44,591 nucleotides of DNA from Ignavibacteria bacterium (GTDB taxonomy: Bacteria; Bacteroidota; Ignavibacteria; Ignavibacteriales; Melioribacteraceae): the NCBI GenBank assembly GCA_016873835.1, contig VGVY01000008.1, positions 1 through 44,591 on the forward strand, in the 5' to 3' direction. Below, one piece after another: positions 1-44,591 of the stretch. How positions within the stretch are numbered: position 1 is the first letter of the stretch; every line of letters starts with the position of its first letter. The position numbers were made by a program, and so were the translations under genes. Under the pieces are notes generated by a model. That model did no database searches. It saw nothing but the letters and a program-made list of their open reading frames with translations, and was not told the origin of the DNA.

Positions 1-261
1 GGATATGAAGAATTTCCATTCGGATTGGGTCATCAAGTTGGAAGATTTTCACATGATGGAACTGCATTGCTTGGTCCAGCATGGGAAAAATATGCACAAA
101 AACCATTTCAAAAATTAGAACCCGGAATGGTTTTTACAATTGAGCCAAGATTAACTGTTGCTGGGCATGGAGTTGTTTCGATTGAAGAAATGATTGTTGT
201 AACTGAAAATGGTGCCGATTGGCTGACAACTCCGCAAAAAGAATTAATTTTAATCAACTAA
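1..261 (+). CDS. M24 family metallopeptidase (Xaa-Pro peptidase), 3' part only
   Basis: This is the C-terminal 86 codons of a gene that begins before the window; the frame is open from base 1. The fragment shows the end of the pita-bread fold of M24 peptidases: a GLGHQVGR segment with the metal-ligand His, an FTIEPRL segment with a metal-ligand Glu, and a closing IEEMIVVTENG segment with the last metal-ligand Glu. This pattern is that of Xaa-Pro dipeptidases/aminopeptidases (prolidase, PepP/PepQ) rather than methionine aminopeptidase, although the missing N-terminal half would decide it. Such enzymes cleave before proline or hydroxyproline. It lies 18 bp upstream of a proline-dehydrogenase-family gene on the same strand, so it probably feeds imino acids into the pathway encoded next to it. 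Confidence 0.85.
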   Translation, partial: GYEEFPFGLGHQVGRFSHDGTALLGPAWEKYAQKPFQKLEPGMVFTIEPRLTVAGHGVVSIEEMIVVTENGADWLTTPQKELILIN

Positions 262-279
262 TTCAACTAAGGTAAGAAA

Positions 280-1209
280 TTGAGTTTTTCCAGAAATGTA
301 TTATTATGGATGTCGCAAAATGAATGGCTCAAAAAGCATGTTCCAACTTGGCGATTTGTAAAAAAAGCAGTTAAAAAATTTATGCCCGGAGAAACAGAAG
401 ATGCAGCTTTTGAAGCATCAATAAAATATTCTTCTAATAATATTCAAATTGTTATTACAAAACTTGGCGAAAATATAGCACAACTAAATGATGCCGAATT
501 AGTTAGAGATCATTACCTTCAGCTAATCGACAAAATAAATTTATCATCGCTCGATGTTGAAATCTCGGTTAAACTCACACAGCTCGGTTTTGACTTATCA
601 GAAGAAAAGACAAAATTATTTGTAACCGAAATTGCTAAGAAAATATTTAATAACCTTAGAAATACTTTTTATATTGATATCGAAAGTAGCGATTACACAC
701 AGAGGACAGTAGATTTTTACAAAAACATTTTATTGGGTTCTGAAAATGTTGGGCTTTGCCTTCAAGCTTATTTATATAGAACTGAAAAAGATTTGACCGA
801 GCTACTTGAATTAAATTCTTCGATACGCCTGGTAAAAGGCGCATATAAAGAACCAGCGGATATAGCATTTCCAGAAAAAGCTAAGGTTGATGAAAATTAT
901 TTTCTTTTGTCTAAAATGATGATGAATAAAACGCTTGAGAAAAATTTACGAATGATTTATGCTACGCACGATGAAAAATTAATTGCAAGAATAATTGATG
1001 AATCAAAAAATATTGGATTAAAAAAAGAACAGCTGGAATTTCAAATGCTGTATGGAATAAAATCCTCTTTTCAAAGAAAACTTGCTGCCGAAGGATTTAA
1101 AGTCCGTGTATTAATTTCCTATGGTCAATCATGGTACCCTTGGTATCTGCGAAGACTTGCAGAAAGACCGGCAAATGTCTGGTTCGTTTTGAAAAATTTA
1201 ATTAGCTAA
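280..1209 (+). CDS. Proline dehydrogenase family protein, probable hydroxyproline dehydrogenase
   Basis: This 309-residue FAD enzyme is a monofunctional ProDH (TIM barrel) that oxidises proline to P5C or hydroxyproline to 3-hydroxy-P5C and passes electrons to quinone. Family motifs seen are SVKLTQLG (Lys98), YIDIES (Asp133), RLVKGAYKEP (183-192) and YLRRLAERPANV (289-300), where Arg291, Arg292 and Glu295 match Arg555, Arg556 and Glu559 of E. coli PutA. The segment before it reads RVLISYG, where proline-specific enzymes have RVYVPYG: Leu278 replaces the conserved Tyr (PutA Tyr540). That Tyr is known to favour proline over hydroxyproline, and vertebrate hydroxyproline dehydrogenase also lacks it. 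A TTG start is chosen because an AAGGT ribosome-binding site precedes it and no upstream ATG is available. Neighbouring HOGA-like, AGT-like and P5CDH genes support a hydroxyproline role. Confidence 0.88.
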   Translation: MSFSRNVLLWMSQNEWLKKHVPTWRFVKKAVKKFMPGETEDAAFEASIKYSSNNIQIVITKLGENIAQLNDAELVRDHYLQLIDKINLSSLDVEISVKLTQLGFDLSEEKTKLFVTEIAKKIFNNLRNTFYIDIESSDYTQRTVDFYKNILLGSENVGLCLQAYLYRTEKDLTELLELNSSIRLVKGAYKEPADIAFPEKAKVDENYFLLSKMMMNKTLEKNLRMIYATHDEKLIARIIDESKNIGLKKEQLEFQMLYGIKSSFQRKLAAEGFKVRVLISYGQSWYPWYLRRLAERPANVWFVLKNLIS

Positions 1210-1251
1210 TTTTTTAAACTTATAACATGACTATTCAATATTAAGGTTAGA

Positions 1252-2142
1252 ATGAAACAGCTAAAAGGTATTTTGCCCCCAATCACAACTCCGTTTATCA
1301 AGGGGGAACTTTCTATAGAAAAACTTGAATTCAACATCTCCAAATGGAACTCAACTTCTTTAAGCGGTTATGTTGTTATGGGTTCCAATGGAGAATCTGT
1401 TTTATTAACAAGAGATGAAAAATTAAAGCTTATTGAAGCAGCAAAAAAATTTGCATCGGAAGAAAAATTATTAATTGCTGGAACCGGAAGCGATTCTATC
1501 AAAGAAACGATTAACTTAACAAATGACTCTGCGAAACTAGGTGTAGATTATGCACTTGTTTTAACGCCATCATTTTATAAATCTGAAATGAAGCATGAAG
1601 CGTTTGTAAAATATTTTTCTTTAGTGGCTGATTCAACTGATATCCCAATAATTATCTACAACGTGCCAAAATTCACTGGTGTTGATATTGAAACAGAAAC
1701 TGTGCTTGAACTTTCTAAGCATCAAAATATTGCCGGTATAAAAAACAGCACAGAAAATATAAGGCAGATAATTGAGTTTGTTTCAAAAACAAAAAATGAG
1801 TTCAATGTTTTAGTTGGTACTGCTTCAATGCTTTATTCTGGATTTACTTCTGGTGCTGTTGGAGGAATTGTTGCGCTCGCAAATATAGCTCCGAAAGAAA
1901 CTGTTCAGATTCATGAATTTGTCAATCAAGGGAATTTAATTGATGCACTTTCTCTTCAACAAAAAATGATTCCGATAAATAAGGCTGTAACATCAAAATT
2001 TGGTGTTGCTGGATTGAAGGCTGCTATGGACTTGCTTGGTTATTATGGCGGAGATCCTCGTGTTCCTTTAGCTCCATTAAATGAATTGAATAAAAATATT
2101 CTGATTAATATTCTTAAAGATTCTGGTCTGCTAAATAATTGA
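1252..2142 (+). CDS. 4-hydroxy-2-oxoglutarate aldolase (HOGA1-like, DapA/NAL superfamily)
   Basis: This 296-residue class I aldolase belongs to the DHDPS/N-acetylneuraminate lyase superfamily. The Schiff-base Lys is Lys164 (in AGIKNST), the catalytic Tyr is Tyr136 (in IIIYNVP), and the substrate-binding GSNGE loop is at 44-48. The spacings Ser45-Tyr136 (91) and Tyr136-Lys164 (28) equal those of human HOGA1 (Ser77, Tyr168, Lys196). The C-terminal FGVAGLKAAMDLLGYYGG stretch matches the HOGA1 C-terminus from memory much better than it matches DapA. The expected reaction is 4-hydroxy-2-oxoglutarate to pyruvate plus glyoxylate, the fourth step of hydroxyproline catabolism. It has an AAGG ribosome-binding site. 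The neighbours (ProDH before, AGT after) supply its substrate pathway and consume glyoxylate. The alternative is another DapA-family aldolase with a different keto acid. Confidence 0.87.
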   Translation: MKQLKGILPPITTPFIKGELSIEKLEFNISKWNSTSLSGYVVMGSNGESVLLTRDEKLKLIEAAKKFASEEKLLIAGTGSDSIKETINLTNDSAKLGVDYALVLTPSFYKSEMKHEAFVKYFSLVADSTDIPIIIYNVPKFTGVDIETETVLELSKHQNIAGIKNSTENIRQIIEFVSKTKNEFNVLVGTASMLYSGFTSGAVGGIVALANIAPKETVQIHEFVNQGNLIDALSLQQKMIPINKAVTSKFGVAGLKAAMDLLGYYGGDPRVPLAPLNELNKNILINILKDSGLLNN

Positions 2143-2166
2143 CCATACGTGCTAAACGGAGAAAAA

Positions 2167-3279
2167 ATGATAAATACATTTACACCGCAAAATAGAATTT
2201 TAATGGGACCCGGTCCTTCAAATGTTAATCCAAAAGTATATGATGCATTATCTAAAGCAACCTTGGGACATCTCGACCCGCAGTTTATTGAATTGATGAA
2301 TGATTTAATAAAACTTCTTCAATACACTTTTAAAACGGAAAATAATAGCACATTTGTTCTTTCAGGCCCAGGCTCTTTAGGAATGGAAGCTGCTCTTGTA
2401 AACCTAATTGAACCGGATGATAAAGTTGTGGTTTGTGTTGGAGGGTTTTTTGCTAATCGTATGACACAAATGGTTGAAAAATTTGGCGGAAACTTGATTA
2501 CCGTAAAGGAAACATGGGGACGTGCAATCGATCCTCAAAAACTTGAAGATACTTTGAAGGATAATCCTGATACAAAAATTGTAGCTTTTGTTCATGCAGA
2601 AACATCAACTGGTGCTTTATCAAATATTAAAACTCTTTCGGAGATTGCTCATAAACATAATTGCCTCGTTATTGCAGATGTTGTAACGTCACTTGGTGCT
2701 TGTGAGGTAAGAGTTGAGGAATGGAAGCTTGATGCAGTTTATTCATGTTCACAAAAAGGATTAGCATGTGTTGCTGGTATGTCCCCAATGACCTTCAGCG
2801 AAAAAGCTGTCCACAAAATTTTGAATAGAAAATCACAAGTACGCAGCTGGTTCTGTGATTATAAATTATTGATGTCATATTGGAGCGGAGAAAAAAGAGC
2901 TTATCATCATACAGCTCCGGCAAATCAATTTTATGGATTACACACAGCTCTTCAAATACTTCATGAGGAGGGGATAGAAAATTCCTGGCGGCGTCATAAA
3001 GAAAATTCTGTAAAATTAATTTCCAAATTAAAGGAGATAGGACTTGAGCCGCTTGTTCCAGAAAAAGAAAGAATTCCAAATCTAATCACGGTAAAAATTC
3101 CTGAGGGAGTTGATGATGTCAAAATTAGATTAGAACTTTTAAATAAACACAATTTAGAAATTGGTGCTGGACTTGGAGAGCTTGTTGGAAAGGTTTGGAG
3201 AATTGGGCTGATGGGTTATAATTCAAATGACAAAATGATCGACTACTGTATTAGTTCATTAAAAGATGTGTTGAAATGA
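2167..3279 (+). CDS. Class V aminotransferase, alanine-glyoxylate aminotransferase type
   Basis: This 370-residue PLP enzyme is of the AGXT/serine-glyoxylate aminotransferase family. The N-terminal GPGPSNV loop is at 14-20, the PLP-ring Asp is Asp171 (in VIADVVTS), the PLP Schiff-base Lys is Lys197 (in SCSQKG), and the substrate carboxylate Arg is Arg345 (in KVWRIGLMG). The segments YHHTAP and ENSWRRHKE are characteristic of AGXT-type enzymes. The likely role is transfer of an amino group from alanine (or serine) to glyoxylate to give glycine, removing the toxic glyoxylate made by the upstream aldolase. I start at the ATG at 2167 because GGAG lies 6 bp before it; a GTG at 2149 is possible. 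The last four bases overlap the next gene (ATGA), indicating translational coupling. Confidence 0.88.
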   Translation: MINTFTPQNRILMGPGPSNVNPKVYDALSKATLGHLDPQFIELMNDLIKLLQYTFKTENNSTFVLSGPGSLGMEAALVNLIEPDDKVVVCVGGFFANRMTQMVEKFGGNLITVKETWGRAIDPQKLEDTLKDNPDTKIVAFVHAETSTGALSNIKTLSEIAHKHNCLVIADVVTSLGACEVRVEEWKLDAVYSCSQKGLACVAGMSPMTFSEKAVHKILNRKSQVRSWFCDYKLLMSYWSGEKRAYHHTAPANQFYGLHTALQILHEEGIENSWRRHKENSVKLISKLKEIGLEPLVPEKERIPNLITVKIPEGVDDVKIRLELLNKHNLEIGAGLGELVGKVWRIGLMGYNSNDKMIDYCISSLKDVLK

Positions 3280-3881
3280 AATCGAAGTTTTTTGTAAGCA
3301 TTATTTTATTTATTTGTTTCTTATTATCTGGAGCAACTATTGCTAAACAGCAAAAGACTAACCAGAATACATTTGTAAACAAAACTTATAAATACCAATT
3401 TCAATATCCATCCTATTTTAACATAGAAGATAAGTTTGATGATGAGATTTATCTTGATTATCAAAATACTCATTTGATTATCAGGGTGTTAGATTTAGAA
3501 ACGTTATTTGCTGAATACTCTCTTGTAAACAAAAATTTTAATCCTAAGGATGACAAGTTTGTAACAGTTTCACAATTTCATTCAATAATAGTTAGCGGAG
3601 CAGATGGCCCTGACGGCTCAGTTTATTTAGATGATTCCTACCTTACTGATGATTTTATTTCTCAAAATAATTTAAGGATTATAAAATTTCATGCAGATAT
3701 GGTAAGAGAAGATTATAACTCCAAAATAACAAAGGTAGGCCGGGCTGGTCCTTTTTATGGAATTAAGCTGAATAATAAGCATTCATTGTATATTACATTT
3801 AATTATGGATTAGAATTGGCTGATAATGAAATCGAAAAAATGTTAGATTCTATTACAAAATCGGTCGTTTTAACTAAATGA
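3276..3881 (+). CDS. Exported protein of unknown function within the hydroxyproline cluster
   Basis: I do not recognise this 201-residue protein with certainty. It has a signal peptide of about 22 residues (MKSK, then a hydrophobic core, then SGATIAK), so it acts outside the cytoplasm. After that comes a mature domain with a YKYQFQYPSYFNIED start that resembles small PsbP-like domains, which often begin with a Tyr-x-Phe-x-Tyr-Pro stretch; this is only a similarity of pattern. There are no further membrane segments, cysteines or metal motifs. Its ATG overlaps the stop of the aminotransferase gene by four bases, so it is made from the same message. It could be a periplasmic binding or accessory factor for the peptide/imino-acid pathway, but nothing in its sequence proves that. 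Confidence 0.7.
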   Translation: MKSKFFVSIILFICFLLSGATIAKQQKTNQNTFVNKTYKYQFQYPSYFNIEDKFDDEIYLDYQNTHLIIRVLDLETLFAEYSLVNKNFNPKDDKFVTVSQFHSIIVSGADGPDGSVYLDDSYLTDDFISQNNLRIIKFHADMVREDYNSKITKVGRAGPFYGIKLNNKHSLYITFNYGLELADNEIEKMLDSITKSVVLTK

Positions 3882-3970
3882 TGCCTTAATTGAGGTGAAC
3901 TCGCCATTATTTTTTCCTAATTTTACCTACCAAAAAAATTGATTAACTATAAAAGAAAAAAGGACACATT

Positions 3971-5608
3971 ATGGCAAATGCTATTTTTAATGTACCATTA
4001 CCACCAAATGAACCAGTAAAAAGTTATGCACCAGGCTCACCGGAAAAGAAAGCACTTAAATTAAAACTCGATGAATTAGCAAACCAGCAAATTGAAATCC
4101 CGATAATTATTGGCGGAAAAGAAATTAAAACAAACGACACCGATAATTGTGTAATGCCGCATAACCATAAACATGTAATAGCAAAATATCACAAGGTCAG
4201 CGCAAAAGAAGTTAAGATGGCAATTGATAATGCAATGGAAGCTCATAAACTTTGGAGCAGAATGGAATGGCAAGATAGAGCTGCAATTTTTCTAAAAGCT
4301 GCCGATCTTTTAAGTTTAACTGAATGGAGATACATTTTAAATGCAGCAACTATGCTTGGTCAAAGTAAAAATCCATTTCAAGCAGAAATTGATGCTGCTG
4401 CTGAGCTAGCAGATTTTTTTAGATTCAATGCATATTATGCGACACAAATTTATAAAGAACAGCCTCTTCACTCTCCTTTTGGAATGTGGAATAGAATGGA
4501 ATACAGACCACTTGAAGGATTTATTTTTGCAGTTGCACCATTCAACTTTACATCGATAACTGGCAATTTACCGACAGCACCGGCTTTAATGGGAAATGTA
4601 TCGTTATTAAAACCAGCTTCCAGTTCTGTGTATTCGGCATATTGGATTATGAAACTGCTTGAAGCCGCCGGCTTACCTCCGGGAGTAATTAATTTTGTTC
4701 CGGGTTCAGGTTCTAAAGTTGGTAATCCAGTTATGGATTCTGAGTACTTTGGCGGAATTCATTTTACCGGATCTACTCCAACATTCCAAGCAATGTGGAG
4801 AACAGCTGCAAACAATTTGCCTAAATACCGCACTTATCCAAGAATAGTTGGCGAAACCGGAGGAAAGGATTTTATTTTTGCTCATTCGAGTGCTGATGTA
4901 ACAGCTTTAGGAGTTGCTCTTATTCGAGGTGCATTTGAATATCAAGGACAAAAATGTTCTGCTGCTTCAAGAGCATACATTTCAAAATCAATTTGGAAGG
5001 AATTAAAAGACTACATGATTGCAGAATTAAAAACGGTCAAAATGGGCGATCCGTATGATTTTACAAATTTCTTTAATGCAGTAATTGATAAGAATGCATT
5101 TGATTCAATAAGTGAATACATCAAGTATGCAAAAGATGCCAAGGATGCCGAAATAATTTTTGGTGGAGGGTGTGATGATTCTATGGGATATTTTATAGAA
5201 CCGACTGTAATAGAAACATCGAACCCAAAATTCAAAACAATGGAAGAAGAAATTTTCGGTCCGGTTTTAACAATTTATGTTTATGATGATAACAAATATG
5301 AAGAAACTCTTCAATTATGCGATCAAACTTCGCCGTTTTCATTGACCGGGGCAATTTTTGCGCAAGATAGATACGCTGTTGAAAGGGCAGATAAAGTTCT
5401 TACCAATGCTGCCGGCAACTTTTATATCAACGATAAACCCACTGGTGCTGTTGTTGGTCAGCAACCATTTGGAGGTGCGCGTGCAAGTGGAACAAATGAC
5501 AAGGCTGGCAGTTATCTTAATTTATTAAGATGGGTTTCTGCAAGAACAATAAAAGAAAACTTTATTCCTCCAAAAGATTATCGATATCCATTTTTAAATG
5601 AAAGATAA
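3971..5608 (+). CDS. pruA: L-glutamate gamma-semialdehyde (P5C) dehydrogenase, ALDH4A1 type
   Basis: This 545-residue NAD-dependent aldehyde dehydrogenase oxidises glutamate semialdehyde (from P5C) to glutamate, or 4-hydroxyglutamate semialdehyde (from 3-hydroxy-P5C) to 4-hydroxyglutamate. The catalytic Cys329 lies in YQGQKCSAASR and the general-base Glu295 in GETGGKDF; their spacing of 34 equals that of human ALDH4A1. The oxyanion-hole Asn is Asn192 in APFNFTS. The C-terminal NAAGNFYIND and VGQQPFGGARASGTNDKAG stretches are the ALDH4A1-type substrate loop. Its length and sequence resemble the animal mitochondrial enzyme more than the C-terminal half of PutA. An AAAAAAGGA ribosome-binding site precedes the ATG. 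It is the second oxidative step after the ProDH-family enzyme at 280-1209, with three other pathway genes in between. Confidence 0.93.
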   Translation: MANAIFNVPLPPNEPVKSYAPGSPEKKALKLKLDELANQQIEIPIIIGGKEIKTNDTDNCVMPHNHKHVIAKYHKVSAKEVKMAIDNAMEAHKLWSRMEWQDRAAIFLKAADLLSLTEWRYILNAATMLGQSKNPFQAEIDAAAELADFFRFNAYYATQIYKEQPLHSPFGMWNRMEYRPLEGFIFAVAPFNFTSITGNLPTAPALMGNVSLLKPASSSVYSAYWIMKLLEAAGLPPGVINFVPGSGSKVGNPVMDSEYFGGIHFTGSTPTFQAMWRTAANNLPKYRTYPRIVGETGGKDFIFAHSSADVTALGVALIRGAFEYQGQKCSAASRAYISKSIWKELKDYMIAELKTVKMGDPYDFTNFFNAVIDKNAFDSISEYIKYAKDAKDAEIIFGGGCDDSMGYFIEPTVIETSNPKFKTMEEEIFGPVLTIYVYDDNKYEETLQLCDQTSPFSLTGAIFAQDRYAVERADKVLTNAAGNFYINDKPTGAVVGQQPFGGARASGTNDKAGSYLNLLRWVSARTIKENFIPPKDYRYPFLNER

Positions 5609-5618
5609 AACTCTTTAT

Positions 5619-5642
5619 ACCCTTCCCAATCAAGGGAAGGGT
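5619..5642 (+). terminator. Hairpin after P5C dehydrogenase gene
   Basis: A perfect 9-bp stem (ACCCTTCCC at 5619-5627 with GGGAAGGGT at 5634-5642) closes a 6-base loop, 10 bp after the dehydrogenase stop codon. The T-run after it is short (TTT), so it may only attenuate transcription into the peptidase gene that starts 17 bp further on. Confidence 0.6.
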
Positions 5643-5659
5643 TTCAATAAGGATTAATT

Positions 5660-6952
5660 ATGAAAAAGTATATTAATATTTTTATTCTGTTGCTTTTTGT
5701 TTCATCGTTTTCTTTTTCCCAATCAGAATCTGAATTATATTCTAAGTTAAAAACAATAAAAGAAATTTCTTCGATTGAGGTTATAAAAGCTGACACAACA
5801 TTTAAAGAAGCATATGAAATAATGTTTGAACAGCCATTCGATCATCAAAACCTGGGTGGGCCAAAATTCAAACAAAGAATTTTTCTTTCTCATCTCGATT
5901 TCACGAAACCGGTAGTTTTTATCAATGAAGGTTATGCAGCAAATAGAAATTATAAATCCGAACTTTCACGGATAATTGAATCAAACCAAATTATTGTTGA
6001 GCACCGCTACTTTGGAAAATCAACTTTGGGAGTGGATGACTGGCAATATCTTACGACCAAACAAAGTTCAGATGATCATTATGCAATTATTAATGCATTA
6101 AAAAAAATCTATAACGGAAAGTGGATAAGCACCGGAATAAGCAAGGGCGGGCAAACTTCAATCTTCTTAAAATATTATCACCCAGATGCGGTTGATGTTT
6201 CAGTGCCTTATGTAGCTCCATTAAATCTGAGTCAGGAAGATCCAAGAATCTATGAATTTTTCTACAATGTTGGCGATGAAGAATGCCGCTCCAAAGTTAC
6301 TCAGTTCCAAAGAACAGCATTGCAGAGGAGAGATGAAATATTGCCTATGATTAAAGAATATTCATCAGAGAAAAAATACACTTATTCAATTGGATTAGAT
6401 TTTGCTTATGAATATGCAGTTCTTGAATATGCTTTTTCATTCTGGCAGTGGTATAATGATGGCTGCAATAAGATTCCAGCGCCAGATGCACCGGCAAAAG
6501 AATATTATGAAAACATGAAAAGCCTGATGGATTATGTATCAGATCAAAGTCAAAATTATTTTGCTCCTTTTATGTATCAAGCATATACAGAAGTTGGATA
6601 CTATGGATATGAGCTTGGGCAGTTCAGCGATGTTTTGAAATTTCTTAAAGGTGATATAGTAAGCAGCTGTATTTTCTTTCCAAACGGATGTGAACTAAAA
6701 TTCAACAACGAATTAATGCCTAAAGTAAATCAATTTATTCAAGAAAAAGGAAACAACATGCTCTATATTTATGGAGAGCTTGATGCTTGGTCATCCACTG
6801 CTGTTGAGATTGGAAGTAAAACAAATGCTGTTAAAATGGTTAAGAAAGGCGGTTCGCATAGAACTCGAATCAACAGTTTTAGCGATGAAGAAAAAGAGAA
6901 TATCTTCAATACGCTTGAAAATTGGTTAGATATAAAAATCAATAGGAATTGA
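5660..6952 (+). CDS. Secreted S37-family serine peptidase (tripeptidyl-aminopeptidase type)
   Basis: This 430-residue alpha/beta-hydrolase peptidase has a signal peptide cleaved around residues 20-21 (SFSFSQ). The nucleophile is Ser161 in TGISKGGQT, an elbow typical of Peptidase_S37 (PS-10), and it is followed by YVAPLN. The likely Asp is Asp375 (YGELDAWS) and the likely His is His400 (KGGSHRTR). An HRYFG motif at 115-119 precedes the lid region (about 200-330), as in S28/S37 enzymes. Known S37 members release tripeptides from protein N-termini outside the cell. Sitting directly behind a proline/hydroxyproline degradation cluster, it may help digest collagen-like or proline-rich peptides. The specificity is inference; the family is clear. 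It may also have its own promoter after the hairpin at 5619-5642. Confidence 0.85.
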   Translation: MKKYINIFILLLFVSSFSFSQSESELYSKLKTIKEISSIEVIKADTTFKEAYEIMFEQPFDHQNLGGPKFKQRIFLSHLDFTKPVVFINEGYAANRNYKSELSRIIESNQIIVEHRYFGKSTLGVDDWQYLTTKQSSDDHYAIINALKKIYNGKWISTGISKGGQTSIFLKYYHPDAVDVSVPYVAPLNLSQEDPRIYEFFYNVGDEECRSKVTQFQRTALQRRDEILPMIKEYSSEKKYTYSIGLDFAYEYAVLEYAFSFWQWYNDGCNKIPAPDAPAKEYYENMKSLMDYVSDQSQNYFAPFMYQAYTEVGYYGYELGQFSDVLKFLKGDIVSSCIFFPNGCELKFNNELMPKVNQFIQEKGNNMLYIYGELDAWSSTAVEIGSKTNAVKMVKKGGSHRTRINSFSDEEKENIFNTLENWLDIKINRN

Positions 6953-7044
6953 TTATAAAACGAGAATAGATATTTTTTTCTTGAATAAATCCTTTTGAAA
7001 AGTTAACATTAGCTAAGTTTTTTCATTTTTAATTCGGAGTTTAA

Positions 7045-7473
7045 ATGAAAACTGTAAAAGAAATGCTTGAGGGCAGAACTCTTCATACAACTAAATCCGG
7101 AACTAATATTATGGATGTTGTCTGTTACATGGCAAAACAGAATATTGGACTTGTTCCAGTTTTGGATTCCGATGGAAAATTGTTAGGTGTATTTTCTGAA
7201 CGCGACCTTGTACGCAGAGTTATATCTAAAAATCTAGACCTCAACAAAACTTTGGTTGATGATGTTATGACAAAAGATTTAGTTATGGCTGATGTAACCG
7301 AATCGAATCAGGAGTGTTTTAAAAAAATGAAAGATAGAAAAACACGACACATATTAATTATAGAAAACGAAAAACTTGTCGGTATCCTTTCTATTAGAGA
7401 TTTGCTGGAAATAGATATACAAGTTCAACAAGAAACAATCGAAGTTCTTCATAATTATATATATTCAAAATAA
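7045..7473 (+). CDS. Tandem CBS-domain protein
   Basis: This 142-residue cytoplasmic protein consists of little else than two CBS domains, at about residues 8-64 and 72-136. Each has the usual pattern of a hydrophobic strand followed by GV(F/L)S.RDL (LGVFSERDLVRR and VGILSIRDLLE). Such stand-alone CBS pairs bind adenine nucleotides and act as energy sensors or regulators, but the partner cannot be deduced. It is followed after three bases by a DUF2721 membrane protein gene, suggesting co-transcription, and the next gene overlaps that one in turn. No catalytic domain is attached. Confidence 0.88.
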   Translation: MKTVKEMLEGRTLHTTKSGTNIMDVVCYMAKQNIGLVPVLDSDGKLLGVFSERDLVRRVISKNLDLNKTLVDDVMTKDLVMADVTESNQECFKKMKDRKTRHILIIENEKLVGILSIRDLLEIDIQVQQETIEVLHNYIYSK

Positions 7474-7476
7474 TTT

Positions 7477-7968
7477 ATGGACTATTTATCTTCCGGTCAG
7501 CTTAATGTAGTTAGCATAATTCAACTAATGCTTGCCCCGGCAGTAATGATAAGTGCTTGCGGATTGCTGCTGCTTGGAATGAATAACAGATATTCTTTAG
7601 TGGTAAATCGAATTCGCCTCCTCAATGAAGAAAAGAGAAGGCTGCTATTGAAGATTGGCGAAAGACCATTAACCACAGAAGATAATATTCGTCTTGAAAG
7701 TATAGCACGTCAAGTAGGGTTTTTGGTTTATCGAATTAAGTTAGTTCGCAATTCTGTTTTGAGTTACGTACTTGCTGTTGCATTATTCGTTTTAACCTCT
7801 TTATTGCTCGGAATTACATCTGTACTTTCCATTATAAAGTTAAATTATTTTATAATTCTCACATTTCTACTTGGAATGATTTTCGTGTTGATTGGAGTAG
7901 TATTTGCCGGACTGGAAACCAAAAAGGGTTACGAAATAATTCAGTTCGAAGTTGCTGCACATGAATAA
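7477..7968 (+). CDS. DUF2721 family membrane protein
   Basis: This 163-residue integral membrane protein has hydrophobic segments at about 14-36, 95-118 and 122-146. The first segment is followed by a basic, helical cytoplasmic stretch that begins NRYSLVVNRIRLLNEEKRRLL, the hallmark of DUF2721. The family has no established function. It starts three bases after the CBS-domain gene and overlaps the aat gene by eight bases, so the three form one transcription unit. Confidence 0.85.
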   Translation: MDYLSSGQLNVVSIIQLMLAPAVMISACGLLLLGMNNRYSLVVNRIRLLNEEKRRLLLKIGERPLTTEDNIRLESIARQVGFLVYRIKLVRNSVLSYVLAVALFVLTSLLLGITSVLSIIKLNYFIILTFLLGMIFVLIGVVFAGLETKKGYEIIQFEVAAHE

Positions 7969-8560
7969 ATCAGGAATAATTTCTGAAGAAGATCTATTAA
8001 AACCTCAAAATATGATTCGTCTTTATTCCAGAGGAGCATTTCCGATGGCAGACGATTCGGGAAAAATTAATTGGTATTTGCCGGAAGTACGCACAATAAT
8101 TCCATTAATGGAATTCAATATTCCCAGATCATTAAAAAAGTTTATGAAACGTACTGACTATGAATATCGATTTAATTTTAATCAATTGGAAGTAATTAAA
8201 CAATGTGCGCAGCGAGAAAGCACATGGATATCAGAAAAATTAATAGATGCTTACAAAAATTTAATTAATTTTAATTATCTCCATTCCGTTGAAGTTTATC
8301 AGAGTAATAGATTAATCGGTGGACTTTACGGAATTGCATACAAAGGAGCATTTTTTGGAGAATCAATGTTTTCATTAGTTTCCCAAGCTTCTAAGTGTGC
8401 ATTAGTAAAATTAATTGAGAGACTTACATATAATAATTATTCAGTGCTCGATGTTCAATTTCAAACTGAACACCTCAAAATGTTTGGTGCAAGAGAAATA
8501 TCTTTTGATGAGTTTTACGAACTTCTTTTAGTTGCATACAAATCTGAAACTTCCTTTTAA
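7961..8560 (+). CDS. aat: Leucyl/phenylalanyl-tRNA--protein transferase
   Basis: This 199-residue cytoplasmic enzyme transfers Leu or Phe from aminoacyl-tRNA to N-terminal Arg/Lys of proteins, marking them for ClpS/ClpAP degradation (N-end rule). Family signatures are LYSRGAFPMAD near the N-terminus, GGLYGIAYKGAFFGESMFS in the middle, ASKCALVKL after it, and the C-terminal DVQFQTEHLKMFGAREIS. It is shorter than the E. coli protein (234 aa), mostly at the N-terminus. I choose the ATG at 7961; an upstream TTG at 7952 would add three residues. The start lies inside the end of the DUF2721 gene, so translation is probably coupled, as no strong ribosome-binding site is seen. Confidence 0.93.
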   Translation: MNKSGIISEEDLLKPQNMIRLYSRGAFPMADDSGKINWYLPEVRTIIPLMEFNIPRSLKKFMKRTDYEYRFNFNQLEVIKQCAQRESTWISEKLIDAYKNLINFNYLHSVEVYQSNRLIGGLYGIAYKGAFFGESMFSLVSQASKCALVKLIERLTYNNYSVLDVQFQTEHLKMFGAREISFDEFYELLLVAYKSETSF

Positions 8561-8674
8561 ATATTCGGTTACACGCAAATAAAAATTAATGCTAAAGAAT
8601 ATTTGTATATTTAGTTGTAAAATTTTGTTTTCATATAATTTTACTTTTCATATTTCATTCTAGAGGGGAATAAA

Positions 8675-9364
8675 ATGAAAAAAATTTATTTTTTAATGAT
8701 TGTTTTATTTACTTTTTACTATGGCATTGATGCACAAACGGTTAGCGGCAGTATAATGTTAGGATCACCTCAAAAAGACTTTAGAAAAAATGTTGATCGG
8801 CTTGGATACGGCTTTCAGTTCAGCGGAACACTGTGGAGTCCCGGAAAAGAAAGACCATTTACAATTGGATTAAACTTGGGATACTTAGTTTATGGTGAAA
8901 TAAATGAAAGAAGACCATTCAGTATTACAAATCCCGATGTTTCTGTTGAAGTATCAAGAACAAACAACCTTGCAAACTTCCATGTGCTTTTTCAATTAAG
9001 CCCATTCAGCGGAACAGTTAGACCCTATGCGGAAGGTTTGTTCGGCGGCGCTTATATCTTCACAACAACAGAAATTAAAAGTGAATGGACTCAAGAACAG
9101 ATAGCTCAATCTACAAATTATGATGATTTTACTTGGAGTTACGGCGCTGGTGGAGGATTATTAATTTTGCTGTCAAGAGACCTTGGCGAAGTATCAGAAT
9201 TATATCTCGATTTAAAAGTAAGATACATTTATGGAAGTGAAGCAACATACTTAACAGAAAATGGGGTAGTAATTGATCGGCAAAATGGAAGAGTATTTTA
9301 TAACCCGGTTAGATCAAAAACTGATTTAATGCTGTTTCATTTAGGCGTATCAGCTTTCTTTTAG
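8675..9364 (+). CDS. Outer-membrane beta-barrel-type protein, unknown function
   Basis: This 229-residue exported protein has a signal peptide ending ...YGIDAQ at about residue 21. The mature part has alternating polar/hydrophobic strands rich in Gly and aromatic residues (for example GYGFQFSGTLW, FTIGLNLGYLVYG, FHVLFQLSPF, SYGAGGGLLILL, LYLDLKVRYIYG). It ends in ...GVSAFF, with the terminal Phe typical of outer-membrane barrels recognised by BAM. About eight strands can be counted, so an OmpA/OmpW-like small barrel is likely. An AGGGG ribosome-binding site precedes the ATG, and a 114-bp gap upstream could hold its promoter. It is followed by the aldolase gene after 32 bp. Confidence 0.75.
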   Translation: MKKIYFLMIVLFTFYYGIDAQTVSGSIMLGSPQKDFRKNVDRLGYGFQFSGTLWSPGKERPFTIGLNLGYLVYGEINERRPFSITNPDVSVEVSRTNNLANFHVLFQLSPFSGTVRPYAEGLFGGAYIFTTTEIKSEWTQEQIAQSTNYDDFTWSYGAGGGLLILLSRDLGEVSELYLDLKVRYIYGSEATYLTENGVVIDRQNGRVFYNPVRSKTDLMLFHLGVSAFF

Positions 9365-9396
9365 AAAAAATTATATTAGAATTGAAAAGGAGTAAT

Positions 9397-10389
9397 ATGA
9401 TTTCATACAAAGAATTAGGATTGGTTAATTCCAAAAATCTTTTTGCAAAAGCAGTTAAAGGCGGTTATGCTATTCCGGCATTCAATTTTAATAACCTTGA
9501 ACAGCTTCAGGCAATTATTGGTGCATGCGTTGAAACCAAATCACCGGTAATTTTACAAGTGTCAAGCGGTGCAAGAAAATATGCAAATCAAACTCTGCTC
9601 AAACATCTCGCAAAAGGTGCTGTTGATTATGCAAACGAACTTGGCTATTCTATTCCAATTGTGCTTCATCTTGATCACGGAGATACATTTGAATTGTGTA
9701 AGTCTTGCGTTGAATCTGGATTCTCTTCTGTAATGATTGACGGTTCACATCATTCATACGAAAAAAATATTGAACTTACTCACCAAGTTGTAGAATATGC
9801 TCACAAACATGATGTTTCTGTTGAAGGCGAGCTGGGTGTTCTTGCTGGTATAGAAGACGATGTTTCAAGCGAAGTTACACATTATACAAAACCGGAAGAA
9901 GTTGAAGACTTCGTTAAAAAAACCGGAGTCGATTCTCTTGCAATTTCAATTGGCACATCTCACGGTGCAAATAAATTTACACCCGAACAATGCACTAGGA
10001 CTGCAGATGGTGTTCTTGTTCCGCCTCCGCTTCGGTTTGATATTTTGGAGCAAATTGAGAAACGAATTCCGGGATTTCCAATTGTGCTTCACGGAGCTTC
10101 TTCTGTACCAGCTGAACTTGTAAAAACAATAAATAGCAACGGCGGCAAACTTAAAGATGCAGTTGGAATTCCAGAAGAACAATTAAGTAAAGCTGCTGCT
10201 TCTGCTGTATGCAAAGTTAATATTGATTCAGATGGAAGATTGGCAATGACCGCTGCTGTTCGCAAAGTGTTTGTTGATAATCCAGCAGAATTCGATCCAA
10301 GAAAATATCTTGGACCGGCACGCGATGCGTTAAAAGAACTTTATAAACATAAAATTGTAAATGTTTTGGGAAGCGCCGGAAAAGCGTAA
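9397..10389 (+). CDS. fba: Class II fructose-1,6-bisphosphate aldolase
   Basis: This 330-residue zinc aldolase splits fructose-1,6-bisphosphate to DHAP and glyceraldehyde-3-phosphate in glycolysis and runs in reverse in gluconeogenesis. The zinc and catalytic residues are visible: His91, Asp93 and His94 in LHLDHGD, His189 in GTSHGANK, and His232 in VLHGASSVP. VMIDGSHH and VEGELGVLAG are further class II signatures. The length and the long C-terminal extension are those of type B enzymes. The ATG at 9397 is preceded by an ideal AAGGAG; an in-frame TTG at 9382 lies upstream of that site and is unlikely. A strong hairpin follows the gene. Confidence 0.95.
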   Translation: MISYKELGLVNSKNLFAKAVKGGYAIPAFNFNNLEQLQAIIGACVETKSPVILQVSSGARKYANQTLLKHLAKGAVDYANELGYSIPIVLHLDHGDTFELCKSCVESGFSSVMIDGSHHSYEKNIELTHQVVEYAHKHDVSVEGELGVLAGIEDDVSSEVTHYTKPEEVEDFVKKTGVDSLAISIGTSHGANKFTPEQCTRTADGVLVPPPLRFDILEQIEKRIPGFPIVLHGASSVPAELVKTINSNGGKLKDAVGIPEEQLSKAAASAVCKVNIDSDGRLAMTAAVRKVFVDNPAEFDPRKYLGPARDALKELYKHKIVNVLGSAGKA

Positions 10390-10405
10390 GCCGAAGAAAC
10401 ATGTT

Positions 10406-10469
10406 TTAAGTCACATTTCGACCAGTTTCGCATTGGCGAGCCAAGTTAGACTCATTCAGTGTGACTTAA
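10406..10469. terminator. Bidirectional terminator between fba and the cytochrome c gene
   Basis: The perfect 10-bp arms TTAAGTCACA (10406-10415) and TGTGACTTAA (10460-10469) are followed by T5 on the plus strand and lie between two convergent genes. The 44-base interior contains a small TTGG-CGAG-CCAA hairpin. It ends the fba message and lies just downstream of the opposing cytochrome gene. Confidence 0.75.
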
Positions 10470-10482
10470 TTTTTATTAGAAT

Positions 10483-10899
10483 TTATCTAGTTAATAAATA
10501 GTCGGCTATTTTACCCAAGTCTTTTACATCTATATTACCGTAAGAAGGCATTACAATGTTTGGATATTTTATTCTAAATTCATCAAATCGATCATCTTTA
10601 TAAGCTGATGGATTACGAAGATAATTAATAAGTCCATCTCGAGACCAATGTTCTTTAATATTAACTAATTGGGGAGCCATTTTTGAACCAGTAAGATCCT
10701 GACCATGGCAAACGATACATCCATTCTTCTTAATAAGAGCCAATCCATCTTCTTTTTTTTCAGATTCGTTAGTTGCAGCTGAACTATAGTTTTCATGCAT
10801 ATAATTTGCTGAATCCTCTTTTTTAGTTATCCTTCCAAGAATAAATAAAACAAGAAACAATCCTAAAAAAACAGAAATCCATTTTTGTGCATTTGTCAT
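10483..10899 (-). CDS. Membrane-anchored monohaem cytochrome c
   Basis: This 138-residue protein has an N-terminal membrane anchor (about residues 8-23) and one haem-binding CIVCH motif (Cys61, Cys64, His65). The likely distal haem ligand is Met117 in IVMPSYG. A linker rich in Ser, Asn, Glu and Lys joins the anchor to a class I cytochrome c domain of about 85 residues facing the periplasm. It would carry electrons in respiration, but the partner cannot be told from the sequence. The ATG is preceded by AAAGGT. It is in the same direction as the amidase gene upstream (63 bp gap), so it may be the last gene of that unit. Confidence 0.9.
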   Translation of the reverse strand: MTNAQKWISVFLGLFLVLFILGRITKKEDSANYMHENYSSAATNESEKKEDGLALIKKNGCIVCHGQDLTGSKMAPQLVNIKEHWSRDGLINYLRNPSAYKDDRFDEFRIKYPNIVMPSYGNIDVKDLGKIADYLLTR

Positions 10900-10962
10900 T
10901 AAACTACCTTTCCCTATTTAATTTGCTTGGTAAATTTATATTTATATTGTTTTATACTCAAA

Positions 10963-12582
10963 CTAATTCACTTTTTCTAATTCTCTATCGTAAAATTGCT
11001 TGTATTTTTTGATTGAATTAAATATAGACCGTGCAATTTCATTCTGCCCGGACGTGCTTGCAAGAAGAGCTTCGTCTTTTCTGTTTGATAAAAATCCAGT
11101 TTCAATTAAAACTGATGGCATTGAAGCGCCAACCAAAACATAAAATCCAGCTTGTTTTATGCCAAGAGAAGGTATTTGAACATTTTTCTTCCAGTCTTGA
11201 TTTAATAGATCAGAAAATTGTTCGGAATAACGCATATATTGAGAATGAGCCATACTTACAAGAATAAAATTTTCATCTGTAAGCTGCTGATAACGTTGCG
11301 GATTTTCTTCCAACTTAATTACACTATTTTCAAACTCTGCAATTTCAATTGCCTCTTGAGTTCTGCCCGGGCGTAATAAGTAAACTTCGAAACCGCGATG
11401 AGCAATATCTTTTTTTACAGTTGAGTTGCAATGAATTGAAACAAATAATTTTCCTCCCGCTTCGTTCGCAATTTTACCACGCTTATATAATTCAACAAAG
11501 TCATCTGTCTGACGAGTATAAACTACTTTTATTCCCGGCATCTCTTTTTCGAATAGTCGGCCAAGTTTTAAAGCAATTGCAAGATTAACATCTTTTTCGC
11601 GGACTCCGGTTACTCCGATAGCTCCGGGGTCTTTTCCGCCATGACCGGCATCAATCACAATACAATCAAACTCCCATTTTGTTTTTATTTCTTTGTTGTC
11701 AAAATTCTGTGCAGTAAAAAGTTTATTGTGAATTGTAATCATCAGATCAGTGCTTTCAACATCTTGAAAAGCTTCCGAAGTAGAAAAACCATCTGCAAGT
11801 AAAAATTCAAGCTGATAATTTCTCGATGAAACCGGAACTCTCTTGACTTGTTTCACTAACCCATAATATTTTAATCCGCTTGTTAGTGCCGGATCAATTG
11901 AAATCCCTGGGAAAAATACATAAAGAGTATTATTGTTAATTGAATGTCGCGGTATATTAAGTTTGCGTGAGGTTTTTATTCTTACTAAAGTTCCATTAGA
12001 TTTTTCATCTATTGAAATTCCATAGATATCATATCTTGATGCTGGACGCACCTCTTCTATTTTCGTTTTAGATTCAACTGGTTTCAAGTCACTCTTTTCA
12101 TCTTTTTGCACAAACATCATATTTGGTGTGTAGGGTTTATTAGTAATTGATAAATTTTTTGCTCGTTCGTCAAATTCAAGTTCGTATTCATAAACCCAGC
12201 TTAAATAATTCAAACAATATAAGAGAGGAAAAAATACATCATTATTAATCAGAAGTGTTGATATTGGAACTTGAAAAATATTTTGCGTGTTGTCTGATCT
12301 TTTAGTGATAATTACGAACTGATTTTTAGCAGTGAATTTTATGGTGTAATTTTCAAATTTAATTTCAAGCTTTGCCGCTTCTTGATTGTAATAAATATTT
12401 GCCGAAAGCAGCGATGCTATTTCCTTGCCGGAAACAAATAATGTGCTGTTTCTCGAAAGATATGATAAAGTTGCTTCTGCTCCATTTCTATCTACAGAAA
12501 TCTTTAATAATCGCTGTGAATAAATTAGATTTGAAGCGAAGGTTATTATTGTCAGAAAATATACTATGCGAACAAACATCAT
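10963..12582 (-). CDS. N-acetylmuramoyl-L-alanine amidase (Amidase_3) with N-terminal beta domains
   Basis: This 539-residue exported enzyme cleaves the amide bond between MurNAc and the peptide stem of peptidoglycan. It has a signal peptide of about 22 residues, a region at about 28-150 resembling the copper-amine-oxidase-N-like stalk domain, an AMIN-like beta domain at about 180-290, and a C-terminal Amidase_3 domain from about 305. The zinc ligands are His313 (IDAGHGGKDPG), Glu329 (VREKDVNL) and His384 (VSIHCNS), with catalytic Glu494 in LIETGFLSN. Paired with envelope genes on both sides, it is probably used in cell division or wall turnover. Its start lies 6 bp after the stop of the methyltransferase-like gene, so the two are co-transcribed. 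Confidence 0.92.
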   Translation of the reverse strand: MMFVRIVYFLTIITFASNLIYSQRLLKISVDRNGAEATLSYLSRNSTLFVSGKEIASLLSANIYYNQEAAKLEIKFENYTIKFTAKNQFVIITKRSDNTQNIFQVPISTLLINNDVFFPLLYCLNYLSWVYEYELEFDERAKNLSITNKPYTPNMMFVQKDEKSDLKPVESKTKIEEVRPASRYDIYGISIDEKSNGTLVRIKTSRKLNIPRHSINNNTLYVFFPGISIDPALTSGLKYYGLVKQVKRVPVSSRNYQLEFLLADGFSTSEAFQDVESTDLMITIHNKLFTAQNFDNKEIKTKWEFDCIVIDAGHGGKDPGAIGVTGVREKDVNLAIALKLGRLFEKEMPGIKVVYTRQTDDFVELYKRGKIANEAGGKLFVSIHCNSTVKKDIAHRGFEVYLLRPGRTQEAIEIAEFENSVIKLEENPQRYQQLTDENFILVSMAHSQYMRYSEQFSDLLNQDWKKNVQIPSLGIKQAGFYVLVGASMPSVLIETGFLSNRKDEALLASTSGQNEIARSIFNSIKKYKQFYDRELEKVN

Positions 12583-12588
12583 GAATAC

Positions 12589-13176
12589 TTATCCAATAAA
12601 TGGAAAAATAAAACCGCTCTTTTTTTTGTAATCGGCAAATTCATTTTTAAAATGTTTTGATAGTAATTTTTCTTCAGCTCTAGCTCTTAAAACAAAAAGC
12701 GGCAGTTCAAAAATTATAACTATAGGAACTACAGTAAAGCTCATTAATGCGATTCCAGCTCCAAGGTCACTTAAAAACTGACTAATATACTGCGGATGAC
12801 GAATGAATTTATACAAACCCGAAGTACATAATTTGTGATCTTTCAAAATAACAATATCTTGTGCATAAGATTTGCCGAGGGATTTATATGCAGCTACTTG
12901 AATCCAGGAAAAAACCACAAACAACCCTAATCCAACTATCCGCAAAGTATGATGTTCTTGTTTATAAATATCACCTAAAGTCCCAAGTTCAAAAATGCTG
13001 GCAATAATCAAAATTAATATGATCATCGCAACGTTGGGCGGATATTTTTGAAGAAATGTATCTGGTCTGTCAACAACTTTTGTGATGGAAGTTTTTAAAC
13101 CCTTTTGAGCACCTCCCCAATTTGCAGTCATTGATACGAATAGATTGATTGCTACTAACAGATTAACTGGATCCAT
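12589..13176 (-). CDS. Isoprenylcysteine carboxyl methyltransferase-like membrane protein
   Basis: This 195-residue protein has four to five membrane helices (about 3-19, 49-66, 77-98 and a helical hairpin at about 132-165). The diagnostic ICMT/PEMT-like pattern is present: LCTSGLYKFIRHPQYI, with the RHP motif at 126-128, followed by RARAEEKLLSKHF near the C-terminus, which binds S-adenosylmethionine. In bacteria such proteins methylate small or lipidic substrates of unknown identity; some are mis-named as steroid reductases. The ATG at 13176 is chosen over an in-frame TTG at 13182. The amidase gene follows after 6 bp, suggesting an envelope-related operon. Confidence 0.82.
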   Translation of the reverse strand: MDPVNLLVAINLFVSMTANWGGAQKGLKTSITKVVDRPDTFLQKYPPNVAMIILILIIASIFELGTLGDIYKQEHHTLRIVGLGLFVVFSWIQVAAYKSLGKSYAQDIVILKDHKLCTSGLYKFIRHPQYISQFLSDLGAGIALMSFTVVPIVIIFELPLFVLRARAEEKLLSKHFKNEFADYKKKSGFIFPFIG

Positions 13177-13259
13177 ATCCAAATTTTTTCTTTTTTGCTA
13201 ATATAAGAACTTTCAAAGTAATTTGAGTTGAAATGAGTCTGGGCAAAAAACTGTTTCTT

Positions 13260-14174
13260 TCATACTTTATATTGAAGTAAATCTTTCAATGCAGTTTCAA
13301 TTTTATCATATTTTAATTTATAGCCAGATTCAATTAATTTTTTTGGAACTGCATTTACTCCAGTCAATATTGCTTCAGACGATTCACCTAATATAATTTT
13401 TAAAACAGATTCAGGAACTCGAAATACTGATGGTCTTTTCAAAACATTTCCAAGTACTTTTGAAAATATTTCGTTTTGCACTGGATTGGGCGCTACAACA
13501 TTTATTGGCCCTTTTAAGTTAGAGTTTTCTAAAACATATTTTATTATTTCAAGATAATCTTCAATGTGAATCCAGGGAAACCATTGTTTTCCGCTCCCAA
13601 TTGGTCCGCCTAAAAAATATAAGAAGGGCAAAATCATTTTTCTCAATGCGCCGTCATATTTATCAAGTACAATTCCAGTTCTCAGACTAACTCTTCGAAC
13701 ACCAAATTTTTCTACTTCTGCCGCTTCTTTTTCCCATAAATCAACTACTTCGGATAAAAATCCAGTGCCCTTTGGTGAAGATTCGTCAACGGGTAAAATT
13801 GAATCGCCATAATAATTAATTCCGGAAGCACAAATAAAGGAAGATGGCTTTTGTTTGCTTAGCTCTATTCCTTCAATCAACGCTTTAGTTGAGAGCGTTC
13901 TACTTTCTATCACATTTTTTTTATGTTCTTCAGTCCATCTTTTCGCCATTATATTTTCACCGGCAAGATGAATTACAAAATCACATTCTTCAATAAAAGC
14001 CGGCACATCTTTGTAATTCCACTCATAATACTTAAACGCATTTGGAATTATCATTTTTGCTTTTTTTATTGAACGCGATACAGCTATTACTTTATTATTT
14101 TCTAAAAGCAATTTCTCGCATAGTCTTTTACCAAGAAATCCAGTTGCGCCAGTGACGGCTATTTTTTTATCCAT
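13260..14174 (-). CDS. TIGR01777 family NAD(P)-dependent epimerase-like protein
   Basis: This 304-residue extended short-chain dehydrogenase belongs to the YfcH/TIGR01777 family. The dinucleotide-binding motif VTGATGFLG is at 7-15. FVIHLAGENIMAKRWTEEHK and SFICASGINYYGD are highly typical of this family, and GPIGSGKQWFPWIHIEDY marks the substrate region. The C-terminal DUF1731-like segment (VFRVPESVLKIILGESSEAILTG...) is present. The substrate is unknown for the family; relatives act with cell division inhibitor-like SulA homologues or on nucleotide sugars. An AAGGAA site precedes the ATG. The DUF5686 gene is divergent across a 157-bp spacer. Confidence 0.9.
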   Translation of the reverse strand: MDKKIAVTGATGFLGKRLCEKLLLENNKVIAVSRSIKKAKMIIPNAFKYYEWNYKDVPAFIEECDFVIHLAGENIMAKRWTEEHKKNVIESRTLSTKALIEGIELSKQKPSSFICASGINYYGDSILPVDESSPKGTGFLSEVVDLWEKEAAEVEKFGVRRVSLRTGIVLDKYDGALRKMILPFLYFLGGPIGSGKQWFPWIHIEDYLEIIKYVLENSNLKGPINVVAPNPVQNEIFSKVLGNVLKRPSVFRVPESVLKIILGESSEAILTGVNAVPKKLIESGYKLKYDKIETALKDLLQYKV

Positions 14175-14331
14175 CCCGTTCCTTTTTCTTATACAGCCAT
14201 ATTTAAATAAATTTTATTTTGCTCAAAAATAAATTTTTTTCTACAATATTATAGGTATAATTATTGTAATTGTTTTCACACGTAACAAAATTTAGTTTAT
14301 TACGTCTTTACAATCAAAAATGAGAGAGTCT

Positions 14332-16749
14332 ATGAAAAAAACGTACATTATTTATTTATTTTTTATTGTTCCCTCCCTAATGTATTCTCAAAAGCTTTCA
14401 CTGACCGGCAAAATTATAGATAAAATAAATGGCGAATTGTTAAGCTATGCAAATGTTCGGATTGCTAATTCAACATACGGTACCGCAGCAAACTTAGAAG
14501 GAAAATTTGAGTTCAAACTAAATAAAGATCAATACAAAATTATCACTTCGTTTATCGGATACAAGTCAGATACTGCTTCAATTAATCTTTCGAACGATAA
14601 ATTCTTAACAATTAGTCTTGAGCCAATCTCATATCGCCTTCCTGAGATTACAGTTTTGCCCAGAGAGAACCCGGCAAATGAAATAATCAGAAGAGCAATA
14701 AAAGCAAAACATGAAAGAGAGAATAAAATAAATTCCTACGTGTTTAAGGCATATACCAAAGGATTAGCGAAAACAACTAAAGATATCGGAAGATGGAGCC
14801 AAAGTATTGGAGTTTCTATCGGAGAAAAAGACACTGGTAATTTGAAAATCACTGGTATAATAGAAAATGAAAGCGTTGGCTATTTTCAAAAACCGGATCA
14901 GTATCGTGATGAAATCGTTGCACGCAAACAATCTGCAAATACTCCATCAACAATAAATATTCTCACTGGTGGAAGACTTCTCCAAAATTTTTATGCGAAT
15001 GATATTCAATTCTTCAATCGTCCTTTACCCGGACCGATTGCAGATAATGCTTTAGACTACTACTACTTTCTCCTAGAAGATACACTTGCGATGGATAATT
15101 ATAATGTCTTTCAAATAAACTTTGAACCATTAGATAAGTCAGATCCGGGTTTTTACGGAAAACTATTTATAATCGACGGATTATTTTCCTTAGCTAAACT
15201 AGATGTGAATTTAAATGAGGCCGCTAATCCCGGAGGTATTTTTACAAAAGTAAATGTCTTCCAGCAATTTGTACCTTTTCAAAATAATATCTACATGCCA
15301 ATTGATTACAGAATTTTTGCAGAAGGAAATTTTCTTGGATTAGTAAAATTCGGTTTTGAATTAAATTCCATTTACTATGATTACCAGATAAACAATGAAA
15401 TTGATAAAAATAAATTTGGGATGGTAATTATTAAAGTGCTTCCTGATGCTGATAAAAAAGATTCTACATATTGGAGAACATCACATTCAATTCCAAATAC
15501 ACTTGAAGAAGTTGAAGCGTATAGAAGGATTGACAGCCTTGAAGCAATCCCAAGAGATTTTTGGGATGATTTTTCTTTGCTTTCTTCTACCATAAGAGCT
15601 TCTGAAAATTTTTCGTTCAGTGGTCCGCTCTCTTTGTACAGCTTTAATCATATCAATGGTCACACGCTAAACTTTGGATTTAATCTTATCAATGAATTAG
15701 ATAAAAGATTATTCGTTACTGGTGATTTTGCATATGGTTTTTCGGACAAAAAATTTCAAACGGATTTTTCATTACGTTATTTAATTGGAGAATATAGAAC
15801 CGCAACACTTTATTTCAATACATACAATAAACTGACAGACCTTTTTGGAGAGACAAATAGATACAACAATCTATCTTCAACACTATCAAGTTTGTTCGGT
15901 AAATATGATTTTAGAGATTACTATTATACTAAAGGATTTGATTTTAGAATTAATTCTGAAATATTTCCGGTACTTCGCGGAGGAATTGGATTTCTTAATC
16001 GAGCAGATAAAAATGCATTTCACAAATCCGATTTTTCAATATTCAATTCATCAAAAAAATACAGAAACAACAAACAAATTTTTGAAGTTGAAACAAACGC
16101 ATTAACAGCAGAGTTTTCACTTGATTTCAGAAAATTTATTGAAGACGGTTACTCAAGAAGAAGAATATCATTTGGCGACTCTTATGCTGTTCTGAGCGGA
16201 AAAGCAATAGTAAGTAAAAATTCTATTATAAAAAGTGATTTCGATTTTCAACAATATGAATTGAATTATTCCGGATTCCTTAGAACATTCAAATCCGGTT
16301 TTTTAAATTTTCAATTAAAAGGAATTCATTCTTCTGGCTCAGTGCCGTTTCAAATGTTCTATTCATTGCCAGGAAATATTGAGAGTTACGGAAAAGCTTT
16401 CACATTCAGAACTTTGGGAATAGGCGAAGTATTTGGCGACCGCGGTTCAGTTTTATTAATTCAGCATAATTGGGGTGATGAATTATTTAGACTATTAAAC
16501 ATTCCGTTCCTCAAAGATTTGCAGTTAGTTTTAACAACACATTTTAATGCGGCGCTAATGGAAATTTCAAATGATAGTAAGAAAATTTTGCCCCATTCGT
16601 TCAAGGAATTCAAACATCCTTTCTATGAAATTGGTTTTGGAATTGGACAAGCACTTCTTCCCATTACTTTTGAATTCACATGGAAGTTGAATTATAAAGG
16701 TAAAAATGATTTTGTTTTTGGATTAAGTACATTTATTATTGATTTATAA
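14332..16749 (+). CDS. DUF5686 outer-membrane protein with carboxypeptidase-regulatory-like domain
   Basis: This protein of about 805 residues is exported through a signal peptide (MKKTYIIYLFF...MYSQ). An N-terminal CarboxypepD_reg-like beta-sandwich (about 22-105: LTGKIIDKINGELLSYANVRI, GTAANLEGKFEF) precedes a long DUF5686 region. The C-terminal half looks like a multistranded beta-barrel (repeated strands with Tyr/Phe, ending FGLSTFIIDL). Such proteins are common in Bacteroidota-group outer membranes; their function is not known, and they resemble TonB-dependent receptors without a plug. I start at the ATG at 14332, which follows GAGAG and gives a standard signal peptide; an ATG at 14320 adds four residues. 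It is followed after 18 bp by a glycoside hydrolase gene. Confidence 0.82.
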   Translation: MKKTYIIYLFFIVPSLMYSQKLSLTGKIIDKINGELLSYANVRIANSTYGTAANLEGKFEFKLNKDQYKIITSFIGYKSDTASINLSNDKFLTISLEPISYRLPEITVLPRENPANEIIRRAIKAKHERENKINSYVFKAYTKGLAKTTKDIGRWSQSIGVSIGEKDTGNLKITGIIENESVGYFQKPDQYRDEIVARKQSANTPSTINILTGGRLLQNFYANDIQFFNRPLPGPIADNALDYYYFLLEDTLAMDNYNVFQINFEPLDKSDPGFYGKLFIIDGLFSLAKLDVNLNEAANPGGIFTKVNVFQQFVPFQNNIYMPIDYRIFAEGNFLGLVKFGFELNSIYYDYQINNEIDKNKFGMVIIKVLPDADKKDSTYWRTSHSIPNTLEEVEAYRRIDSLEAIPRDFWDDFSLLSSTIRASENFSFSGPLSLYSFNHINGHTLNFGFNLINELDKRLFVTGDFAYGFSDKKFQTDFSLRYLIGEYRTATLYFNTYNKLTDLFGETNRYNNLSSTLSSLFGKYDFRDYYYTKGFDFRINSEIFPVLRGGIGFLNRADKNAFHKSDFSIFNSSKKYRNNKQIFEVETNALTAEFSLDFRKFIEDGYSRRRISFGDSYAVLSGKAIVSKNSIIKSDFDFQQYELNYSGFLRTFKSGFLNFQLKGIHSSGSVPFQMFYSLPGNIESYGKAFTFRTLGIGEVFGDRGSVLLIQHNWGDELFRLLNIPFLKDLQLVLTTHFNAALMEISNDSKKILPHSFKEFKHPFYEIGFGIGQALLPITFEFTWKLNYKGKNDFVFGLSTFIIDL

Positions 16750-16767
16750 AATATTTCTGGAGATTAA

Positions 16768-18594
16768 ATGCGTTCAAAACTATGGATTGCACTTCTTTTT
16801 TTCTCAGTTCAATTTATTGTTGCTCAAAAATTAACCGTAACTAAAATTGAACCGCCTAATTGGTGGACTGGAATGAAATGGAACAAAATTCAGTTAATGA
16901 TTTATGGTGAAAATTTAAGCAACATTTCAGCCCAGTTTAATGATAAGAAAATATCTATTAACAAAATTCATAAGATTGATAATCCATCTTATGCTTTTAT
17001 TGATATTACCATTCCAATAAACTTAGAGAGCGGTAATTATACTTTAACATTATCCAAAGGAAAAGAAAAGATTGTTATTGATTATGCAATTTTGAAACGT
17101 GAAAAAGGAATTAGACATCAAGGCTTTTCTTCTGATGATGTTTTGTACCTGGTAATGCCTGATCGATTCGCAAATGGAGATATTACAAATGATAAAATCC
17201 ATGATTACTACGATTGGATGGATACCATAAAATATCAAGGTCGTGCTGGCGGAGATATCCAAGGAATGATAGACAAACTTGATTATATGAAAGATCTTGG
17301 AATAACTACAGTTTGGCCAACTCCATTAGTTGAGAACAATACTTTCCGTTCATACCATGGATATTCTGCTACAGATTTTTATAAAATTGATCCTCGTCTT
17401 GGAACAAATCAACTCTATAAAAGTTTTGTTGAAGAAGCACACAAACGCGGTATTAAAATTATTCTAGATCATGTAGCAAATCATTTCAGCGATAATCATC
17501 CATGGATGAAAAACCTACCCATGAAAAGCTGGATTAACGGAACAAAAGAAAATCACTTGAATGCAAATCACCACAAAATGATCTTTACTGATGTTCATTC
17601 TGATAGTTCAACAATTAAACATGTTGAACAAGGATGGTTTGTAAATGACATGGTCGATATTAATCAAGAAAATCCATTTGTGCAGAATTACATTATCCAA
17701 AATACAATTTGGTGGGTTGAGTATTCAGGACTGGATGGCATAAGAGAAGATACTCATCCATACAACAATCAAAAATTTATTTCACGATGGGCAAAAACCA
17801 TTCTTGAAGAATTCCCTTCTCTAAATATTGTTGGAGAAGTTTGGACCGGAGAAAGTGACTTATTAGCGGCATTCCAAAAAAATACTTTTCTAAAGAAAAA
17901 TTTTAATACATACCTCCCTTCTGTAACGGATTTTGCACTAAGGGATGTATTAGTTGGGCTTGTTTCCAATCAGAACAATCTGTATAAAATATTCAATGTA
18001 ATTTCCAAAGATTATTTATTTACGGATCCTAACCAGCTTCTAACATTCATCGATAATCATGATGTAGGCAGAGTAATGTTTTATGCAAACAAAAATATGG
18101 ATAAAACAAAATTAGCATATACAATTTTACTTACAACGCGCGGTATTCCTTGCTTGTTTTACGGTTCTGAAATTGGTTTGGTTGGAACGCCAGATCATGG
18201 ACAGTTGAGAATTCCGTTTCCCGGCGGTTTTCCCGAACATGAAAGAAATGCATTTGCGTCCAATTTGCGAACTGAATATGAAAATGAGATTTTTACTTTC
18301 TTGCAGAAATTAATCTCAATCAGAAAAAATTATGAGGCTTTATCTGAAGGAAAATTAATTCACTTCCCTCCGGTTAACGATGTATACTACTATTTTAGAA
18401 TTTACAAAGATCAAAAAATCTTTATTGTTATAAATAATAGAGATGAGCAAGTAGTTGATTTCAGCATGATTAAACATTTAATAGGTGAGAAAAGAGAATT
18501 GTTAAACCTTGTTTCAAATGAAAAAGTTATAATTGCTGATAATTATAGAATGGTAGTGCCAAATATGAAAGCAGAAATATTTCTAATTAAATAA
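16768..18594 (+). CDS. GH13 cyclomaltodextrinase/neopullulanase-like enzyme (SusA-like)
   Basis: This 608-residue exported alpha-amylase-family enzyme has a signal peptide of about 20 residues. An N-terminal Ig-like domain (about 21-112, beginning EPPNWWTGMKWN, as in cyclomaltodextrinase N-domains) is followed by the GH13 barrel and a small C-terminal beta domain. All four conserved GH13 regions are seen: ILDHVANHF (232-240), GIREDTH with nucleophile Asp328, VGEVW with acid/base Glu357, and FIDNHD with Asp432. It should hydrolyse maltodextrins, pullulan or cyclodextrins in the periplasm. No SusC/SusD pair is nearby. A TGGAG ribosome-binding site precedes the ATG, and the DUF5686 gene lies 18 bp upstream, so co-transcription is likely. 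Confidence 0.93.
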   Translation: MRSKLWIALLFFSVQFIVAQKLTVTKIEPPNWWTGMKWNKIQLMIYGENLSNISAQFNDKKISINKIHKIDNPSYAFIDITIPINLESGNYTLTLSKGKEKIVIDYAILKREKGIRHQGFSSDDVLYLVMPDRFANGDITNDKIHDYYDWMDTIKYQGRAGGDIQGMIDKLDYMKDLGITTVWPTPLVENNTFRSYHGYSATDFYKIDPRLGTNQLYKSFVEEAHKRGIKIILDHVANHFSDNHPWMKNLPMKSWINGTKENHLNANHHKMIFTDVHSDSSTIKHVEQGWFVNDMVDINQENPFVQNYIIQNTIWWVEYSGLDGIREDTHPYNNQKFISRWAKTILEEFPSLNIVGEVWTGESDLLAAFQKNTFLKKNFNTYLPSVTDFALRDVLVGLVSNQNNLYKIFNVISKDYLFTDPNQLLTFIDNHDVGRVMFYANKNMDKTKLAYTILLTTRGIPCLFYGSEIGLVGTPDHGQLRIPFPGGFPEHERNAFASNLRTEYENEIFTFLQKLISIRKNYEALSEGKLIHFPPVNDVYYYFRIYKDQKIFIVINNRDEQVVDFSMIKHLIGEKRELLNLVSNEKVIIADNYRMVVPNMKAEIFLIK

Positions 18595-18643
18595 TCTATA
18601 AACATAGAAATAATGCATTCCGCCAACATTGTTTGTCTTTGTC

Positions 18644-18697
18644 AAGGAACGGTCCTTAACAACTATATTCGTTAGGAACAGTCTGCGACCGTTCCTA
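18644..18697. repeat. Solitary divergent REP-like hairpin element
   Basis: A small palindrome AAGGA-ACGG-TCCTT (18644-18657) is followed by the hairpin TAGGAAC-A-GTC-TGC-GAC-C-GTTCCTA (18673-18697). The second matches the hairpin GGAATGGTC-TGT-GACCATTCC of the 71-bp repeats at 22491-23458 in layout and most bases. It lies in the gap between the convergent GH13 and DUF1684 genes, where REP elements usually sit, and could also serve as a terminator. Confidence 0.6.
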
Positions 18698-18717
18698 AAT
18701 AAATAAAAATTAGTGAA

Positions 18718-19623
18718 TTAATGCGCTCCTCCTTCGAAATTTTTCTCTCCGGCAGTCACTTCCAGCTTAAGGTGGTTTTGTTTTGGCGGCAATGGACACG
18801 TTGCATATTTTGTGAATGCACAAGGCGGATTATACGCTTTATTAAAATCAATATAAATTTTGCCGGATGAATCTGGTTTTTCAACAGATAAAAATCTTCC
18901 AGCACCATAAGTATCAACACCGTTTGTCAAATCAGCAAAAATTACAAAGTAAGAATCCCCGGCATCAGTTACACCCAGTTTGAATTCTTTACTGTCTTTA
19001 GTAAATATAATTGCTCCCGGCGACAATTCTTTTTCTATTGTTCCAAGAATGTTCGGAATTTGAATCTCTTTGGGCGGATTGTATTTTTCAAATTGAGCTT
19101 CGATCTTCCAATCTTCATTTATAGGAAATGTTTCAATTCCAGAAAAAGATTTTACTAACTCTGCATTTAGGTCTCGCAAACGAACACCATATTTTTCCCC
19201 GCGTTTTATTATAAACCACCGAAGTGATTTATATTCTAAAATTGTTGGATTACCTTGAAGATCATATTGCATTTCCATTTTTTCAACAACAGAATTTTTT
19301 GCTTTTATATTAACACCTTGGTTTACTGTCAGTATGATTACAGAATCCTTAAGAAAAAATGATCCCATAAATTTTTCGGAATTTTCCGGAAAAATAAAAT
19401 CGTTAGATTTATCAGAACCAAATTTATTTTCACCTTCTTTAAGCCAGTAAAGCCCGATTAAATTAAGCCAGCCATTTTCTTTCTTTAAATTTTCTAATCT
19501 AGTATTATGCCACTTCTTTACTGATGCAATATATTCGGCGCTTCCTTTCTCTTTTAAAGAATCGCTGCAGCTAATTATTAAAAATGAAATGAGTAATAAT
19601 GATAATCTGTAAAAACATTTCAT
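18718..19623 (-). CDS. DUF1684 domain lipoprotein
   Basis: This protein of about 301 residues belongs to the DUF1684 family. The start WHNTRLENLKKENGWLNLIGLYWLKEGENKFGS and the end IDFNKAYNPPCAFTKYATCPLPPKQNHL are strongly conserved family blocks; the latter has the NPPCAF...CPLPP motif. With the ATG at 19623 it begins with a lipoprotein signal peptide whose lipobox is LIISC (Cys19); upstream in-frame starts at 19653 and 19635 would lengthen it unnaturally. The role of the family is unknown. It is divergent from the histidine kinase gene, with a 192-bp region between them that should contain both promoters. Confidence 0.85.
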   Translation of the reverse strand: MKCFYRLSLLLISFLIISCSDSLKEKGSAEYIASVKKWHNTRLENLKKENGWLNLIGLYWLKEGENKFGSDKSNDFIFPENSEKFMGSFFLKDSVIILTVNQGVNIKAKNSVVEKMEMQYDLQGNPTILEYKSLRWFIIKRGEKYGVRLRDLNAELVKSFSGIETFPINEDWKIEAQFEKYNPPKEIQIPNILGTIEKELSPGAIIFTKDSKEFKLGVTDAGDSYFVIFADLTNGVDTYGAGRFLSVEKPDSSGKIYIDFNKAYNPPCAFTKYATCPLPPKQNHLKLEVTAGEKNFEGGAH

Positions 19624-19815
19624 GACTAAGCCCATAATTATTAACACTGTCAAAATTAAACGTCCTAAATTTCAAATCAAAAATTGCGTTAAAAATGGAA
19701 GATTTTCGTATCATTAAAAAAAATATTTTTTTAATCGATAAAAATTACTTTTTAGAGGTTATTTTCCTATATTCATAGTAGCTAGGAAACGCCCTCTTCT
19801 TAGTTAAGGTGATAA

Positions 19816-22248
19816 ATGGTTAAAAAAAACAAATCTGAAATAAAGAGTAACACAACTTTGCCAAAAAAAGGAAAAACGGATTCGCAAAGTAAGTTGGATT
19901 CAAATACCCCTAATATTTCAAGCAGTGAAGATTATCAGTTACTAAATATTATCTTCGATAATGTTAAGTTAAACGTTGCATTAATTGATAAACTTGGTCG
20001 GCTAATCAAGGTAAACAATTCACTTTTAAATACATTTAGTTATAGCTTAGAAGAAATTCTGAAATTAAAATACACCGACCTTTCCCACCCCGACGACAAA
20101 GATATAAGTATAAAACTATTTAAAGAAATAATGAGCGGTAAACGCAATAGTTATGAAATTACAAAACGTTATTTAAGCAAAAATGGCGAAGTAATTTGGG
20201 GCCGAGTTAATGTAAGTGCTGTAAAAAACAAAGAAAATAAAATCCAATTTTTCGTTGCTATCGGGCAAAATATAACTGAACAAATCAAAAAAGAAGCTGA
20301 GTATGAGTTTGAAAGAAATCTTTTTAATCAATTACTGGAAAACTCAACCGACACAGTTTATTTCAAAGATAAGAACAGCAGATTTATTAAGGTAAATAAA
20401 TCTTTTTTGCGCAAGCACGGTTTCAAAAGTTTTAATGAAATTATAGGCAAAACTGATTTTGATTTTTTTGGAAAAGAGCACTCACAGCAAGCCTTCGATG
20501 ATGAACAAAAAATTATGAAAACTGGTCAATCTATCATAAATAAAGAAGAGAAAGAAGATCATCACGATGGTAGAGTATCGTTTGTGCTATCATCAAAACA
20601 CCCATTGTATGATGCATATAAAAATATTATTGGAATCTTTGGTATCTCAAAAGATATTACTGATAGAAAATTATTACAGATACGTTACCAATCACTTTAT
20701 GAGAATTCAGTTGACGGTATTTTTATAATGACTGATCTATTCGAGGACTGTAATTCTGCTGTGTGTAATCTCTTTGCTTGTGAAAAAGAAGATATTATTG
20801 GTCGATCTCCGGTAGATTTTTCACCAAAGTATCAGCCAGACGGCAGACTTTCTTCAGAATCAGCAAAAGAAAAACTTGAAGCTGTTTTTAAAGGAATACC
20901 GCAAAGATTCTATTGGAAACATTTACGAAAAGACGGTGTACTGATTGATTGTGAAGTTGCTCTGCAGTCTATTAATCTTAACAATAGAAACCTGGTTCAA
21001 GCAACTGTACGCGATATTACAGACAAAATGCGTGCTGAAAAACTACAAAAGGCAATTTATCAAATTTCTGAAGCAGCAATGGAATCCGAAGATATTGACA
21101 AACTTTATCAAAGTATTCATGAAATTATTGGCGAATTAATGTCCGCAAAGAATTTTTACATTGCACTTTATGATGTAAATAACGATTTGCTCACATTTCC
21201 TTATTTTGTTGATGAATTTGATCCTCCTCAGCCTCCAAAAAAACTTGGACGTGGTTTAACAGAATATGTAATTAAAAAAGGCGAAGCTATTTTAGTTGAT
21301 GCTAAATTAGACTTAGAACTTAGAGAACGCGGTGAAGTAGATTTAATCGGCGAGCCTCAGGCAATTTGGCTCGGTATTCCTCTCAAATTAGCTGAAAAAA
21401 TTATTGGTGTTCTCGTTGTTCAAGATTACAATGATGAGTTTGCATACGGCGAAGAAGAAAAGCAGCTCCTCATATTCGTATCAGAACAAATATCACAAGC
21501 AATTACAAGAAAGAAAAATGCTGAAGCAATTAAAAAATACGCCCAGGAACTTCATCAATCGAATTCTACAAAAGACAAATTCTTCTCTATTATTGCACAC
21601 GACTTAAAAAATCCATTTATCACAATACTTGGCTTTTCAGATTTGCTTCATTCAGATTATAATGAACTTTCAGATGAAGAAAGATTATTCTACATTGAAG
21701 AGATGAGAAAATCTGCAGATATCTCTCATGCACTGCTGCAAAACTTATTGCAATGGTCTCGCTCACAAACCGGAAGAATTGATTTCAATCCTCAGAAACT
21801 ATCATTAGCTAAAATTATTAATGATAATGCTGAACTATTGATGCCAACCGCACAAAACAAAGAAATTAAAATTCACTACAATATTGATCCAAAAATTTAT
21901 GTATTTGCCGATGAAGATATGTCTTACACCGTAGTCAGAAATCTTATCAGCAATGCTATTAAGTTTACTAATAAGGACGGATTGGTAAAAATTTATTCCG
22001 ACGTAAATCATGATTTTGTAACAATAACAGTTGAAGATACTGGAATTGGAATGGATGAATCCGTTCGTCAGAATTTATTCATGCTCGATCAAACACATTC
22101 CACTCCCGGAACAAATAACGAAGCTGGAACTGGATTAGGTTTACTCCTTTGCAAAGAGTTTGTTGAAAAAAACGGCGGGACCATAACTGTTGAAAGTATT
22201 AAAGGCAAAGGCAGTAAATTTATTTTTTCACTACCGGTAGCCATCTAA
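19816..22248 (+). CDS. Soluble PAS-PAS-PAS-GAF sensor histidine kinase
   Basis: This 810-residue protein has no membrane segment, so it senses a cytoplasmic signal. Three PAS domains lie at about 40-155, 163-283 and 287-403; each ends in a GQNITE/SKDITD/VRDITD-type PAC strand. A GAF domain (about 410-567) and a short coiled coil follow. The kinase core has the H-box phospho-acceptor His595 in FFSIIAHDLKNPF, the N-box VVRNLISNAIKF, the G1 box VEDTGIGM and the G2 box GTGLGLLL. There is no receiver domain and no response regulator gene next to it, so it is an orphan kinase. The basic, Ser/Thr/Lys-rich first 38 residues look disordered. The promoter is probably in the region shared with the divergent DUF1684 gene. 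Confidence 0.92.
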   Translation: MVKKNKSEIKSNTTLPKKGKTDSQSKLDSNTPNISSSEDYQLLNIIFDNVKLNVALIDKLGRLIKVNNSLLNTFSYSLEEILKLKYTDLSHPDDKDISIKLFKEIMSGKRNSYEITKRYLSKNGEVIWGRVNVSAVKNKENKIQFFVAIGQNITEQIKKEAEYEFERNLFNQLLENSTDTVYFKDKNSRFIKVNKSFLRKHGFKSFNEIIGKTDFDFFGKEHSQQAFDDEQKIMKTGQSIINKEEKEDHHDGRVSFVLSSKHPLYDAYKNIIGIFGISKDITDRKLLQIRYQSLYENSVDGIFIMTDLFEDCNSAVCNLFACEKEDIIGRSPVDFSPKYQPDGRLSSESAKEKLEAVFKGIPQRFYWKHLRKDGVLIDCEVALQSINLNNRNLVQATVRDITDKMRAEKLQKAIYQISEAAMESEDIDKLYQSIHEIIGELMSAKNFYIALYDVNNDLLTFPYFVDEFDPPQPPKKLGRGLTEYVIKKGEAILVDAKLDLELRERGEVDLIGEPQAIWLGIPLKLAEKIIGVLVVQDYNDEFAYGEEEKQLLIFVSEQISQAITRKKNAEAIKKYAQELHQSNSTKDKFFSIIAHDLKNPFITILGFSDLLHSDYNELSDEERLFYIEEMRKSADISHALLQNLLQWSRSQTGRIDFNPQKLSLAKIINDNAELLMPTAQNKEIKIHYNIDPKIYVFADEDMSYTVVRNLISNAIKFTNKDGLVKIYSDVNHDFVTITVEDTGIGMDESVRQNLFMLDQTHSTPGTNNEAGTGLGLLLCKEFVEKNGGTITVESIKGKGSKFIFSLPVAI

Positions 22249-22490
22249 TTATTAACAATTCATTTTAAAAATATAAAGAGTGTTTTATTAACACAGTGGA
22301 TCTGCTTAAATGCAATCATAGAAGAAATCCCTCTAAAACTGTAATAATTTATTTTGTTATTTCTTCTATGAATTTTTTTCTCGAATAAAATTTTAGAACA
22401 GCATTTTCTGGATGTAACTTCAGTCCCATTTTTTCAAACAATAAAAGGTCTCTTCTTCATTATTATAATAGTATTATTTAAGTTAGATAT
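22249..22490. other. Intergenic stretch between histidine kinase and repeat array
   Basis: I find no convincing gene here. It holds the hairpin at 22316-22381 that probably ends the kinase message, then about 110 bp of plain AT-rich sequence before the 71-bp repeats begin. Confidence 0.6.
22316..22381 (+). terminator. Hairpin after the histidine kinase gene
   Basis: The perfect 13-bp arms TCATAGAAGAAAT (22316-22328) and ATTTCTTCTATGA (22369-22381) are separated by 40 bases and followed by a T-run (A-T7-C). This fits a rho-independent terminator with a long loop. Confidence 0.6.
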
Positions 22491-22790
22491 GAACTGTTCC
22501 CTACAAAATAAATGTTGGGAATGGTCTGTGACCATTCCAAAATAATAGTGGAACAGTTATGAAATGTTCCCTACAATATTAAATGTAGGGAATAGTCTGT
22601 GACCATTCCAAAATAATAGTGGAACAGTTATGAAACGTTCCCCACAATATTAAATGTAGGGAATGGTCTGTGATCATTCCAAAATAATAGTGGAACAGCT
22701 GTAAACTGTTCCCTACAATATTAAATGTAGGGAATGGTCTGTGACCATTCCAAAATAATAGTGGAACAGTTGTAAACTGTTCCCTACATT
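22491..22790. repeat. BIME-like array, 71-bp REP units, left of the RAYT gene
   Basis: Four units repeat at an exact 71-bp period (GGGAATGGTC-type words begin at 22517, 22588, 22659 and 22730). Each unit carries hairpin A, GGAATGGTC-TGT-GACCATTCC; hairpin B, ideally GGAACAGTT-GTA-AACTGTTCC; and a third palindrome CCCTACA-N8-TGTAGGG linking them. Single-base differences separate the copies (for example GAATAGTC at 22590 and GATCATTCC at 22671). No unique spacers occur between units, so this is not CRISPR. The array stops 44 bp before the transposase start. Confidence 0.88.
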
Positions 22791-22833
22791 GTAAATTATT
22801 ATTATATTGAAATATATTTGTGTTGAATATTAA

Positions 22834-23340
22834 TTGAATAATTACTTGCCAAATCGAAAACGCACACGTCGTAAAGATCATGATTACACTTCTTCGGGTT
22901 ATTATTTCATTACAATTTGTATTGCTAATCAAAAATACAAATTTGGCAATATTAAGAATGGAACAATGGTTCTTAATAAATATGGTTTAATTTTAGAAAA
23001 GTGTTGGAATGATTTACCAAACCATTATAACTGCTCACTCGATTTTTTTTCAATCATGCCTGATCATTTTCATGGCATAATACAAATCAACAAATCAGCC
23101 AAACCTGAAAATGTGCCTTATTCTCTTTCTGAAATTGTTCGTGGATTAAAAACATTTTCTTCAAAAAATATTAATGCTGAAATAAGAACTAGTAATAAAT
23201 TCAAATGGCAAAAATCTTTTTATGACAGAGTGATTAGAAACGAAAAAGAATTATATCAAATAAGAAAGTACATTGAACAAAATCCCATAAAGTGGGATTT
23301 GGCAAATCAATTCCCAGAAAATGTAGGGAATGGTCTATGA
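22834..23340 (+). CDS. REP-associated tyrosine transposase (RAYT, Y1_Tnp family)
   Basis: This 168-residue protein is of the IS200-like Y1 transposase superfamily. It has the RAYT-type start RRKDHDYTSSGYYFITICI, the HUH metal motif MPDHFHGII (His78, His80), the WQKSFYDRVIRNEKEL block and the catalytic Tyr146 in KYIEQNP. RAYTs nick and rejoin single-stranded REP hairpins and are thought to have spread REP sequences. A TTG start is used because a stop lies directly upstream in frame and no early ATG exists. The last residues (NVGNGL) and the TGA stop are encoded by the first repeat unit on the right side, so gene and repeat are physically fused. REP arrays flank it on both sides. Confidence 0.93.
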   Translation: MNNYLPNRKRTRRKDHDYTSSGYYFITICIANQKYKFGNIKNGTMVLNKYGLILEKCWNDLPNHYNCSLDFFSIMPDHFHGIIQINKSAKPENVPYSLSEIVRGLKTFSSKNINAEIRTSNKFKWQKSFYDRVIRNEKELYQIRKYIEQNPIKWDLANQFPENVGNGL

Positions 23341-23458
23341 CTATTCCAAAATAATTATGGAACAGTTATAAACTGTTCCCCACAAAATTAAATGTAGGGA
23401 ATGGTCTGTGACCATTCCAAAATAATTATGGAACAGTTATGAAATGTTCCCTACATTA
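23321..23458. repeat. BIME-like array, right of and overlapping the RAYT gene
   Basis: Two more units of the same 71-bp repeat (hairpin A words begin at 23326 and 23397) start inside the last codons of the transposase gene. The spacer inside each unit reads AAAATAATTATGG here instead of AAAATAATAGTGG on the left, so the two arms have diverged slightly as groups. The array ends about 64 bp before the deiodinase-like gene. Confidence 0.88.
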
Positions 23459-23521
23459 TTAAACGTACGCAAATATGTTTTAGTATTTTCATAAATTACA
23501 ATAAACAAAATTGGTTTGGAA

Positions 23522-24190
23522 ATGAAAGAGAAAGAATTCATCCTCTACAAACATCCTTTGCAATTAACTGAAAATGAAATGCTTATGCGTTCATCTGAAT
23601 TCTATGAATTTTTAATTAAAAGAAGAACTATAAGAACTTTTTCAACCAGAAATGTCCCGAAAGAAATAATTGAAAATTGTATTAGAGCTGCCGGCACATC
23701 GCCAAGCGGGGCAAATTTGCAGCCATGGCATTTTGTAGTAATTTCAAATCCAGATGTAAAAAAACAAATCCGTGAAGCTGCTGAAAAAGAAGAACGGGAA
23801 TTTTATCATGGGAAAGCACCAATTGAATGGCTTGATGCAGTAAGACCATTTGGGACTGATGAACACAAGCCATTTCTTGAAACGGCTCCTTATTTGATTG
23901 CAATCTTTGAAAAAAAATATGATGAAACTTCTGATGGAAATATTATCAAACATTATTACACAAAAGAATCTGTTGGAATTGCTTCCGGTATTTTAATAAC
24001 TGCATTACATAATTGCGGATTATCAACTTTAACTCATACACCAAGCCCCATGAAATTTTTAAATTCGATTCTTAATCGCCCACAAAATGAAAAACCATTT
24101 CTCTTATTAGTTATTGGTTATCCGGAAATAAATACAGAAGTGCCAAATATTAAAAGAAAGGAATTAAGTCAGATTTCAATATTTATATAA
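23522..24190 (+). CDS. Iodotyrosine deiodinase-type nitroreductase-fold flavoprotein
   Basis: This 222-residue FMN protein of the nitroreductase superfamily has FMN-phosphate-binding RRTIRTFS (34-41), AAGTSPSGANLQPWHF (56-71) and GYP/KRKEL near the C-terminus. Compared from memory with human IYD, the segment 82-123 aligns without gaps. The three residues that clamp the halotyrosine zwitterion are all present: Glu91, Tyr95 and Lys116 (human Glu157, Tyr161, Lys182). Ordinary nitroreductases lack this lid. It should therefore reductively dehalogenate iodo- or bromotyrosine, as known bacterial homologues do. There is no membrane anchor. I take the ATG at 23522 over an in-frame TTG at 23516. Its upstream region is bordered by the REP array; the natural substrate in this bacterium is unknown. 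Confidence 0.88.
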   Translation: MKEKEFILYKHPLQLTENEMLMRSSEFYEFLIKRRTIRTFSTRNVPKEIIENCIRAAGTSPSGANLQPWHFVVISNPDVKKQIREAAEKEEREFYHGKAPIEWLDAVRPFGTDEHKPFLETAPYLIAIFEKKYDETSDGNIIKHYYTKESVGIASGILITALHNCGLSTLTHTPSPMKFLNSILNRPQNEKPFLLLVIGYPEINTEVPNIKRKELSQISIFI

Positions 24191-25879
24191 TTACAAATTG
24201 AAAAGCAGTCTAATGTAAGCTAAGCTTGAGTAGGATTTAAAATCTCTGTACAAATTATTTCTTATCGAATACTGAAAAACAATATCAAGCCATAATTCTC
24301 TAATCGGTTCATACTTAAAATTTAGTATAAAAATATTTTGGTTGATTCTTTCCCCTTCTAAAAAATTTATTTTATTTGCGTCAATCACTTCGCGATGACC
24401 AAACAGATAATCACCACCGGCATTAAAAACTACATTTCCTAGTGCATCATATAAATTCTCGCCGGAACGAACAAATTGAGCTTCCGCATTCAATCTCATT
24501 TTTTCATTTATGTTGTAGGATGCTTTTAATAATATCTCATCTGCATTTGGACCGATTCGGTGTCCTAAACTTTGAGAGTAAGATGTATAAGAATTTTTTG
24601 TGTTTGTATGCGAGTAAACATATGGCCTTATTCGCGTGTATTCGAAAATGACAGATAGATCGTCAATTGAAAATGGAGAATACCAAAATGCGCCTAGCTG
24701 GTATGCGGTTTTATTTGAGAAAAGATCTAACTCTTGCAAGTGGGACAAAATATTCTCATCAAGAAAAAATGTTGCTTGAAGTTCTAAATTTGGAACTGCT
24801 CGAGTCTGAATATCTAAAAACACTACTCCATTGTCCCGATCTTGAAGCGACATCTCTACAAATTTGTAAAACACAAATGGATTTAGGTATGCAAGATCAA
24901 TTCCTCTGCCGCTGTAAACAATTGCTTCTCCAAAACCAAAATCAAATAAGTTATTGAAAGAAAGTTTAAATCTATTATATGCAATTTGTTTTGTATAGTT
25001 CTGTTCTCGGTCCCAATAAAACTCTCCAACCGTTGAGGCGTGGACAGAAGTAAAACTAAAAATTCCGTAATTAAAATCCATTTTGAAAAAATCTAATACT
25101 GGATGATCTCCAGATAGAACGATTTTGCTGCCGTAGCCGTAACCGAGCTTAAGTTTTTCCCTTCCAATTTGAAAAGACATTTTCATATCTTCAACTGGCT
25201 CGGTATAATATCTTAAGTAGCCTTCAGCAAAATCATAATTGTCGATATTTTCTATTCTCTCAAAGTATTTAAAATTATATTTTAAGCGCGGTTCAATTGT
25301 ATAAGCATAATCATGCGAACCGCTGACACCACCCTTTTGAACTGTTAAACTATAGCCCAAATTATCCAAAACCGTTCCTCTGAACCTGAAGCCGATGTCA
25401 TATAATTGCGAGTTCATTACAAACGGCTTGAGATTTTGTCCATACATTATTCTACCGAGAATTTCGAGATTATAATTAATATTTTCTTCACGATAAGAAT
25501 ATGTGTATTTCATTTTATCAGAAAAGAGGTCTGACACTTTTTTTGAAAATCCGGTGCTTGTTCCAAAGATTTGGTAGGTGTTTGAACTGTCTGCTCCCTT
25601 ATCAAAAAATTCGTCTTGATATTTATCCAAGATTTTTAATTCGGTGCGGCTTAATTTATTTCTATGGTCGTCTATATTTTCAAGATGCTTTTTAATTTCA
25701 TAACGTGACATGATTGGATTATCATCGTGCACACTGTTAATAATCTGCTTAATACACATTTCTTTCAAAAATGTATAGACATCATGTTCAATTGGAACAT
25801 TTTCTTGCTGACTATATAATGAAATAGGGATAATGAAGAGAATTAAAAATGCTTTTGGGAAAATTAATTTCTTTATCAT
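24191..25879 (-). CDS. Outer-membrane barrel protein, Wzi-like
   Basis: This protein of about 562 residues has a signal peptide (MIKKLIFPKAFLILFIIPISLYSQ). An N-terminal helical part follows (about 30-90: VPIEHDVYTFLKEMCIKQII, MSRYEIKKHL), of the type that precedes capsule-assembly Wzi-family barrels. The rest is a long series of amphipathic strands (for example GFRFRGTVLDNLGYSLTVQ, KMSFQIGREKLKLGYGYGS, FRLSFNNL-like stretches), and it ends in YIRLLFNL. Wzi proteins hold capsular polysaccharide at the surface, but related barrels in this group have unknown roles, so the function is tentative. The GTG at 25903 could be the start instead. It converges with the deiodinase-like gene with no spacer at all. 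Confidence 0.65.
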   Translation of the reverse strand: MIKKLIFPKAFLILFIIPISLYSQQENVPIEHDVYTFLKEMCIKQIINSVHDDNPIMSRYEIKKHLENIDDHRNKLSRTELKILDKYQDEFFDKGADSSNTYQIFGTSTGFSKKVSDLFSDKMKYTYSYREENINYNLEILGRIMYGQNLKPFVMNSQLYDIGFRFRGTVLDNLGYSLTVQKGGVSGSHDYAYTIEPRLKYNFKYFERIENIDNYDFAEGYLRYYTEPVEDMKMSFQIGREKLKLGYGYGSKIVLSGDHPVLDFFKMDFNYGIFSFTSVHASTVGEFYWDREQNYTKQIAYNRFKLSFNNLFDFGFGEAIVYSGRGIDLAYLNPFVFYKFVEMSLQDRDNGVVFLDIQTRAVPNLELQATFFLDENILSHLQELDLFSNKTAYQLGAFWYSPFSIDDLSVIFEYTRIRPYVYSHTNTKNSYTSYSQSLGHRIGPNADEILLKASYNINEKMRLNAEAQFVRSGENLYDALGNVVFNAGGDYLFGHREVIDANKINFLEGERINQNIFILNFKYEPIRELWLDIVFQYSIRNNLYRDFKSYSSLAYIRLLFNL

Positions 25880-25922
25880 TAGATGAAGAGAATTATTAAA
25901 CACAGAAATAACTTAATCAAAA

Positions 25923-25956
25923 AAAGAAGCAGTTTCAAAAAAGAAACTGCTTCTTT
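25923..25956 (-). terminator. Strong intrinsic terminator after the POT transporter gene
   Basis: A perfect 14-bp stem, AAAGAAGCAGTTTC at 25923-25936 and GAAACTGCTTCTTT at 25943-25956, has a 6-base loop and continues into a T-run on the minus strand. It lies 24 bp after the transporter stop codon. Confidence 0.85.
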
Positions 25957-25979
25957 ATAGTTTAATACTTAAATACTAA

Positions 25980-27272
25980 TTAAAATTCAGAATGTTTTGG
26001 TGCTATAAATTTATTATATAGCAACAAGCCAATCATTGTGACAACGCCAATCATGCTGAATATAATCCACAGTGTTTGCGGGTCTTTCAAGTTATCAACA
26101 AAATGAACATAAAGATTAGCGCCAAGAATTCCGCCGATAGAAGAACCTAGCACTCCATAAAGGAATGAATATCCCAAGTAAGTTGCTTTTTTATCTGGAG
26201 GTGCGATTAAACCTACATAACTAATAAATTTGGGATGAGCTGTCATCTCGCCGATTGAAAAAATTGTAATTCCAATTACAAATATCCAAATATCAGTAGA
26301 GATTGCAAGAATCGCCATTCCAATTGTGCCGAGTGTTATACCGGTTATCATTGTCGGAAGTGCTTTTGTGTTTTTAACAATATTTGAAATGATTAATTGA
26401 AGGAAAATAATTGTTCCGGCATTTATTACAGTAACATGTTCAACGTCAAACTTCCAATTTAGGTTGATACCAAAAATCATAAAGAAACCATTGATTGCAT
26501 TATTTAACGATGTAGCATCAACATAATCTTTAACGTACCACAAAACAGAATCAAACATTTGGAAGTATAAAATCCAAAAACCGGAATAAATGACAATCAA
26601 TGAAATGAAACGAACATCAGAGAGCACCATTACCATTCCTTTAAGTACTTCTGGAAGTGTTTTTGTGCTTTCTGGTCTTGGCGGTTCTTTATATAATAAA
26701 AATGTTGGTATCAACATGGCAGATGTAAAAATTGCTGATGCAACCATTACATAATGCCAGCCGAATACGCTTTTGATAGTAGGTACTAAAATAAGCGGGA
26801 ATAAAAATGCGCCAAAATTTATTGACCAATAAAAAATTCCAAAGCCAAGTGTACTGTTCTCTTTTGTAGTAATTCTAGATATTGTTCCAGAGATCATCGG
26901 TTTAAAAGCTCCGGCTCCAATTCCCATAATTACCAAACTGGCAAATACCAGTGGGTAATCCGTCATTTGACTTGTAAGAAAATAACCAAGTCCTAAAAAT
27001 GAAAATGCAAAGATCAATGTTTTTTTGTAGCCGTATCTATCGCCAATTGCACCGGCAACAATAGGCAAAATATAAAGTAACGGCTGTATAGTACTTTTTA
27101 TTACGCCAACACTTTCTTTGCTGTAAAAAAGTACATCTGTAAAATAAACCGATAGAATACTCATCATTCCATAATACGAGCCGCGTTCGAAAAATTCGAA
27201 CACAATTACTAACCAAAATTCTTTTGAAAATGATGTGAAGATGCTGGGTTTTTTAGGGGTGGTTTCTGTCAT
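25980..27272 (-). CDS. POT/PTR-type MFS transporter (probable proton-peptide symporter)
   Basis: This 430-residue transporter has about 12 membrane helices. Helix 1 carries the ExxER proton-coupling motif of the POT family (Glu26-Phe-Phe-Glu29-Arg30, followed by GSYYGM). The loop GAIGDRYGYKKT is the MFS A-motif, and GIGAGAFKPMISGTISR matches the POT family's helix 4 region. It should import di- or tripeptides with protons. It could supply peptides for the peptidases in this window, though it is far from the hydroxyproline cluster. A perfect intrinsic terminator follows, and the gene is alone in its unit, separated by 102 bp from the methylase gene upstream. Confidence 0.85.
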   Translation of the reverse strand: MTETTPKKPSIFTSFSKEFWLVIVFEFFERGSYYGMMSILSVYFTDVLFYSKESVGVIKSTIQPLLYILPIVAGAIGDRYGYKKTLIFAFSFLGLGYFLTSQMTDYPLVFASLVIMGIGAGAFKPMISGTISRITTKENSTLGFGIFYWSINFGAFLFPLILVPTIKSVFGWHYVMVASAIFTSAMLIPTFLLYKEPPRPESTKTLPEVLKGMVMVLSDVRFISLIVIYSGFWILYFQMFDSVLWYVKDYVDATSLNNAINGFFMIFGINLNWKFDVEHVTVINAGTIIFLQLIISNIVKNTKALPTMITGITLGTIGMAILAISTDIWIFVIGITIFSIGEMTAHPKFISYVGLIAPPDKKATYLGYSFLYGVLGSSIGGILGANLYVHFVDNLKDPQTLWIIFSMIGVVTMIGLLLYNKFIAPKHSEF

Positions 27273-27374
27273 AGGATACCTTTTTTAGGACGCAAGATAA
27301 GGATAGAAAAGTTAGATATGCAAAAACGAATGAAATTATTAATCAGCTAATAATTCATTCCACAATAGTAGTTA

Positions 27375-28376
27375 TTAGAAAAGTTTGATTTGATTGATAT
27401 ATTCCGAGACTCTTTTGTTTGCTAAATCAACATATTTTCCATTAGTATCATAACCAATAAAATTTCTATCATTCTTAATTGCTGCAAGGCTAGTAGTTCC
27501 ACTACCCACAAATGGATCTATAACTATCTCATTTTTAAATGTATATAATTTAATTAAGCGATGAGGTAGTTCTTCTGGAAATGGTGCCGGATGGCCAATC
27601 ATTTTTGCTGAAACAGCGGGGAATGTCCAAACACTCTTAGTCCATTCTAAAAATTCTTCTTTAGTTATAGTACTTTCTTTACCATTATTTTGTTTTGAAA
27701 AGGAAGCTTTAGAAAAAATAAGCACATAATTATGAACATCTTTTATTCTATCCGGAACTTGTTCAATAGGAATTTCAATTCTTTGTTTATTTTCAGAAAT
27801 ATCTTTTGAGAAAATCATAATGAATTCATGGATATCACGTAAAACTGGATTCGCTGCTGATAACCAACTACCCCACGCAGTAGAGGGGCTTGCACTTGAT
27901 GCTTTATTCCATATAATTTCCCCACGCATCAAAAAACCTAATTCTAGCATATCTTTTATAATATAACTGTGAAGAGGGATATATGGCTTTCTTCCAAGAT
28001 TTGCAATATTAATACATGCTCTACCTCCTGGAACAAGTACACGGTATGTTTCTTTCCAAACATTTTTCAACAAAGCTAAATATTCATCAAGATTTAGATT
28101 TTCGTCATATTCTTTAGTAACATTATAAGGAGGTGAAGTAATCATTAAATGAACAGAGTTGTCAGGCAACTCGTCCATTTGCTCACTTGAATGACAGAAA
28201 TGTTTATTTAAAAACTCAGTGGAAAGTTTATTCTCAATATGTTGAACTTTTTCTTTTCTAATAAATCCATCGTAGAGACGAGAGTTATAAAATTTTGATG
28301 AATCATGGTTTATTCTTCCTTTTGTTCCGAAAGAACTAGTTTTGGTCCCATTATTTTTTTTGTTTTTATGATTCAT
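27375..28376 (-). CDS. Type II DNA methyltransferase, N4-cytosine-type (beta class order)
   Basis: This 333-residue S-adenosylmethionine methylase has the catalytic TSPPYNV motif (Ser81-Pro-Pro-Tyr84) before the SAM-binding DPFVGSGTTSLAA motif (287-299), i.e. the beta-class order. SPPY is typical of N4-cytosine enzymes. The middle holds an imperfect internal repeat: DIHEFIMIFSK (181-191) and DVHNYVLIFSK (213-223), 32 residues apart. Relatives I remember have this block once, so the gene may carry an internal duplication. The first 40 residues are basic. It overlaps the upstream nuclease gene by 11 bp and probably protects the host from it. The recognition sequence cannot be read from the protein. 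Confidence 0.9.
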   Translation of the reverse strand: MNHKNKKNNGTKTSSFGTKGRINHDSSKFYNSRLYDGFIRKEKVQHIENKLSTEFLNKHFCHSSEQMDELPDNSVHLMITSPPYNVTKEYDENLNLDEYLALLKNVWKETYRVLVPGGRACINIANLGRKPYIPLHSYIIKDMLELGFLMRGEIIWNKASSASPSTAWGSWLSAANPVLRDIHEFIMIFSKDISENKQRIEIPIEQVPDRIKDVHNYVLIFSKASFSKQNNGKESTITKEEFLEWTKSVWTFPAVSAKMIGHPAPFPEELPHRLIKLYTFKNEIVIDPFVGSGTTSLAAIKNDRNFIGYDTNGKYVDLANKRVSEYINQIKLF

Positions 28377-29256
28377 ACTTTTTCTTGATCAATAATAAAA
28401 ACTTTTCAGCTTTCTTTTCTGTATCAACTTCACGATTTGCAATCTCTATTATCTTGCCAAGTTCTTTTTTTGACTTCATACTAGAAAAGAATTCTCTTTG
28501 TTCTGAAATTAACTGTTCAAGATTTTTTTCTAATTCTGAATATGAATCCATACGGATAAAACCTAGTTCTCTCGTTTTCTTTAAGTTACTATCATTTTTA
28601 TCCAAAGGTGAATGGTTAACCGACCAAAACCCTTGAATAATTCCAGCTTTCGTTAAATAATCTAATTTCTTATAGTATGATTCTGTAATTGGTGTATTTC
28701 CTAATACAATTATCGGAATATGTGCCGCTTCTATATTTGATACTCTAATATTAATACTTTTCCCAATTGCTTTTAACATGGAATCTGAACGAAGCAAGCC
28801 TGGGTTTCCCTGATGGGATTTATAATCTCCAAGACAAACTAATTCTTCTTTATCCCCAAATTGTTTTAATTCCCAATTCCAGACTATTGACATTTTTACC
28901 TCAAAAATTATTAGAATATTTTGAGATTTTTGTATTAGGTCTTTAGATTTACAAATTGCGACATCCGCGGGTGATTGTTTGGTTAGACCTAGCTCTTCAC
29001 AAATTGCTCCCTGAACTGTAAACCAATCATGTTTTGCTGCAAAATTACAAAGTAAATCAACAGAAAATTTTTCTGTAAAATTTCCTATTAGAGAATTTCT
29101 ACTTTGTAAAGTTGATTTTTTGCCTAGGTAATTGTGAGGCCAGTATGCTAAATATCTATTATCATTAGTAACATAAAAAAGTTTTTCTTTCGTAGCAAAC
29201 TTCATTGATTCTTTAAAAAATTCAATTTCCTTTTCTTTTGTCCATAACCGCGACAT
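28366..29256 (-). CDS. Putative Type II restriction endonuclease (PD-(D/E)xK)
   Basis: I do not recognise a named family for this 296-residue protein. It carries a plausible PD-(D/E)xK nuclease core: Glu63 in a helix (NFTEKFSVDLL), Pro96-Ala-Asp98 in SPADVAICK, and Glu119-Val-Lys121 in IIFEVKMS, all in the right order and spacing. Its position directly before, and 11-bp overlap with, a Type II cytosine methylase makes a restriction enzyme the obvious call. The start at 29256 is chosen because AAGGAA precedes that ATG; a longer form from 29304 would have no such site. Lys-, Ile- and Asn-rich composition matches its methylase partner. Confidence 0.75.
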   Translation of the reverse strand: MSRLWTKEKEIEFFKESMKFATKEKLFYVTNDNRYLAYWPHNYLGKKSTLQSRNSLIGNFTEKFSVDLLCNFAAKHDWFTVQGAICEELGLTKQSPADVAICKSKDLIQKSQNILIIFEVKMSIVWNWELKQFGDKEELVCLGDYKSHQGNPGLLRSDSMLKAIGKSINIRVSNIEAAHIPIIVLGNTPITESYYKKLDYLTKAGIIQGFWSVNHSPLDKNDSNLKKTRELGFIRMDSYSELEKNLEQLISEQREFFSSMKSKKELGKIIEIANREVDTEKKAEKFLLLIKKKYES

Positions 29257-29375
29257 AAATATTCCTTGTTGTGAAGCATTTTCATTAACAATATAATAAT
29301 TCAAAATTTATTATTCATTTAACTATTAATAAACCATTATTCCTTATTCTATTAATAAAACTATTTCGCTATTAC

Positions 29376-32300
29376 TTAAGCAAAAACACTATCCTTAGCA
29401 ATTTCCTTTTCAACATCTTCAACTGTTACATTGCTTACTTCTTTCTTTTTATCAGAGAAAAATGAATAAATTGCCGGAACAATAAACAATGTAAGAAATG
29501 TAGAAAAGATTAATCCGCCAATAACTGCGATCCCCATAGAAGCACGGCTTTCAGAACCGGCGCCAAGTGCAAGCGCAATTGGAAGTGTTCCTAATATTGT
29601 AGAAAGACTTGTCATTAATATTGGACGCAACCGCAGTGCTGCAGCTTCTTTAACAGCATCAATTATATTAAATCCTTGTGCCTTCTTTTGATTAGCAAAT
29701 TCAACTATCAAAATTCCGTTCTTTGTTACAAGTCCGATTAACATTATTTGACCAATCTGACTAAAAATATTCAGCGTTTGATTAAAATACCAAAGAGAGA
29801 ACAGTGCTCCAGCAATTGCAAGAGGAACAGTAAACATTATTATAAACGGATCGCGGAAACTTTCGAATTGTGCCGCAAGTGCTAAGTAAATCAAAATTAG
29901 AGCTAGTAAAAAAGTATAGAGTAAACTTGAAGAGCTTTCAACAAAATCTTTTGATGCCCCTTCTAATGACGTTGAAAATTTATCATCTAAAATTTGCTCA
30001 GCAATTTTATCCATCGCTTTAATGCCATCGCCGATCGTTTTTCCAGGATTTAAGCTTGCAGAGACCGTAGCGCTAACATATCTATTAAATCGATAGAGTT
30101 GCGGCGGACTGCTTCTTTCTGTAAGCGTTACAAGATTATCCAATTGAATTAATTGTCCGCGATTATTCCTTACAAAAATCGAAGTGAGGTCAACGGGCTT
30201 CATTCTATTCTGCCTAAATACTTGTCCAATTACTTGATATTGTTTTCCGTTCATTACAAAAAATCCAAACCTTTGACCGCTGTATGCAAGCTGAAGTGTT
30301 TGCGCTATATCAAGTGCAGAGACTCCAAGTTCGCGTGCTTTTGTTCTGTTGATTTCAATAACGATTTCAGGTTTGTTGAATTTTAGGTTTATATCAACAG
30401 TTGCAAAAGTTGGATCGTCTTGAGCTGCTTCTAAAAATTTTGGAACAACGGCTCTCAATTTTTCAATATCTGGTGCCTGAATAACATACTGAACCGGCAA
30501 GCCGCCGCCTCTTCTTGTTGATATCGATTGACTTTGAGTAACAAACGAACGTGCATCATTATACTTTCTTGTCAATCCAGTTAATTGTTCTGCAATTTCT
30601 TGCTGTGAACGCTCTCTTTGAGATGCTTCTACAAGAGTTAATCGAACAAAACCATTATTGGCTGATGGATTTCCACCACCGCCGGCTGTTACAGAAATAA
30701 TTGCATTCGCTTCCGGAACGGATTCTCTTACCGCATTCGATACCTCCATAATGTATTTATCCATCGATTCAAATGTTGTACCTTCCGGCATAGTTGATTG
30801 AATTCTAATTTCACCTCGGTCTTCTATTGGTGCAATTTCTGATTGTAAACTGGCTCCGAAGAAATAAACTACAATCAATGAAAAAATCATTACAATAAAT
30901 GCAAGCCAACGTTTTTGCATAAAGCTGTTTAGAAGATTTCGATAATTTATTTCCAATGCTTTAAAGAACGGTTCTGTTTTGTAATAAAACCAGCTATGTT
31001 TTTCTCTTTGCTTTAAAATTTTTGAACTAAGCATCGGAGTTAGTGTTAGTGCAACAAATGATGAAATAATTACTGAACCAGCAATTACAACTCCAAACTC
31101 AACAAACAACCTACCAGTAATTCCTTTTAAGAACATTATTGGTAAAAAGACAGCAGCCAATGCTACTGTTGTTGAAATTACTGCAAAGAATATTTCTGCA
31201 GTTCCTTTAATTCCAGCTTGGATCGGTTCTATGCCTGATTCAATTTTTTTATAAATATTTTCTAAAACTACAATTGCATCATCAACTACTATTCCTATAG
31301 CCAATACGAGTCCGAGCAGTGTTAAAACATTAATTGAAAACTTTGCGAGATACATGATAAAAAATGCACCGATTAAAGAAACTGGAATCGCTATGATTGG
31401 AATCATGGTCGTACGCCAATCTCGCAAGAATAAAAAGATAATTAAAATTACTAATGCGAAGGCAAGTATTATAGTTTCTTGAACTTCTGAAATTGAATTG
31501 CGGATATATTTTGTTACATCAAATCCTACACCGAGTTCAACGTCTGCCGGAAGGTCTTTTTTAATTTGTTCAACTCGTTTGTAAAATTCATCTGCAATTT
31601 GAATATAGTTTGCTCCAGGTTGAGGAATAACAACAACTCCAACCATAGGGATGCCATCGCGTCGCAAAATTGATTTATCATTTTCGGGATATAATTCAGC
31701 ATATCCAATGTCTTTAAATCGAACAATTATTTTGTCAGATTCTTTTATTATAAGATTATTAAACTCTTCAACAGTTACTAATCTTCCTAAAGTACGAACA
31801 GTTAATTCTGTACTTGCGCCTTCAATTCTTCCGGATGGGAGTTCGATATTTTCCCTATTAAGTGCATTACGAATATCAAGCGGAGTGATATTAAAAGCAG
31901 CAAGCTTTTGTGGATCCATCCACATTCTCATAGAATACCGGCGTTCACCCCAAATCATTACTTGGCTTACACCGGGTATTGTCTGAATTCTTTCCTTAAA
32001 AATATTTTGACCGATATCAGAAAGTTCAAGCAAATTTTTCTTGTCGCTTTTTACATTCAGAAAAACTATCGGAACAGCGTCTGCATCAGCTTTAGAGACA
32101 GTTGGCGGATCAACATCCGGGGGTAATGATCTTTGTGCTCTTGAGACTCTATCACGAACATCATTTGCAGCGTTTTCTAAATTAACTGAAACGTCAAATT
32201 CAACAGTGATAGAGCTTCTACCATCACGACTAACAGATGTTAATGAACGGATTCCGGCAATGCCATTTATTTGTTCTTCAAGAGGTTCGGTTATTTGCGA

Positions 32301-32480
32301 TTCAATTACATCTGCATTTGCGCCAACATAACTTGTGGATACAGTAATTATCGGCGGATCAATACTCGGATATTCTCTAACTCCTAAATATGTATATCCA
32401 ATTAATCCAAATAATATAATAACCAGCGACATTACTGTTGCTAGAACTGGACGTCTGATGCTTACGGATGACAAACTCAT
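29376..32480 (-). CDS. RND efflux transporter, HAE1 (AcrB/MexB) type
   Basis: This 1034-residue inner-membrane proton antiporter forms the pump of a tripartite efflux system. The N-terminus SLSSVSIRRPVLATVMSLVI is the usual first helix, and two large periplasmic loops (about 40-335 and 560-870) alternate with helix clusters. The proton relay acids are Asp400 and Asp401 in GIVVDDAIVVLENI. AALRLRPILMTSLSTILGTLPIALALGAGSE-type sequence near the end is characteristic of HAE1 pumps. It lacks the histidine/methionine features of metal-exporting CusA types. It lies 13 bp after its adaptor gene; no TolC-like outer-membrane channel gene is in the window, so this must come from elsewhere. Confidence 0.95.
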   Translation of the reverse strand: MSLSSVSIRRPVLATVMSLVIILFGLIGYTYLGVREYPSIDPPIITVSTSYVGANADVIESQITEPLEEQINGIAGIRSLTSVSRDGRSSITVEFDVSVNLENAANDVRDRVSRAQRSLPPDVDPPTVSKADADAVPIVFLNVKSDKKNLLELSDIGQNIFKERIQTIPGVSQVMIWGERRYSMRMWMDPQKLAAFNITPLDIRNALNRENIELPSGRIEGASTELTVRTLGRLVTVEEFNNLIIKESDKIIVRFKDIGYAELYPENDKSILRRDGIPMVGVVVIPQPGANYIQIADEFYKRVEQIKKDLPADVELGVGFDVTKYIRNSISEVQETIILAFALVILIIFLFLRDWRTTMIPIIAIPVSLIGAFFIMYLAKFSINVLTLLGLVLAIGIVVDDAIVVLENIYKKIESGIEPIQAGIKGTAEIFFAVISTTVALAAVFLPIMFLKGITGRLFVEFGVVIAGSVIISSFVALTLTPMLSSKILKQREKHSWFYYKTEPFFKALEINYRNLLNSFMQKRWLAFIVMIFSLIVVYFFGASLQSEIAPIEDRGEIRIQSTMPEGTTFESMDKYIMEVSNAVRESVPEANAIISVTAGGGGNPSANNGFVRLTLVEASQRERSQQEIAEQLTGLTRKYNDARSFVTQSQSISTRRGGGLPVQYVIQAPDIEKLRAVVPKFLEAAQDDPTFATVDINLKFNKPEIVIEINRTKARELGVSALDIAQTLQLAYSGQRFGFFVMNGKQYQVIGQVFRQNRMKPVDLTSIFVRNNRGQLIQLDNLVTLTERSSPPQLYRFNRYVSATVSASLNPGKTIGDGIKAMDKIAEQILDDKFSTSLEGASKDFVESSSSLLYTFLLALILIYLALAAQFESFRDPFIIMFTVPLAIAGALFSLWYFNQTLNIFSQIGQIMLIGLVTKNGILIVEFANQKKAQGFNIIDAVKEAAALRLRPILMTSLSTILGTLPIALALGAGSESRASMGIAVIGGLIFSTFLTLFIVPAIYSFFSDKKKEVSNVTVEDVEKEIAKDSVFA

Positions 32481-32493
32481 AAAATTTTCTCTA

Positions 32494-33564
32494 TTAATTT
32501 AATATTGAATTGATAGTTACCGGCATATTTTGTCTCAATTGAATAATTCCAGAGGTAATTACAGTATCGCCAAGATTTACTCCAGAAATTATTTGAATTT
32601 CTTTTTCTGATCTGATACCAGTTCTGACTGGCTGCAAAGCCGCTTTTTTATTTCTGAATAGATAAACTTTTTCTCCTTCTAAATCAGGAATCAATGCTTC
32701 GGTCGGAATTAAAAATGCTGAACTCAAATCTTCAAGCACAACTTCAATCTCAACATATGCACCGGGATTCAATTCACTTCTTTCATTTGAAACAAGCGCA
32801 CGTGCTTTTACTGTACGCGTACTCTGATCAATTTTTGGTTCAACTGCATATACTCTTCCTTTATAATTTCTACCTGAAGAACCAACTTTTACATTAATTA
32901 CTTTTCCTTCTGTTAACACACCAAAATATTTTTGCGGAATTGAAAAATCTACTTTAATCGGATTAATATTTTGAAGAGTTGCAATAACTGTTTGCGGTGA
33001 AATATAGCTTCCAACACTAACAGACCTTAGACCAACTACACCATCGAACGGTGCAACAATTTCAGTTTTTTGTATTTGTGCTTTTGTAAACTCAATATCA
33101 GCTGAAACAGATACTAACTCACTTTGTGCAACATCGTATTCTTGCTGACTCGTTAGATTTTTTTCAAGAAGTTGTTTGAATCTCAATTCTTTATCACGCG
33201 CCAATGCCTCACGGGAATAATTTTTTTTGAGAGTTGCTTGTAGTTCTGCATCATTAATTTTAACTAACAAATCTCCAGCTTTAACCTTCTTTCCTTCTTC
33301 AAATAGTATCTTGATAATTTTGCCGGATGTTTCGCTCCGAAGTTCAACTTCTTCGCTACTTAAAGTTGTTCCATTTGTAAAAATGATGTTTTGTAATTTC
33401 TGAGGTTTTATAACAATAGCATTAACCGAGAGTCTTATCCCCCTTCTTCCGCTGGTTTGCCCATCAGTTGATTCACTTTTACTAGAAAAATCTAACTTAG
33501 GAATTATAATTACTGCAAGAATTATTAGTGCAATAATCACAAATACTACTTTTTTGTTTTTCAT
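32494..33564 (-). CDS. RND periplasmic adaptor (membrane fusion protein)
   Basis: This 356-residue adaptor has an N-terminal membrane anchor (about 5-22), a lipoyl/barrel-sandwich half-motif (EGKKVKAGDLLVKIND), an alpha-hairpin of about 50 residues (113-160), the second lipoyl half (EIVAPFDGVVGLRSVSVGSYI), and beta-barrel and membrane-proximal domains. It links the RND pump downstream to an outer-membrane channel. TAAGGATTT precedes the ATG. The 134-bp space upstream, before the arsenate reductase gene stop, probably holds its promoter, so it is likely separate from the arsenic genes. Confidence 0.93.
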   Translation of the reverse strand: MKNKKVVFVIIALIILAVIIIPKLDFSSKSESTDGQTSGRRGIRLSVNAIVIKPQKLQNIIFTNGTTLSSEEVELRSETSGKIIKILFEEGKKVKAGDLLVKINDAELQATLKKNYSREALARDKELRFKQLLEKNLTSQQEYDVAQSELVSVSADIEFTKAQIQKTEIVAPFDGVVGLRSVSVGSYISPQTVIATLQNINPIKVDFSIPQKYFGVLTEGKVINVKVGSSGRNYKGRVYAVEPKIDQSTRTVKARALVSNERSELNPGAYVEIEVVLEDLSSAFLIPTEALIPDLEGEKVYLFRNKKAALQPVRTGIRSEKEIQIISGVNLGDTVITSGIIQLRQNMPVTINSILN

Positions 33565-33698
33565 ATAAATCCTTAGTTCTAAAATGCTTATAAGATGGTG
33601 AGAAAATAATCAAACTTTCACTATTTATTAATTGATATAATTAAACATATAGGAGCAGTAAAAAGTTTACTAAGTATAGAATTTTACTGAGCGAAGAG

Positions 33699-34124
33699 TC
33701 AATTTCTGTATATAGCATTAAAAAACTCAAAAAACATTAATCTAATTTCATCCCTTACTTTCCTGAAGACTGATAGAATTTCCTCTTCTGTTCCAATTGC
33801 ATCCGCCGGATCTTCAAAGCTGATGTGAAGTTTTTGTTTTACATTTCCGGTAAAAACTGGGCAAGTTTCTTTTGCATTATCGCAGACTGTTATTACAAAA
33901 TCGAATGATTGATTCAAATATTTTTCAACATCTTCCGGGATGCTTTTACTAATATCAACTCCAATTTCATTCATTACTAAAATGGCATATGGATTTACTT
34001 TTTGTGCTGGTTTTGTTCCGGCAGAATAAACTTCAAGCTCCGCGTCAAATGACTTGAGAAATCCTTCCGCCATTTGACTTCGGCATGAATTACCGGTGCA
34101 GAGAATTAATATTTTTTCCTTCAT
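33699..34124 (-). CDS. arsC: Arsenate reductase, low-molecular-weight phosphatase type
   Basis: This 141-residue protein has the LMW-PTP P-loop CTGNSCRS with nucleophile Cys9 and Arg15, plus the redox pair Cys81 and Cys88 (TVCDNAKETCPVF) and the general-acid Asp in FEDPADA. These match the three cysteines of the thioredoxin-coupled ArsC family of Staphylococcus/Bacillus (Cys10, Cys82, Cys89). It reduces arsenate to arsenite. The ATG at 34124 follows AAAGGA; the longer frame from 34157 runs into the hairpin repeat and is unlikely. It is downstream of arsR and arsM on the same strand. Confidence 0.93.
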   Translation of the reverse strand: MKEKILILCTGNSCRSQMAEGFLKSFDAELEVYSAGTKPAQKVNPYAILVMNEIGVDISKSIPEDVEKYLNQSFDFVITVCDNAKETCPVFTGNVKQKLHISFEDPADAIGTEEEILSVFRKVRDEIRLMFFEFFNAIYRN

Positions 34125-34144
34125 ACAATATCCTTTGATTAATG

Positions 34145-34227
34145 GCACACAGATCAAACTGATCTAACAGATAAAAACTGATTTTTAAAATCTGTTTAAA
34201 TCAGTTTCATCTGTTAAATCTGTGTGC
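34145..34227. repeat. Long imperfect hairpin between arsM and arsC
   Basis: Three paired blocks build an 83-base stem-loop: GCACACAGAT (34145-34154) with ATCTGTGTGC (34218-34227), TAACAGAT (34165-34172) with ATCTGTTA (34209-34216), and ACTGATTT (34177-34184) with AAATCAGT (34198-34205). The last base pair reaches the arsM stop codon. It could terminate or attenuate transcription from arsRM into arsC, or protect the arsRM message. ACAGAT/ACTGAT words recur along it, so it may belong to a dispersed intergenic repeat family. Confidence 0.75.
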
Positions 34228-35030
34228 TATTTGTCTTTAAAAGATGTTACAGTAATACTGAATATTCCGATTTTATTTTGCTTGAAAGTACTAATTTCTT
34301 CTACCGATAAATAATGAGCAAGAATTTGGTCTGGGAGATCAATCACTTTCGTTTTATTAATTACAGTATTAACAAAACCGGTATCATTAATAATTTTAAG
34401 ATATTCTTCTTTCTGAATTGCCCCGGCAACACAACCGGCATACATCTCTGCAGATTTTTTTAAGCTATCTGGCAATTCTCCTTTTATTACAATATCCGAA
34501 ACACATATATGTCCGCCAGGTTTTAATATTCTATAAATTTCTGAAAATGCTTTTTCTTTGTTTGGAACTAGATTTAATACGCAATTGCTCACTACAACAT
34601 CGACCGAATTACTTTCGATTGGCATTGCTTCTATTTCTCCAAGTCTAAACTCCACATTTTTGTAGCCAAGTTTTTGATTGTTCCGATTTGCTTTATCAAT
34701 CATCTCGTTAGTAAAATCTAGTCCAATTACTTTTCCTTTTTCGCCAACAATTGAGCGAGCAACGAACACATCATTCCCAGCTCCGCTTCCAAGATCAACT
34801 ACTGTATCACCTTCTTTTATTTGAGCAAATTCTGTCGGCAATCCGCATCCAAGACCAAGATCAGCATCTGGAACATATCCTTTCAGATTTGAATAATCAT
34901 CTTGCAAAATAGTATATCCGACAATTTTATTTGAAGTGCCACATCCACAACCGCAACCAGATTGAGAAGTTTTTGCAATTGTTCCATACTTCTCTTTTAC
35001 AATCTCTTTTATTTCTTTTTCGTTTTGCAT
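34227..35030 (-). CDS. arsM: Arsenite S-adenosylmethionine methyltransferase
   Basis: This 267-residue class I methyltransferase has the SAM motif VVDLGSGAGNDVF (77-89) and MPIESNSVDVVVSNCVLNLV. The arsenite-binding cysteines of the ArsM family are present: Cys62 (LGLGCGLP), Cys150 (VSNCVLN) and Cys200 (YAGCVAGA), preceded by a CGCGCG cluster (Cys26, Cys28, Cys30) in place of the usual N-terminal Cys pair. It methylates As(III) to mono-, di- and trimethylarsenicals, detoxifying by volatilisation. Its first 22 bases overlap the end of arsR, so both are translated from one message under ArsR control. Confidence 0.94.
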   Translation of the reverse strand: MQNEKEIKEIVKEKYGTIAKTSQSGCGCGCGTSNKIVGYTILQDDYSNLKGYVPDADLGLGCGLPTEFAQIKEGDTVVDLGSGAGNDVFVARSIVGEKGKVIGLDFTNEMIDKANRNNQKLGYKNVEFRLGEIEAMPIESNSVDVVVSNCVLNLVPNKEKAFSEIYRILKPGGHICVSDIVIKGELPDSLKKSAEMYAGCVAGAIQKEEYLKIINDTGFVNTVINKTKVIDLPDQILAHYLSVEEISTFKQNKIGIFSITVTSFKDK

Positions 35031-35356
35031 GATAATGCCCCCTTTTTTGTTAATTGGTTAAAAATATTTTCAAGTTCTTTTTTTGCTTTAAATAAATTAT
35101 CCGGATTGACACAATAACAAACTTTCGGTCCATCAATATCACCTTGAATTAATCCAACTCGTTTTAGTTCTTTTAAGTGCTGAGAAACAGTTGCTTGAGC
35201 AAGCGGAAGCTGATTAACAATTTCACCGCACATGCAAAGATTCATCTCTGTAAGAATTTTCAAAATACGTACGCGTGCCGGATGTGAAAGTGCTTTTACA
35301 ATGTCTGCAAAGTAAATCTCGTTAGCCGAGAACTCTTCAATTTTTGGTTTTGCCAT
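35009..35356 (-). CDS. arsR: ArsR-family metalloregulator
   Basis: This 115-residue winged-helix repressor is of the ArsR/SmtB family. The HTH is in QLPLAQATVSQHLKELKRVGLI (about 49-70), with a CMC pair (Cys41, Cys43; ELCVC-like metal site) just before it and further cysteines at Cys80, Cys82 and near the C-terminus that may complete an As(III) site. It should repress the arsR-arsM(-arsC) genes until arsenite binds. A perfect inverted repeat 18 bp before its start codon is the candidate operator, so it likely controls itself. Confidence 0.92.
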   Translation of the reverse strand: MAKPKIEEFSANEIYFADIVKALSHPARVRILKILTEMNLCMCGEIVNQLPLAQATVSQHLKELKRVGLIQGDIDGPKVCYCVNPDNLFKAKKELENIFNQLTKKGALSCKTKKK

Positions 35357-35373
35357 AAATTACTCTATCGTTC

Positions 35374-35389
35374 ATCGTAAATATACGAT
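35374..35389. promoter_or_regulatory. Candidate ArsR operator
   Basis: The perfect inverted repeat ATCGTA-AATA-TACGAT lies 18 bp upstream of the arsR start codon, in the 191-bp region between arsR and the divergent tricorn-type peptidase gene. An extra CTATCG/TTCATCG direct repeat precedes it and GATAGATAA follows. Position and symmetry fit an autoregulatory ArsR site; this is inference. Confidence 0.55.
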
Positions 35390-35547
35390 AGATAAGACGT
35401 TGTTATCAATACTTTGTTCCAAAATTATTAACTGCTTTCGTTTGAAACCCTCACAACAAATTCATAATTTCAGACAAAAGAAAGTTCTGCAATTTTGATT
35501 AACTCACATTTAATTGACATTTCAATTACAATCCAAAAAGGGGGCTT

Positions 35548-38500
35548 ATGAAAAAATTACTTCTTGTTGTATCGATATTTATTTTATCTACGGCAAATAT
35601 GCTGGCACAAATTAATGCAAGAATGCTACAGTATCCAGATGTATCAAAAACACATATCGCTTTCTCTTATGCCGGAGACCTTTGGACAGTTCCAAAAGAA
35701 GGCGGCACTGCAACAAAGCTCAGCTCTCCAAAAGGTCAAGAAGTATTTCCAAAATTTTCACCCGATGGTTATCAAATAGCATTCAGCGGAAATTATAACG
35801 GCAACACAGATGTTTATGTAATCCCAACAACCGGCGGAATTCCAACAAGAATTACAAATCACGGAATGTCCGATAGAATTATTGATTGGTATCCGGATGG
35901 AAAAAATTTGTTATATGTAAATGCAAGCGAGAGCGGTAAGCAACGCTTCAGCCAATTCTATAAAGTTTCTATGAAAGGCGGAATGCCGGATAAACTACCC
36001 GTCCCTTACGGTGAACATGCTTCTTTATCACCAGACGGGAAACAAATGGTTTATACAAACAAAACAGAATCATTCAGAACATGGAAAAGATACCGCGGTG
36101 GCGATGCACCGGATATCTGGCTTTTTGACCTTGAAAAATTAACTGTTGATTATATTATTCAGAGTCCGGCTGGAGATGAAATTCCAATGTGGAGCGGAAG
36201 AAAAATTTATTTTCTTTCAGACCGCGGACCAGAAATACGCATGAACATCTGGTCTTATAATCTTGATACAAAAGAATTAAAGCAAGTGACAAAATTCACT
36301 GATTACGATATTCACTTTCCATCACTCGGTCCTTCAGAAATTGTTTTTGAAGCTGGCGGAAAACTTTATCTAATGAGTTTAACCGATGAAAAATTCCGCG
36401 AAGTAAAAGTAAATGCTGTTACAGATGCAATTACATTAATACCTCAGTCCGAAAATGTATCGAAGCTGATACAGAACTTTTCACTTTCACCAGATGGCAA
36501 ACGAGCTATGTTTGAAGCGCGTGGTGAAATTTTTAATGTGCCGGCAGAGAACGGTGCTGTTATAAACTTAACAAAAACTTCTGGAACTGCTGAGCGATTT
36601 CCTTCTTGGTCGCCTAATGGAAAATACATTGCTTATTGGAGTGATAAATCCGGAGAATATGAATTGACCGTGCGCGATTTAGAAAAACCTGGTGATGAGA
36701 AGAAATTAACTTCCTATGGTGAAGGATATAGATATAATTTGTATTGGTCGCCAAACAGTAGAATGCTTGCGTTTGTTGACAAAGCAATGGAAATAATGAT
36801 TTATGATATGGATAAAGATAAAACATATAAAGTAGCTCAAGGAAAATATTGGTATCAAGGAGCATTGAATAATTTCAAACCGAGCTGGTCTTCAGACAGC
36901 AGATGGCTTGCATATAATAACGATCGCGATAATCAAGCTTCTGCAGTTTTTGTGTATGATATAAAAGAAGAAAAATCATATCAGGTTACATACGGCTTTT
37001 ATAACGATTACGAGCCCGTATTCGATCCAGATGGAAAATATTTATACTTCTTCACAAACAGAAATTTTGCGCCAGTTTACAGTGATTTTGAAAATTCATT
37101 TGTTTATCCAAATGCAACCAACATTGCACTGGTAACACTTACAACAGAAATTCTTTCACCGCTTGCGCCAAAAAATGATACTACTTCTATAAAGAAAGAT
37201 GACCTGAAGAAAGACGAAAGTAAAGATGCAAAAAAAGAAGAACCTAAAAAGGAAGAAAAGAAAGATGACAAATCAAAAGAAGTGAAAATTACTTTTGATA
37301 ATTTTGAAAACAGAGTTGTAGTACTTCCGCCGACTCCTGGTAATTTTGGTCACATCGCAGCTGTATCCGGAAAATTAATTTTTCACCGAACACCGAACAG
37401 CGGCTCATCAGACAAAAACAAACCAATTTATTTTTACGACCTTGAAAAACGAGAAGAGAAAAAAATTGTTGATGACGCAGATGCGTTCGAAGTTTCTGCA
37501 GACGGTAAAAAAATACTTATTGCAAAATCCGGCTCCTTTTCTGTTGCTGATATAGCAGAAAATCAAAAGCTTGATAAAAAAATGCCTACTGCTCAGCTCG
37601 AAGCAACGATTGACCCAAAAGCAGAGTGGAAACAAATCTTTAATGATGTGTGGAGATTGGAAAGAGATTTCTTTTATGATAAAAATATGCATGGAGTAAA
37701 CTGGGATGAAATGCGAGAACGATATGGAAAGCTGGTTGACTTCTGCGTAACGAGATGGGATTTGAATTACTTAATTGGTGAATTGATTTCAGAATTAAAT
37801 GCATCCCACACATATAGAAGCGGCGGTGATACTGATGAAGCCGATTTTAAAAATGTCGGTTATCTTGGCATCGATTGGGAATTTGCTAATGGAGCATACC
37901 GAATCAAAAAAATAATTGACGGTGCTCCTTGGGATAGTGAAGTTCGTTCACCTCTTTCTATGCCCGGATTAAAAGTAAAATCTGGTGATTATATTCTTGC
38001 AGTCAACGGAGAAAGTTTAGATATAACTCAAGCCCCATGGAAAGCCTTTGAAGGGCAAGCCGGTAAAACAATTGAGTTGACTGTCAATGACAAACCATCA
38101 TTAGATGGAGCTAAGAAAATTGTTGTTCAAACAATTCCAACGGAGACACGATTAAGAAACTTAGAGTGGATTGAATTAAACAGAAAAAGAGTTGAACAAG
38201 CATCAAACGGAAAAGTAGGTTATATCTATGTGCCAAGCACGGGTGCTGGTGATGGACAGTATGAACTTGTAAGAATGTTTTATGCACAATACACAAAAGA
38301 AGCGTTAATAATTGATGAGCGGTTTAATAATGGCGGACAAATTCCTGATAGATTTATTGAGTTATTAAATAGAAAACCACTCGCATTCTGGGCTGTGCGT
38401 GATGGCGCAACATGGCAATGGCCTCCAGTTGCACACTTTGGTCCAAAGGTTATGATGATTAATGGATGGAGCGGTTCAGGCGGTGATGCATTCCCGGATT

Positions 38501-38811
38501 ATTTTAGAAAAGCTGGACTCGGTCCTCTTATCGGAACAAGAACTTGGGGCGGATTAATAGGAATTACGGGTGCACCAGCTTTGATTGATGGCGGAAGCAT
38601 TACAGTTCCAACATTCAGAATGTTTGATCCGGATGGTAAATGGTTTAAGGAAGGTCATGGAGTTGATCCGGATATTGAAGTTGTAGACGACCCGGCTCAA
38701 TTAGCAAAAGGTGTTGATGTTCAGCTTGAAAGAGCCATTAAGGAAGCACTTAATTTATTAGACAAGAAATCATTTACAAGACCAAAAGTTCCGGCTTACG
38801 AAAAAAGGTAA
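35548..38811 (+). CDS. Exported tricorn-type S41 serine peptidase
   Basis: This 1087-residue protein has a signal peptide of about 21 residues. It is followed by WD40/PD40 beta-propeller repeats (for example FSPDGYQIAFSG, WSPNGKYIAYWSDKSGEYEL), which form the six- and seven-bladed propellers, then a charged Lys/Glu/Asp linker (about 545-580), a tricorn-core C1 region, a PDZ domain (about 770-855) and the S41 catalytic domain. The catalytic residues are His754 (NASHTY), nucleophile Ser977 (WSGSGGDAF) and Glu1035 (KEGHGVDPD). The Ser-Glu spacing of 58 equals archaeal tricorn Ser965-Glu1023. It degrades peptides of the proteome or environment outside the cytoplasm. A GGGGG ribosome-binding site precedes the ATG. 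It is divergent from arsR. Confidence 0.93.
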   Translation: MKKLLLVVSIFILSTANMLAQINARMLQYPDVSKTHIAFSYAGDLWTVPKEGGTATKLSSPKGQEVFPKFSPDGYQIAFSGNYNGNTDVYVIPTTGGIPTRITNHGMSDRIIDWYPDGKNLLYVNASESGKQRFSQFYKVSMKGGMPDKLPVPYGEHASLSPDGKQMVYTNKTESFRTWKRYRGGDAPDIWLFDLEKLTVDYIIQSPAGDEIPMWSGRKIYFLSDRGPEIRMNIWSYNLDTKELKQVTKFTDYDIHFPSLGPSEIVFEAGGKLYLMSLTDEKFREVKVNAVTDAITLIPQSENVSKLIQNFSLSPDGKRAMFEARGEIFNVPAENGAVINLTKTSGTAERFPSWSPNGKYIAYWSDKSGEYELTVRDLEKPGDEKKLTSYGEGYRYNLYWSPNSRMLAFVDKAMEIMIYDMDKDKTYKVAQGKYWYQGALNNFKPSWSSDSRWLAYNNDRDNQASAVFVYDIKEEKSYQVTYGFYNDYEPVFDPDGKYLYFFTNRNFAPVYSDFENSFVYPNATNIALVTLTTEILSPLAPKNDTTSIKKDDLKKDESKDAKKEEPKKEEKKDDKSKEVKITFDNFENRVVVLPPTPGNFGHIAAVSGKLIFHRTPNSGSSDKNKPIYFYDLEKREEKKIVDDADAFEVSADGKKILIAKSGSFSVADIAENQKLDKKMPTAQLEATIDPKAEWKQIFNDVWRLERDFFYDKNMHGVNWDEMRERYGKLVDFCVTRWDLNYLIGELISELNASHTYRSGGDTDEADFKNVGYLGIDWEFANGAYRIKKIIDGAPWDSEVRSPLSMPGLKVKSGDYILAVNGESLDITQAPWKAFEGQAGKTIELTVNDKPSLDGAKKIVVQTIPTETRLRNLEWIELNRKRVEQASNGKVGYIYVPSTGAGDGQYELVRMFYAQYTKEALIIDERFNNGGQIPDRFIELLNRKPLAFWAVRDGATWQWPPVAHFGPKVMMINGWSGSGGDAFPDYFRKAGLGPLIGTRTWGGLIGITGAPALIDGGSITVPTFRMFDPDGKWFKEGHGVDPDIEVVDDPAQLAKGVDVQLERAIKEALNLLDKKSFTRPKVPAYEKR

Positions 38812-38858
38812 GCTATTTTGCAAAAGTGGTATTAGGTTAATTACCAATACCAAATCTT

Positions 38859-38895
38859 GATATGCTTTCTTCGAGAGTATCGAAGTCGGCATATC
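38859..38895. repeat. Nested hairpin element in the intergenic region
   Basis: Outer arms GATATGC (38859-38865) and GCATATC (38889-38895) enclose inner arms CTTCGA (38869-38874) and TCGAAG (38880-38885), all perfect, with opposed 3-base bulges and a 5-base loop. It follows the tricorn-type gene by 47 bp and could be its 3' end structure, but lacks a T-run. Confidence 0.6.
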
Positions 38896-38921
38896 TTCAA
38901 ACGGAAGCTCTGCTTAAATGC

Positions 38922-38962
38922 AAAAGCGGCGGACTTAGTTGGACGCCGCTGCTTCCGCTTTT
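38922..38962. terminator. Hairpin, possible old terminator
   Basis: AAAAGCGG (38922-38929) pairs with CCGCTTTT (38955-38962); an alternative inner pairing is AGCGGC with GCCGCT (38945-38950). A-rich on one side and T-rich on the other, it could act in either direction. The short open frame on the minus strand ends exactly at it. Confidence 0.45.
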
Positions 38963-39026
38963 ATTTCTTAACAACAACTTCATAAAGATCAACTCTTCTG
39001 TCGTTCCAGTTTAGTGTTGTTCCGAT
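38961..39026 (-). pseudogene. Possible remnant 3' end of a gene
   Basis: On the minus strand, 21 sense codons read IGTTLNWNDRRVDLYEVVVK-K and then stop, right at the terminator-like hairpin. The composition (Trp-Asn-Asp-Arg-Arg, then alternating Val) is like a protein C-terminus. A stop codon lies directly before it, so it is at most a relic. I cannot name the family and the length is within chance. Confidence 0.25.
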
Positions 39027-39183
39027 TTATTTATTATTCTTACAAATAGAAATAAATAATTCTTTTTCATAGCTTTGTTCATCTTAAGAGGAATTAATGA
39101 GTATTTCTTTTATTCATTCCTATGAAAATTCAACTTCCCAATCATTATCAACAATATTTTATTGAAAATAAAAAGGAGCAGTC

Positions 39184-42100
39184 ATGAAGTTATTCAGACT
39201 TTTTATGATCCTCGTTTTAGGCATTACAGTAATCGTTAATGCTCAAAAGCCTAAAGTAGATGAGAAAAAAACAAAAGATCCATTTACTGCATCAACTTTT
39301 TCAGGTTTAAAATGGAGAGGTATTGGACCAGCATTTACTTCGGGTAGGATTGCAGACTTTGCAGTAAATCCAAATAACCACAGTGAATATTATGTTGCAA
39401 CTGCAAGCGGTCACCTTTGGAAAACAACAAACTCTGGAACTACATGGGATGCAATTGCAGATACACTCCCATATTCACTTGGCGTTGTTGTGATAGATCC
39501 AACAAATTCAAATGTTGTTTGGGTTGGAACCGGCGAAAACAACCATCAGCGTGCATTGGGCTACGGAAACGGCGTTTATAAATCAACTGATGGAGGAAAG
39601 AGCTGGAAGAATATGGGACTGAAAGATTCTCGTCAGATTGGCGGAATTGTTATTGATTCCAAAAATCCAAATGTAGTTTATGTTGCGGCAGAAGGTTCCG
39701 TTTGGGGTCCGGGCGGAGACCGTGGTTTATTTAAGACAGTTGATGGCGGAAAAACTTGGAATAAAGTATTAAATATCAGCGAGAACACCGGAGTAAATAA
39801 TGTTGTTATTGATCCAAGAGATTCAAATGTTCTTTATGCAACTTCAGAACAAAGAAGAAGACACATCTTTACAAAAATTGGCGGTGGGCCAGAATCGGCA
39901 GTTTACAAAACAAACGACGCCGGCACAACGTGGGAAAAAATAATGACTGGATTACCAAAAGTCGATATTGGCGGAATGGGATTAGCTATTTCTCCAGTTA
40001 ATCCAGATGTGCTTTATTTAATTGTACAAGCTGCAGAAAAAGGAAGCGGATTTTATAGATCAACTAATCGTGGTGCAACATGGGAAAAAATGAGTGACCA
40101 CCACGAATCTGGTCAGTACTACAATGAAATTTACTGCGATCCTAAAAATGTTGATAAAGTTTATTCTGTAGAAACTCGTTCATACATGACCGAAGATGGC
40201 GGAAGAACCTGGAAATTATTAGGTCTTGACAACAGACATGTTGACGATCATGCAATTTGGATTGACCCAACTGATACTGAACATTTTTTGATTGGCGGTG
40301 ATGGCGGTGTTTATGAAACCTTTGATGGAGGAAAAAATTATTTATTTAAATGTAATCTGCCAGTTACACAATTTTATCGTGTGTCAGTTGATGATGATAA
40401 ACCTTTCTATAACATCTATGGCGGAACACAAGACAATAATAGTTTTGGCGGACCAAGCAGAACATTAAGTTCAGATGGAATTGTTAATGATAACTGGATT
40501 GTTACGGCGGGCGGAGATGGTTTCTTTCAAGCTATCGAACCAGGAAATCCTAATATAGTTTATTCTGCATGGCAGTATGGAAATATTATCCGCTATGATA
40601 AATTAAGCGGTGAATCTGTTGATATAAGACCCGAACCAGGTAAAGGAGAAAATACTTATAAATGGTATTGGGATACTCCATTTTTCATTAGTCCTCACTC
40701 TCCAACTCGTCTTTATATTGCAGCTGAAAGAGTTTTCAAAACTGATGATAGAGGAAACAGCTGGCAAACAATAAGCGACGATTTAACTACCAAAACAGAC
40801 CGCAATTCATTTCCGGTAATGGGCAAATATTGGAGCTACGATGCAGTTGCAAAAGATGTAAGCACATCTTTATATGGACTTATTGTGTCATTAGCTGAAT
40901 CCCCTAAAAAAGAAAATTTACTCTACGCCGGAACTGACGATGGATTGATTCAAGTAACTGAAGATTTAAAAACTTGGAGAAAGTTTGACGATTTTCCTGG
41001 TGTTCCAAAATATACATTAGTAAGTGACGTCCTACCATCGAGATTTGATGAGAATGTTGTTTATGCATCATTCAACAACCACAAGCGAGATGATTTTAAA
41101 CCTTACGTTTTGAAAAGTACAGACAAAGGAAAAACTTGGAAATCAATTGCAAGTAACTTACCGGAAGACGGTGCTGTAAATACAATTGTTGAAGATCCGG
41201 TAAAACCTAATCTGCTATTTGTTGGAACTGAATGGGGAGTGTTTTTCTCGGTTGATGGCGGCGAAAAATGGATTCAATTAAAAAATGGATTACCAAAAGT
41301 AAAAGTACCTGAGATTACAATTCAAGAAAGAGAAAATGACTTAGTGATTGCTACTTTTGGCAGAGGTTTCTATATAATGGATGATTATACACCATTACGA
41401 TTTGCTAGTAAAGAAGTTTTTGAAAAAGAATCACATATATTCCCAATTAAGACTTCACAGATGTACGTTTTAAAAGGCGGAAGATATGGACAAGGTGCAA
41501 CTTATTACAAAGCTCCAAATCCTGAATTCGGTGCAACTTTTACTTACTACCTTAAAGATGCGCCAAAAACCTTGAAAGCTCAACGTAAAGACAAAGAGCG
41601 AGAATTATTTAAAGACGGCAAACCAATTCCTCAGCCAAGTTTTGAAGATATTGCTGTAGAAGAAAAAGAACTTGGGCCATATTTGGTTTTTACTATCTCT
41701 GATGCTAATGGAAATGTAATTAAAAAAATAAATAAATCTGCAAGTGCTGGTGTGAATAGAGTGATCTGGGATTTAAGAATGGAAAGTACACTCCCGATAA
41801 CAACAGAAAAATTTGAACCGGTCTCTTCAGCAACTGGCAGAGGCAGATTTGGCGGATTTAGTTATTTTGTTTCGCCCGGAAAATATTCTGTTTCAATGTC
41901 TTTAATAGTACGTGGAGAAGAGAAAAAATTATCGGGACCAGAACCATTTAGCGTTGAGTTATTGAAACACACATCATTACCGGCAGATAATTTTGAAGAA
42001 GTGGTTAATTTCCAACAAAAAGCTGCAGAACTTGCTCGAACTGTTTTAGGAGTTCAAAGATTTGCCGGAGAATTGCAAAAGAAATTCGAAGCTATAAAAC

Positions 42101-42465
42101 AAGCTTTGAATAATACTCCTTCTGCAAATTTTGATTTATTAAAACGTGCTGAAGCTATATCCAAAGAAATTGACGATGTTATTTACTTGTTTGAGGGACC
42201 TCCTTCTAAAGCAAGTTCTGAAGAAACTCCGCCAACTCCGGTTACATTGAGCAACAGAATGAGTAATATGATTTCTATAACTGCCCGTTCAACTTCAAAT
42301 ATTACTAAAAATCAATTTGTTGCTTATGATGTGCTTTACGAAGAAATTCAACCGGTTATTGCTAAACTAAAGAAAATTAATGATACAGACCTGAAAGTAA
42401 TGGAAGCTGAACTTGAAAAAATAAAAGCTCCATGGACACCAGGAAGAATTCCAGAATTGAAATAG
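39184..42465 (+). CDS. Exported sortilin/BNR-propeller protein
   Basis: This 1093-residue protein has a signal peptide (MKLFRLFMILVLGITVIVNAQ). A large propeller made of BNR/Asp-box repeats fills about residues 40-740; Asp-boxes seen include STDGGKSW, TVDGGKTW, TNDAGTTW, STNRGATW, TEDGGRTW, TDDRGNSW, STDKGKTW and SVDGGEKW. A beta-rich part (about 780-930, with ITDANGN-like IKKINK and GVNRVIWDLR) and a helical C-terminal part follow. Such proteins are annotated as glycosyl hydrolase or VPS10/sortilin-like, but I see no sialidase Arg triad or other catalytic set, so a binding or scaffold role is possible. AAAAGGAG precedes the ATG. It may share regulation with the tricorn-type gene upstream. 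Confidence 0.85.
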   Translation: MKLFRLFMILVLGITVIVNAQKPKVDEKKTKDPFTASTFSGLKWRGIGPAFTSGRIADFAVNPNNHSEYYVATASGHLWKTTNSGTTWDAIADTLPYSLGVVVIDPTNSNVVWVGTGENNHQRALGYGNGVYKSTDGGKSWKNMGLKDSRQIGGIVIDSKNPNVVYVAAEGSVWGPGGDRGLFKTVDGGKTWNKVLNISENTGVNNVVIDPRDSNVLYATSEQRRRHIFTKIGGGPESAVYKTNDAGTTWEKIMTGLPKVDIGGMGLAISPVNPDVLYLIVQAAEKGSGFYRSTNRGATWEKMSDHHESGQYYNEIYCDPKNVDKVYSVETRSYMTEDGGRTWKLLGLDNRHVDDHAIWIDPTDTEHFLIGGDGGVYETFDGGKNYLFKCNLPVTQFYRVSVDDDKPFYNIYGGTQDNNSFGGPSRTLSSDGIVNDNWIVTAGGDGFFQAIEPGNPNIVYSAWQYGNIIRYDKLSGESVDIRPEPGKGENTYKWYWDTPFFISPHSPTRLYIAAERVFKTDDRGNSWQTISDDLTTKTDRNSFPVMGKYWSYDAVAKDVSTSLYGLIVSLAESPKKENLLYAGTDDGLIQVTEDLKTWRKFDDFPGVPKYTLVSDVLPSRFDENVVYASFNNHKRDDFKPYVLKSTDKGKTWKSIASNLPEDGAVNTIVEDPVKPNLLFVGTEWGVFFSVDGGEKWIQLKNGLPKVKVPEITIQERENDLVIATFGRGFYIMDDYTPLRFASKEVFEKESHIFPIKTSQMYVLKGGRYGQGATYYKAPNPEFGATFTYYLKDAPKTLKAQRKDKERELFKDGKPIPQPSFEDIAVEEKELGPYLVFTISDANGNVIKKINKSASAGVNRVIWDLRMESTLPITTEKFEPVSSATGRGRFGGFSYFVSPGKYSVSMSLIVRGEEKKLSGPEPFSVELLKHTSLPADNFEEVVNFQQKAAELARTVLGVQRFAGELQKKFEAIKQALNNTPSANFDLLKRAEAISKEIDDVIYLFEGPPSKASSEETPPTPVTLSNRMSNMISITARSTSNITKNQFVAYDVLYEEIQPVIAKLKKINDTDLKVMEAELEKIKAPWTPGRIPELK

Positions 42466-42490
42466 TAGGGTTGATAAATTATTAATAGGG

Positions 42491-42524
42491 AAAAATCCCT
42501 CTCAAAATATAGAGAGGGATTTTT
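42491..42524. terminator. Bidirectional intrinsic terminator between convergent genes
   Basis: A 13-bp perfect stem, AAAAATCCCTCTC (42491-42503) and GAGAGGGATTTTT (42512-42524), has an 8-base loop and continues in a T-run on the plus strand, with A-rich sequence on the other side. It serves the BNR gene and the opposing thioredoxin-like gene, whose stop codon starts at the next base. Confidence 0.88.
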
Positions 42525-42851
42525 TTATACTAGATTAAATATTCTTTCTAATTCTTCATGCAATTCTAAAAAATTAACAAATCTCGCTTTACGAATTTGC
42601 TCTTTCCCGTCAATAAAAAATAAAATAGTGGGTATTGTAAAAACATTTAGCTGAGCTGCAATCTCTTTCAGTACTTCTGTGTTTAAATACGCTAATTTGA
42701 AGGATGGATAATTTTTTTCAAGAAACTCAGCCAGCTTTGGTCTAAAAACTTTACATACATTGCAGTCATCGGAGCTGAAATAAACAACTGCAAATTTGTT
42801 CTCGGAAATAAATTTTGAATAATCTTGATGAGAAGAAATATTAAAATACAT
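42525..42851 (-). CDS. Thioredoxin-like protein
   Basis: This 108-residue single-domain thioredoxin fold has the redox motif CNVC (Cys30-Cys33) in YFSSDDCNVCKVFRPKL and the cis-proline Pro74 in FTIPTILFF. It has no signal peptide, so it is a cytoplasmic disulfide reductase. The motif is not the WCGPC of housekeeping thioredoxin, so it may be a specialised partner. The start overlaps the upstream unknown gene by 11 bp, showing translational coupling. Confidence 0.9.
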   Translation of the reverse strand: MYFNISSHQDYSKFISENKFAVVYFSSDDCNVCKVFRPKLAEFLEKNYPSFKLAYLNTEVLKEIAAQLNVFTIPTILFFIDGKEQIRKARFVNFLELHEELERIFNLV

Positions 42852-43377
42852 TTTCTGAAATTATATTTTCAATCATTGCTAAGCATTCGCCATGAATCAG
42901 AATTGACTTACCAATATTCATCAGAGATTTTGTGCCGCCAAGTGAATCTGCATCTGCTATAAGATCGTATTCACTGATGCTATTAATTTTTGCAGCAAGG
43001 AGTATTTTATTGGAAGAAGTGTGCTTATATTTATATGCAATCTTATCACTGCATTTTAAAAGAGCATAAAATTTAGTTTTTGATTCAATATTGATTTCGG
43101 CCTTTAATAACCATTCAGAATCTATTTTTTTACAAGCAATTACTGTAGTGTCCATTACAACATTTTTATTATGCAGACTCGTTAGCGACTTACCAGTAAA
43201 TATTTCTGCATCGAATTGTTTACTTAAAAGGTCTATCGAATAATTTTTCTGATGTTTAATTTTTTCGAGCGAAGAATAATCGTTTTCCTTATCGACGCAA
43301 TTAGAAAGTGTTAGAAAGGAAAATCCAACATATCCTAAAAGAACTATTCTAAACAGTATACTTACGAATAATTTCAT
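42841..43377 (-). CDS. Exported protein of unknown function
   Basis: This protein of about 178 residues is one I do not recognise. With the ATG at 43377 it starts with a signal peptide or anchor (MKLFVSILFRIVLLGYVGFSFLTL) followed by SNC, so it may be a lipoprotein. The rest is a mixed Lys/Ser/Asp-rich domain containing SIDLLSKQFDAEIFTGKSL and a C-terminal helix with a Cys (HGECLAMIENI). It sits between a small gene and a thioredoxin-like gene, overlapping the latter by 11 bp, and is part of the same minus-strand run. Confidence 0.65.
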   Translation of the reverse strand: MKLFVSILFRIVLLGYVGFSFLTLSNCVDKENDYSSLEKIKHQKNYSIDLLSKQFDAEIFTGKSLTSLHNKNVVMDTTVIACKKIDSEWLLKAEINIESKTKFYALLKCSDKIAYKYKHTSSNKILLAAKINSISEYDLIADADSLGGTKSLMNIGKSILIHGECLAMIENIISENVF

Positions 43378-43381
43378 TCGA

Positions 43382-43576
43382 TTAAATTTTCCCTTTTTTG
43401 TCAAATTCTTCTTTGCTTACCAAACGTTTCTCGCAAACACGGAATTGATGAATATCAAAATATTTTTTTAAGCCATTTGCATATTTTTCAATATTGGGGA
43501 CGCGAATATATCCATCCTTAAAATCCCCAGTTTTTCTGTTTTTAAATTTAAGATGGAGGTAAATTTCCTCAGGCAT
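43382..43576 (-). CDS. Small hypothetical protein
   Basis: This 64-residue hydrophilic protein is one I do not recognise. It begins MPEEIYLHLKFKNRKTGDF and has a basic C-terminus (VSKEEFDKKGKI) and one cysteine. The ATG at 43576 is preceded by GAGGG; an upstream in-frame TTG at 43582 is less likely. It ends 4 bp before the start of the next unknown gene, so it is probably the first gene of that unit. No toxin or antitoxin motif is seen. Confidence 0.55.
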   Translation of the reverse strand: MPEEIYLHLKFKNRKTGDFKDGYIRVPNIEKYANGLKKYFDIHQFRVCEKRLVSKEEFDKKGKI

Positions 43577-43651
43577 GCCCAACCCTCAATAATTTCAGAC
43601 GCAAAATTATTGATGAAAATTTGATTTTTCAAATAATATAGTTTGAATTAT

Positions 43652-44086
43652 TTAGGAGGAATGGTCTGCTACTATAATCCATTGATTTTTGATTTTTTCC
43701 CAAACAAGTGTAAAATAACCGGCAATATTATCAATAGTGCGGGTTAACTTCCATTTGCCGATCATAAATGCGGAATTTGAACTAAAGAATTCTAATTTAA
43801 TAACCGCAAATTCTAAAAATCCCATTGCTTCCTTATTAGGATAACCTTTTTTATATGCGTTTAATGTTTCATTCCAGCCGTATCTGATGCCATTTTTTCC
43901 TATAAACATAAGAGAATCAGAATTCCAATACCCTTTCATATATTCTGTGATGTCACCCTTGTTCCATGCAATTCTTTGATCTTCTAATACTTGCAAAATT
44001 TCTTTTTCATCATTCGAATTAATTTGCTGCGCATAAACCGTAAATTCTAATAATACAAAAGCTAATATCCAAACTACTTTCTTCAT
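43652..44086 (-). CDS. Exported DUF4440/SnoaL-like (NTF2 fold) protein
   Basis: This 144-residue protein has a signal peptide of about 20 residues (MKKVVWILAFVLLEFTVYAQ) and then an NTF2-like cone-shaped domain of the DUF4440 type. Typical strands and helices are seen: EKEILQVLEDQRIAWNKGDITEYMKGYW, then IRYGWNETLNAYKKGYP, and the closing GYFTLVWEKIKNQWIIVADHSS. Members bind small molecules or act as isomerases, but the role here is unknown. GAGGAAAA precedes the ATG, which overlaps the upstream editing-protein gene by 4 bp. Confidence 0.85.
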   Translation of the reverse strand: MKKVVWILAFVLLEFTVYAQQINSNDEKEILQVLEDQRIAWNKGDITEYMKGYWNSDSLMFIGKNGIRYGWNETLNAYKKGYPNKEAMGFLEFAVIKLEFFSSNSAFMIGKWKLTRTIDNIAGYFTLVWEKIKNQWIIVADHSS

Positions 44087-44559
44087 GAATTGTTTTCCTC
44101 AGAAAGTGCAATAATTTTAAATCTTACTCTTAGGGTTCCATTTTCATAATTCGTCGATATTATTTTAAAGCTACCGCCAACTTCTTTAGTTGAATTAACA
44201 TGCTGACCGCTGCATAAACATTTATCATAATCTCCAATAGATATTACACGTAAATTATTTCCAGCTTCATCAGGTAATTTATTAAGATTGAAAATTTCTG
44301 CTGCTTCATCCTTGCTCATAAAAGATTCTTTGACTGGCAAATCTAACTTAATAATTACATTAACTTTCTCTTCAATTATATTTATTTCTTCTGCAGTTAA
44401 ATCTCTATCAAAGTGATAGTCACACTTTGACTTTTTCTTTTCGATATGCGCACTAAATGCCCGCCCCTTCTTAAACAATTGGTCCATTGTTCCATTGAGA
44501 ATATGCTCAACAGTGTGCATTGGAGAAAAATATGATTTTGGATTTTCGTTGTAATCCAT
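44083..44559 (-). CDS. AlaX-like tRNA-editing domain protein
   Basis: This 158-residue stand-alone domain is of the AlaRS/ThrRS editing (SAD) superfamily. The zinc-binding HxxxH is present as His15 and His19 (HTVEHIL), and the second pair is Cys115 and His119 (CLCSGQHV). Such proteins hydrolyse mischarged tRNA, usually Ser- or Gly-tRNA(Ala), in trans. It lacks the N-terminal OB-like part of larger AlaX types. The DUF4440 gene follows with a 4-bp overlap. Confidence 0.85.
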   Translation of the reverse strand: MDYNENPKSYFSPMHTVEHILNGTMDQLFKKGRAFSAHIEKKKSKCDYHFDRDLTAEEINIIEEKVNVIIKLDLPVKESFMSKDEAAEIFNLNKLPDEAGNNLRVISIGDYDKCLCSGQHVNSTKEVGGSFKIISTNYENGTLRVRFKIIALSEENNS

Positions 44560-44591
44560 CTTGTCTTATAATTATTAGAAATTATATTGTA

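Follow-up and report, generated by a model that had tools for sequence, protein, structure and literature searches.

Hydroxyproline (Hyp) is abundant in collagen, and in the literature covered here its degradation by bacteria has been described along two routes. The epimerase pathway (PMC4113996, PMC6608401) acts on trans-4-Hyp through HypE/LhpA, a D-Hyp dehydrogenase, a Pyr4H2C deaminase that belongs to the DHDPS superfamily, and KGSA dehydrogenase, generating 2-oxoglutarate. The second route relies on the radical enzyme HypD (PMC7077986), which catalyzes an anaerobic dehydration to P5C. In humans, the pathway involves PRODH2/HYPDH, ALDH4A1, HOGA1 and AGXT; HYPDH, which displays a larger, PutA-like fold, is a drug target in primary hyperoxaluria whose structure is unsolved, and the human enzymes are described as difficult to produce recombinantly at large scale (PMC13155685). 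HYPDH is a member of the proline dehydrogenase (ProDH) family, in which Tyr540 of E. coli PutA is held to impose the preference for proline (Ostrander 2009, as cited in PMC3718742). PDB entry 3e2q contains the PutA Y540S mutant with trans-4-hydroxy-L-proline bound. Vertebrate HYPDH itself carries a Ser at the Tyr540 position.

The window analyzed here, a stretch of 44,591 nucleotides from an Ignavibacteria bacterium (contig VGVY01000008.1 of assembly GCA_016873835.1), opens with a set of genes whose predicted activities are those of the human pathway, headed by a ProDH-family protein that also lacks the Tyr (Table 1). It differs from the human system in that the bacterial genes form one operon, in that Leu and Trp, rather than Ser, are found at the pocket, and in that the dehydrogenase has a compact, monofunctional fold of the Thermus/Deinococcus type. 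In its layout, the operon is well supported as a counterpart of the human route for hydroxyproline, distinguished by its own choice of specificity residue. No description of a bacterial HYPDH/HOGA operon was found in the literature searched, whose coverage was partial; an operon mirroring the human route would, if the reading is correct, constitute a third bacterial route for Hyp.

Table 1. Features of the predicted hydroxyproline operon, in positions of the window.
Feature	Position	Strand	Remarks
M24 (prolidase/Xaa-Pro aminopeptidase-like) peptidase, 3' end, cut by contig start	1..261	+	PF00557, 47.9 bits
Leu-type proline dehydrogenase family protein, predicted HYPDH	280..1209	+	PF01619; closest solved structure is T. 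thermophilus ProDH
Leu278 codon (TTA)	1111..1113	+	Equivalent of E. coli PutA Tyr540 and T. thermophilus Tyr275 (alignments)
Ser280 codon	1117..1119	+	Corresponds to Pro542; all orthologues have either Ser or Ala
Trp288 codon	1141..1143	+	PutA Tyr552 equivalent; Trp in every orthologue
Predicted 4-hydroxy-2-oxoglutarate aldolase (HOGA1-type, DHDPS superfamily)	1252..2142	+	Best PDB match is human HOGA1
Class V aminotransferase, alanine-glyoxylate/serine-pyruvate type	2149..3279	+	Best PDB match 1vjo (an alanine-glyoxylate aminotransferase), 362 bits; true start probably ATG 2167
Hypothetical exported protein	3276..3881	+	Overlaps aminotransferase stop; no Pfam match; tblastn recognised no counterpart in related loci
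P5C (L-glutamate gamma-semialdehyde) dehydrogenase, ALDH4A1 type (P5CDH)	3971..5608	+	TIGR01236, 802.2 bits (cut-off 613.6); only member over cut-off in the genome
S37 family prolyl peptidase	5660..6952	+	PF05576, 191 bits; likely exported

The Tyr540 position and the fold of the predicted HYPDH

The gene starts with TTG and encodes a product of 309 residues, which contains GFKVRVLISYGQSWYPWYLRRLAERPANVWF; the protein matches PF01619 at 94.9 bits (cut-off 27), and its score against the NCBIfam ProDh_Thermus equivalog NF045947, 232.8 bits, lies under the cut-off of 500. Residues 276-292 read RVLISYGQSWYPWYLRR, and within this segment Leu278 aligns on the Tyr of RAYVPYG in T. thermophilus, RVYLPYG in D. 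radiodurans and RLYAPYG in G. sulfurreducens PutA, all of them solved ProDHs, in a register set by the WYx(Y/W)xxRR block. The original prediction of a Leu in place of the ProDH Tyr, made for positions 1090-1180, is thus confirmed by alignment with PutA and with the Thermus and Deinococcus enzymes, and the protein lacks the Tyr540 equivalent of proline-specific ProDHs. No other Tyr takes its place: Tyr164, which corresponds to Tyr437, is present in Leu-type and Tyr-type proteins alike, and the Tyr552 position itself is occupied by Trp288. The remaining catalytic and pocket residues Lys329, Asp370, Tyr437, Leu513, Arg555 and Arg556 correspond to Lys98, Asp133, Tyr164, Leu257, Arg291 and Arg292. 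The monofunctional ProDHs of T. thermophilus and D. radiodurans share with the window protein the fold, ~33% identity, and the same catalytic Lys, Asp and Arg pair, and differ from it in the equivalents of Thermus Tyr275 and Tyr284, which have become Leu and Trp. It is of note that the replacements of Tyr552 by Trp and of Pro542 by Ser or Ala, which occur in every orthologue, had escaped the original prediction.

A structure model, which had been proposed as a check, was generated with AlphaFold2 from 24 sequences and displays a confident ProDH fold (pLDDT 90, pTM 0.87), a TIM barrel that is closest to T. thermophilus ProDH (2g37; Z 37.0, rmsd 2.2 A over 290 residues) and nearly as close to that of D. 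radiodurans (Z 36). In the secondary structure of the model, barrel strand 8 carries Leu278 and Ser280, and helix 8 carries Trp288; by analogy with PutA, these three residues would line the pocket of the proline ring.

The Leu-type enzyme may thus work like HYPDH, yet without the vertebrate-type residue. The analogy that had been drawn was to a small residue of the vertebrate enzyme, whereas Leu is not small, and all 20 orthologues (see below) carry Leu rather than the Ser of PRODH2. Since Leu is large and apolar, and can form no hydrogen bond to the 4-hydroxyl, the chemistry by which Hyp is recognized would have to differ from that of the Ser in vertebrate HYPDH.

A single clade, a second ProDH and a conserved neighbourhood

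Among 395 genomes searched within the phylum, 20 harbor an orthologue scoring at least 297 bits and 44-64% identical to the window protein, the next best match scoring 198 bits. In all 20 orthologues, the columns of Tyr540 and Tyr552 are occupied by Leu and Trp, respectively, and that of Pro542 by Ser or Ala; all of them keep the equivalents of Lys329, Asp370, Tyr437, Leu513, Arg555 and Arg556. The other ProDHs in which these columns could be aligned, taken from the same phylum and from those of Acididesulfobacillus and Armatimonadetes, have Tyr, Tyr and Pro in 95 of 95 cases; three further ProDHs, trimmed in this alignment, show the Tyr in a separate one. In a maximum likelihood tree of 115 proteins, the Leu group forms one clade (support 100/100, stem of 0.68 changes per column) that stands apart from the second ProDH encoded by these genomes. 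Judged from these sequences, the change from Tyr to Leu would most simply have arisen once and been retained since, and its fixation in 20 of 20 proteins rules out random drift or a sequencing slip. No Leu-type protein at an orthologue-level score was detected in 398 genomes of the Acididesulfobacillus phylum (best match 216 bits, against at least 297 in the Leu clade), in 251 genomes of the phylum holding Armatimonadetes (227.5 bits) or in a plasmid collection (200 bits), and a scan of genome contigs with a single Leu-type protein returned only Tyr-type relatives.

As had been suggested, the same genome was searched for another ProDH with the Tyr in place, and one is encoded at C1:126434-127180, where the motif reads RIYIPFG. 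Its gene sits between coaE- and tsaD-like genes (named by eye), with no aldolase near. At least two ProDH matches are found in 19 of the 20 Leu-type genomes.

Downstream of the Leu-type ProDH, the aldolase, the class V aminotransferase, the small protein, P5CDH and the S37 peptidase follow on the same strand, with gaps of ~20-90 bases or short overlaps between genes. Upstream, the truncated M24 peptidase has full-length homologues directly preceding the Leu-type ProDH in three related loci (L048, L051 and L055). Of the 20 Leu-type genes, 18 have a HOGA gene as their direct neighbour, compared with none of the 30 Tyr-type loci whose flanks were read, an association whose Fisher p of 1e-11 overstates independence, since all 20 genes belong to one clade and the linkage amounts to one inherited association. 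For the Leu-type orthologues of G228 (L059) and G240 (L152), both the HOGA neighbour and a close HOGA in the genome are absent; conversely, HOGA occurs without a Leu-type ProDH in the genomes G051 (L133), G224 (L134) and G373 (L135). The G228 and G240 proteins are the most divergent of the Leu-type ProDHs, and that of G240 has an SDR dehydrogenase and a distantly related member of the DHDPS family as neighbours.

Among 23 compared loci, the alanine-glyoxylate aminotransferase (AGT) recurs in 14, P5CDH in 11, aminopeptidase P in 10, the S37 peptidase in seven, and HypD, a glycyl radical enzyme, and its activase likewise in seven each. A POT peptide transporter occurs in five loci, as does a protein that resembles trans-3-hydroxyproline dehydratase. 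In the latter protein the second Cys is replaced by Thr, a mark of trans-3-Hyp dehydratase activity (PMC4113996). What unites this neighbourhood is the import and degradation of peptides rich in proline and hydroxyproline, probably derived from collagen or gelatin. The agreement of the neighbours with hydroxyproline use, claimed from the outset, turns out to be stronger than stated, given the HOGA1-type aldolase, the AGT-type aminotransferase, the sole P5CDH and the conserved loci.

HypD and its activase share a locus with HOGA in seven instances: L042 (genome G019), L043 (G357), L045 (G176), L047 (G318), L048 (G389), L049 (G035) and L133 (G051). The HypD of L043 scores 1319 bits against NF043068 (cut-off 1100), and the genome of the window holds a partial HypD of 752 bits, cut at a contig edge. 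Six of the seven loci with HypD and HOGA also hold a Leu-type ProDH, so that one locus seems to contain both an anaerobic and an oxidative route for hydroxyproline, in which the radical dehydration by HypD would run parallel to the flavin-dependent oxidation proposed here.

Proposed pathway and competing readings

These observations make it very probable that the ProDH gene encodes a flavin-dependent trans-4-hydroxy-L-proline dehydrogenase that heads a mammalian-type oxidative Hyp operon, fed by collagen-like peptides, and we infer that the enzyme prefers trans-4-Hyp over proline. That it represents a distinct bacterial HYPDH subfamily, with a Leu/Trp(/Ser) pocket, heading a complete mammalian-type operon from Hyp to glycine and coexisting with the HypD route, is a broader proposal that we consider reasonably likely. 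The reactions are assigned from protein families and from the vertebrate pathway, used as a template (PMC8779045); the gene linkage and the residues are observed directly. A pocket devoid of the Tyr540 phenol would admit the 4-hydroxyl, and its reshaped wall (Leu278, Ser280 and Trp288) would favour Hyp. FAD would accept a hydride from C5 of trans-4-Hyp, generating 3-hydroxy-P5C, the ring of which would then open, and the adjacent P5CDH would convert the hydrolysed semialdehyde to 4-hydroxyglutamate. A transaminase, either AspAT or the class V enzyme of the operon with glyoxylate as acceptor, would form 4-hydroxy-2-oxoglutarate; no dedicated 4-hydroxyglutamate transaminase was identified, and the assignment of this reaction to the class V enzyme is a guess. 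The aldolase would cleave 4-hydroxy-2-oxoglutarate into pyruvate and glyoxylate, the AGT-type enzyme would convert glyoxylate to glycine, and the oxidation of proline would be left to the second, Tyr-keeping ProDH.

The original prediction that the enzyme accepts hydroxyproline is favoured by both sequence and neighbourhood, although the loss of the Tyr might only relax specificity. The protein would then be a second ProDH that uses mainly proline and tolerates Hyp, the pocket having been widened without becoming selective. The PutA mutants Y540S and Y540A reportedly gain only ~3-fold in efficiency with Hyp while losing most of their efficiency with proline, a behaviour that speaks for such relaxation, and the adjacent P5CDH would suit the use of proline equally well. 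However, a Tyr-type ProDH already exists in the genome, the use of proline requires neither HOGA nor AGT, and the paired Leu/Trp change has been fixed in proteins that are only 44-64% identical, all of which renders relaxed specificity improbable. The substrate could also be another cyclic amino acid, such as cis-4-Hyp, trans-3-Hyp or a ring-modified proline, in keeping with a Leu that departs from the vertebrate solution and with the trans-3-Hyp dehydratase-like gene of five related loci; this is very unlikely, as a HOGA with the Ser198 equivalent suits a 4-hydroxylated substrate (PMC3188589), and the related loci already have their own dehydratase for trans-3-Hyp.

If the Leu-type enzyme is indeed a HYPDH, its compact fold could make it a tractable structural stand-in for the human enzyme, and the paired Leu/Trp change could provide a handle on how ProDHs choose between proline and Hyp.

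The aldolase and the remainder of the window

The aldolase finds its best match among solved structures in human HOGA1 (hHOGA), at 220 versus 155 bits with a single sequence and 295 versus 193 bits with a profile. The active-site residues of hHOGA are Ser77, Asn78, Tyr168, Lys196, Ser198 and Gly222, of which Asn78 and Ser198 have been described as unique to HOGA (PMC3188589); their equivalents in the window aldolase are Ser45, Asn46, Tyr136, Lys164, Ser166 and Gly189. Full-length orthologues keep all six, and replace Arg138 of DHDPS by Phe. Other DHDPS-family proteins of these genomes mostly have Thr, Thr, Arg and Ala, the true DapA pattern. Compared with the epimerase pathway, which likewise degrades trans-4-Hyp with the help of a DHDPS-superfamily protein, the window thus encodes an active site of the aldolase type rather than the deaminase type, with pyruvate and glyoxylate as the predicted products in place of 2-oxoglutarate.

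The aldolase could alternatively be a 4-hydroxy-tetrahydrodipicolinate synthase (DapA) or correspond to the Pyr4H2C deaminase known from the epimerase pathway, in which case the neighbourhood would be silent on the HYPDH step; DapA and Pyr4H2C deaminases do belong to one superfamily (PMC4113996, PMC6608401), and the protein scores 195.3 bits with the dapA model, just below the cut-off of 206.15. Both possibilities are extremely unlikely: the aldolase and its orthologues carry the HOGA-specific Asn and Ser and lack the DHDPS Arg (Phe141 for Arg138, Ser45/Asn46 for Thr44/Thr45), where the true DapAs of related genomes have Thr, Ala and Arg, and the presumed Pyr4H2C deaminase of S. meliloti, 21% identical to the aldolase, shows Met in place of Asn78 and Phe in place of Ser198 (Ser-Met and Lys-Glu-Phe, against Ser-Asn and Lys-Asn-Ser in the window aldolase). 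The latter comparison involves a single reference, a DHDPS-family protein assigned by its neighbourhood in a pSymB region with two proline racemase-family genes. Neither a D-Hyp dehydrogenase nor a 4-Hyp epimerase was recognised within the window. In addition, the genome holds no second PF00701 protein and no DapB_C match, which makes a role of the aldolase in lysine synthesis unlikely. The family scores suggest that automatic annotation would likely label the two genes as proline dehydrogenase and dapA-like, in that order.

The classical DAP/lysine route appears to be absent from this genome, and lysine and the DAP of peptidoglycan must therefore come another way. Elsewhere in the window, all identified by eye, lie a REP-associated tyrosine transposase-like protein (22834-23340, + strand), a DNA methyltransferase-like gene that overlaps a possible restriction partner (27375-29304, - strand), and a small phosphatase-like arsenate reductase that adjoins an arsenite methyltransferase-like gene (33699-35030, - strand).
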